Of a stretch of 38,988 nt of DNA, positions 1 through 38,988 are shown piece after piece; the first letter of the stretch is position 1; each line of letters starts with the position of its first letter. The stretch is from Candidatus Symbiothrix sp. Its GTDB lineage: Bacteria; Bacteroidota; Bacteroidia; Bacteroidales; Azobacteroidaceae. Where the stretch lies: positions 1 through 38,988 of the forward strand of contig JAISKM010000096.1 in the NCBI GenBank assembly GCA_031261285.1, given 5' to 3'. The notes under the pieces are model-generated. The model saw only the letters and a program-made list of their open reading frames with translations. It made no database searches and had not been told where the DNA came from. The translations under genes were made by a program, and so were the position numbers.

Positions 1-450
1 TTGAAAAACCTTCGCTGGACTATCAGTAATTTGATGGAAGCCGGTGAGAGTGCTACCACTTATGAAGGCTTGGATGTGAATCCTGCTCCTTCGGCCGGTC
101 AACGAGGCTATTACTACACTTGGCTTCAAGCCAAGCCAACAGGCGATGATGATATCTGTAAGAAACACTTAAATCGCTATTACCGCCTTCCCACTGATGC
201 CGACTGGGCCTTACTGATAGCCGGCTATGCGTCGATGACGGAAGAAGAGAAAGCCGCTTGGAAAGGTATTTCTTCACTGGCAGGCTACCGCCACAGTGGC
301 GGCACGTGGCTCAACTGGAATTACAACGGCAAGTGGTGGAGCAGTACGGCTACCGACAAGAGCAATTCCATTGATACCGCCGGCACGTGGGCTGCACCAA
401 CAACCACAGCAGGCTTTTGGCTTTCAGTACGCTGTGTGCGAAACATCTAA
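1..450 (+). CDS. FISUMP-type surface protein, 3' end only
   Basis: This is the C-terminal part of a Fibrobacter succinogenes major paralogous domain protein (FISUMP, TIGR02145 type). Visible family marks are KNLRW near the start, the YRLPTDADW segment, a WWSSTA block and the closing SVRCVRNI. The first codon is TTG at the window edge and the frame is open there, so the real start is almost certainly upstream and the gene is cut by the window. FISUMP domains occur in secreted or surface proteins of Fibrobacter and Bacteroidetes; the molecular role is not established. A second FISUMP gene on the opposite strand ends at the other edge of the window with a similar C-terminus (KYLKCVKNI), and both genes are followed by the same hairpin element. 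Confidence 0.8.
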   Translation: MKNLRWTISNLMEAGESATTYEGLDVNPAPSAGQRGYYYTWLQAKPTGDDDICKKHLNRYYRLPTDADWALLIAGYASMTEEEKAAWKGISSLAGYRHSGGTWLNWNYNGKWWSSTATDKSNSIDTAGTWAAPTTTAGFWLSVRCVRNI

Positions 451-483
451 GCACACAACTAAACGAACATCCGTTTATATGCT

Positions 484-598
484 GGGCTTTCAGCCCGCAA
501 ACTGGATGGATGTTCACCACCACCACCCCAGGCGATGCCTGGGGCTAGGATATATTACCCTTTCAGGGTAAAAAAAATACCAAGTAGGCTGCAAGCCT
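484..598. repeat. Cluster of four short perfect palindromes
   Basis: Four perfect or near-perfect inverted repeats follow the FISUMP stop codon: GGGCTTTCAGCCC (484-496), CCCCAGGC-GAT-GCCTGGGG (526-544), TTACCCTTTCAGGGTAA (555-571) and AGGCTGCAAGCCT (586-598). The minus-strand ORF called across this region is repeat read-through, not a gene. Each palindrome could form a small hairpin in RNA. They look like dispersed intergenic repeat units of the kind common in Bacteroidetes. Confidence 0.75.
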
Positions 599-616
599 TA
601 TATAACCTAGCCCAAT

Positions 617-720
617 GGCAACGCCTTGGGTAATGTAATGATCAACGGCAACGTCTTGGGCAATGTGACGGTAATGGCAACGCCTTGGGTAAATGTAATG
701 ATCAACGGCAACGCCTTGGA
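617..720. repeat. Tandem repeat, about 30 bp unit, four copies
   Basis: The core GGCAACGCCTTGG (one copy has GTC for GCC) begins at 617, 647, 676 and 707, a period of 29-31 bp. The spacer resembles TAATGTAATGATCAAC, though units differ slightly. No coding function is apparent. Confidence 0.8.
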
Positions 721-733
721 TAATAATTGGTTT

Positions 734-808
734 AGAAAGAGCACCCGCACGGGTTTTTGTACATAGTTTCGTTTCGTTTTTTTTCCGGTGCGGGTCTCTT
801 TCTTTTTT
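734..808 (+). repeat. Hairpin element shared by both FISUMP loci, copy 1
   Basis: The left arm AGAAAGAGCACCCGCACGG (734-752) pairs imperfectly with the right arm CCGGTGCGGGTCTCTTTCT (785-803). The loop is about 32 nt and contains TACATAGTTTCGTTTCG. A T-rich tail follows, so it could act as a factor-independent terminator for the upstream FISUMP gene. A near copy lies in the opposite orientation at 37861-37928, again downstream of a FISUMP gene. From 809 to the GH51 stop at 1013 I see only AT-rich DNA and no supported gene. Confidence 0.8.
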
Positions 809-1012
809 ATACCTCATTTTCACTATCTTCGCAGTTACAAATAATAAAAATAGCATAAAAAATTATAAATCCGCAACAGCACAGCCGAGTTTTTGATTTT
901 CGCTAATCAAACACACAGAAAGCATCGAAGTACACTTGCAATATTTCAAATATGAGTTTGCAAGAGAACTATTTGTTTATAAAGTTCAGCATTTGTACAC
1001 CTTATCAATAGA

Positions 1013-2539
1013 TCAAAGTTCCAACACAACAATCGAATGAGCCGGTAGTTGAAGCGTCAGTTCGTCTTTTTTCAGTTTGGCGCCTTTGAAATCTGCCGGT
1101 TTGAGCACGTTCGGATTGTCGAACGTGTTGTGATCGGTGACTGTTTTGGCCGTCAAAATTTGTCCGCTCACTTGGCTTGCTTTCATGCCGGAAAGCTGGA
1201 TGGTTACGTCTTGAGCCGATTTCAAATCCAAATTCGTCAAAGAAATATGAATTTTGCCGTCTTTTTGGGAAGCCGATGCCGAAACAACCGGAACATCTTT
1301 TTCTCTGATCTTTTTTGTTTCACAAACCAAATTTAGCGGTATGGCGGTGGCATCTTGATGAACTGCGTACATTTTGAACACAAAATAAGTTGGCGTCAAC
1401 AGCATTTTGTCGTCTTTCGTCAATATCATGGATTGCAGCACGTTGACAACTTGAGCGATGTTGGTCATTTGAATGCGGCCGGTGTATTTGTTGAAAATAT
1501 TCAGCGTCAATGCCGCAACCATCGCATCGCGCAAGGTGTTTTGTTGGAACAGGAATCCCGGATTGGTGCCCGGCTCCACATCAAACCATGTTCCCCATTC
1601 GTCCACCATCAACCCGATGTTTTTCTTCGGATCGTATGTATCCATGATGGCTGTGTGCTTTTGAATAACTTCTTCTATTTCAAGACTTTTTCCTAACGTC
1701 CAATAGTAGTCATCGCCGGAAAAATCAGTCGCTGAGCCTTTTTGATGCCAATCTTTGATGGTATAATAGTGGAGCGAAAGTCCGTTCATTTTGTTGCCTA
1801 TTTTGTTCATCAAAACATCCGTCCAGTGGTAATCGTAATCACTGGCTCCGCTGGCAATTTTGAACAGTTTATTGTTGTCGAAATTCCGGCAATAGACACT
1901 GTAACGGCGATATTGGTCGGCATAAAATTCGGGAAGCATGTCGCCGCCACAGCCCCAACTCTCGTTTCCTATGCCTAAATATTTGACTTTCCATGGCTTT
2001 TCCCGTCCGTTTTGACGACGCAAATTGGCCATGGGACTGTCGCCGTCGGAGGTCATATATTCCACCCATTTGGCTAATTCTTCTACGGTGCCGCTGCCGA
2101 CGTTTCCGCTAACATAAGGCTCACAACCCAACAATTCGCAGAGATTTAAAAACTCGTGTGTGCCAAAACTGTTGTCTTCTACCACGCCTCCCCAGTTGTT
2201 ATTGACCATTTTAGGTCGTTTTTCGCGCGGGCCAATACCGTCCATCCAATGGTATTCATCGGCGAAACAACCGCCCGGCCAACGCAAATTCGGAATGTGT
2301 AATTCTTTCAACGCGTTGATCACATCCGTGCGATAACCGTTGGTGTTCGGGACAGGCGAATCTTCACCGACCCACAAGCCGCCATAAATACACGAGCCGA
2401 GATGTTCGGCAAAATGACCGTACACATGTTTACTGATTTGCGTGTTTGCATCTTCCGGATGCAAAGTAATCACTGCATTCTGCTGTGCAAACCCATTGGC
2501 ACACACTAAAATTCCGAGTAATACGATTAGTTTTTTCAT
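1013..2539 (-). CDS. Alpha-L-arabinofuranosidase, GH51
   Basis: This is a secreted GH51 enzyme that removes alpha-L-arabinofuranosyl residues from arabinan, arabinoxylan or arabinogalactan by a retaining mechanism. The track ORF starts at 2614, but the start is placed at the ATG at 2539 because it opens a clean signal peptide ([19 protein letters not shown]), giving 508 residues. The N-terminal barrel strands carry GGLWVGEDS and [14 protein letters not shown]. The acid/base glutamate is in LGIGNESWG (about residue 193) and the nucleophile in [10 protein letters not shown] (about residue 314). A C-terminal beta-sandwich follows, and the length is normal for the family. It lies alone on the minus strand, about 115 bp downstream of the DUF4160/DUF2442 pair. 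Linkage specificity cannot be read from sequence. Confidence 0.93.
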
Positions 2540-2654
2540 GCGACTATTTTTATTGTTGTAATAACGCACAAAGAAAAACAAAAATGGGCAAAGAGTAGAT
2601 AGTATATTGTTCAAATAAATAGAATTTTGTACAATTCGTTATAGAACTTTTTAG

Positions 2655-2891
2655 TTAAATTTTTACGCTTTCCAAATAAACGGTATCGGGGCAAAAGGCG
2701 GCTTCATTGTCCCACTCAATGCTTAATCCGTCGGGGTGTACGGAATTAAACAGCGACAAATCTTTTAACTCGCTGAAAATGCCTTTGTCCAAATAGGGCT
2801 TAACATCAAACAGCTTTACCTCCCCATTTGCAAATGTGAGAAGTAAAGTATAATTTTCTTGTGGCTTTACGTCCTTAACTGTTGGATTCAT
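2655..2891 (-). CDS. DUF2442 protein, putative partner of DUF4160
   Basis: This 78-residue protein matches the DUF2442 pattern: LLLTFANGEVKLFDVKPYL, then GLSIEWDNEAAFCPDTVYLES. The family is small, mostly uncharacterised, and often encoded next to DUF4160 in what computational surveys treat as toxin-antitoxin-like pairs. Here it starts 6 bp after the DUF4160 stop, so the two are surely cotranscribed. No signal peptide or membrane segment is present, which points to a cytoplasmic protein. Which partner would be toxic cannot be told from sequence. Confidence 0.8.
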   Translation of the reverse strand: MNPTVKDVKPQENYTLLLTFANGEVKLFDVKPYLDKGIFSELKDLSLFNSVHPDGLSIEWDNEAAFCPDTVYLESVKI

Positions 2892-2897
2892 AACGCT

Positions 2898-3167
2898 TTA
2901 TTTTAATGGTTCAATTTTAAAAATCGGTTGCCCTGTTTTTGCCAATTCCCAATTGGCAAGCAAATCTTCGTTGTGTATCAACATCCACGCTTGCACGAGT
3001 TTTACCTTATCTGATTTCAATTCACCTTCAATAATAGTGCCGTCAAGTATAGAAAACACAGCCCATTCGCCCTGATATTTAACGTGAATATGGGGAATAT
3101 GGTGTCGTATATTGTCGTACTGATAAAGATAAATAATCAATCCATAAAACATTGAAATTGCTGCCAT
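2898..3167 (-). CDS. DUF4160 protein
   Basis: This 89-residue cytoplasmic protein shows the DUF4160 layout: an N-terminal ISMFYGLIIYLY strand, the histidine-rich HHIPHIHVKYQGEWAVFSI core, and a C-terminal helix ending in the NWELAKTGQ segment. It is the first gene of a two-gene unit with DUF2442. A good promoter lies just upstream (TAACTTTG on the minus strand at 3201-3194). DUF4160/DUF2442 pairs are widespread, poorly characterised and behave like mobile toxin-antitoxin candidates; that role is inference here. The pair separates two glycoside hydrolase genes. Confidence 0.8.
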   Translation of the reverse strand: MAAISMFYGLIIYLYQYDNIRHHIPHIHVKYQGEWAVFSILDGTIIEGELKSDKVKLVQAWMLIHNEDLLANWELAKTGQPIFKIEPLK

Positions 3168-3193
3168 AATTTTTTCTATTTAAATTCAGTCTG

Positions 3194-3201
3194 CAAAGTT
3201 A
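3194..3201 (-). promoter_or_regulatory. -7 box for the DUF4160-DUF2442 unit
   Basis: Read on the minus strand, TAACTTTG matches the Bacteroidetes -7 consensus TAnnTTTG. It lies about 27 bp before the DUF4160 ATG, giving a short leader. Confidence 0.6.
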
Positions 3202-3288
3202 CGAAAAATAATTCAATATGCCAAGATACATTAAAGTTTTGCCCGGTGATGTTCGCCATTTGGATGCAGTCGGTATTTTTAATTTATT

Positions 3289-6192
3289 TTACTTTTTAAC
3301 TTTCAATTCATCAGGCGCATCACTCGTGAAATAACTACGGACTTCGCTGCTTTTCGTAAACAAATCGGCAACGCGCGCAATCTCAACAGTCGCCTCCGGT
3401 TGGAATTTCGGCGAGTTCATATAGTGTAAAACAGATGACAATAATTGACGGGCAACAAACCGTTTGTCCAAATCGGTTTGCAAATCCAGACTTGTCATTA
3501 TCAGTTTGCCCTTGCCAATTTTCGCTTCAAACAAAGAGCCTGTCTTTCGGCTAAGAAACCACGTGTGAATATGCTGCACTAAGGGTTGAAAACCTTTCGG
3601 AAACTCTGTGAACTGCATGACCTGCGCGCCGTTCACTAATTCCGCCCATTGCAAATTGCTGTGATATTGCGTAGGAAAATCTGTGAAAACAGGATGCTGT
3701 GGATTGAGTAGCATGCCGGTGGTGTGCGGCGGACGCATCTTAAACCACGACGTGTTCCAAAATACCGGCGTGAGTTGCTGTTTCACATCGCGTCCGTATT
3801 CTATTTTTCCGGCAGCCAATAACAGTACATTTCCGCCCTGTTCCAAAGTTTTAACGGCTTTATCATCCAAAGTGTCCGTAATCAACACATTGCCTTTGTC
3901 GAGCGATACCGTTTCGGGATAGACCCAAAAATCCCAATCATTGACAAAAGAAGTACCGGCAATGCTCACTTCCAAATTCAACTGACAAGCTTTGTTGTCA
4001 TTGCGTTGCAGGCTCTGACCCGCAATTTCACCTGCAATCCCCTGAATAGTTCCAACCTCAAAACAATTGCCAACTGGAATATTGACCGGAGCGAAAACAC
4101 CCTTATCAACAATTGCACCTTGCATATCCGTAATTTTCCATTCCACTTGCGCTTGATACATCGGATTGGCTCCAAAGTGTGCGATTTCTACCTGCGCTTT
4201 GAACGGTTCATTGTTTTTAAACACGAATTTCTCCATACGCGTCAATGGGACTGTTGCATTACAAAACCGGCGAAACTGTTTGGCATTGATATAAGGTTTT
4301 TCTTCCCAAAATACGTCCAAAATACCAACTAAGGCGGTTCCCTGTCCGGAATAATCGTTCAAAGCTAAGAGTTGAAAACCGGCATAACCGGGTGTTCGCA
4401 ATGTTTTTTCTATTTCGTGTTTGTAGCAGAGGGCTTGCAACTTGCCGGATGCCATCACAAAATCGTTAGCCAAGTCACTCATATCATTCTCCGCCAGCAC
4501 ATCACGAAAAATTTCAAAGTTTTTTGCTTTATAAACACCGGTGTATTTGCTTATTTCGTTGAAATTAGGGAAGACACACCACTGTCCTGTTTCGTGCGAA
4601 ACATAAGGTTGCGGTACAGTGTCTATCCGGCTACGATAATCCGAAAGGGTTTCGGGCAAATTACCCCAACTCAATCCACGTGCACCCGCTTTCACGTGGT
4701 ATTGATTGTGCGGTTGCCAAGCCCAACCGTTGCCGACCGATGCGCCGGTATACACTTTCCGGGCATCCGTTGCTTTCCAATAATCGACAAATTTGCTCAC
4801 CCAAGGCACCCAATCGCCGGCCGGTTCGTTGCCGCACGCCAACATGCAGAAAGAAGGATAATTGCCGTAAATTTTATTCATCGCTTGCGTTTCCTGCAAA
4901 AGAAACGTATCAATCGCCATGCCACGCCCCAATGCCACACCGTGATTAGGCCAACTCGGCCCTTCGGGTTGCAGATAGATTCCGGCAAGGTCGGCCGCAA
5001 TAAAAGCGGCTTCGGGCGGACAAAACGAATGGAAGCGCATATGATTCAATCCATGGTCACGGCAGGCTTTGAAAACTTTCTTCCACGACTCCACATCCAT
5101 CGGCGCATAGCCGGTCAAAGGAAAATCGCAATTTTCAACGGTTCCCCGCAGCATCGTTTTCCGCCCATTAACATAAAACCATTTGCCTTCAATCTTAAAT
5201 TCCCGCATCCCAAATTGTATGTCCTTTTGGATGGTTTGGTTATCAAAATGGATTGAAGTTTGCAATTTATACAAAGCCGGATCAAACTCATCCCACGTGA
5301 GCATTCCTTCGCCGATATTAAGCAGCAATTCTACAGTGTTTGCCCCCTTGTTTACCACCACATCGGAAGACAGTTCCGGCACACGGTGCTGCTGATCCGA
5401 ATTGAAACTTTTGGCAGACAAAGTAATTTTTACCGGAATGGATTTAGCCGTCTTATTGTCAAGCGAAATAACCACACGAGCCGTTTTTGAATGAATATCG
5501 GGATATACCTGAATCGTTTCCAACCGCACCGAAGCCGCCGAAGCCGTCAGATTGATTTTTCCCACAATGCCATTCCAATTTCCCTGCGTCTGATCGGTAA
5601 TGCTGTGCGAATCAATTCCCGGATTATATTCAGGTTTAATCGTATTATCCACCCGAATCGAAATCGTATGCCGGTTGCCCGCCTGCAGAAAAGCCGTCAA
5701 ATCATAGATGTGAGGCACGCACAAACTGTATTGCGCCTCGTCCACTTGCTTGGAATCAACCCATACGGTCGTTTCAATATGCGCACGCTCCAAAAACAAC
5801 TGTATAGCGCGCCCTTTCCAGTTTTTAGGAACAGTGACCGTAGTCTGATACCACGCCGCCCCGGTATAATGAAAATCAGGCGTCAAAAAGAACGGAAACT
5901 TAACATGGCCCGGCTGCCGATAGCTCGCCATCGCCGGACTGTAATAATAAGTGCTGTCATACATGCTCCCCGTCCATTTCGTCTGCGCCGTCACAACATC
6001 GCCTTTCCGGTTTTCGAGCATGGAACCGGGCAGCGTTAGTTGATCCGTCAACGTTTGGTCATACCACTTTTGAGTAATGCCGGCATCGTCCCGGTCAATC
6101 GCAAAACGCCAAGTTCCGGACAAATCAATCGTTTCCTGAGCAAAAGAAAGCACAGGAAATAGCAACAACATGGACAAGATACAGTTCTTCAT
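3289..6192 (-). CDS. GH2-family beta-glycosidase, large secreted form
   Basis: This is a retaining beta-glycosidase of family GH2 (beta-galactosidase/beta-glucuronidase type). The start is placed at 6192, which gives a signal peptide (MKNCILSMLLLFPVLSFAQ) and 967 residues; the track ORF has nine extra residues. Domain order is a jelly-roll sugar-binding domain (LSGTWRFAIDRDD onward), an Ig-like domain around 210-320, a TIM barrel (FYVNGRKTMLRGT onward), and a long C-terminal part whose LITDTLDD and GGNVLLLAAGK segments look like an amidotransferase-like fold. The acid/base glutamate is in CMLACGNEPAGDW (about 456) and the nucleophile in PYVSHETGQW (about 534). Large GH2s like this occur in Bacteroidales that degrade pectin or arabinogalactan. 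The sugar specificity is open. Confidence 0.9.
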   Translation of the reverse strand: MKNCILSMLLLFPVLSFAQETIDLSGTWRFAIDRDDAGITQKWYDQTLTDQLTLPGSMLENRKGDVVTAQTKWTGSMYDSTYYYSPAMASYRQPGHVKFPFFLTPDFHYTGAAWYQTTVTVPKNWKGRAIQLFLERAHIETTVWVDSKQVDEAQYSLCVPHIYDLTAFLQAGNRHTISIRVDNTIKPEYNPGIDSHSITDQTQGNWNGIVGKINLTASAASVRLETIQVYPDIHSKTARVVISLDNKTAKSIPVKITLSAKSFNSDQQHRVPELSSDVVVNKGANTVELLLNIGEGMLTWDEFDPALYKLQTSIHFDNQTIQKDIQFGMREFKIEGKWFYVNGRKTMLRGTVENCDFPLTGYAPMDVESWKKVFKACRDHGLNHMRFHSFCPPEAAFIAADLAGIYLQPEGPSWPNHGVALGRGMAIDTFLLQETQAMNKIYGNYPSFCMLACGNEPAGDWVPWVSKFVDYWKATDARKVYTGASVGNGWAWQPHNQYHVKAGARGLSWGNLPETLSDYRSRIDTVPQPYVSHETGQWCVFPNFNEISKYTGVYKAKNFEIFRDVLAENDMSDLANDFVMASGKLQALCYKHEIEKTLRTPGYAGFQLLALNDYSGQGTALVGILDVFWEEKPYINAKQFRRFCNATVPLTRMEKFVFKNNEPFKAQVEIAHFGANPMYQAQVEWKITDMQGAIVDKGVFAPVNIPVGNCFEVGTIQGIAGEIAGQSLQRNDNKACQLNLEVSIAGTSFVNDWDFWVYPETVSLDKGNVLITDTLDDKAVKTLEQGGNVLLLAAGKIEYGRDVKQQLTPVFWNTSWFKMRPPHTTGMLLNPQHPVFTDFPTQYHSNLQWAELVNGAQVMQFTEFPKGFQPLVQHIHTWFLSRKTGSLFEAKIGKGKLIMTSLDLQTDLDKRFVARQLLSSVLHYMNSPKFQPEATVEIARVADLFTKSSEVRSYFTSDAPDELKVKK

Positions 6193-6216
6193 TTTTGAGC
6201 GAGTGTTATAGTTATG

Positions 6217-6247
6217 CAAAGGAACAACAAAAAACGATAACTACAAA
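6217..6247 (-). promoter_or_regulatory. Promoter of the GH2 gene
   Basis: On the minus strand, TTTG (6247-6244) is followed after 19 bp by TTCCTTTG (6224-6217), close to the -33/-7 arrangement of Bacteroidetes promoters. The GH2 start codon is about 25 bp downstream. It faces away from the efflux-operon promoter. Confidence 0.5.
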
Positions 6248-6310
6248 TAAACGATCGTTCACAATCTATGGAAATCTGTACAAATTCAGTTATTTGGAAA
6301 TTCCAAACAG

Positions 6311-6341
6311 TTGCTATTAATAGAATTTTTTCGTACCTTTG
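6311..6341 (+). promoter_or_regulatory. Promoter upstream of the efflux genes
   Basis: TTG at 6311 is followed after 20 bp by TACCTTTG at 6334-6341, a good match to the TTTG/TAnnTTTG promoter. A transcript would start near 6350 and carry a 220-nt leader to the TolC start. That leader contains a small ORF and a palindromic repeat. Confidence 0.6.
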
Positions 6342-6371
6342 CACCCGAATGAGGTATATAGCCTCACACAA

Positions 6372-6473
6372 ATGAAAAAGCAAACTAAAAATCAGTATCG
6401 TCTTTTTAGTATAGTAACGAGCAAAATCGTTCCTCCACACCATTGGGCAGGAGAATGGGAGATTCCCGAATAA
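6372..6473 (+). CDS. Possible 33-residue leader ORF
   Basis: An ATG at 6372 opens 33 codons (MKKQTKNQYRLF... ending WEIPE) shortly after the promoter at 6334-6341 and before the TolC gene. It has no recognisable domain. It may be a leader peptide or chance. A tryptophan-containing lysine-rich stretch alone is not evidence of function, so confidence is low. Confidence 0.2.
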   Translation: MKKQTKNQYRLFSIVTSKIVPPHHWAGEWEIPE

Positions 6474-6483
6474 CGTCCGGAGA

Positions 6484-6523
6484 CGTCATTGCGGTTCCCG
6501 CCTGCGCGGGAATGACAGTCTGC
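6484..6523. repeat. Palindromic intergenic repeat
   Basis: TTCCCGC-CTGC-GCGGGAA (6495-6512) is a perfect inverted repeat, flanked by GTCATTGCGG on the left and AATGACAGTC on the right. It lies in the leader between the efflux promoter and the TolC gene. It belongs to the same general class of GC-rich palindromes seen across the window. Confidence 0.65.
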
Positions 6524-6568
6524 AATCCCTTCATTATCAATTTACTTTTTAAAATTCATAAATAATAA

Positions 6569-7903
6569 ATGAACAAATTTTCTTTGCTCATAATGTCGCT
6601 GTGTGTGGCATTATGTCCCGCGGGCGCGTATGCCCAAGAATCGGTAGAGACACGGCATACATCGTCTGTACTCACGATAGACGACGTATTTGCGCTTGCC
6701 GACCAAAACAGTAAGTCGTTGCGACCAAGCGCCACCGGCATCCGTGAAGCACACGAAGCCGTGAATGTGGCTAAAAATGCCCGTTTGCCGGAGATTGACG
6801 CCTCTTTGTCGTTCAGTTATTTGGGCGACGGTTATTTGCTCGACCGCGATTTTTCTAATGGAATGACGGCGCCGATACCTCATTTCGGCAATAATTTTTC
6901 GATGGAGGTGTCGCAGGTCATTTATTCGGGTGGCGCGATTTCCAACGGTATTGCCATCGCCAAGTTGCAGGAAGAGAACGCCAAGTTGAGTTTGGAAACG
7001 AACCGTAACACCGTCCGTTTCCGCTTGGTGGGCTATTATCTGGATTTGTTTAAGCAACAAAACCTGCTCCGGGTGTATGAAAAGAATATCGAACAAACCA
7101 AGCAAGTGTTGAAAGATATTCAGGCAAAAGGCAGTGAGGGCATCGTTTTGAAAAATGACATCACCAGATATGAATTGCTGTTGTCCAATCTTGAACTTGC
7201 ACGTACACAAATTCAAAATACGCTGACAATCCTGAATAATAATCTGACAACCACGTTGGGCTTATCTAATACTATAACAATTGAGCCGGATACCGGTTTG
7301 TTGTCACAAGTTTTACCGACAAATAATGAGGGGTATTGGAGAAGCGCAGCCGGTGAACATTCGCCGGAATTAAAACAGTTGGCGTTGGCAGTCAAAATCA
7401 ATGAGCATCAGGATAAAATCATCAAATCGGAGCGATTGCCGAAATTGGCATTGTTTGCCGGCAATCATTTCGATGGTCCGATTACGGTGGAAGTGCCGCC
7501 TCTCGACAAGAATTTGAATTATTGGTATGTGGGCGTAGGCGTCAATTATAAATTATCGTCTTTATATACGACCAAAAAAGCCGTCAATCGCAGCAAATTC
7601 ACAATCAACCGCACCAGAGAGCAATACGACGATGCGAAAGAGCAAACGGAATTGGCAGTGAAAGCGGACTACATCAAGTATTTGGAAACCTACGAGCAAC
7701 TGAATACGCAACAAAAAAGCGTGGAACTCGCCAATCAAAATTATTCTGTGGTCAGCAACCGTTACAAAAACGACATGGCGCTGATTACCGATATGTTGGA
7801 TGCCAGCACGTCCAAATTGTCGGCAGAAGTGCAATTGGCGAATGCACAAATCAATATCATCTTCAATTATTATAAATTGCTTTATATTTCAGGAACACTA
7901 TAA
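6569..7903 (+). CDS. TolC-family outer membrane efflux channel
   Basis: This is the outer-membrane channel of a tripartite drug or metabolite efflux system. The 444 residues begin with a signal peptide ending AYAQ. Two OEP repeats rich in coiled coil follow: VDDVFALADQNSKSLRP to about residue 220, then SPELKQLALAVKINEHQ to the end. Typical marks include EVSQVIYSGG, the FKQQNLLRVYEKNIEQTKQ helix, and LANAQINIIFNYYKLLYISG at the C-terminus. It is followed by the membrane-fusion and MFS genes, which define an EmrAB-TolC-like set. Orientation and spacing suggest one transcription unit, although palindromic repeats lie between the genes. The substrate is not predictable from sequence. Confidence 0.92.
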   Translation: MNKFSLLIMSLCVALCPAGAYAQESVETRHTSSVLTIDDVFALADQNSKSLRPSATGIREAHEAVNVAKNARLPEIDASLSFSYLGDGYLLDRDFSNGMTAPIPHFGNNFSMEVSQVIYSGGAISNGIAIAKLQEENAKLSLETNRNTVRFRLVGYYLDLFKQQNLLRVYEKNIEQTKQVLKDIQAKGSEGIVLKNDITRYELLLSNLELARTQIQNTLTILNNNLTTTLGLSNTITIEPDTGLLSQVLPTNNEGYWRSAAGEHSPELKQLALAVKINEHQDKIIKSERLPKLALFAGNHFDGPITVEVPPLDKNLNYWYVGVGVNYKLSSLYTTKKAVNRSKFTINRTREQYDDAKEQTELAVKADYIKYLETYEQLNTQQKSVELANQNYSVVSNRYKNDMALITDMLDASTSKLSAEVQLANAQINIIFNYYKLLYISGTL

Positions 7904-7980
7904 GGTTCGACCCCTTTGGGGTCGTATGTTTATAACAAAATATGTCATTCTATAAATATCTGACCCCATAGGGGTCAAAT
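7904..7980. repeat. Two-palindrome intergenic element
   Basis: CGACCCC-TTT-GGGGTCG (7908-7924) and TGACCCC-ATA-GGGGTCA (7961-7977) are two related perfect palindromes separated by about 36 bp of AT-rich DNA. They fill the gap between the TolC and EmrA-like genes. The paired layout suggests a small mobile repeat or a processing or attenuation site within the operon. Confidence 0.7.
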
Positions 7981-8001
7981 ATCATTAAAAAATTACAAAT
8001 T

Positions 8002-9033
8002 ATGAATAAGAGAAATAAAAAAATAATCATCAATATTGTTGTTATCGCGCTGATTGTGTGCGGGATAGCATGGATTGCCTCGCTGTTTATACATGTGGGT
8101 GGCGAATACACTAATAATGCTTATGTCAACCGCGACAGGGTGGTGCTGTCGAGCCGTGTGCAAGGTTTTGTGAAAAAGATTTATTTTGATGAATTTCAGC
8201 CTGTGCACAAGGGCGATACGCTGGCGGTGATTGAAGATGCCGAGTTTCGTCTGCGTGTGGCGCAAGCGGAAGCCGATTATCAAAACGCTTTGTCGGGAAA
8301 ATCGGCGATGGCAACGACCATTCACACCACGCAAAACAATATTTCCGTGTCGGATGCCGGACTTGAAGAAATGCGGATTTTGCTGCAAAACGCGGAAAAA
8401 GATTACCTGCGTTATCAAAAACTGTTGGCGGAAGCGGCGGTTACTCAGCAACAATACGATGGCGTGAAAACGAATTACGATGCGATGCGCGCTAAATACG
8501 AGATGTTGGTGCGTCAAAAACAAACGACCTCTCTCGTTAAAACCGAACAGACGCAACGTTTAGACCAAACGGTGTCCGGCATCAAATTGGCGGAAGCAGC
8601 GTTGGAAATCGCCAAACTGAATTTGTCTTATACGATTATTTTGGCACCTTGCGATGGAACGACCGGGCGCAAAACCATTCAGGAGGGCGAATTAGTGATG
8701 CCGGGTCAACACTTACTTACAGTGGTAAGCGACGAGAACAAATGGGTGGAGGCAAATTTTAGGGAAACACAAATGCAGCACATTCATTCAGGCAGTCAGG
8801 TGGCGATAGAAATTGACGCCTTCCCCGGTCGTAAGTTTGAAGGCGTTGTCGCCTCTATTTCCAACGCTTCCGGTGCGCAATATTCGCCGGTTTCGCCCGA
8901 CCATTCCGTCGGCAACTTCGTGAAAGTGGAACAGCGCATTCCGGTGAAAATCCGTTTTACGGAGGGCAATGATGCGGCTGTGCTTGCACAGTTGACTTCG
9001 GGGATGAATGTGGAGTGTAAAGTCAAATATTAG
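8002..9033 (+). CDS. EmrA/HlyD-type membrane fusion protein
   Basis: This periplasmic adaptor links the MFS pump to the TolC channel. An N-terminal transmembrane helix (IIINIVVIALIVCGIAWIASLFI, about residues 9-31) anchors it in the inner membrane. The biotinyl-lipoyl half-motif VNRDRVVLSSRVQGFVKKIYF follows, then a long alpha-hairpin (about 75-200). The second lipoyl half is TIILAPCDGTTGRKTIQEGELV, and the beta-barrel domain contains NKWVEANFRETQMQHI. The length of 343 residues is standard for EmrA. It follows TolC by about 100 bp, with the MFS pump downstream after one intervening gene. Confidence 0.93.
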   Translation: MNKRNKKIIINIVVIALIVCGIAWIASLFIHVGGEYTNNAYVNRDRVVLSSRVQGFVKKIYFDEFQPVHKGDTLAVIEDAEFRLRVAQAEADYQNALSGKSAMATTIHTTQNNISVSDAGLEEMRILLQNAEKDYLRYQKLLAEAAVTQQQYDGVKTNYDAMRAKYEMLVRQKQTTSLVKTEQTQRLDQTVSGIKLAEAALEIAKLNLSYTIILAPCDGTTGRKTIQEGELVMPGQHLLTVVSDENKWVEANFRETQMQHIHSGSQVAIEIDAFPGRKFEGVVASISNASGAQYSPVSPDHSVGNFVKVEQRIPVKIRFTEGNDAAVLAQLTSGMNVECKVKY

Positions 9034-9053
9034 GGTTAGTTATAAAAAAATTG

Positions 9054-9061
9054 TATCTTTG
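9054..9061 (+). promoter_or_regulatory. -7 box before the small barrel gene
   Basis: TATCTTTG matches TAnnTTTG and lies 19 bp upstream of the ATG at 9080. This suggests that the barrel gene has its own promoter and a nearly leaderless transcript. The -33 region is weak. Confidence 0.5.
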
Positions 9062-9079
9062 CGAATTATTTTACTCATT

Positions 9080-9805
9080 ATGAAAACAAAAATTTTAGCA
9101 TTTGTATTGCTTTTCAGTCCATTTTTGGCAGTTGCACAAATGGACAGCACCACGCACATAAGAATACAACTCAGGGGTGGATATGCCGACCAAACAGCCA
9201 CAACAGGCGCGGCATCCATTAGTGCTGCGGTTTCGCAGGGCTCAAGTTGGAATGTTGGATTGACACTTGGTGCCGCTCTCAATAGGAATTGGGAAGTGGG
9301 CGTGGGAGTTGAATATCAACGCCAGAAAATGGAAACAACGTCAAGCCTGTTTTTGCCATTTGGTGACGAGACATGGATGGCGCAAGGGCTTACCGAAACA
9401 AAAGTTTCTGCGCCGGTATTTAGCTTATACTCTGCCTATTATTTGCACTTGTGTAACAGACTTTACCTCACGCCACGTTTAATGGTCGGATATGGAAATG
9501 CCAAAAGAGAGAACAGGGACATAATAGCTACTATGACCTCATTTCCCACTGAACATTATATTACCCTCAGCTCAGGCTCTATTATGAAAAGTGGTGTTAG
9601 AGAGACCTCTTCCGAATACGAATACGAATACTTTGGCGTGCAACTATCACCGGAATTACAATATTTTTTTAACGACAATATTGGTGTTTCGCTTGGATTA
9701 GGCGGCATACAACTTGCTTTTGTTGATTGGGCGTGGGATAGCAAACAATGGATTGCCGATTTCAGCCCTGCATATTGGAAATTAGGGCTGGTTTTAGCCT
9801 TTTAG
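9080..9805 (+). CDS. Outer membrane beta-barrel protein
   Basis: The start is placed at the ATG at 9080, because it opens a signal peptide (MKTKILAFVLLFSPFLAVAQ); the track ORF begins further upstream inside the EmrA-like gene. The 241-residue product alternates hydrophobic and polar residues in repeated strands (WNVGLTLGAALNRNWEVGVG, YYLHLCNRLYLTPRLMVGYG, VQLSPELQYFFNDNIGVSLG) and ends YWKLGLVLAF with a terminal phenylalanine, as expected for an eight-to-ten stranded outer-membrane barrel (OmpW/PorT-like size). It sits between the adaptor and pump genes but appears to have its own promoter. A role in efflux is possible but unproven. Confidence 0.75.
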   Translation: MKTKILAFVLLFSPFLAVAQMDSTTHIRIQLRGGYADQTATTGAASISAAVSQGSSWNVGLTLGAALNRNWEVGVGVEYQRQKMETTSSLFLPFGDETWMAQGLTETKVSAPVFSLYSAYYLHLCNRLYLTPRLMVGYGNAKRENRDIIATMTSFPTEHYITLSSGSIMKSGVRETSSEYEYEYFGVQLSPELQYFFNDNIGVSLGLGGIQLAFVDWAWDSKQWIADFSPAYWKLGLVLAF

Positions 9806-9880
9806 ATGATTCATATACAAAACAGCATGCAAACTAAACAACTCATTCATAGTCATTTCTGATTGAATATTTCCCAATAT

Positions 9881-9929
9881 CGTCCCGCAGGGACGGCACT
9901 TTATTAACCGTATGCTTTAGCGTACGGTT
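9881..9929. repeat. Two-palindrome intergenic element
   Basis: CGTCCC-GCA-GGGACG (9881-9895) and AACCGTA...TACGGTT (9906-9929) are two palindromes separated by 10 bp, upstream of the MFS gene. The layout is like the element at 7904-7980 but the sequence is different. The second palindrome is AT-richer and ends just before the MFS leader. Confidence 0.65.
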
Positions 9930-9952
9930 AAACAAATATACAAATTTATTAT

Positions 9953-11470
9953 ATGCAACAACAAAATACCCCTTTTAGATTTATGTCCTTCAAGGACTTT
10001 GTGCCTGATGGCATCCGTTTTTGGATTTACATGCTGTTTTTGGCGTGCTTCCAATTCTCCAACGGCATGTATTTTACCGCCATGAGCCAGATGGAGGGCA
10101 GTCTCGCGATGACACCTAACGACGTGAAAATGATGAGCCACGCGGTGCTGATTGGCTTGACGATGTATTTTCCGGTGGCGTTTCGCCTGAAATTCCGGTT
10201 CACCAACCGCACTTGCCTGATCATGGCGGCGCTCATGCTGATTGGGTGCAACCTCATCGTGCCGCACGTTCATTCGGCACCTTTGCTCGTGTTGCTCGGC
10301 TTCATCGCCGGGTTTGCGCGGTTGTTCGGCACGTTCGAGTGCTTTTCATCCGTTTTGCCCAAGGTCGCGCCCACGCACAACTACGCAGTCTTTCTCTCGT
10401 TTGTGTTTTTCGTGGTGCTCGGCGTGATTCACGTTTTTGACATCGCCAGCACTTACATTATTTATTACTATAATTGGCGATATGTGCACCTCGCAGCCAT
10501 CGGCTTGTTGCTAATCGTCATTTTGTGCGCCTGCGTGCTGATGCGCCCTTTCCGTCCGATGCCGAAAATGCCGCTCTACGGTATTGATTGGCTGGGAATG
10601 GTGTTGTGGAGTACGTTTATTCTTTCGTTGATTTTTGTTGTGCAGTACGGCAATCAACTCAATTGGTTGGATTCGGCGTACATCCGGGTGGCACTCGGCG
10701 CGGCATCGCTGGCGTTGGCATTCAATATCTGGAGGTTATTCAACGTGCGGCATCCTTTTTTGGAAGTGAATGCATTTCAATCCGGAAATTTGCTCAATCT
10801 GATGATCGTATTCCTGCTGATGGGCATTTTGTTGACGACGAAAACAGTGTTGCAAAATACGTTTACCGGTGCGATTCTTCATTTCGACACGCTCAATACG
10901 GCTTCGCTTAAATGGTTTGAGTTTTTCGGAATGGCTTTGGGTGCAGTCTTTTCGTGGTTTGCTCTTTCGCGCTTAAATTGGCACAAAAAATTGGTTACAT
11001 TTATTGGTATGTCGTTTATTGTTTTATATACAATACAAATGTATTTTTTGATGTCGCCCGACACCAACATCGAAAAATTGTATTTGCCGCTTGTTTGCTG
11101 TGGTTTCGGACAAGTCGTCATTTTCATCACGCTAACGGTCTATGCACAAGCCACCGCCCCTTTTAGAAACTATTTTCAGGTCATTTGCATCTTGGGATTT
11201 ATTCGCACCGGAATCGCCTCGCCCATTGGGGATGCGATTTATTCGCGTGCTATGAGTGGCGTGTTGTCAAAACATCTGGCGTTTTTGGGCGAATTAGGGC
11301 AACCACAAGGGTTACCCCTACAATATACGCTGCAAGATTTGTATGGTTATAGTGTGATATTTGGCGTGATTATCTTGATTGTCATTGCGGCATCGCGTTT
11401 CAAAAAACATGTGGGGATGCCGATCCCTACGTTTATGCGGATGTATCGGGTATTGAAAATTAAAAATTAA
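9953..11470 (+). CDS. MFS efflux pump, DHA2/EmrB-like
   Basis: This is an inner-membrane drug:proton antiporter of the major facilitator superfamily, with about 14 predicted membrane segments across 505 residues. Examples are IYMLFLACFQFSNGMYF, LLVLLGFIAGFARLFG, LAAIGLLLIVILCACVL and VIFGVIILIVIAA. Its place after the TolC and EmrA genes indicates the pump of that tripartite system. The form is the divergent Bacteroidetes type, so canonical EmrB motifs are weak. Residues 449-456 (GQPQGLPL), just before the last helix, are encoded by a 24-nt palindrome found almost unchanged in the intergenic region at 37812-37835. This is a likely repeat insertion that kept the frame. Confidence 0.88.
   Translation: MQQQNTPFRFMSFKDFVPDGIRFWIYMLFLACFQFSNGMYFTAMSQMEGSLAMTPNDVKMMSHAVLIGLTMYFPVAFRLKFRFTNRTCLIMAALMLIGCNLIVPHVHSAPLLVLLGFIAGFARLFGTFECFSSVLPKVAPTHNYAVFLSFVFFVVLGVIHVFDIASTYIIYYYNWRYVHLAAIGLLLIVILCACVLMRPFRPMPKMPLYGIDWLGMVLWSTFILSLIFVVQYGNQLNWLDSAYIRVALGAASLALAFNIWRLFNVRHPFLEVNAFQSGNLLNLMIVFLLMGILLTTKTVLQNTFTGAILHFDTLNTASLKWFEFFGMALGAVFSWFALSRLNWHKKLVTFIGMSFIVLYTIQMYFLMSPDTNIEKLYLPLVCCGFGQVVIFITLTVYAQATAPFRNYFQVICILGFIRTGIASPIGDAIYSRAMSGVLSKHLAFLGELGQPQGLPLQYTLQDLYGYSVIFGVIILIVIAASRFKKHVGMPIPTFMRMYRVLKIKN
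11297..11320 (+). repeat. 24-nt palindrome read in frame inside the MFS gene
   Basis: GGGCAACC / GGTTACCC arms surround ACAAG and are followed by CTA. The element starts exactly on a codon boundary and supplies eight codons. The reverse complement of 37812-37835 matches it at 23 of 24 positions. Confidence 0.75.
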
Positions 11471-11503
11471 GGATAAAGAATATTAACAAAAACAAAGAAC
11501 AGG

Positions 11504-11535
11504 TTGGATATTTCAAAATAAGTTGTAACTTTGCA
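11504..11535 (+). promoter_or_regulatory. 32-bp direct repeat with promoter, copy 1
   Basis: TTGG (-33) and TAACTTTG (11526-11533, -7) make a promoter for the first DUF3791/DUF3990 cassette. The whole 32 bp recurs perfectly at 12468-12499, where its first half is the end of a DUF3990 gene. Here the same bases would encode LDISK-stop, so this copy looks like the relic of a lost upstream cassette. Confidence 0.75.
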
Positions 11536-11565
11536 CCTTTACGGGTATAAACTAAATTGTTGAAT

Positions 11566-11802
11566 ATGAAGAAAGCCGTTTTAGACAAAGATACACAGGA
11601 CGAAATCAGTTTTATTTCGTTTATCATTCCCGAATTTGCATACGCCTACAAGATGAAAATTCAGGATGCCTACCGCTATTTAAAAAAATATGGCGGGCTG
11701 GATTATTTGTACAAACATTGGTGGGCGTTGCATACCGAAGACTCCTATTGGTCATTAAAATCATTGTACACAGTTTGTTATAAAAATGGAGGATTGCGAT
11801 GA
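11566..11802 (+). CDS. DUF3791 protein, cassette 1
   Basis: This 78-residue protein matches DUF3791: EISFISFIIPEFAYAYKMKIQDAYRYLKKYGGLDYLYKHWWALHT, with the conserved KKYGGLDYL and LHT segments. The ATG at 11566 is preferred over the TTG at 11557; both follow the promoter at 11526-11533. The gene overlaps the next one by four bases (ATGA), which implies translational coupling. DUF3791 genes commonly accompany DUF3990 genes; an antitoxin or partner role is inferred from that pairing and is not demonstrated to my knowledge. Confidence 0.8.
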   Translation: MKKAVLDKDTQDEISFISFIIPEFAYAYKMKIQDAYRYLKKYGGLDYLYKHWWALHTEDSYWSLKSLYTVCYKNGGLR

Positions 11803-12485
11803 AAGTTTACCACGGCAGTTATTTAGCAATAGATACCATAGATTTCTCTTGTTGCAAAAAAAGAAGAGATTTTGGAAAAGGATTTTATGTGACCAAATTG
11901 CTGCCTCAAGCGGACTATTGGGCGGCTCGAAAGGGCGAAGACAACGATACAGATGGAGTTGTTACCGCATTTGAATTTGACGAAGATTTTTTTGAAGATG
12001 AGGATTTACAAACCCTTCGTTTCGATGGGTACAGCGAAGAATGGCTTGATTTTGTCGTGTTGAACAGAAAAAACAGAAAAGGGGTTCAGGCTCACAATTA
12101 CGATATTATTGAAGGTCCGGTTGCCGACGACGATATTGCTACACGAGTATTTGATTATGTGAATGGAAAAGTTTCTAAAAATCAATTTTTGAAAGAATTG
12201 ACACACAAAGCACCTTCGCACCAAATTTGTTTTTGTACTCTACAATCCTTACAGGCAATTAAAAAAGTAGAAACATACGATTTTGCTTATAATTTAAAAA
12301 ATATCACACGCGAAATTCTCAAACGCCTCATCACCGACAAAGGTTTAGACAAAGCCGATGCTGCCGACAAACTCTACAATTCCGATGTATTTAGCCAACT
12401 TTCGGATAAAACCACCAAGTTTCACGAGAAAGATTGGGAAGAACTCTATAAATTGCTGTTAGACGAATTGGATATTTCAAAATAA
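11799..12485 (+). CDS. DUF3990 ART-like protein with C-terminal extra domain, cassette 1
   Basis: Residues 1 to about 165 are DUF3990: KVYHGS at the N-terminus, DFGKGFYVT (about 27-35), EEWLDFVVLNR, and YDIIEGPVADDDIATRVFDY. DUF3990 is placed, as I recall, in the ADP-ribosyltransferase-like superfamily, so NAD-dependent modification is a reasonable hypothesis but not shown. Residues about 170-228 form an additional helical domain (ADKLYNSDVFSQLSDKTTKF... ELYKLLLDEL). The same domain appears at the N-terminus of the next gene's product, fused to DUF3791 instead. The gene overlaps DUF3791 by 4 nt. Its last codons lie inside the 32-bp direct repeat that is also the promoter of cassette 2. Confidence 0.8.
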   Translation: MKVYHGSYLAIDTIDFSCCKKRRDFGKGFYVTKLLPQADYWAARKGEDNDTDGVVTAFEFDEDFFEDEDLQTLRFDGYSEEWLDFVVLNRKNRKGVQAHNYDIIEGPVADDDIATRVFDYVNGKVSKNQFLKELTHKAPSHQICFCTLQSLQAIKKVETYDFAYNLKNITREILKRLITDKGLDKADAADKLYNSDVFSQLSDKTTKFHEKDWEELYKLLLDELDISK

Positions 12486-12499
12486 GTTGTAACTTTGCA
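12468..12499 (+). promoter_or_regulatory. 32-bp direct repeat with promoter, copy 2
   Basis: Identical over 32 bp to 11504-11535. It spans the stop codon of the DUF3990 gene and contains TAACTTTG (12490-12497), the promoter of the second cassette. Transcription would start near 12504, only about 10 nt before the next ATG, giving a nearly leaderless message. Confidence 0.75.
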
Positions 12500-12513
12500 A
12501 AAACAAAATTTCT

Positions 12514-12969
12514 ATGGCAGAAATAGAAAAAAACAGTCAGAGGGGCGATACTGCTATTGAAACAGCAATTATGCCGTTCAAAGTGCAGCAATTGATAGAG
12601 ATAATTATGCAGAAAAAGCAACTTAATTATGAAGATGCTTTTGCTTATCTTTATTCTTCCGATTGTTACAAATTACTTTTGCAGGAAGATGCTAAACTTT
12701 GGTATATGAGCGGTTTAAGTATTTTTGAATTGCTGGAAAAAGAGAAAAAAACGAAAGAACTAAACAACCCGAAAATGTTGCTGTTTTTTTCGTTTTGTTT
12801 GGAAAAATACAAGGATTTTGCCAATCTTTCGGCAGAAGAAACGCTATGTGTTTTCCGTAAATACGGTGTTTTTGATTATTTGCGCGAAGGGTTTGACGTT
12901 TTACACACGCAAGGCGAAAGGTATATCTTGAATGAAATTGATTTGTTTATTAAAGCGCGACAACAATGA
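12514..12969 (+). CDS. Extra domain fused to DUF3791, cassette 2
   Basis: The C-terminal part of this 151-residue protein (about 75-151) is DUF3791: KMLLFFSFCLEKYKDFANLSAEETLCVFRKYGVFDYLREGFDVLHTQGERYI. Residues about 18-70 (LIEIIMQKKQLNYEDAFAYLYSSDCYKLLLQEDAKLW) match the C-terminal domain of the preceding DUF3990 protein; the shared pattern is LYxSDxxxxL then K and LLxxE. So the third domain moved from one partner to the other between the two cassettes. The gene overlaps the next by 4 nt (ATGA). A cytoplasmic partner or regulator of DUF3990 is the likely role. Confidence 0.78.
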   Translation: MAEIEKNSQRGDTAIETAIMPFKVQQLIEIIMQKKQLNYEDAFAYLYSSDCYKLLLQEDAKLWYMSGLSIFELLEKEKKTKELNNPKMLLFFSFCLEKYKDFANLSAEETLCVFRKYGVFDYLREGFDVLHTQGERYILNEIDLFIKARQQ

Positions 12970-13451
12970 AACTTTATCACGGTTCAACGATTGGCGTAGA
13001 AACGCCCAATTTGCAGAAATGCCGTCCGGACACGGACTTTGGACAGGCATTTTACACAACCACGAGTTTGGAGCAGTCGGCAAAATGGGCAAAAATAAAA
13101 CAACGCCGTGCAAAGGCAGGAAAAGCTGTCGTATCGGCATTTGAAATAGACGAAAAGGTTTTATATTCAGGTGAATATAAAGTTCGTCTTTTTGAAAAAG
13201 CAACAAAAGATTGGCTTGAGTTTGTGATAAACAACCGCAGGGGCATTGAAAGCGCGGAAAAATATGATTTTGTGATGGGACCCGTTGCTAATGATTCGTT
13301 GTATGCCACAATTTTGCTTTACGAACAAGGTATCCTGACTGCCGATGCTGCCATTGAACAGTTAAAATCCCACACGCTTTTCGACCAACTATCATTTCAT
13401 AGTGAAAAAGCGTTGAAGAATTTGAAATATATAAACACGATAAAAATATAG
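12966..13451 (+). CDS. DUF3990 ART-like protein, cassette 2
   Basis: This 161-residue stand-alone DUF3990 has KLYHGSTIGVE, DTDFGQAFYTTTSLEQSAKWA, DWLEFVINNR and YDFVMGPVANDSLYATILLYEQG, then LSFHSEKALKNL. It lacks the extra C-terminal domain of its neighbour, ending shortly after the DUF3990 core. The arrangement with the upstream domain-DUF3791 gene (4-nt overlap, own promoter) makes a second complete cassette. A catalytic ADP-ribosyltransferase-like function is inferred from the YHGS and FGxxFYxT motifs and superfamily placement. Substrate and toxicity are unknown. Confidence 0.82.
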   Translation: MKLYHGSTIGVETPNLQKCRPDTDFGQAFYTTTSLEQSAKWAKIKQRRAKAGKAVVSAFEIDEKVLYSGEYKVRLFEKATKDWLEFVINNRRGIESAEKYDFVMGPVANDSLYATILLYEQGILTADAAIEQLKSHTLFDQLSFHSEKALKNLKYINTIKI

Positions 13452-13475
13452 AAATATATGAGATAAATGAATAAA

Positions 13476-13660
13476 GTGTGCGTAATGCACACAAAATAAG
13501 ACATATTAAAAACAGCGTTTAACGCTATTCTTGCTTCCTAAATTACCACTTTAAGAATACTACAAGAATAAGTAGAAACGCTCGCAGCAATGCGGGCTTG
13601 CTTATTTGTAGTATAGGTTGTGGTAAACCTTGGAAGCGGATAATTAAGTCCGCTATTTTT
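13476..13660 (+). ncRNA. Structured RNA candidate with intrinsic terminator
   Basis: This non-coding stretch folds by eye into nested stems. They are GTGTGC/GCACAC (13476-13492), AGCGTT/AACGCT (13514-13526), GCTTCC/GGAAGC (13533-13538 with 13632-13637), TTACCAC/GTGGTAA (13543-13549 with 13620-13626) and ATACTACAA/TTGTAGTAT (13557-13565 with 13606-13614). Next come ATAAG/CTTAT and an apical GCTCGCA/TGCGGGC hairpin closed by a GCAA tetraloop (13587-13590). It ends in AGCGGA/TCCGCT (13635-13654) plus ATTTTT, a factor-independent terminator. The terminator stem shares three bases with the closing GGAAGC arm, so the two could compete. The rod-like form recalls 6S-like or Bacteroidales-1 type RNAs from memory; an Rfam covariance search would decide. 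The minus-strand ORF here is not credible. Confidence 0.7.
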
Positions 13661-13720
13661 ATGTCCAAATTTTTAGAAATAACAGTAAATATTTTAGTAT
13701 TAAATTTTAAAATAAGAGTT

Positions 13721-13828
13721 ATGAGAAAAACAGGTTTATTTATTCTAAGTCTGTTGCTATTTGCAACGGCAATTGGTTTAGTATCGTGTGAGGAAGATGA
13801 TAGAGTTGAATATAAAATAAAATTATAA
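13721..13828 (+). CDS. Small lipoprotein, 35 residues
   Basis: This ORF is too short for the track. ATG at 13721 gives MRKTGLFILSLLLFATAIGL followed by VSCEEDD: a basic n-region, a hydrophobic core and a lipobox-like LVSC, then acidic residues typical of Bacteroidetes export to the cell surface. It lies 60 bp after the RNA terminator and 4 bp before the next lipoprotein gene, suggesting cotranscription. No domain is recognised. It could be a truncated relic of a larger lipoprotein. Confidence 0.5.
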   Translation: MRKTGLFILSLLLFATAIGLVSCEEDDRVEYKIKL

Positions 13829-13832
13829 ACAG

Positions 13833-14909
13833 ATGAAAGTAACAATTAACAGGGCGAAAGCCCACAGTTTGATGAGCAAAGTGTTTTGCTCTATGATGAT
13901 AGCAATAGCTATCGTAAGTTTTGAGTCTTGCGATTCGCCCAAGTCAAAGGGTGAAAAATTAGGACAAGAGTATTGTGAGTGTCAAAAAGAATATGTGGAA
14001 GCGCAGGAGAAAGCGTATCAGGAATTTCTTGCGAAATTTGATTCTTACAGTTTCAAAACTCGTTCAGATGCTCGTCAGAAATGGCAGGATTTACAAGACG
14101 AGACTACCCGGAAGTTTGAGGAACGTAAGGGGCAAATCGAAGACAAAATAAAGAAAGCACAATCGGAGTTCCCGACAGATGTCAGTAATTTGCTTGATCC
14201 TAAAATTCTGCAGAAATACGCAAAAAATCCTCAAAAATATCTGAAAGAATTTGAGAAAAATCAAAAAAAAGCAAGTGAGTTTAACGATGGGTTAAGGAAT
14301 GCTGCCAATCAATGTGTGGAAAGTCCCATAATACCGGATTATTCAGCAATAGACAAGAAAATAGCAACCATTACTCCCGCACAGCCCGATGTACAGTCTT
14401 TGAAAAATGGATTACAAGGACGTCGAATTACCGAACCGGCAAATGGATATTTCGGACAAGGTTGGTCGTGGCAAATCAATTCGCCGGAAGAAATAAAAGA
14501 GGTGAAAATTGAAAAAGCAGAAAAAAGCGGTGATGATTACGCGCTTGATGTTCATTTGATTTTGCAAAGAGGAGAATCTGCAAAATACGAAGCGAATGTT
14601 AAAATTATATGTGTTTTGAAGCCGGAAAATGACGATTGGACAGTAGATTTTATTGAGACAAAAGACATTCAGATTGCCAAAACAGGAAGATACGATAATT
14701 GCATAACCACAGAGCAAACAAAGAATTGGGGCTCTACTTATTTGACATTTACCAATAGTTGTGATGTTAATCTTATTATTGGCGGTGAAATAACGTCTGA
14801 CGGAGTAGAATGGACAAAATTCTCACAATCGGTAAGTGCAAATAACACAGGCAGTCATTCGGTTGGAAATATAAAAGAGTACAGAATTAATTTTATCGAA
14901 CGTTGGTAA
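13833..14909 (+). CDS. Lipoprotein with coiled coil, unknown function
   Basis: This 358-residue product is not recognised as a named family. A lipoprotein signal is visible (KVFCSMMIAIAIVSFESC). A long charged helical stretch follows (about 40-125: EYCECQKEYVEAQEKAYQEF, RKFEERKGQIEDKIKKAQ), likely coiled coil. The C-terminal half is beta-rich (SGDDYALDVHLILQRGESAKYEANVKIICVL). A start at Met14 (13872) is also plausible, because it gives a tighter signal peptide; the first 13 codons contain a GGGC-GAAA-GCCC palindrome. It sits between a tiny lipoprotein and the TM2-Yip1 gene, so an envelope role is likely. Confidence 0.7.
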   Translation: MKVTINRAKAHSLMSKVFCSMMIAIAIVSFESCDSPKSKGEKLGQEYCECQKEYVEAQEKAYQEFLAKFDSYSFKTRSDARQKWQDLQDETTRKFEERKGQIEDKIKKAQSEFPTDVSNLLDPKILQKYAKNPQKYLKEFEKNQKKASEFNDGLRNAANQCVESPIIPDYSAIDKKIATITPAQPDVQSLKNGLQGRRITEPANGYFGQGWSWQINSPEEIKEVKIEKAEKSGDDYALDVHLILQRGESAKYEANVKIICVLKPENDDWTVDFIETKDIQIAKTGRYDNCITTEQTKNWGSTYLTFTNSCDVNLIIGGEITSDGVEWTKFSQSVSANNTGSHSVGNIKEYRINFIERW

Positions 14910-14935
14910 ATTTAACTTTTAAATAATAAATTACA

Positions 14936-16054
14936 ATGGATTCAAATCAAGTAAATTTTTGGCTCAATATAAATGCAGCAAATTTTGCTCCCGAGACTCT
15001 GCCAGTTATCAAGCACAAGTTAGAACAGATGGACGACACACAAATGATGTATCTTCAAAGTGTGTCATTCCAAAAACCTTCGACAATTTTCCTCATTGCT
15101 ATACTTTTGGGTTGGGAAAGGTTTTTCTTGGACGATATTGTTTTGGGAATTATAAAAGTTATTACCGGATATGGCTGTGGTATTTGGTGGTTGATTGATA
15201 TTTTTTCTGCCAAAAAACGTGCACAGAAATACAATTTCGAGCAGTTCCAAAAAGCCACAGTATTTGTTGGCGGCAACACAAATACTCCGATAGTTTCGCT
15301 AACTGATACCACTGTAAACAGCAGTACTGTAGCAGAAAATATTACAGCCAATGCGGAAACACAGAGTTCACAATATGTTGCAGCACCTGCAAACAACGAA
15401 AATTTTGAGACGTTCAAAGCAAAAGCGACTGAAATATCTCAAAATCCTGTTGTTGCCAGAGTGAAAAATATTTTGTTCTCGCCCAAAACTGAGTGGAAAA
15501 CCATTGATAATGAGAACAAACTACAAGGCAAAGTGCTGACAAATTATTTGTTGTTGTTGGCTGCTGTTCCTGCGATTGTGTCGTTGTTGGGTTACTTCTT
15601 TTATGGGGTTTTTGGGGATTTGCCTTTTGGAATGGCGTTTGGAATGGGTTTCAAAGTAGCAATTATGATGTATGCAGTCATAGTAGGCGGCACGTTTCTC
15701 ACAGCGTTAGTAGCAAATTTACTTGCCGACAAGTTTGGCTCGGTTAAGGATTTCAACAAAGCGTTTTCAATGGCAGCATACGCTTGGACGCCCATGTGTG
15801 TAGCAGGCATTTTGCTAATCTATCCTACTCTGTTCTTGTTTTGGGCGTGGGTTATTATCGGTGTTTTATATGGTATATTTCTGATTTATAGCGGTATACA
15901 ACCATTGCTAAAAACACCTCTTGAACAACTTACTCCTTATGTTGCCATTTGTGCGGGAGGGTTTGCAGCAGCATTTTTCCTCCTTCTCATTGTGTTGAGT
16001 TATGTCTTTTTAGGAGAGTTATATTTTAGTATTCTCTCGTATCTTTCATATTGA
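14936..16054 (+). CDS. TM2 domain - Yip1 domain membrane protein
   Basis: The 372-residue protein has two recognisable parts. Residues about 45-95 are a TM2 domain (STIFLIAILLGWERFFLDDIVLGIIKVITGYGCGIWWLIDIF). After a Ser/Thr/Asn-rich linker (about 110-165), a Yip1-like multi-helix domain begins at FSPKTEWKTIDNE and contains about five helices, including KVAIMMYAVIVGGTFLTALVANLLA and LFLFWAWVIIGVLYGIFLIYSGI. It is an inner-membrane protein of unknown biochemical role. TM2 and DUF2752 genes are frequent neighbours in Bacteroidetes, and here DUF2752 follows directly (3-nt gap). Confidence 0.85.
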   Translation: MDSNQVNFWLNINAANFAPETLPVIKHKLEQMDDTQMMYLQSVSFQKPSTIFLIAILLGWERFFLDDIVLGIIKVITGYGCGIWWLIDIFSAKKRAQKYNFEQFQKATVFVGGNTNTPIVSLTDTTVNSSTVAENITANAETQSSQYVAAPANNENFETFKAKATEISQNPVVARVKNILFSPKTEWKTIDNENKLQGKVLTNYLLLLAAVPAIVSLLGYFFYGVFGDLPFGMAFGMGFKVAIMMYAVIVGGTFLTALVANLLADKFGSVKDFNKAFSMAAYAWTPMCVAGILLIYPTLFLFWAWVIIGVLYGIFLIYSGIQPLLKTPLEQLTPYVAICAGGFAAAFFLLLIVLSYVFLGELYFSILSYLSY

Positions 16055-16057
16055 CAA

Positions 16058-16366
16058 ATGAACAGGCAATATCTATATCAGCAAATTCGTCTCGGAGGGA
16101 TATTGGTATTGCCTGTTTTGTTGTTTTGTGTGCCTGTCGATTGGCTGAACGAACAACAGACAATTTGTCTGTTCAAGAATATCTTTGGTGTAGAATGTTG
16201 GGGGTGTGGCATTACGAAAGCCGTTTTATGTGCCATCCAATTTGATTTTAAAGCAGCATTCCACTACAATAAATTGGTTGTCATTGTTTTTCCATTGCTT
16301 GTTTATGTGTGGGGAAAAATGGTAATCACGTATCAACACAAAGAAAAGATAAATATTCAAAATTAA
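16058..16366 (+). CDS. DUF2752 membrane protein
   Basis: This 102-residue protein has two hydrophobic segments (LGGILVLPVLLFCVPVDWL and KLVVIVFPLLVYVWGKMVI). Between them is the family hallmark: CLFKNIFGVECWGCGITKAVLCAIQFDFKAAFHYN (a CxxC-like cysteine motif, GCGxTxA, then A--YN). The function of DUF2752 is unknown. It directly follows the TM2-Yip1 gene and precedes the alpha/beta hydrolase gene by 8 bp, so all are probably cotranscribed. Confidence 0.88.
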   Translation: MNRQYLYQQIRLGGILVLPVLLFCVPVDWLNEQQTICLFKNIFGVECWGCGITKAVLCAIQFDFKAAFHYNKLVVIVFPLLVYVWGKMVITYQHKEKINIQN

Positions 16367-16374
16367 TTTTTACG

Positions 16375-17931
16375 ATGAAAAAAGTATCACTATTTTTTAC
16401 GGCATTATGCCTTTGGCTTTCGTTCGGCATAAGTAATATGTCAGCACAAGCGCCTAACGGTACTTATGTGCCATGTAACGAAGTGGCAAGATCTTTGTAT
16501 TATTCAAAGATGGTGTTCAGTGGCAGCAAAGTTAAAATGTACATGGGTATACAAGGAATGGCTTTACCTGTTGCTTACGAATACACTTATAAACTTAGTG
16601 GAAATGCACTTACCGTTATTGCTACGGAAGGAGGACAAACAGGAAGTGTCGATTTTACATACGACAAAGGCAAAGACCAAATTTTACTTTCTACGGGAAG
16701 TCCGGGTTATGAAGCTGTGTGGGGTAGAGAAGGGAAAAGTGATTGTACATTTCTTTCTATTCCTCAGGAAGATTGTGTTCCGAAATCGGCAGCAGCAGGT
16801 AGTAAATACACACTTCGTTGGAAATCTGTTGAGTGTGCAATCAAATATAAAGTGCTGTGGTTTTTTTATGGATATGATGGATTACAAAAAGATAAAGGTA
16901 CCGACTTAACAGATAAATTAGAATGGACTCGTATTCTACCAGATGAACGGGGAACAATGAAGATGAAAATTTATTCTGTAGATGCTTATAAAGAGAGTAA
17001 AGAATCGCTTGACATTACAATTGAGGTTATGAAGGGAGAAGGAAAAGGGAAATTAATTTTCCTGACTCACGGACTTGAAGATAGTCGTACCTGTTTCGAG
17101 AAGACAGTTAAGTTGCTAAATAACTACAATAATTACTTCGATTTAGGATATATAACTATGCGTGTCAACGGCAATATTTCTGCAATAAGTTCCGATATGT
17201 CTTGTATAAATTATACTGATGTGATAAATGAAATGACAGAGAAAGGAATTAATGTTTTGATTAGGACTGAATTCTCTTCCGGGAACTTGTCGTTTAATAA
17301 TCAATTGGTAGAATTAAAAAAAATGGTAGAATTCTATAAAGGACACAATGCGGATGTCGTCTTCATTGGACACAGTATGGGAGGATTAGCAAGCATAAAC
17401 TATGGCATTGATTACGCGGGTACATATACGGCTAAAAAAGTCATAATCATTACTGTTGATACACCCTATCATCCGAATAATTATGCGAAGATAGTATGGG
17501 GAGGGAAAGACGAAAAACCGGAGATGTTTAGTTTTATAAGTCAGGTGGCAAGTGAACAAATTCGCGGTGAAGCACACCGAGACTTGGGTGGATTTGGAAA
17601 TGCCTTATCTGATTTACAGAATAAATGGAATAATTATAAAGGAACAGCAGAACTATATGCAATATCGGTATCAATGTATAAAAAGGATGCAAATTCTTCA
17701 GACATTGGAGACGGCGTTGTAGACATCCCCTCCCAGAGAGGTGAAAAGGATAAGAAAGGTGAATGGTATTGGAATAATGTCTCTCGCGAATCTACAATTT
17801 ATGGAACAAGCCAGTCAAAGTATGGTGTTCCACTTGAAGGTCTTAGTGAAAAGAGTAATCCATACCACCATACAAGAACCCCTGCTTTATCCGAAGTTAT
17901 TAGTCAAATTGGAGATATAATTGAGGAGTAG
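16375..17931 (+). CDS. Secreted alpha/beta hydrolase, lipase/PGAP1-like
   Basis: The start is placed at the ATG at 16375, which gives a signal peptide (KKVSLFFTALCLWLSFGISNMSAQ) and 518 residues; the track start lies upstream inside DUF2752. The N-terminal 220 residues are a beta-rich region with no family I recognise. The C-terminal hydrolase begins at KLIFLTHGLEDS (oxyanion-type HG). It has the nucleophile elbow FIGHSMGGLAS, an acid-loop candidate SDIGDGVVDIPSQ, and a late histidine in NPYHHTRTP. This pattern fits lipases and PGAP1-like esterases acting on lipids or esters outside the cytoplasm. It is the last gene of the envelope cluster. Confidence 0.82.
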   Translation: MKKVSLFFTALCLWLSFGISNMSAQAPNGTYVPCNEVARSLYYSKMVFSGSKVKMYMGIQGMALPVAYEYTYKLSGNALTVIATEGGQTGSVDFTYDKGKDQILLSTGSPGYEAVWGREGKSDCTFLSIPQEDCVPKSAAAGSKYTLRWKSVECAIKYKVLWFFYGYDGLQKDKGTDLTDKLEWTRILPDERGTMKMKIYSVDAYKESKESLDITIEVMKGEGKGKLIFLTHGLEDSRTCFEKTVKLLNNYNNYFDLGYITMRVNGNISAISSDMSCINYTDVINEMTEKGINVLIRTEFSSGNLSFNNQLVELKKMVEFYKGHNADVVFIGHSMGGLASINYGIDYAGTYTAKKVIIITVDTPYHPNNYAKIVWGGKDEKPEMFSFISQVASEQIRGEAHRDLGGFGNALSDLQNKWNNYKGTAELYAISVSMYKKDANSSDIGDGVVDIPSQRGEKDKKGEWYWNNVSRESTIYGTSQSKYGVPLEGLSEKSNPYHHTRTPALSEVISQIGDIIEE

Positions 17932-18127
17932 TGCAATGACTTGTTACTGTGCATTATTACTGATAAAATAAAAGGAGTTAAGCCGAAAATCCTGTAAAGA
18001 GTAGGCACAATAGTAAGAAGAGAGAAAAGAATAGAGTTTACATTTTAATATATTGATAATCAGCATATTAAAAAAAACTTAATTTATATAATGTCTAATT
18101 ATTAACATATAGTTAAAACATAAAATT

Positions 18128-18265
18128 ATGCAACAGTTTTCAAAAAAACAGCAGCACGCCGATTACGACACGAGAGTAATGGAGTCCGGAGACCATTTCA
18201 AAAACGGGGCAAGTCCGAAAAGCCACAAGATTAGGGTAAACTTTTTAACAACTAAACACTATTAA
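18128..18265 (+). CDS. Possible 45-residue ORF before the protease genes
   Basis: The 340-bp gap from 17932 to 18269 is AT-rich and holds one short ORF, starting MQQFSKKQQHADYD and ending NFLTTKHY. It has 45 residues, no signal peptide and no known domain. It ends 4 bp before the ATG of the Spi-like gene, which is compatible with translational coupling or a leader function. No clear TAnnTTTG box was seen in this gap. Chance is a real alternative. Confidence 0.35.
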   Translation: MQQFSKKQQHADYDTRVMESGDHFKNGASPKSHKIRVNFLTTKHY

Positions 18266-18269
18266 AATC

Positions 18270-18779
18270 ATGAAAAGAATATTTATTTTTTTAGCAGCGG
18301 CAACCATTGCATCGCCGCTTTGGAGTAAGTCCATAAATGAGAGTATAGCTCTCGAAGTAGCAAATCAGGTTTTATTGCATTCATCTGCAACGCTTCGTAG
18401 TGGCGATGATACGCAACAGAAATCATTGCAACTGCTGTACACAAGCAGCAGTAGCAATATTGACAACGAAAATGTTGATGCAGCTCTGCGTTCGGCAAGT
18501 GCCAACGAAACCGTTTATTTCTATGTATTCGGTGGTGAAAATAACGAGGGCTTCGTTATTGTTTCAGGTGACGACCGCGTTGTTCCGGTGTTGGGATATT
18601 CTGACACGAACGGTTTCTCTGCCGATGATATGCCCGACAATCTGAAATGGTGGCTTGGCGAGTATGCTCGACAAATTCAATTTGCCATAGATAACGACAT
18701 TGCGCCTACGCAGGAAGTGCAACAGCAATGGACGCAATATCTTGGTAATAACAATGACAGAAAGGAAGAACAAAAATGA
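18270..18779 (+). CDS. Spi-like C10 protease propeptide encoded separately
   Basis: This 169-residue secreted protein (signal peptide MKRIFIFLAAATIASPLWS) matches the Spi/streptopain propeptide family. Marks are VYFYVFGGENNEGFVIVSGDDRVVPVLGYSDTNGFSADDMPDNLKWWLGEYARQI. In most Bacteroidetes C10 proteases this sequence is the N-terminal pro-region of the same chain. Here it ends as its own protein and overlaps the protease gene by 4 nt (ATGA). By analogy with streptococcal Spi next to SpeB, it probably inhibits or chaperones the downstream protease in the periplasm. It could also be a former pro-region cut off by a gene rearrangement. Confidence 0.85.
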   Translation: MKRIFIFLAAATIASPLWSKSINESIALEVANQVLLHSSATLRSGDDTQQKSLQLLYTSSSSNIDNENVDAALRSASANETVYFYVFGGENNEGFVIVSGDDRVVPVLGYSDTNGFSADDMPDNLKWWLGEYARQIQFAIDNDIAPTQEVQQQWTQYLGNNNDRKEEQK

Positions 18780-21439
18780 AAAAGATACTATTTTTTGTAG
18801 CGATGTTCGTAATGATTTCCGCTGCAAATGTGAAGATAATGGCGATTACAATTAACTCGCCAAGTAATATGAGTGCTCAATTCGCAAATGATTTTACAGT
18901 TAGTTGGTCAGGGTCGAGTAATGTTAGCGTAACATATAAACTTCTTTCAGGCTATCCATCACCCGGTAGTGAGAATGAAACCGGATATGGCAGTATTACA
19001 GGAACTTATAGCGTATCTGGCTATAGTACAACCATTCCATTAACAAGCAGTCAATGGGGGTCAGCAGTTGGGCGGTATCTAAAAATATATATTAGCGACA
19101 ATTCTAACGGAACTGCGGCTGCAACTGTTTATATACTGATTAAACCTCGGGTTACAACTGGAACCGCTACACAAATTACAACAACTTCTGCTTATTTAAA
19201 CGGTACTGCTACATACTGTACAAATATAGTTTTCTATCGCAAATCAGGAACAAGCAGTTGGAGTAGTTCTTATTATCCGGACATATCAGGTTTGACCCCG
19301 TGCACACAGTATGAGTATCGTGTTGCAGGGACGGGATTTCCTACTAATTATCTTGATGAGTATATTTATGGAGATATAACTAATTTTACTACTCTATCAA
19401 ATACTCCCTCAACACCGGGTTCAATTTCCGGTTTAACAAGCGTATGTGCAGGTGGTGGCTCAATTACTTACAGCATATCGTCAGTATCGGGTGCTACAAG
19501 TTACACTTGGACTTTGCCGAGTGGCTGGTCGAGCAGTTCGACGAGTACAAGCATTTCTGCGACTCCGGGGTCAAGTGCATCAAGCGGCTATATATATGTA
19601 AAAGCAAATAACAGTTGCGGCAGCAGTTCACAAAATTATACCTATGTAACAGTAAATACGCCTCCGACTGCTCCGACAAGCATAAGTGGAACAACTTCTA
19701 TAACAAATGGGCAAAATACTACATTAACCGCTTCCGGTGGCAGTACGGGCAGTGGCTGTACATATCAATGGGGAACAGGAAGTTGTGGCAGCAATATTAT
19801 TGCGGGACAAACCAGTTCTTCAATATCTGTAAGTCCAGCCTCTACGACTACTTATTGGGTACGCAGAGTTGGCACTTCGCCTTGTGGAAGTACAACAACA
19901 TCTTGTGCAACACAAAGCATAATAGTTTCCGCTAAAACTTACACCGTAGTTTACAATGGGAACGGAAATACAGGAGGTAGCACTGCATCCAGCAGTCATA
20001 CCTACGATGTGGCAAAAAATTTAACAGCAAATGGATTTACCAAAACAGGATATACTTTTGCAGGATGGGCAACAAGTGCAACAGGATCTGTAGTATATTC
20101 CAACAGTCAATCTGTTTTAAATTTAACGGCAACAAATGGTGGCACTGTAAATTTGTATGCAAAATGGGCTGTCAATAGTTGTGGAGTAGAACCACTTTTG
20201 ACAACATATTGGGCACAACGTGCACCATATAATAATTTAGTTGCTAATTTAGGCGGAGATTACCCAACGGGCTGTGTAGCAACAGCAATGGCACAAATTA
20301 TGAACTATTGGGGACATCCTATACAGCGAACACGAAGCATTCCTTCATATACAACAGACGGTTTGCATATATCTGTGCCTGCAATTACAGGCACGACAAC
20401 ATACGATTGGGTAAATATGAAAAACACTACTGCTGAATACATAACCACTGCTCAAAAAAATGCGGTAGCCAAGTTGATGTATGAATGTGGAGTAGCGGTG
20501 CATATGGATTATAAACCCGGTGGAAGTGGTGCTTATGTTCTTGAAGACATTAGGAACAATCATACCTCATTCGCTGTACTTCCAACATATTTTGGATATG
20601 ACAATACTATTCAATCAAAATGGCGTGGTAATCTAAATACCGAATGGGACGATTTGCTTATTTCTGATTTGAATGCAGGTAGACCAATACTTTATATCGG
20701 ATATGACCCTGCCGGTGGACACGCATTTGTATGTGATGGATTTAGTTGTAATACAGATGCTTATGGTAGAAGATATTTTCATTTCAACTGGGGTTGGGGA
20801 GAAGCATATCAAGGTAACAGCAATAATGCTAACAATGGTTATTTTGTATCGTCTGCCTTAAATATCAGCGATTATGCTTTTAACGGCTCGCAAGGAATTG
20901 TCTATAATATCAAACCAAATTCTGCAGCATACATTGACCCGACAAATGCTGATGGCACAAGTACATTTGCTATTTCTGCCAATGCACTTACTGGAGGTTA
21001 CATTATTCCCGAAGGGACTGCAATTAGATATGCTGGCGAAAATCAGCCGGTATCATTTGCTGCCAATTCAGGTTATGAAATTGACCAAGTATTTATTGAC
21101 GGAAATGTTAATGCTACAGCCAAAGATAATGGCTATTACATTTTCTCAAATGTAACTGCAAATCATAGTATTATTGTAACATTCAAAGCAAGTAGTACAG
21201 GAATTAACAACATACAACCGCAGGAAAAAATAAGCATTTATCCCAACCCCGCCAAAGACGAAATCTTCATTCAATCGGAAACGCCGATAGAAAAAGTTGA
21301 AATCTTGGATCTTTCCGGTCACCCGATGATTTCAACAAATTCAACCATCCTAAATGTTTCGCCTTTACCGCAAGGTGTCTATTTTGTGCGGATAGTCATT
21401 GATGGTCAAAGTGTGACGAAGAAGGTAATCAAGGAATAA
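18776..21439 (+). CDS. C10 (streptopain-like) cysteine protease with T9SS signal
   Basis: The 887-residue multidomain secreted protease starts with a signal peptide (MKKILFFVAMFVMISAANVK). FN3/Ig-like Ser/Thr/Gly-rich modules follow (about 25-385), then an InlB B-repeat (about 388-464: YTVVYNGNGNTGG... GYTFAGW... NLYAKW). The C10 catalytic domain (about 468-715) has Cys500 in DYPTGCVATAMAQIMNYWG, His649 in GGHAFVCDGF, and the NWGWG motif at 671-675. A beta-rich stretch leads to a type IX secretion C-terminal sorting domain (about 815-887: ISIYPNPAKDEIFIQ... LPQGVYFVRI... KKVIKE). The propeptide normally found before the catalytic domain is missing and is encoded by the overlapping upstream gene. 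It is likely anchored on or released from the cell surface. Confidence 0.92.
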   Translation: MKKILFFVAMFVMISAANVKIMAITINSPSNMSAQFANDFTVSWSGSSNVSVTYKLLSGYPSPGSENETGYGSITGTYSVSGYSTTIPLTSSQWGSAVGRYLKIYISDNSNGTAAATVYILIKPRVTTGTATQITTTSAYLNGTATYCTNIVFYRKSGTSSWSSSYYPDISGLTPCTQYEYRVAGTGFPTNYLDEYIYGDITNFTTLSNTPSTPGSISGLTSVCAGGGSITYSISSVSGATSYTWTLPSGWSSSSTSTSISATPGSSASSGYIYVKANNSCGSSSQNYTYVTVNTPPTAPTSISGTTSITNGQNTTLTASGGSTGSGCTYQWGTGSCGSNIIAGQTSSSISVSPASTTTYWVRRVGTSPCGSTTTSCATQSIIVSAKTYTVVYNGNGNTGGSTASSSHTYDVAKNLTANGFTKTGYTFAGWATSATGSVVYSNSQSVLNLTATNGGTVNLYAKWAVNSCGVEPLLTTYWAQRAPYNNLVANLGGDYPTGCVATAMAQIMNYWGHPIQRTRSIPSYTTDGLHISVPAITGTTTYDWVNMKNTTAEYITTAQKNAVAKLMYECGVAVHMDYKPGGSGAYVLEDIRNNHTSFAVLPTYFGYDNTIQSKWRGNLNTEWDDLLISDLNAGRPILYIGYDPAGGHAFVCDGFSCNTDAYGRRYFHFNWGWGEAYQGNSNNANNGYFVSSALNISDYAFNGSQGIVYNIKPNSAAYIDPTNADGTSTFAISANALTGGYIIPEGTAIRYAGENQPVSFAANSGYEIDQVFIDGNVNATAKDNGYYIFSNVTANHSIIVTFKASSTGINNIQPQEKISIYPNPAKDEIFIQSETPIEKVEILDLSGHPMISTNSTILNVSPLPQGVYFVRIVIDGQSVTKKVIKE

Positions 21440-21466
21440 AAGCATATAAATAGTAAACAACTCTCA

Positions 21467-21512
21467 ATCATTCGCTTAAACTCGTATTTTATATGGAGTT
21501 TAAGCGAATGAT
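21467..21512 (+). terminator. 17-bp perfect hairpin after the protease gene
   Basis: ATCATTCGCTTAAACTC (21467-21483) and GAGTTTAAGCGAATGAT (21496-21512) are perfect inverted repeats with a 12-nt loop, 27 bp after the protease stop. There is no long U-tail (GTTATTG follows), so it may stabilise the 3' end rather than act as a classic terminator. Confidence 0.65.
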
Positions 21513-21657
21513 GTTATTGTCGGAACAGCCTTGATGTTGCTGATAAACGGTTTTCATAACAGGTATTGAACAATCCACCCCCGCATCTGAATAATAATCT
21601 ATTGCATTAACGCGTTTTTTTTCTTTACTTTGTCGTTTCAAATCTTAAATCAGTTGT

Positions 21658-24372
21658 ATGAAACGCTATTGTATCTTTTTCTTTGTTATCGCTTGCACCT
21701 TGCTATCGGGATGCAAGGCAAACGCGGACACTTCCTGGCCCGAAATCACACAGGAAGCGAAGCCTTGGGCGCGCTGGTGGTGGTTGGGCAGCGATGTGGA
21801 TTCCGTCAACCTCACCTACAATTTGGAGGCGTTGAGCCGAGCCGGAATCGGTGGTGTGGAAATTACGCCTATCTACGGGGTGCAGGGGCGCGATGCCCAT
21901 TATATCGACTATCTTTCTCCCCGCTGGATGAATATGCTGGCTTTCACCGAATCGGAAGCGAAACGGTTGGGTATGAGCGTGGATATGAATAACGGTACAG
22001 GTTGGCCCTTCGGCGGTCCCGAAGTCACTATCGAAGATGCAGCGACCAAAGCTATTTTTCAGGAATATGCGCTTCGAGGCGGACAAAATTTGTCGGAACA
22101 GATAGTCGTAAAGGATGAGAAACAGCAGCCTTTCGCCACGCTTAGCAAATTGATGGCATACTCAACAGATGGAGAAGCGATAGATTTGACAGAAAAAGTT
22201 TCTCTGGCGGGCAAATTAGATTGGACGGCGCCGCAAGGAATTGATTATAAACTATTTGCGCTCTTTATTGGAAAAACATTGCAACAAGTGAAGCGGGCTG
22301 CTCCCGGTGGACAAGGCTATGTGATGGATCACCTCAACAAAGAGGCTGTAAAACGGTATTTGGATAAATTCGATAAGGCGTTTGCTGCCAACAACACCCC
22401 CTACCCTCACAGTTTTTTCAACGATTCGTATGAAGTGTATGGTGGCGATTGGACGCCAAGCTTGTTGGACGAATTTGAACAACGGCGCGGCTATCGCTTG
22501 CAGGATCATTTCCCTGATTTCTTAGCGAAAGGTGCCACCGAAGCCTCTGTTCGCGTGATTGTGGATTATCGGGAAACAGTCGCGGATATGCTGCGGGAGA
22601 ATTTTACGCAGACGTGGACAGACTGGGCACATTCTCACGGGGCAACTACTCGCAATCAGGCGCATGGCTCGCCGGCTAATCTGCTTGACATCTACGCTTT
22701 AGTTGATATTCCTGAATGTGAGTCGTATGGTATCACGGATTTCGACATCCCCGGCTTGCGCAAAGATTCGATCCGCAAACAGAACGACAGCGACCCGACT
22801 ATCCTGAAATATGCCTCTTCTGCGGCTCACATCACCGGAAAGCGCTATACATCGTCCGAAACTTTCACTTGGTTAACGGAACATTTCCGCACCTCGCTGT
22901 CGCAATGCAAGCCGGAACTGGATTTGATGTTTACCTCCGGCGTCAATCACGTCTTCTTCCATGGCACTACTTATTCGCCGAAAGAAGCCGAATGGCCCGG
23001 ATGGAAATTCTATGCTGCCATAGATATGTCGCCGACCAACACTATCTGGCGCGATGCACCGGCGTTTTTTGACTATATCGCTCGCGTACAATCATTCCTG
23101 CAAAGCGGCACGCCCGACAATGATTTTCTGCTCTATTTCCCAATGTATGACATCTGGCAAGAGAAACTGGGCAATTACTTCCTGCCGTTCGCGATTCACG
23201 ATGTATTGCACGAGTTGCCGAATTTCAGCGAAGCGGTAGAGCAAATTACCCAACGCGGCTTCGACCTGGATTATATCTCCGACCGCTTCCTGCAAACAAC
23301 CACCGTGAAAAACGGATACCTGATAACCGAAGGCGGAACAAGCTACAAAGCCCTCATCCTCCCGCCAGCCAAACATATTCCTGCCACAACACAGCAGCAA
23401 ATAGACAACCTGATAAAACAAGGCGCGACCGTCATCTACGGCAAAAATGATTATGCCGAACTCTCCAAATACGAGCACTGTAAGGAATCTTTCGTGCCGG
23501 ATAAAGGTGGCAAACTCATCCGTCGCAAGCACGACACCGGCTATATCTATTTCATGACCATGTTGCAAAACAAGCCGATGGACGGCTGGGTAACACTTGG
23601 CACACCGGCTAAAAGCGTCCTGCTCTTCGACCCGATGACAGGCAAAAAAGGAAAAGCGCAGTTGCGCAACAACAATGGAACAACAGAAGTCTATCTGCAA
23701 CTGCAACCCGGAGAATCCATCATCCTGAAAACATTTACAGATAAAAATGTGCAAACGGAAACTTGGAATTATTACGAACCAACCGGCAAAAAAATAGAAC
23801 TAAAAAATGGCTGGACCATGCGTTTCATCGAAAGTGTCCCACAAATAAAAGCGCAATTTCAATTGCCAGCACTCGTTTCATGGACAACATTAAAACAGGG
23901 CGAACGGTACAAGGTACAAGGTACAAGGTACAAGGTGCAGGAATCGGATCGTGTACCCTGCACCTTGCACCCTGCACCCTGCACCCAAATCAACCGGGGC
24001 ACAGCCTCGTACGAAATCAAATTTGATTTCAAAAAAGAAGAAGGCAAGGAATACCGTCTGTGTCTGGGCGATGTGCGGGAAAGCGCTGTTGTGAAAATAA
24101 ACGGCAAAAAAGCGGGAACACTCTTTGCGGTCCCGTTTGAAATCACTATTGGCGACCTGCTTCAAAGCGGTGAAAACACGGTTGAAATAGAAGTGACCAA
24201 CTTGCCCGCCAACAGCATCGCCGATTACGACCGTCGCGGCGTGCAATGGCGCATCTTCAACGAAATCAATTTTGTGAATATCGCGTACAGCGACACCCGG
24301 TTTGATATTTGGGAGCCGATGCCATCCGGATTGTTGGGACCGGTTACAATTCAAGAATTATCGCTAAAATAG
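21658..24372 (+). CDS. Alpha-L-rhamnosidase, GH106
   Basis: This lipoprotein-type (CTLLSGC lipobox) alpha-L-rhamnosidase of family GH106 removes rhamnose from rhamnogalacturonan, arabinogalactan or similar glycans. The 904 residues show family segments: PWARWWWLGSDVD near the N-terminus, GGVEITPIYGVQG, DMNNGTGWPFGGP, HSFFNDSYEVYGGDWTP, ATTRNQAHGSPANLLD, SSETFTWLTEHFRTS and SGVNHVFFHGTTYSP. A C-terminal galactose-binding-like sandwich closes the protein (ASYEIKFDF... FDIWEPMPSGLLGPV). Between the two, residues about 750-777 are encoded by a tandem GGTACAA repeat and its inverted partner, which look like an inserted element kept in frame. Transcription probably stands alone, and the gene converges with the DUF4143 gene. 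Confidence 0.93.
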   Translation: MKRYCIFFFVIACTLLSGCKANADTSWPEITQEAKPWARWWWLGSDVDSVNLTYNLEALSRAGIGGVEITPIYGVQGRDAHYIDYLSPRWMNMLAFTESEAKRLGMSVDMNNGTGWPFGGPEVTIEDAATKAIFQEYALRGGQNLSEQIVVKDEKQQPFATLSKLMAYSTDGEAIDLTEKVSLAGKLDWTAPQGIDYKLFALFIGKTLQQVKRAAPGGQGYVMDHLNKEAVKRYLDKFDKAFAANNTPYPHSFFNDSYEVYGGDWTPSLLDEFEQRRGYRLQDHFPDFLAKGATEASVRVIVDYRETVADMLRENFTQTWTDWAHSHGATTRNQAHGSPANLLDIYALVDIPECESYGITDFDIPGLRKDSIRKQNDSDPTILKYASSAAHITGKRYTSSETFTWLTEHFRTSLSQCKPELDLMFTSGVNHVFFHGTTYSPKEAEWPGWKFYAAIDMSPTNTIWRDAPAFFDYIARVQSFLQSGTPDNDFLLYFPMYDIWQEKLGNYFLPFAIHDVLHELPNFSEAVEQITQRGFDLDYISDRFLQTTTVKNGYLITEGGTSYKALILPPAKHIPATTQQQIDNLIKQGATVIYGKNDYAELSKYEHCKESFVPDKGGKLIRRKHDTGYIYFMTMLQNKPMDGWVTLGTPAKSVLLFDPMTGKKGKAQLRNNNGTTEVYLQLQPGESIILKTFTDKNVQTETWNYYEPTGKKIELKNGWTMRFIESVPQIKAQFQLPALVSWTTLKQGERYKVQGTRYKVQESDRVPCTLHPAPCTQINRGTASYEIKFDFKKEEGKEYRLCLGDVRESAVVKINGKKAGTLFAVPFEITIGDLLQSGENTVEIEVTNLPANSIADYDRRGVQWRIFNEINFVNIAYSDTRFDIWEPMPSGLLGPVTIQELSLK
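23906..23986 (+). repeat. Heptamer array and inverted partner inside GH106
   Basis: Four GGTACAA units and GGTGCAG (23906-23940) are followed by a spacer and the inverted counterpart CTGCACC, TTGCACC, CTGCACC, CTGCACC (to 23986). The 81 bp encode a YKVQGTRYKVQ...-type stretch that GH106 enzymes do not need. The length is divisible by three. Confidence 0.75.
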
Positions 24373-24394
24373 GCCACTATCTATCGTCACCCAT

Positions 24395-25588
24395 TCAATA
24401 CAAAAAACCAAATTGCCAAAGCGGGATTTTTTTGCCAAAACCATACTCAATATTATCGGCGGCTATGTAGGCGTTACTTTCGCCTTGAAGTTGCTTGTCC
24501 GTTTTGCTTTTTCCACCAATCTCAAACAACATTTTTTTATCCACCCAAAAATCGCCGGTGTTTGGATATTCAACCGTATGTTGATACGAAAGTTGATTAA
24601 GGAAAAATGTTTCGCGCATATTTCCAATGTCGGTATTGCGTTCTGCCAAAGTGTAGGCAAGATTAGTGTTTTCGAGATAAATTTTGTCAGGTTTTTGCAG
24701 TTTATTTATACCTGAAATGTCCTTGTGCAAATTATTTGTGAGACGCGTTTCCTGCAAATAATACAGATAAGAAATCAATGTATTTCTATGAATATCAATG
24801 CGTTTAGCGAGATTTTTTATGTTTGGAATAAACGGAACAGACTCGGCAACAATTTGCAGCAGTTGCTTGATTTTGGGAATATATGACGGCTCAACATTTC
24901 GCAGTAAAGGTAGTTCTACTTCCAATATCAGATTAACAATTTCTTCCAAACGGTAGGGATATTTGGCAATTCCTTCGGTAAAAAACGGATAGTAACCGTG
25001 TCTCAGATAGTCGCCAAAAAATTGCAAAGGTTTGACTTTTTCCAAAATTTCATCTGAAATTTCTTTTTGTTTAGTCAAAATATCAGACAGCGGAAACGAT
25101 TGAAAATCAGTTTTTTGCGTAACATTAAGATATTCACGAAACGAAAGTCCCTGAATATCATACACAATGGCGCGACGACTCAAATCGGCACGAGCATTGA
25201 GGATTTCGAGCAATGATGAGCCGGTAAAAATAACTTTCAAATCGGGAAAATCATCATAGATATTTTTGATTTCCTGCGACCAGTTCGGATATTTGTGCAC
25301 TTCGTCAAGAAAAAGAAATTTTCCGCCGCGTTTCACAAACAAATCAACCATATCCAACAATTTATGCTCGGCAAACCAGATATTATCAAGTGAAACATAC
25401 AAACTTTCGGAAGTATTGCCCAAAGACTTCTTTATGCGTTGCAACAAAAGTGTAGTTTTGCCCACACCTCTTGCGCCACGAATGCCTATCAGACGGTTGT
25501 CCCAGTCTATTTGCCCCATTATACTACGAATGAAACGAGTATCTACAGCCTTCACCTTTTGAAAGGATTTTTCTATCAGAGTATCCAT
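24395..25588 (-). CDS. AAA ATPase with DUF4143 domain
   Basis: This 397-residue cytoplasmic ATPase has Walker A GARGVGKTTLL (about 38-48) and Walker B FLFLDEVHK (about 91-99), followed by FTGSSLLEI (sensor region) and SRRAIVYDIQGLSFREY. The C-terminal DUF4143 part contains the helix NIKNLAKRIDIHRNTLISYLYYLQET (winged-helix-like) and a nuclease-like patch TGDFWVDKKMLFEIGGKSK (D...ExGxK). Such proteins are very common in Bacteroidetes and archaea, are usually monocistronic and highly paralogous, and have no firmly known role. The gene ends 22 bp from the GH106 stop (convergent). Its promoter overlaps an inverted repeat at 25601-25622. Confidence 0.9.
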   Translation of the reverse strand: MDTLIEKSFQKVKAVDTRFIRSIMGQIDWDNRLIGIRGARGVGKTTLLLQRIKKSLGNTSESLYVSLDNIWFAEHKLLDMVDLFVKRGGKFLFLDEVHKYPNWSQEIKNIYDDFPDLKVIFTGSSLLEILNARADLSRRAIVYDIQGLSFREYLNVTQKTDFQSFPLSDILTKQKEISDEILEKVKPLQFFGDYLRHGYYPFFTEGIAKYPYRLEEIVNLILEVELPLLRNVEPSYIPKIKQLLQIVAESVPFIPNIKNLAKRIDIHRNTLISYLYYLQETRLTNNLHKDISGINKLQKPDKIYLENTNLAYTLAERNTDIGNMRETFFLNQLSYQHTVEYPNTGDFWVDKKMLFEIGGKSKTDKQLQGESNAYIAADNIEYGFGKKIPLWQFGFLY

Positions 25589-25600
25589 TTTTTATGCAAT

Positions 25601-25626
25601 TTTGTACATTAGAGTGTACAAATATA
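25601..25626 (-). promoter_or_regulatory. Promoter and 8-6-8 inverted repeat of the DUF4143 gene
   Basis: TTTGTACA (25601-25608) and TGTACAAA (25615-25622) form a perfect inverted repeat. It overlaps the -7 box TATATTTG read on the minus strand (25626-25619). The ATG is 13 bp further on. A repressor bound here would block transcription, so autoregulation is possible. Confidence 0.6.
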
Positions 25627-25757
25627 CGAACTTTTTTCGGAATAAAAAACTTTTTTGAATATAATCAATGTTGTTACCTTTCTCATTTTTGATATAAAAA
25701 TATATGATTCCGCAGATAATGTCCAGAAGGCTTGTTGAATATTGGAAAATAATGTTG

Positions 25758-25765
25758 TAATTTTG
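25758..25765 (+). promoter_or_regulatory. -7 box for the transglutaminase-like gene
   Basis: TAATTTTG matches TAnnTTTG, with a TTG about 20 bp upstream. The transcript would have a leader of about 70 nt containing the hairpin repeat at 25793-25829. Confidence 0.55.
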
Positions 25766-25792
25766 TAGCGGTTAAGAGAATATGAAAAAAAA

Positions 25793-25829
25793 TGTGCGTA
25801 AGACGCACAAAATAAAAGACATTTTAAAA
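25793..25829 (+). repeat. Partial copy of the RNA element's 5' segment
   Basis: GTGCGT-AAG-ACGCAC (25793-25807) followed by AAAATAAAAGACATTTTAAA and AACAGC closely matches the start of the structured RNA at 13476-13516. The main rod and terminator are absent here. It forms the leader hairpin of the next gene. Confidence 0.65.
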
Positions 25830-25839
25830 ACAGCATTAT

Positions 25840-26808
25840 ATGAAGAGAGGAGTTATTTTTTTTGCAGCAATATTGTTTTCATTGACTGCATTTGGACAGA
25901 CAGACTTGTCTAAAATGAAAACTATTCGGGCAAATTCCAATAGGGTTGATATTCGTGATGGGAACGTTTTGCATGAAGGTGCGTGGAGAAATTTTACCTC
26001 CGCATGGACACAAATAAAGTCTATCCCTTCATATTTGGAAACGCTGCAACAAGCAGGCGGCTATGCCAAAACAGAAACAGCTGAATTACCGGCTTTTGAC
26101 TATGAAACGCCGGAAAATGGTCGCATGAAAGATGTAAGAAGGTATTTCAAACTTGATTCCATTGCAGGAAATGGAGACGAAATCTCTAAAATATTGAATA
26201 TGATGTATTGGATTCACAATAATATTCTACATGACGGTTCGAATTGGGCACTTGCAGAATTTAGTTCAATAGACTTGTATCATTATCAAAAAGCAACAGG
26301 GAAGGGTATAAATTGCAGACATTTAGCCATTGCTTTAAATGAAATGTATTTATCTATGGGGTGGAAATCTCGTTATGTAACCTGTCTTCCAAAAGATGAA
26401 AATGACCAAGATTGCCACGTTATTAATTGTGTATGGGTTGATAGTTTGCAAAAATGGATTTGGATTGACCCGACTTTTGCGGCTTATGTGAAAGATGAAA
26501 ATGGTAATTTTTTAAGTATCAGCGAAGTTCGAGAGCGATTAATTGACAGTCGCCCGTTAGTATTGAATGAAGATGCTAATTGGAACAATCAAAACAAACA
26601 AACCAAAGAGTATTATCTGGAGAATTATATGACAAAAAATCTGTATTGGATTCAAGTGCCTGTTAATAGCATGTTTAATCCGGAAAGTCGCTATCGAAAT
26701 AATGTAAATAAGTATGTTTCATTGTTGCCAACTGGTTTTACACGTTCCGATATGGAAACTATGGGAACAATTACACACGACCCTGAATACTTTTGGCAAA
26801 AACCATAA
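25840..26808 (+). CDS. Secreted transglutaminase-like protein
   Basis: This 322-residue protein has a signal peptide (MKRGVIFFAAILFSLTAFGQ) and a transglutaminase-like core with the three expected catalytic positions: Cys159 in GKGINCRHLAIALNEMYLSMGW, His193 in DQDCHVINCVWV and Asp210 in WIWIDPTF. Bacterial members of this superfamily are often peptidases or amide-transfer enzymes acting on envelope or extracellular proteins; the substrate is unknown. It is monocistronic, with its own promoter upstream and a clear terminator downstream. Its leader carries a partial copy of the structured RNA element. Confidence 0.82.
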   Translation: MKRGVIFFAAILFSLTAFGQTDLSKMKTIRANSNRVDIRDGNVLHEGAWRNFTSAWTQIKSIPSYLETLQQAGGYAKTETAELPAFDYETPENGRMKDVRRYFKLDSIAGNGDEISKILNMMYWIHNNILHDGSNWALAEFSSIDLYHYQKATGKGINCRHLAIALNEMYLSMGWKSRYVTCLPKDENDQDCHVINCVWVDSLQKWIWIDPTFAAYVKDENGNFLSISEVRERLIDSRPLVLNEDANWNNQNKQTKEYYLENYMTKNLYWIQVPVNSMFNPESRYRNNVNKYVSLLPTGFTRSDMETMGTITHDPEYFWQKP

Positions 26809-26824
26809 ACAAAACACCTATTGT

Positions 26825-26866
26825 AAACTCCCGTCTGCAATGTCAAAAAGCAGGCGGGAGTTTTTT
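26825..26866 (+). terminator. Intrinsic terminator after the transglutaminase-like gene
   Basis: AAACTCCCGTCTGC (26825-26838) pairs with GCAGGCGGGAGTTT (26850-26863), with one T-G wobble and an 11-nt loop, followed by a TTTTTT run. Confidence 0.88.
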
Positions 26867-26943
26867 AATTACAAAAACGCTATTCTGTACAAAATTACCC
26901 TATATTTGTCTGTTTATCCATTTTCTTACGTTACCAAAATAAT

Positions 26944-26951
26944 TACTTTTG
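26944..26951 (+). promoter_or_regulatory. -7 box of the GH42-GH115-mutarotase operon
   Basis: TACTTTTG matches TAnnTTTG, 32 bp before the ATG at 26984. A purine-rich TTTGGAGC ribosome-binding sequence lies about 8 bp before that start. Confidence 0.6.
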
Positions 26952-26983
26952 TTCAATTAACTTTAAATTATATTTGGAGCATT

Positions 26984-29062
26984 ATGATAAAAAAAATAAA
27001 TTTTGTTCTGTGGTGCATCGTTTGCAGTTTGAGCCTTTTTGCTCAACCGGCACAGCGTTTTTTCCCAAAAGAAAACCTGATTATCACCGGCACCTATTAC
27101 TATCCCGAACATTGGGACGAATCGCAATGGGAACGCGATTTGAAACAAATTAAGGAATTGGGTTTCGATTTTGTCCATTATGCCGAGTTTGCTTGGGCAC
27201 AATTGGAACCGTCCGAAGGCGTGTATGATTTCGCTTGGCTCGATCGTGCTGTTGAAATTGCGGCTCGCAACGACTTGAAAGTGATTATGTGCACCTCCAC
27301 CGCCACGCCCCCTGTTTGGTTGGTGCGTAACTATCCGGAGGTGCTGATTGAACATGAAAACGGTACGCACACCGACCATGGTGCGCGGCAGCATCCGTCT
27401 GTATCCAGTAATTTTTATCGGGATTATTCCCTGAAAATGATTGAAAAACTCGCACAACATTACGCCCACGACAAGCGTATCATCGGTTGGCAATTGGATA
27501 ATGAGCCACGCCCTAACCGTGATTATGGTGCGGATGCCCAACAACGTTTCCGAACTTGGGTGAAAAACAAGTATCAAACCATTGATGCGTTGAACAAGGC
27601 GTGGGGGACGGTTTTTTGGAGCCAGGTCTATAGCAGTTTCGACGAAATCAATATCCCTCGCTTTGCACAGATGTTTATGAATGCCCACCAGATACTCGAC
27701 TACAACCGTTTCTCTACGGAAGAAATGTCCTCGTTCTTAGACGATCAGGCAAAAACGATTCGTCGACAAGTAGGCAAAGATCAATGGATTACGACCAATT
27801 ACATACCGGATTATGCTGATGGCCATTTGCGCCAAAGCCAAGAATTAGACTTCCATTCCTATACCCGCTACATGGTGTTTGGCGAAAATTACGGCATCGG
27901 ACGCAAAGGCTATCGCTTGGGATCGGTGGAACGAATTGCCAAAGCCAACGACTTTTTCCGAACAATTGACGGCGTATACGGCGTGATGGAACTGCAACCC
28001 GGACAAGTGAACTGGGGCAAAATCAATCCGCAACCGCTTCCGGGAGCTGTGCGGCTGTGGCTGTGGCATGTGTTTGCCGGCGGCAGCCAATTTGTCTGCA
28101 CCTATCGCTACCGCCAACCACTTGTCGGTACGGAGTTGTATCACTACGGAATTGTCGGTACAGATGGCGTGACACCAACCCCCGGCGGTTTGGAATATGC
28201 CCAATTTATGAAAGAAGTGAAACTGGTACGCGAGCAACAACCAAAAGACATCCGGAATCCCGATGCTTACGAAAAACGCCGCACCGCCATTCTCTACAAT
28301 CACGAAAATGCGTGGGAAATCGCCCGCAACAAACAAACGACCGAATGGGACACCGAAAAGCATATTGATACCTATTACGACGCCCTGAAAAACTTCAACG
28401 CGCCGGTCGATTTTATAGATGAACGCAACGATTTTTCAAACTATCCGGTCATGATTGCTCCTGCTTACGAAATGGTGGATGCAGCATTGATCCAACGCTG
28501 GAAAACCTACGTGGAACAAGGTGGAAATCTTATTCTCACGTGCCGTACCGGACATAAAAATCGCAACGGACAACTCTTTGAAGCTCCTTTTGCCGAGCCT
28601 ATTCGTTCGTTAACCGGTGCAAAAATAGACTTTTACGATTCATTGCTTCCGCAAACACCGGATTCAATCAGTTATGACGGACAAAAATATTCGTGGACGA
28701 GTTGGGGTGAAATTCTTATTCCAGATAAGGACACGGAAACTTGGGCAACCTATTTAGGCGATTTCTATGCAGGTAGTTCCGCCATTACTTTCCGCCATTT
28801 AGGACACGGGACAGTTACCTACATTGGCGTGGACACACAAGACGGTCGGATGGAAAAAGCGATCTTGCAAAAACTCTATGCTCGTTTGAATATTCCGGTA
28901 TTGGATTTGCCCGCCGGTCTGCACATCGAATATCGCGATGGCTTTGGCATAGCAGTCAATTATGCGGATAAAACGTATACATTACCTGTGCCTGCCGGAA
29001 CAAAATATATCATTGGCAGCAAAGAAATCCCCACAGCAGGCGTTTCGGTTTGGAAAGAATAA
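26984..29062 (+). CDS. Beta-galactosidase, GH42
   Basis: This retaining GH42 beta-galactosidase acts on galactosides such as pectic galactan or arabinogalactan fragments. The start is placed at 26984, where a signal peptide begins (MIKKINFVLWCIVCSLSLFAQ) after a good ribosome site; the track ORF begins 90 codons too early, inside the previous gene. The 692 residues show GTYYYPEHWDESQWERDL, WAQLEPSEGVYDF and TSTATPPVWLV. The acid/base glutamate is in GWQLDNEPRP (about 174) and the nucleophile in VYGVMELQPGQVNWG (about 336). The trimerisation domain (ILYNHENAWEI, PVMIAPAYEMVD) and a C-terminal sandwich follow. It is cotranscribed with GH115 (4-nt gap). Confidence 0.93.
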   Translation: MIKKINFVLWCIVCSLSLFAQPAQRFFPKENLIITGTYYYPEHWDESQWERDLKQIKELGFDFVHYAEFAWAQLEPSEGVYDFAWLDRAVEIAARNDLKVIMCTSTATPPVWLVRNYPEVLIEHENGTHTDHGARQHPSVSSNFYRDYSLKMIEKLAQHYAHDKRIIGWQLDNEPRPNRDYGADAQQRFRTWVKNKYQTIDALNKAWGTVFWSQVYSSFDEINIPRFAQMFMNAHQILDYNRFSTEEMSSFLDDQAKTIRRQVGKDQWITTNYIPDYADGHLRQSQELDFHSYTRYMVFGENYGIGRKGYRLGSVERIAKANDFFRTIDGVYGVMELQPGQVNWGKINPQPLPGAVRLWLWHVFAGGSQFVCTYRYRQPLVGTELYHYGIVGTDGVTPTPGGLEYAQFMKEVKLVREQQPKDIRNPDAYEKRRTAILYNHENAWEIARNKQTTEWDTEKHIDTYYDALKNFNAPVDFIDERNDFSNYPVMIAPAYEMVDAALIQRWKTYVEQGGNLILTCRTGHKNRNGQLFEAPFAEPIRSLTGAKIDFYDSLLPQTPDSISYDGQKYSWTSWGEILIPDKDTETWATYLGDFYAGSSAITFRHLGHGTVTYIGVDTQDGRMEKAILQKLYARLNIPVLDLPAGLHIEYRDGFGIAVNYADKTYTLPVPAGTKYIIGSKEIPTAGVSVWKE

Positions 29063-29066
29063 ATAG

Positions 29067-31511
29067 ATGAAACAACGGCTTATTATATCGTTTTTGTTTT
29101 GCATGCTGCTCTCCTCCACAGCGATGGCAGCAGAAAATATATTGTTTGACACGCAACGTGCCACACTTATTTATGTGGATGCGACTGAACAGCCGGTAGT
29201 GCAAACCGCTTTAAAACTCTTGCAACAAGACGTTCAAACGGTGTTTGGAACTTCGTTGCAGGCGTCTGACAAGCCGGAAGTTGCGCGAATTGTTGCAGGC
29301 ACGACAGGCGTCAATGCTGAAATTGACCGTTTAGAGAAAAACGGACACATTGACCTGTCGGCATTGAAAGGTAAATGGGAAACATTCCGCCTGACTACGA
29401 TTAAAGACGGTGAGCAAACAGTATTGATCATTGCAGGCAGCGACCCGCGTGGCACTGCCTACGGCATTCTCGAACTGTCGCGCATGATTGGCGTGTCGCC
29501 CTGGTACTATTTTGCGGATGTGAAACCAAACACGATGAGCCAATTCGTTATGCCTGCAACGGATATACAACAATCGCCCTCCGTGCACTATCGAGGCATC
29601 TTCCTCAACGACGAAGATTGGGGATTGTTGCCTTGGAGTAGTAAAACCTTTGAGCCTAATCTTCCGCTTGCAGGTAAAACCAAAGGAACTATTGGACCAA
29701 AAACATACGCCCGAATATTTGAACTCTTGCTTCGCCTGCGCGCCAACACCATTTGGCCGGCCATGCACGAGCGCACCGTACCGTTTTATTTCGTCGAGGG
29801 CAACAAAAAAATGGCAACGCAATACGGCATTGTGGTGGGCACTTCGCATTGCGAGCCGTTGATGCGCAATTCGGCAACCGAATGGGACATTGCAGGAGAA
29901 GGAGATTACAATTATGTGACCAACAAAGAAGAAATGTTGTCCTATTGGACTGACCGCCTGAATGAACTGCAAGGCTCTGAAAATATCTACACCATCGGAT
30001 TGCGCGGAAAGCATGACGGTATGATGCAAGGCGTAACAACGCTTGAAGAACATAAATCGGTGTTGTCACAAGTGCTGAACGACCAACGGGAATTGCTCCG
30101 AGAACACGTCAATCCCGACCCTGCCAAAATTCCGCAGATATTTGTTCCTTACAAGGAAGTATTGGACGTGTATGATGCCGGTTTGGAAGTGCCGGAGGAT
30201 GTGACTTTGGTTTGGTGTGATGATAATTACGGTTATATTCGTCGCCTGTCCAACGAAAAAGAACGCCTGCGCCCGGGTGGTTCGGGCGTGTATTACCACG
30301 TGTCGTATTGGGGGCGTCCGCACGATTATTTGTGGCTGGCGTCCACCTCTCCCGCTTTGGTGCAGACCGAAATGCAACGAGCCTACGAACACGGTGCCGA
30401 TAAACTCTGGATTCTGAATGTAGGCGATATAAAACCTGCCGAATATTTGATGGAATTTTTCTTGGATATGGCTTGGGACGGTTGCAATGGCAGGGGCGTA
30501 GCGCACTACGCCCCTACAGGGGTTTTCAATCATTTGAAAAAATGGGCTACACGGGAATTTGGTGAACAACATGCCGAAGAAATTACCGCTATCCTGAAAG
30601 AATATTACCGCTTGGCAAATTTCCGCAAACCGGAACATACCGGTTGGAGCCGAGTGGAAGAACCGGGTTATCCGAGAAATCTGACACCGGTAATTGATTC
30701 GGAATACAATCCGGATGTTAATGATGAATTGCAAAACCGCTTGCACAACTATCTATTGTTAGCGAACAGAGCAAAGCAGTTGCGGGCATCTATACCTGAA
30801 AACAGACAAAGTGCCTTCTTTCAATTGGTGGAATATCCGGTAAGAGGAGCCTCTTTGCTCAATCAAAAATGGTTGTATGCGCAATTAAACGACACCCTTA
30901 ATAGCAGGCTGGCGTATAATGAAATAGAGCAAATAACAGCCGATTACAATAGCATGGAAAACGGCAAATGGAATCGTATTATGGATTTTCATCCACGCAA
31001 TCTGCCTGTTTTTTCAAAAACAGCCCCCCTTAATCCCCCCTCAAGGGGGAAACCCAAAAGCTCCCCTTGTGGGGGAGTTGAGGGGGCTGGTGCCATTCAA
31101 GCAGTCAATGCAAAAAGCAGGGGCATTGAAGGATTGGGACATAGTTTTGCCGCTGTCCCATTGGCACAAGATGATTCCCTTACATTTGTTTTTGATACAC
31201 AAAATGTGGGCGATGGCTGGATTAAAATTGCCGCCATTCCCAATCACGGCGTGGACGGACAAGGCATGAAAATCAGTGTGTCTGTCAATGGACAAACATT
31301 GCCTATTGCCGATTACAGCGTGGAAGGTCGCAGCGAAACATGGAAACAAAATGTTTTGCGCGGACAATCGTTAATCACAGTTCCATTCAATTTTCAGCAT
31401 AAAGGAACGACGACAATTAGCGTGAAAGCACTGACGCCGTATATTATTATCGACCAGATAATGGTGGGCACCGGCGAAATGAATTTTTATGAATTTCCAA
31501 TAAAAAAATAA
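29067..31511 (+). CDS. GH115 alpha-glucuronidase-like enzyme
   Basis: This secreted GH115 enzyme (signal peptide to AMAAEN) is expected to release alpha-linked glucuronic or 4-O-methyl-glucuronic acid from xylan or related side chains. Marks include GTAYGILELSRMIGVSPWYYFADV, SVHYRGIFLNDEDWGLLPW, LRLRANTIWPAMHE, LRGKHDGMMQG, LVWCDDNYGYIRRL, YYHVSYWGRPHDYLW and LWILNVGDIKPAEYLMEFFLDMAWD, followed by a C-terminal sandwich. Two stretches look inserted: residues 476-483 (RGVAHYAP), from a perfect 24-nt palindrome, and about 652-675 (TAPLNPPSRGK... GGVEGAG), from a 70-nt palindromic block. Despite them the frame is intact over 814 residues. Whether the enzyme still folds is unknown. Confidence 0.9.
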   Translation: MKQRLIISFLFCMLLSSTAMAAENILFDTQRATLIYVDATEQPVVQTALKLLQQDVQTVFGTSLQASDKPEVARIVAGTTGVNAEIDRLEKNGHIDLSALKGKWETFRLTTIKDGEQTVLIIAGSDPRGTAYGILELSRMIGVSPWYYFADVKPNTMSQFVMPATDIQQSPSVHYRGIFLNDEDWGLLPWSSKTFEPNLPLAGKTKGTIGPKTYARIFELLLRLRANTIWPAMHERTVPFYFVEGNKKMATQYGIVVGTSHCEPLMRNSATEWDIAGEGDYNYVTNKEEMLSYWTDRLNELQGSENIYTIGLRGKHDGMMQGVTTLEEHKSVLSQVLNDQRELLREHVNPDPAKIPQIFVPYKEVLDVYDAGLEVPEDVTLVWCDDNYGYIRRLSNEKERLRPGGSGVYYHVSYWGRPHDYLWLASTSPALVQTEMQRAYEHGADKLWILNVGDIKPAEYLMEFFLDMAWDGCNGRGVAHYAPTGVFNHLKKWATREFGEQHAEEITAILKEYYRLANFRKPEHTGWSRVEEPGYPRNLTPVIDSEYNPDVNDELQNRLHNYLLLANRAKQLRASIPENRQSAFFQLVEYPVRGASLLNQKWLYAQLNDTLNSRLAYNEIEQITADYNSMENGKWNRIMDFHPRNLPVFSKTAPLNPPSRGKPKSSPCGGVEGAGAIQAVNAKSRGIEGLGHSFAAVPLAQDDSLTFVFDTQNVGDGWIKIAAIPNHGVDGQGMKISVSVNGQTLPIADYSVEGRSETWKQNVLRGQSLITVPFNFQHKGTTTISVKALTPYIIIDQIMVGTGEMNFYEFPIKK
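30492..30515 (+). repeat. 24-nt perfect palindrome in frame inside GH115
   Basis: AGGGGCGTAG-CGCA-CTACGCCCCT has 10-bp perfect arms. It starts on a codon boundary and supplies eight codons between the AWD segment and the helix HLKKWATREFG. Confidence 0.8.
31021..31090 (+). repeat. 70-nt composite palindrome inside GH115
   Basis: The outer arms CAGCCCCC (31021-31028) and GGGGGCTG (31082-31089) enclose two inner GC-rich palindromes (CCCCCCTCAAGGGGG and CTCCCCTTGTGGGGGAG). It lies in the linker before the C-terminal domain. Confidence 0.75.
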
Positions 31512-31515
31512 CACG

Positions 31516-31830
31516 ATGGAACGAATAGCATTTAAAATGAAATTGAAGCCCGGCTTCAAAGCAGAGTACATCAAACGGCACAACGAAATCTGGCCGGAGA
31601 TAGCAAAACTGATTAAAGATTCGGGCATCAGCGACTATTCTATCTTCTTGGATGAAGAAACGAACAGTCTGTTTGGCATACAAAAAGTGAGTGGTGAGGT
31701 GTCGTCGCAAGGATTAGGCAGCGCGACTATCCAACAAAAATGGTGGGATTATATGAGCGACATCATGGAAGTAAATCCGGATAACTCGCCTGTTTCTATT
31801 CCTTTGGAAGAAGTATTTTATTTAGCGTAA
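31516..31830 (+). CDS. rhaM: L-rhamnose mutarotase
   Basis: This 104-residue cytoplasmic enzyme interconverts the anomers of L-rhamnose, so that released sugar can enter isomerase-based catabolism. The family pattern is clear: EYIKRHNEIWPE, with Tyr18 and His22, and KWWDYMSDIMEVNPDNSP, with Trp76, the positions I recall as active-site residues in the E. coli enzyme. It ends IPLEEVFYLA, as expected. It starts 4 bp after the GH115 stop, so GH42, GH115 and the mutarotase form one operon. This ties the operon to rhamnose-containing glycans, consistent with the GH106 gene 5 kb away. Confidence 0.92.
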   Translation: MERIAFKMKLKPGFKAEYIKRHNEIWPEIAKLIKDSGISDYSIFLDEETNSLFGIQKVSGEVSSQGLGSATIQQKWWDYMSDIMEVNPDNSPVSIPLEEVFYLA

Positions 31831-31850
31831 AATGACAAAACATTATGTCA

Positions 31851-31879
31851 TGTCGCAAATTATTACTAAATTTGCGACA
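31851..31879 (+). promoter_or_regulatory. AbiE promoter-operator palindrome
   Basis: TGTCGCAAAT (31851-31860) and ATTTGCGACA (31870-31879) are perfect 10-bp arms with a 9-bp spacer. The -7 box TAAATTTG (31867-31874) lies across the right arm, so a bound repressor would occlude the promoter. AbiEi antitoxins are known to repress their own operon through inverted repeats, so this is the likely operator. Confidence 0.7.
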
Positions 31880-31898
31880 AAAATATATTAATTTTCAC

Positions 31899-32510
31899 AT
31901 GCAAACAACAGAGGAACAGATACTTACAAAAATAAAAAAAGCGAAGAGGGGGACGCTTTTTTTTGCAGATAGTTTTGTGAATGCAGGTAATTCAAAAGCC
32001 ATCAATAAAGCGTTGGAACGTTTGGTAAAATCGGGAGAATTAGACCGTGTGGCAACCGGAATGTATGTTCGTCCGCAAATCAGCAGTTTGATTGGCAAAC
32101 TAACGCCAACCTTTGAGGAAATTGCCAAAGCCATTGCCCGAAGGGATAGAGCAAAAATTGTTCCAACAGGCTCTTATGCCCTTAATCGCTTGGGATTATC
32201 AACACAAGTTCCAATGAATTTTGTTTATTTGACAGATGGAGTTGCTCGAAGGGTAAAAGTTGGCAGAACCACCATTTTATTCAAAAAGACAAGTCCCCGA
32301 AATGTAAGTGCAGTTGGCAAAATTAGCAGTTTGGCTATTCAAGCCCTGCGCACAATAGGCAAAGGAAACGCCACAGACGAAGAAATCAAGCATATTCAAG
32401 CATTGTTGGCAAAAGAAAAACCAACACATTTGGAACACGATATTCGGCTTGCTCCTGCTTGGATACGAGAAATTATGAAACCTGCACTAAAACAAGAAAC
32501 ACATGAATAA
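31899..32510 (+). CDS. AbiEi-type antitoxin (DUF6088)
   Basis: The start is placed at the ATG at 31899, just after the operator; the track ORF begins upstream of it, inside the palindrome. The 203-residue product has an N-terminal winged-helix segment (EEQILTKIKKAKRGTLFFADSF, ALERLVKSGELDRVATGMYVRP). The antitoxin body contains IAKAIARRDRAKIVPTGSYALNRLGLSTQVP and KVGRTTILFKKTSPRN. It acts as a transcriptional autoregulator and antitoxin in type IV AbiE systems. It overlaps the toxin gene by 8 nt, typical of tight coupling. Confidence 0.88.
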   Translation: MQTTEEQILTKIKKAKRGTLFFADSFVNAGNSKAINKALERLVKSGELDRVATGMYVRPQISSLIGKLTPTFEEIAKAIARRDRAKIVPTGSYALNRLGLSTQVPMNFVYLTDGVARRVKVGRTTILFKKTSPRNVSAVGKISSLAIQALRTIGKGNATDEEIKHIQALLAKEKPTHLEHDIRLAPAWIREIMKPALKQETHE

Positions 32511-33519
32511 CGAAGCACTAAAAGAGTGGCTGAAATTGCCTGATACAGACAAACTGAAATTGTTTTTAGAAGTGGAACGGGAAATGGCCTTGCCTGCCAC
32601 TGCTATCGAAAAAGATTGGTGGGTGGTGCATACTTTATCACTTATTTTTTCCATGCCTTATGCCAACGCCTTGATTTTCAAAGGCGGAACTTCACTCAGC
32701 AAAGCATGGAACGTTATTGAGCGATTTAGTGAAGATATTGATTTGGCGTTGGATAGAGAATTTTTAGGTTTTGCAGGTGAATTGAGCAACACAAAAATTC
32801 GCAATCTACGGCGTGCTTCTTACGAATTTCTTACAACCAAATTCACTCCCGAACTCAGCGAAAAATTTAAAGAAACAGGTTTTACGGACGTAATTGTAAA
32901 ATACAGAGAAGTAAATAACCACGACCAAGACCCGTTGATTGTTGAGATTTATTATCCAAAACTAACTGAACAAGATACTTATTTGCGACCGGGCGTTGTG
33001 GTTGAAGTTGGCAGTCGGTCGTTGAAAGAGCCTAATTCGCCAAGAAATTTCAGCACTATGGTGTCAGAAGTATTTAGCGATAAACCCTATTCTGATAAGC
33101 CCATTACCATTCCAACCGTTAACCCCGAACGTACTTTTTTAGAAAAAGTATTTTTGTTGCACGAAGAATTTCAGCGACCTGCGGAAAAAATGCGGGTAGA
33201 AAGGTTAAGTCGTCATTTGTACGACCTAGAACGATTGTCAAGAACAGAATATGCACAAAAAGCGTTGAACGATAAATATTTATACAATACCATTGTTTCA
33301 CACCGCGACAAATTTTCTCATTTGGGAGGCGTGGACTACGAAAAACATAGTCCGGCAAATATAAGGATTGTCCCGCCTGCCGATTTACTGCCACTTTGGG
33401 AAAAGGATTACTACGAAATGGTTGAAAATATGATATATGGAGAAAAATTGCCATTTAGCACTTTGATACAGCGAATTGAAGAATTACAGAAGACGATAAA
33501 TACAACGAAATGGGAGTAA
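32503..33519 (+). CDS. AbiEii-type nucleotidyltransferase toxin
   Basis: This 338-residue toxin has a DNA polymerase beta-like nucleotidyltransferase fold. The signature is FKGGTSLSKAW (about 59-69) then RFSEDIDLAL (about 74-83), the GS and DxD motifs, followed by a conserved late segment NPERTFLEKVFLLHEEFQ and RLSRHLYDLERL. AbiEii-family toxins modify nucleic-acid substrates such as tRNA and arrest growth, giving abortive infection against phage. It pairs with the overlapping AbiEi gene. Length and motifs look intact, so the system is likely functional. Confidence 0.9.
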   Translation: MNNEALKEWLKLPDTDKLKLFLEVEREMALPATAIEKDWWVVHTLSLIFSMPYANALIFKGGTSLSKAWNVIERFSEDIDLALDREFLGFAGELSNTKIRNLRRASYEFLTTKFTPELSEKFKETGFTDVIVKYREVNNHDQDPLIVEIYYPKLTEQDTYLRPGVVVEVGSRSLKEPNSPRNFSTMVSEVFSDKPYSDKPITIPTVNPERTFLEKVFLLHEEFQRPAEKMRVERLSRHLYDLERLSRTEYAQKALNDKYLYNTIVSHRDKFSHLGGVDYEKHSPANIRIVPPADLLPLWEKDYYEMVENMIYGEKLPFSTLIQRIEELQKTINTTKWE

Positions 33520-33619
33520 ATGAAATTGTTAAATAAATGATATTTATAGATAAAATATGGATAAAATATAGATATTTCGTATCATAAACGTATCTATTCG
33601 TATAAAAAAATAGGATATT

Positions 33620-34210
33620 ATGAAAAATATAAAATTTTGTAAAAGTGGCATTGTAATTTTCTTTGCAATCTGTCTAATTGCTTGTGGACAGAAAAAATCG
33701 AACAGTGTCATTCAAGAGCCGAGTATTGCCGACTTAATTGATACGTCAAAGATTGCAATTTTGCCTTATGATACGATTAATTGCAGATGGTTTTTTGAAA
33801 ATTGTACTCAAGCAGAGTTGACGTATGAAAATTTTGTAACAATTGAATCTATATTGGAAGAATGTATAGATAATTATAATGCGGCAGAAGAAGTACGTTT
33901 TAAGGAAACTTGTGAGAAATATCCTCAATATGCATTAAATCTAAGACACTCTTCAATTGACCTAAAAAAATATTGGCGACAATATATTGTAGTGATAAAT
34001 CAACAAGGGGAAAAAGAAACTTTTATTAATTTTTTCTGTGAACCGCCAGAGGATATTATTTCTGACGGAGATGAGTATCGGTTTGTGCCAAGTAATAGAT
34101 GGAAAACAGGACTTGTGGAAGTTCTGGATGGAGGAAATTGTTTCTTTCAAATAAAAATCAATTTGAGTACAAAGAAATGGTATGATTTTGGGGTAAACGG
34201 TGTGGCATAA
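33620..34210 (+). CDS. Lipoprotein of unknown function
   Basis: This 196-residue product has a lipoprotein signal (GIVIFFAICLIACGQKK, lipobox LIAC). The mature part has a cysteine-containing region (CRWFFENCTQAELTYENF, CIDNYN), a helical segment RFKETCEKYPQYALNL, and a beta-rich C-terminus (WRQYIVVINQQGEKETFINFFCEPPEDII... CFFQIKINLS). No family is recognised. It lies 100 bp after the AbiE operon and 24 bp before the GH28 gene, so it may share a transcript with the latter, but nothing in the sequence ties it to sugar binding. Confidence 0.65.
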   Translation: MKNIKFCKSGIVIFFAICLIACGQKKSNSVIQEPSIADLIDTSKIAILPYDTINCRWFFENCTQAELTYENFVTIESILEECIDNYNAAEEVRFKETCEKYPQYALNLRHSSIDLKKYWRQYIVVINQQGEKETFINFFCEPPEDIISDGDEYRFVPSNRWKTGLVEVLDGGNCFFQIKINLSTKKWYDFGVNGVA

Positions 34211-34233
34211 CTAAGTGATAAATAATAAAATAA

Positions 34234-37200
34234 ATGAAAAAGAAAATTAGTGTCTTGTTGTTTTTCTTGGCAAGTTGTTGCTGCCTGTCAGCTCAAGTCG
34301 GCAAACTGCAATTAGGAAATCTTCCCGCAATCAACACGCAGGAGTTCAAAGGGAAAGCGAATTATAGCATCGGCAAGGAAAACATCCGCGTGACGGTGCA
34401 ATCGCTACGCGATACGAAAGGCGTGATTATAGAAGTGCTTTCCACTACCGACACCGAATTGACGTGGTCGTTTGGCGGCGGAACGAAAGACGATGTTTTC
34501 AGCATCGAAGGGAATGCTTTTACCTTATATTATGGTGAGAGTATGGCTCTGCGGACGATACAAGGTTGTGTGCCTCCTGAATCCGAATTGAAAATCGTTG
34601 ACTTATCAACATTGACCGGTCGTTTGCCCCTCCGCTCCGGACAGAAATACTATCTCTGTTTCTATGAGCAAAATGCAAAAGCCGATTATAACTATTTTAT
34701 GCTGAGCGATTTGTTTAATAAAGGGACGGCGGTTCAGCAGGGGATTGCGGGTCAAGCCCGCAATGACGGACCGGCTCCCCTCTCCTTGAGGAGAGGGGCT
34801 GGGGGTGAGGCTAATATCCGTGACTTCGGCGCAACAGGCGATGGCAAAACCATCGACTCTCACGCCATCAACGCAGCCATCGAAGCCGCAGCAGCTCAGG
34901 GCGGTGGCACAATCTATTTCCCTCCGGGCAACTATCTATCCTATTCTATTCGCCTGAAAAGCCATATTCGCCTGTTTTTAGATGCGGGCGCAAAGATTAT
35001 CGCGGCCTTTCCTTCCGCTACCGAAGGCTACGATGAGGCAGAGCCGAACGAAGGCAATTATTTTCAGGATTTCGGACACAGCCATTGGAAAAACAGTCTG
35101 CTGTGGGCGATTGGGGAGGAAGATATTACGATTTGTGGGGCGGGAACGATTGATGGCATGGGCTTGACCCGCGAAGAAAGTCGCCTCAAAGGTGTTGGCA
35201 ATAAAGCGATTAGCCTGAAAGAATGTAAAAATATCACGTTACGCGATATTCGGATGCTGCATTGCGGACATTTCGCCTTGCTGGCAACCGGTGTGGACAA
35301 TATGACTGTCGACAACCTGTTGATAGACACCAACCGCGATGGCTTGGACATTGATGCGTGTCGCAATGTGCGCATCTCCAACTGCACGGTCAATTCGCCG
35401 TGGGACGATGCCATTGTTTTGAAAACCAGCTATGGCTTGGGCTATTTCAAAGACACCGAAAACGTCACCATCACCAACTGTTTTGTAAGCGGCTACGACC
35501 AGGGCAGCGTGGCTAACGGTACGTATCTCAGTACTCAACCGCAAGCCCCCGACCACGGCTACAATTGCGGACGAATTAAGTTCGGCACCGAATCCAGCGG
35601 CGGATTCAAGAACACTGCCATTTCCAATTGTGTCTTTGAACACTGTCGTGGCTTGGCGCTCGAAACGGTGGATGGCGGCGACTTGGAAGATATTACCATT
35701 TCTAACATCACGATGCGGGACATTGTCAATGCCCCCCTGTTTTTGCGTTTGGGTGCCCGGATGCGCAGTCCGGAAGGCACGCCTGTTGGCAATATGCGCC
35801 GTATTTTGATTGATAATATCAATGTTTTCAATGCCGATTCGCGCTATGCCTCCATCATCAGCGGCATCCCCGGACACGCTATTGAAGACGTGACGTTCAG
35901 TAATATCCGCATTCATTACAAAGGTGGCTACAGCAAGGAAGATGCGAAAATCGTGCCGCCCGAAAACGAAAAAATCTATCCCGAACCTTGGATGTTCGGC
36001 ACAATACCGGCATCCGCGTTCTATATTCGTCACGCGCGCAACATTCAATTTCATCACGTCTATGCCGATTTCGAGGAAGCCGATGGGCGTCCGGCTTTTG
36101 TCTTGGATGATGCGGCTAATATCGACATCAAAGAAACTAACTTGCCGTTTCCCGCGACAGATGCCTTGCCCGATTGGGTGCAAACGGTGGGTGCACAAAC
36201 ACAGCCTTCCACAAAGTATAGTGTCAAAGCCAACGATTTCGGCGCAGTGGGCGATGGCACCACATTGAATACGTCCGCTATTCAAAAAGCAATTGATGCC
36301 TGTGCCAAAAAAGGCGGAGGACGAGTAGAATTAACTCCGGGTATTTATTTGACCGGCGCACTCTACCTCAAAAGTAATGTTGAACTGCATCTCGGAAAAG
36401 AGGTAACGCTCAAAGCGGTTAACCGGGTAGCAGATTTCCCCGAAATGCCCACACGCGTTGCCGGTATTGAGATGGTGTGGCCGGCTGCGATTATCAATGT
36501 AATCAATCAGCAGAATGTCGCCATTACAGGAGACGGCGTGATCGACGGCGACGGCAAATATCTTTGGGATAACTATTGGGACATGCGCAAGGATTATGAC
36601 ACCAAAGGGCTGCGTTGGATTGTCGATTACGATTGCAAACGCGTGCGCTCGCTGTTGGTGTCGGAATCCAAAGACGTGACTGTCAGCAACTTAACCTTTC
36701 TACGAGCAGGCTTCTGGACTATTCAGTTGCTGTATTCCTCCTATTGCACGGTCGCCGGCGTGACGATTCAAAACAATCTGGGCGGACACGGTCCCAGCAC
36801 CGACGGTATCGACATCGATTCTTCACACCACATCCGAATCGAAGGCTGCGACATTGATTGCAACGACGATAATATCTGCCTCAAAGCGGGTCGCGATGCC
36901 GATGGACTACGGGTGAAACGCCCGACAGAATACGTCTTTATCCGTAACTGCATCACCCGCAAAGGAGCCGGACTGATGACTTGCGGCAGCGAAACATCCG
37001 GTGACATTCGCTATATCTATTGCACCGAAAGTCAAGCAATTGGCACCAGTGCCGCGTTGCGCATCAAATCGGCAATGACCCGTGGTGGTACCGTAGAACA
37101 TATTTATATGAACAACGTGCAAACCGACAGCGTGAAACACGTCCTCAACTGCGATATGAATTGGAATCCGGCGTATAGCTATTCCACCCTGCCGGCTGAC

Positions 37201-37464
37201 TATCAAGGAAAAACACTGCCCAACCATTGGGAAGTGATGCTGCAACAGGTATCGCCGGAACAGGGTTTGCCTCATTTCAGAAATATCTACCTGTCAAATA
37301 TTCAAGCAAAGAATACCAACACTTTTATTAATTGTGTAGGAACAGAACAGTCGCTCATTCAAGATGTGGAAGTAAAAAATTGCGATATAGAGGCTGCACA
37401 CTACGGAACGATTCAATTCACAGACAGTTTTCAATCAATAAACAATACTATAACAGTCAAATGA
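34234..37464 (+). CDS. Double GH28-type polygalacturonase-like protein
   Basis: The 1076-residue secreted protein (signal peptide to LSAQ) carries two right-handed beta-helix modules. An N-terminal beta domain (about 22-165) precedes module 1 (194-635: NIRDFGATGDGKTIDSHAINAAI). Module 1 has NRDGLDID and WDDAIVLKT but no RIK motif. Module 2 (664-1076: VKANDFGAVGDGTTLNTSAI) has STDGIDID, NDDNICLK and the RIK motif in AALRIKSA. Module 2 is therefore the better candidate for catalysis on galacturonan or rhamnogalacturonan, while module 1 may be altered or substrate-binding. Residues 171-193 (IAGQARNDG... LSLRRGAGGEA) come from two palindromic repeats lying in the linker before module 1. A canonical GHG triplet was not found in either module. 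Confidence 0.88.
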   Translation: MKKKISVLLFFLASCCCLSAQVGKLQLGNLPAINTQEFKGKANYSIGKENIRVTVQSLRDTKGVIIEVLSTTDTELTWSFGGGTKDDVFSIEGNAFTLYYGESMALRTIQGCVPPESELKIVDLSTLTGRLPLRSGQKYYLCFYEQNAKADYNYFMLSDLFNKGTAVQQGIAGQARNDGPAPLSLRRGAGGEANIRDFGATGDGKTIDSHAINAAIEAAAAQGGGTIYFPPGNYLSYSIRLKSHIRLFLDAGAKIIAAFPSATEGYDEAEPNEGNYFQDFGHSHWKNSLLWAIGEEDITICGAGTIDGMGLTREESRLKGVGNKAISLKECKNITLRDIRMLHCGHFALLATGVDNMTVDNLLIDTNRDGLDIDACRNVRISNCTVNSPWDDAIVLKTSYGLGYFKDTENVTITNCFVSGYDQGSVANGTYLSTQPQAPDHGYNCGRIKFGTESSGGFKNTAISNCVFEHCRGLALETVDGGDLEDITISNITMRDIVNAPLFLRLGARMRSPEGTPVGNMRRILIDNINVFNADSRYASIISGIPGHAIEDVTFSNIRIHYKGGYSKEDAKIVPPENEKIYPEPWMFGTIPASAFYIRHARNIQFHHVYADFEEADGRPAFVLDDAANIDIKETNLPFPATDALPDWVQTVGAQTQPSTKYSVKANDFGAVGDGTTLNTSAIQKAIDACAKKGGGRVELTPGIYLTGALYLKSNVELHLGKEVTLKAVNRVADFPEMPTRVAGIEMVWPAAIINVINQQNVAITGDGVIDGDGKYLWDNYWDMRKDYDTKGLRWIVDYDCKRVRSLLVSESKDVTVSNLTFLRAGFWTIQLLYSSYCTVAGVTIQNNLGGHGPSTDGIDIDSSHHIRIEGCDIDCNDDNICLKAGRDADGLRVKRPTEYVFIRNCITRKGAGLMTCGSETSGDIRYIYCTESQAIGTSAALRIKSAMTRGGTVEHIYMNNVQTDSVKHVLNCDMNWNPAYSYSTLPADYQGKTLPNHWEVMLQQVSPEQGLPHFRNIYLSNIQAKNTNTFINCVGTEQSLIQDVEVKNCDIEAAHYGTIQFTDSFQSINNTITVK
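34744..34810 (+). repeat. Two palindromic repeats in frame inside GH28
   Basis: ATTGCGGG-TCAAG-CCCGCAAT (34744-34764) and CCCCTCTCCT-TG-AGGAGAGGGG (34777-34798, with GC-rich flank) lie side by side. Both start on codon boundaries of the GH28 gene and encode a Gly/Ala/Arg-rich linker. Confidence 0.78.
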
Positions 37465-37507
37465 AAACCCCAATCTCCCATAAAGGGGACTTGGTTGACA
37501 CGCCCCC

Positions 37508-37840
37508 GTAGGGGCAACCCCAATGTCGTCGATTAAGGGGGAAACGCTTGGATTAGGCTTGTTGGAATGGGATGTCTCCACTCCGTAGAGCGAGCTAAAG
37601 CCCGCTCTACTCCGGTCGACATGACGACCCTAAACACAGGTCGAAGGAGGGAGTGAAGCAGGAAGGAGCGATGAAACCGCTCCTTCCTGCTTCACTCCCT
37701 CCTTTTTGTTAAAAAATGCGTCCGTCATGTCGACCGAACGGAGTGAGCGGAGACATCCCCTGCCAGCAAATCTTCATTCGACGTAGGCTTTCAGTCTTAA
37801 ATTGACGACATTAGGGGCAACCCTTGTGGTTGCCCAAAAC
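37508..37840. repeat. Nested palindromes after the GH28 gene
   Basis: From outside in there are AATGTCGTC (37522-37530) with GACGACATT (37804-37812), GGGATGTCTCC (37569-37579) with GGAGACATCCC (37749-37759), and GGTCGACATGACG (37614-37626) with CGTCATGTCGACC (37723-37735). At the centre is a perfect 27-bp hairpin at 37644-37670/37678-37704, followed by TTTGTT. A separate TAGAGCG...CGCTCTA hairpin lies at 37586-37609, and a GGGCAACC/GGTTGCCC palindrome at 37815-37835. There is no gene here; the central hairpin could terminate GH28 transcription. Confidence 0.8.
37644..37710 (+). terminator. 27-bp perfect hairpin with T-tail
   Basis: The arm AAGGAGGGAGTGAAGCAGG... (37644-37670) pairs perfectly with 37678-37704 around a 7-nt loop, followed by TTTGTT. 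The length is unusual for a simple terminator. It is the core of the nested palindromic block. Confidence 0.65.
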
Positions 37841-37860
37841 AATCACAATGGTTGTAAAAA

Positions 37861-37928
37861 AGAAAGAGACCCGCACCGGAAAAACGAAACGAAACTATGT
37901 ACAAAAACCCATGCGGATTCTCTTTCTT
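37861..37928 (-). repeat. Hairpin element shared by both FISUMP loci, copy 2
   Basis: This is the inverted copy of 734-808. Read on the minus strand it has the same loop (TACATAGTTTCGTTTCG), the identical arm CCGGTGCGGGTCTCTTTCT and a T-tail. The other arm has a few changes from copy 1. It lies about 160 bp past the stop of the FISUMP gene at 38092, in the same relative orientation as copy 1 to its own FISUMP gene. Confidence 0.8.
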
Positions 37929-37933
37929 GATAG

Positions 37934-38071
37934 TATAATCACAATGTAAGCTGTCAGCCGTTAGTTTCTACGTCTTCCGGTATTTTGCCGGTTGACGGAA
38001 CTAACCCTAATCAAGTGCAAGCATGGGCGCATAGTGCCGGTATGCTGAGTATACCGCCAATGTCGTACTAA
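37934..38071 (+). pseudogene. Possible coding remnant, 3' end of a lost gene
   Basis: An open frame with no start runs about 45 codons and stops at 38069-38071. It reads VSTSSGILPVDGTNPNQ... AHSAGMLSIPPMSY, which is protein-like in composition. No family is recognised. AGCCGTTAGT (37956-37965) and ACTAACGGCT (38067-38076) form an inverted repeat at its ends, so it may be a small mobile or structured unit instead. Confidence 0.25.
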
Positions 38072-38091
38072 CGGCTCACCACAGACCTATT

Positions 38092-38988
38092 TCAAATATT
38101 TTTCACGCACTTCAAATACTTACCGGTTGTCACTGCAGAAGTCGTGCAGGGAGAAGTACCAATAATATTGCAAATATACGTCGACAAATACAGTTGAGTT
38201 ACAGGGGAACAAGGATTATCTTGACCTCCAGGCTGGCAAGTATAACCATACGTATTATACGTTGTAGCATTGCATGAGGGCACAGTGCAGGATGGAGCCT
38301 TCGACTCGCAAGATGCTGCCACTATATCCCAGCGGTAAGTGGGTGATGAAGGACTCGCAGTGTTAGTATCGAAATTCGATTTCGCCCCAGTTGATCCCTG
38401 CACGATAGTTCGAAATTTTATTTCACATCCACCACTGACAGTGGAAGATACGCCGGTATTAGAGCTCCAATAATCTGTATTACTAAGAGGCACCTTCAAC
38501 GATGCAGCAGCAGCGACGAGTTCATCAGCACTTGGAACGCGCCATCCACCACTGCACGCAACATTTGCATTCGACACATCAGACTGCGACGATGCCCAGC
38601 AGAGCCCACCGTAAATTAAACCCCCATCACAATTGTTAGTGACGGCTATCACGTCATCTGCTCCCTCCCGACTTGGGCTCGCCCCTCCGTGGCTTGCATT
38701 AGCTACAACGCTTATTGTCGATTCCGACAGTTCTTCATCTTCCGATCCCTGAATCAGCGTCAGTAGATACTGATTTGCAGCACTCCCGGTTTCGCCCGAG
38801 AACTTTTCGGTCGGATACGTCCAGGTAAGACTTGTAGCTCCGGCAGGCATATTGGTTGTCACTGCCAACACATCGCCCAGTTCCAATGGTACATGGCCGC
38901 CGGTATCAAAATTGATTGGTGCCGGTTGTACCGGATTTACGTTTATAGCTACTTCGCTTTCGGTGAGTTTGGCTGTTGCCGTGACATC
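38092..38988 (-). CDS. FISUMP-type surface protein, 5' end cut by window
   Basis: The track calls a start at a TTG (38886), but the frame stays open to the window edge (DVTATAKLTESEVAINV...), so the gene continues beyond it. Visible parts are a beta-rich N-terminal section (VTTNMPAGATSLTWTYPTEKF, LLTLIQGSEDEELSESTISV), a FISUMP-like block (GGLIYGGLCWASSQSDVSNA, CSGGWRVPSADELVAAA, TDYWSSNTG) and a cysteine-rich tail ending GKYLKCVKNI. This is a large secreted or surface protein related to the FISUMP gene at the left edge. Its function is unknown. The 3' hairpin element at 37861-37928 follows it. Confidence 0.8.
   Translation of the reverse strand, partial: DVTATAKLTESEVAINVNPVQPAPINFDTGGHVPLELGDVLAVTTNMPAGATSLTWTYPTEKFSGETGSAANQYLLTLIQGSEDEELSESTISVVANASHGGASPSREGADDVIAVTNNCDGGLIYGGLCWASSQSDVSNANVACSGGWRVPSADELVAAAASLKVPLSNTDYWSSNTGVSSTVSGGCEIKFRTIVQGSTGAKSNFDTNTASPSSPTYRWDIVAASCESKAPSCTVPSCNATTYNTYGYTCQPGGQDNPCSPVTQLYLSTYICNIIGTSPCTTSAVTTGKYLKCVKNI

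Follow-up and report, generated by a model that had tools for sequence, protein, structure and literature searches.

A hairpin with a conserved loop at the 3' ends of FISUMP-type genes in a Candidatus Symbiothrix genome and its possible action on FISUMP start regions

Results

The locus and its two hairpin copies

The window, that is the whole stretch of DNA analysed here (38,988 nt), is the entire contig C90 (G000:C90) of a 2.83 Mb genome, which is 98% complete and divided into 171 contigs. The PNPase of this genome was closest to those of a Bacteroidia single genome record, Dysgonamonadaceae MAGs, Candidatus Symbiothrix, and Candidatus Azobacteroides. Taken with two near-complete congener genomes of 1.0-1.2 Mb, this makes a probable placement in the termite-symbiont clade around Azobacteroides. 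A FISUMP-type gene followed by a hairpin is found at each end of the window, and the features are as follows.

1 to 450, plus strand: 3' part of a FISUMP-type secreted lectin-like gene, product ending in WLSVRCVRNI; the contig begins within the gene
451 to 733, plus strand: interval of about 285 nt between stop codon and hairpin, with repeats
734 to 808, plus strand: hairpin element of family A with loop type I, defined by sequence, fold, genome-wide matches, and a covariance model
734 to 753, plus strand: left arm AGAAAGAGCACCCGCACGGG with a one-base bulge, from fold and alignment
754 to 784, plus strand: loop of the first copy, with the core TTCGTTTCGTTTTT at 768-781 and TTGTACATA at 757-765
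785 to 808, plus strand: right arm CCGGTGCGGGTCTCTTTCT, then the U tract
37860 to 37928, minus strand: second hairpin copy, of the same family and loop type
37880 to 37907, minus strand: loop of the second copy, with the identical 28-mer
38092 to 38988, minus strand: FISUMP-type gene, product ending in KYLKCVKNI; its 5' part lies beyond the contig end

The gene at 1-450 matched PF09603 with an E-value of 1.9e-5, under the curated cut-off, and its paralogs (87-97% identical) stand before other copies of the hairpin. The gene at 38092-38988 is a more diverged FISUMP relative, which was recognised by its C-terminal signature and its paralogs. The loop TTTTTGTACATAGTTTCGTTTCGTTTTT is the same in both copies apart from three extra T in the first, and one arm is nearly identical while the other differs (CACCCGCACGGG versus GAATCCGCATGGG). 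The sense-strand RNAs were predicted to fold at -29.2 and -27.6 kcal/mol (z-scores of -6.3 and -5.3, shuffled means of about -12.6). The earlier note on this DNA had described two copies on opposite strands that share the loop and one arm, each 3' of a FISUMP-type gene, and this arrangement was confirmed in the sequence. The stop-to-hairpin interval amounts to only 2 nt after members of the same gene family as 1-450 in two other loci (L008 and L009). Within this interval of the window, between the FISUMP stop codon and the hairpin, positions 520-720 contain short tandem-like repeats (CAACGCCTTGGGTAATG) and a CCAGGCGATGCCTGG hairpin. Elsewhere in the window, the Rfam motifs DUF805b and DUF805 were found in tandem at 17972-18241, just 5' of the gene at 18270.

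Copy number, species range, and association with FISUMP genes

The loop 28-mer gave 49 genome-wide matches with up to 3 mismatches and the reversed control gave 0, so the number of loop matches is far above chance. With the covariance model, 69 copies were found in the genome (34 on the plus and 35 on the minus strand), scattered over about 60 contigs. The 20 copies beyond the 49 of type I are more diverged, and most of them carry a second loop type that retains TTCGTTTCATTTTT and has an altered 5' half. Loop types I and II both occur behind the same gene subfamily (L001 versus L234 and L239).

The covariance model found 0 copies in 60 relatives, 36 of which are congeners, and neither DNA nor pattern searches recovered homologs in the congeners. 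Exact loop patterns were absent from the sampled GTDB and IMG/VR contigs, the element was not found in the phages or plasmids searched, and no relevant Rfam match reached the gathering score. One match in G074 (L041) extended over 29 nt, had no comparable hairpin, and was judged to be due to chance.

The check proposed beforehand in the earlier note was the association of the element with FISUMP genes. It held for 58 of the 60 testable copies, nine of the 69 being left out for having less than 400 nt of upstream sequence. These 58 lie 3' of a FISUMP-type gene on the sense strand, a count that includes a short ORF sharing the N-terminal module. As for exceptions, one copy (L229) follows a 60-aa ORF of the FISUMP N-terminal module type and another (L232) stands between unrelated genes, away from any FISUMP gene. 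The proteins encoded before the copies are very different (endings VRCVRNI, LKCVKPYI, IRCTRPI, and YRCVKSM), and their C-terminal stretches are unalignable while the flanking parts align, yet the hairpin is nearly constant. A canonical FISUMP subfamily (C87, C100, C9, C130, and C57:362) stands without the element. The near-complete congener genomes of 1.0-1.2 Mb (G003 and G023) gave no PF09603 match, as expected if adhesins were lost in reduced endosymbionts.

It had also been proposed that the inverted pair could let the intervening 37 kb invert, a suggestion that the genome-wide view did not support. The window is a complete contig and the copies are dispersed. Of the 69 copies, 49 have a contig end within 2 kb on the upstream side, and only one has such an end downstream. 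Since the contigs break within the repeated FISUMP gene, the terminal copies face inward; the facing-in arrangement is thereby explained by the assembly, and the reason for assuming an inversion is removed.

Strand of the fold and terminator features

In the left arm of the stem, A to G and C to T account for most of the changes, and these give G-U pairs only on the gene strand. In 37 distinct copies, 48 cells with G-U pairs were counted in the sense and 20 in the antisense orientation, and the sense RNA was more stable than the antisense RNA in 42 of 49 copies. As the stem changes favour G-U pairs on the gene strand, it is probably the 3' end of the mRNA that folds. A comparable bias would be expected of single-stranded DNA from the same strand, and the main argument for RNA is therefore the position inside transcription units. 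Covariation on both sides of the stem was absent from an alignment of 21 sequences.

The stem contains GC and is stable, and after it comes a U tract, with a mean of 6.1 T in the first 9 nt (67 copies); the length of the T run differs between copies, so the 3' boundary of the element is variable. They stand at the ends of transcription units, as the next gene begins at a median distance of 91 nt in convergent and 148 nt in codirectional arrangement. As read from these features, the element is a sense-strand hairpin at the 3' end of FISUMP transcription units, usually with a U tract. A GC-containing stem, a U tract in most copies, and the unit-end position resemble an intrinsic (Rho-independent) terminator; unlike such a terminator, the element has a loop of about 30 nt with an almost invariant 28-mer, whose core is common to hairpins without a U tract.

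Conservation of the loop and its occurrence on other stems

Over the 49 type I copies, minor letters made up 11 of 1372 cells in the loop (0.8%) and 117 of 625 in the middle stem (18.7%), with 30 of 784 in the outer stem and 254 of 441 downstream. That the loop is better conserved than the arms, noticed for one of the arms on the two window copies, is thus borne out by the comparison of the loop with the middle stem.

The loop core UUCGUUUC(A/G)UUUUU also occurs in at least four further hairpin families beside FISUMP genes. By searching for its reverse complement AAAAATGAAACGAA with at most one mismatch, 116 matches were obtained against 5 for the reversed control, and many of those outside family A are hairpin loops belonging to at least four further families, whose stems are unrelated:

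Family B: AATTCCCGGAAACCTCGTTAC..GTAATGAGGT..GGGAATT, directly after A or alone after a FISUMP gene, no clear U tract
Family C: ATCCCGGC..GCCGGGAT, further 3'
Family D: AAGATCCCGCGC..GGGGATCTT, on the 5' side, no clear U tract
Family E: ATTCCCCC..GGGGGAGT, on the 5' side

Family E (L246, L255, L259, and L260) and family D in L262 stand about 95 nt before FISUMP ATGs, i.e., in 5' leaders, downstream of sequences that resemble TAnnTTTG, the -7 consensus of Bacteroidetes promoters. Where D occurs in other loci, and where C stands near the end of a contig, the FISUMP gene next to it would lie off the contig. For families B, D, and E, the copies listed were likewise more stable on the sense strand, as were all of C except one. 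Because the same core sits on stems that are unrelated to one another, some of them in 5' leaders and some lacking a U tract, termination alone is not the common cause. The loop thus appears to be under a constraint of its own, which is common to several stem families. The role in RNA that the earlier note had suspected is supported by the G-U bias of the sense strand, the 3' end position, and the loop shared with other hairpins.

Complementarity of the loop to FISUMP start regions

Two sequences that occur at many FISUMP starts, UAUGUACAA(AUG) and AAAAAUGAAACGAA, are complementary to the loop, and these start regions are for this reason the likeliest partner of the loop. The motif UAUGU(A/G)CAA (DNA: TATGT[AG]CAA) was found in 9 of 37 starts of FISUMP units and in 0 of 172 other starts, with a purely descriptive p of 7e-8. 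Because the motif was spotted before it was counted and the FISUMP starts are paralogous, the p-values are descriptive, and the match is a strong lead rather than a proof. Exact core matches outside the hairpins were few, and three of them are start codons of FISUMP units (AACGAAAAAAATGAAACGAA twice in L252 and AAAAAAATGAAACGAA in L256). Moreover, the type I loop includes the segment TTGTACATA, whose complement TATGTACAA stands directly before the ATG of another FISUMP class. Most FISUMP starts match just the generic A-rich part.

The pairing of the type I loop with the start region in L096 was calculated at -28.5 kcal/mol, and two unrelated starts reached -25.8 and -23.2 kcal/mol. By comparing the pairing energies at FISUMP and other starts, better pairing with FISUMP starts was obtained for the loops of families B (5e-12), D (3e-8), C (4e-4), E (4e-3), and A2 (0.03), p-values that are likewise descriptive for paralogous starts; the comparison was not significant for the type I loop (A1, p of 0.09) or for the C2 loop. 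A search for a separate RNA that could pair with the middle part of the type I loop returned only the elements and background.

DGR cassettes and hairpins of the congeners

The genome contains four DGR-type reverse transcriptases, on contigs C138, C96, C170, and C114. Their best solved relative is 8ub7, annotated as a reverse transcriptase, which we take to be the Bordetella phage DGR enzyme. The cassette on C138 (L090, G000:C138:1-14000, minus strand; L085) consists of a FISUMP target, a short ORF read as a putative Avd, a TR, and the reverse transcriptase. All 22 mismatches between TR and VR fall at TR adenines (22/22), over 151 nt from the start of the match. A TR was also found on C96, and none was found for the enzymes on C170 and C114. 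The element-bearing loci L030, L031, L035, and L079 share the 3' end and the putative IMH of the C138 FISUMP target.

Five congeners (G014, G002, G036, G018, and G020; loci L136-L213) have their own conserved, species-specific 3' hairpins after FISUMP genes, which are unrelated in sequence to the element:

G014: hairpin class CCTGAGTTTTGG..CCGAAACTCAGG (also given as CCTGAGTTT..CCGAAACTCAGG), whose loop of about 37 nt is conserved as well
G002: AAACCTTCCAAGTCTT..AAGACTTGGAAGGTTT
G036: AAACCTGACAT..ATGTCAGGTTT

No match to a DGR reverse transcriptase was obtained in G014, G018, G020, or G036. Since G014 and G036 are among these, the 3' hairpins belong to these gene families and not to the DGR.

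Discussion

The best-supported explanation combines termination or end protection by the stem with a regulon-wide function of the loop. We hypothesize that the 3'-terminal hairpin ends the FISUMP mRNA and that its loop acts on the FISUMP regulon, most likely as an antisense sequence at start codons, and we give this reading about an even chance. The stem would terminate or protect the mRNA in the manner of an intrinsic terminator, and the exposed loop would serve as a recognition site across the whole FISUMP gene family, with the translation start region of FISUMP mRNAs as its most likely partner. Antisense action at these starts is the most specific mechanism compatible with the data. In one variant, the 3' end of the mRNA would pair with a 5' end, either that of the same molecule or that of a sister FISUMP mRNA; in another, a small RNA derived from the 3' end would repress sister FISUMP mRNAs.

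A simpler view is that of a plain intrinsic terminator, which spread with the duplicating FISUMP genes and whose loops are alike through youth or gene conversion. The U tract, the end-of-unit position, the unrelated 3' hairpins that congeners have after their own FISUMP genes, and the limitation to one species all fit this view. However, youth or conversion should protect stem and loop alike, whereas the middle stem varies about 23 times more, and the same core sits on unrelated stems, even in 5' leaders and in hairpins lacking a U tract, so we regard it as unlikely. The loop may otherwise be the site of an RNA-binding protein that coordinates the FISUMP regulon by a CsrA-like logic, the start-codon match being secondary. 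CsrA/RsmA hairpins present one loop motif (GGA) on many stems, in leaders and other RNAs; the element shares this design, but its motif is U-rich and a candidate protein was not identified. Such a protein would fit a loop that stays conserved while its stems vary, in 5' leaders as well as 3' ends, and global RNA binders such as RbpB exist in Bacteroides (PMC11697453). The antisense match to FISUMP starts would be left unexplained, and this reading seems slightly less probable still than the plain terminator.

Explanations at the DNA level fare worse. If the element were a site of recombination or mobility (REP/MITE-like or attC-like) by which FISUMP cassettes are moved or shuffled, this would accord with the fixed orientation, the hairpins on both sides of some units, the two loop types behind one gene subfamily, and a RAYT-like transposase ORF on C170. 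Integron attC sites are species-specific hairpins 3' of diverse genes, with conserved stem ends and a variable loop; the element resembles attC sites and superintegrons in being species-specific, in following many diverse genes, and in its fixed orientation, but its copies are dispersed on about 60 contigs, its loop is conserved, and no attC core (GTTRRRY) was seen. REP/BIME sequences are interspersed intergenic hairpins associated with RAYT transposases, which follow many genes and have no long conserved loop; the element is likewise interspersed, intergenic, and confined to one species, but it is almost confined to one gene family and has a long conserved loop. Where MITE or REP elements would occupy varied sites in either orientation with fixed ends, 58 of 60 copies follow FISUMP genes on the sense strand, almost none lies away from them, and the variable T run gives no fixed boundary. 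In addition, copies were absent from the relatives, phages, and plasmids searched, and the contig with the RAYT-like ORF lacks the element, so a mobile site is very improbable. The ORF itself lies at 11367-11816 of L091, at the end of C170, with no copy nearby.

The least credible of the readings, to which we give hardly any weight, makes the hairpin part of a DGR target site for mutagenic retrohoming into FISUMP variable regions. In its favour are the four reverse transcriptases and one cassette, a textbook case, whose target is a FISUMP gene. Such a site would stand directly after VR/IMH in every target, but the distance from stop codon to hairpin ranges from overlap to about 900 nt, the resident target of the C138 subfamily does not have the element but a different, AT-rich hairpin 3' of the putative IMH, and the FISUMP-rich congeners G014, G018, G020, and G036 gave no reverse transcriptase match; this candidate was rejected.

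Returning to the preferred reading of a terminating stem with a regulatory loop, its closest parallel is FopS with RbpB in Bacteroides thetaiotaomicron, a set of multicopy sRNAs (14 copies) with a seed that is single-stranded at the 5' end and targets susC mRNAs (PMC11697453). In that system, a family of related RNAs, each with a terminator hairpin at its end and one derived from a 3'UTR, acts near start codons of surface-protein mRNAs (PMC11697453), and the element would resemble it in these respects. It differs from FopS in that its seed-like sequence lies in the loop, it has 69 copies, and it is tied and complementary to the same gene family. A further step would be a self-referential antisense network, in which loops at the ends of adhesin mRNAs, carried by several stem families, target the starts of the same family, so that some adhesins repress or tune others. 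We regard this extension as possible but on the doubtful side. If true, a large and partly hypermutable adhesin repertoire would be controlled by RNA loops within the adhesin mRNAs themselves, a compact means of coordinating dozens of surface proteins or selecting among them. The closest relatives with a name belong to the Bacteroidales and include Candidatus Azobacteroides and Candidatus Symbiothrix, symbionts of termite-gut protists, for which attachment to the host plausibly matters. The search rule of one loop on many stems could also expose hidden RNA regulons more generally.

Two types of long 5' leaders were observed before FISUMP genes. The second conserved type (L097, L246, L255, L259, and L260) ends in hairpin E, about 95 nt before the ATG, and had no Rfam match. 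In L248, L251, L262, L263, and L265, a terminator with a U tract stands close to the promoter of a long leader, and a segment further downstream can pair with this terminator. The L262 leader has matched changes in the terminator and the pairing segment (CTCTTTATA to TTCCTGTA), which suggests a 5' leader attenuator.
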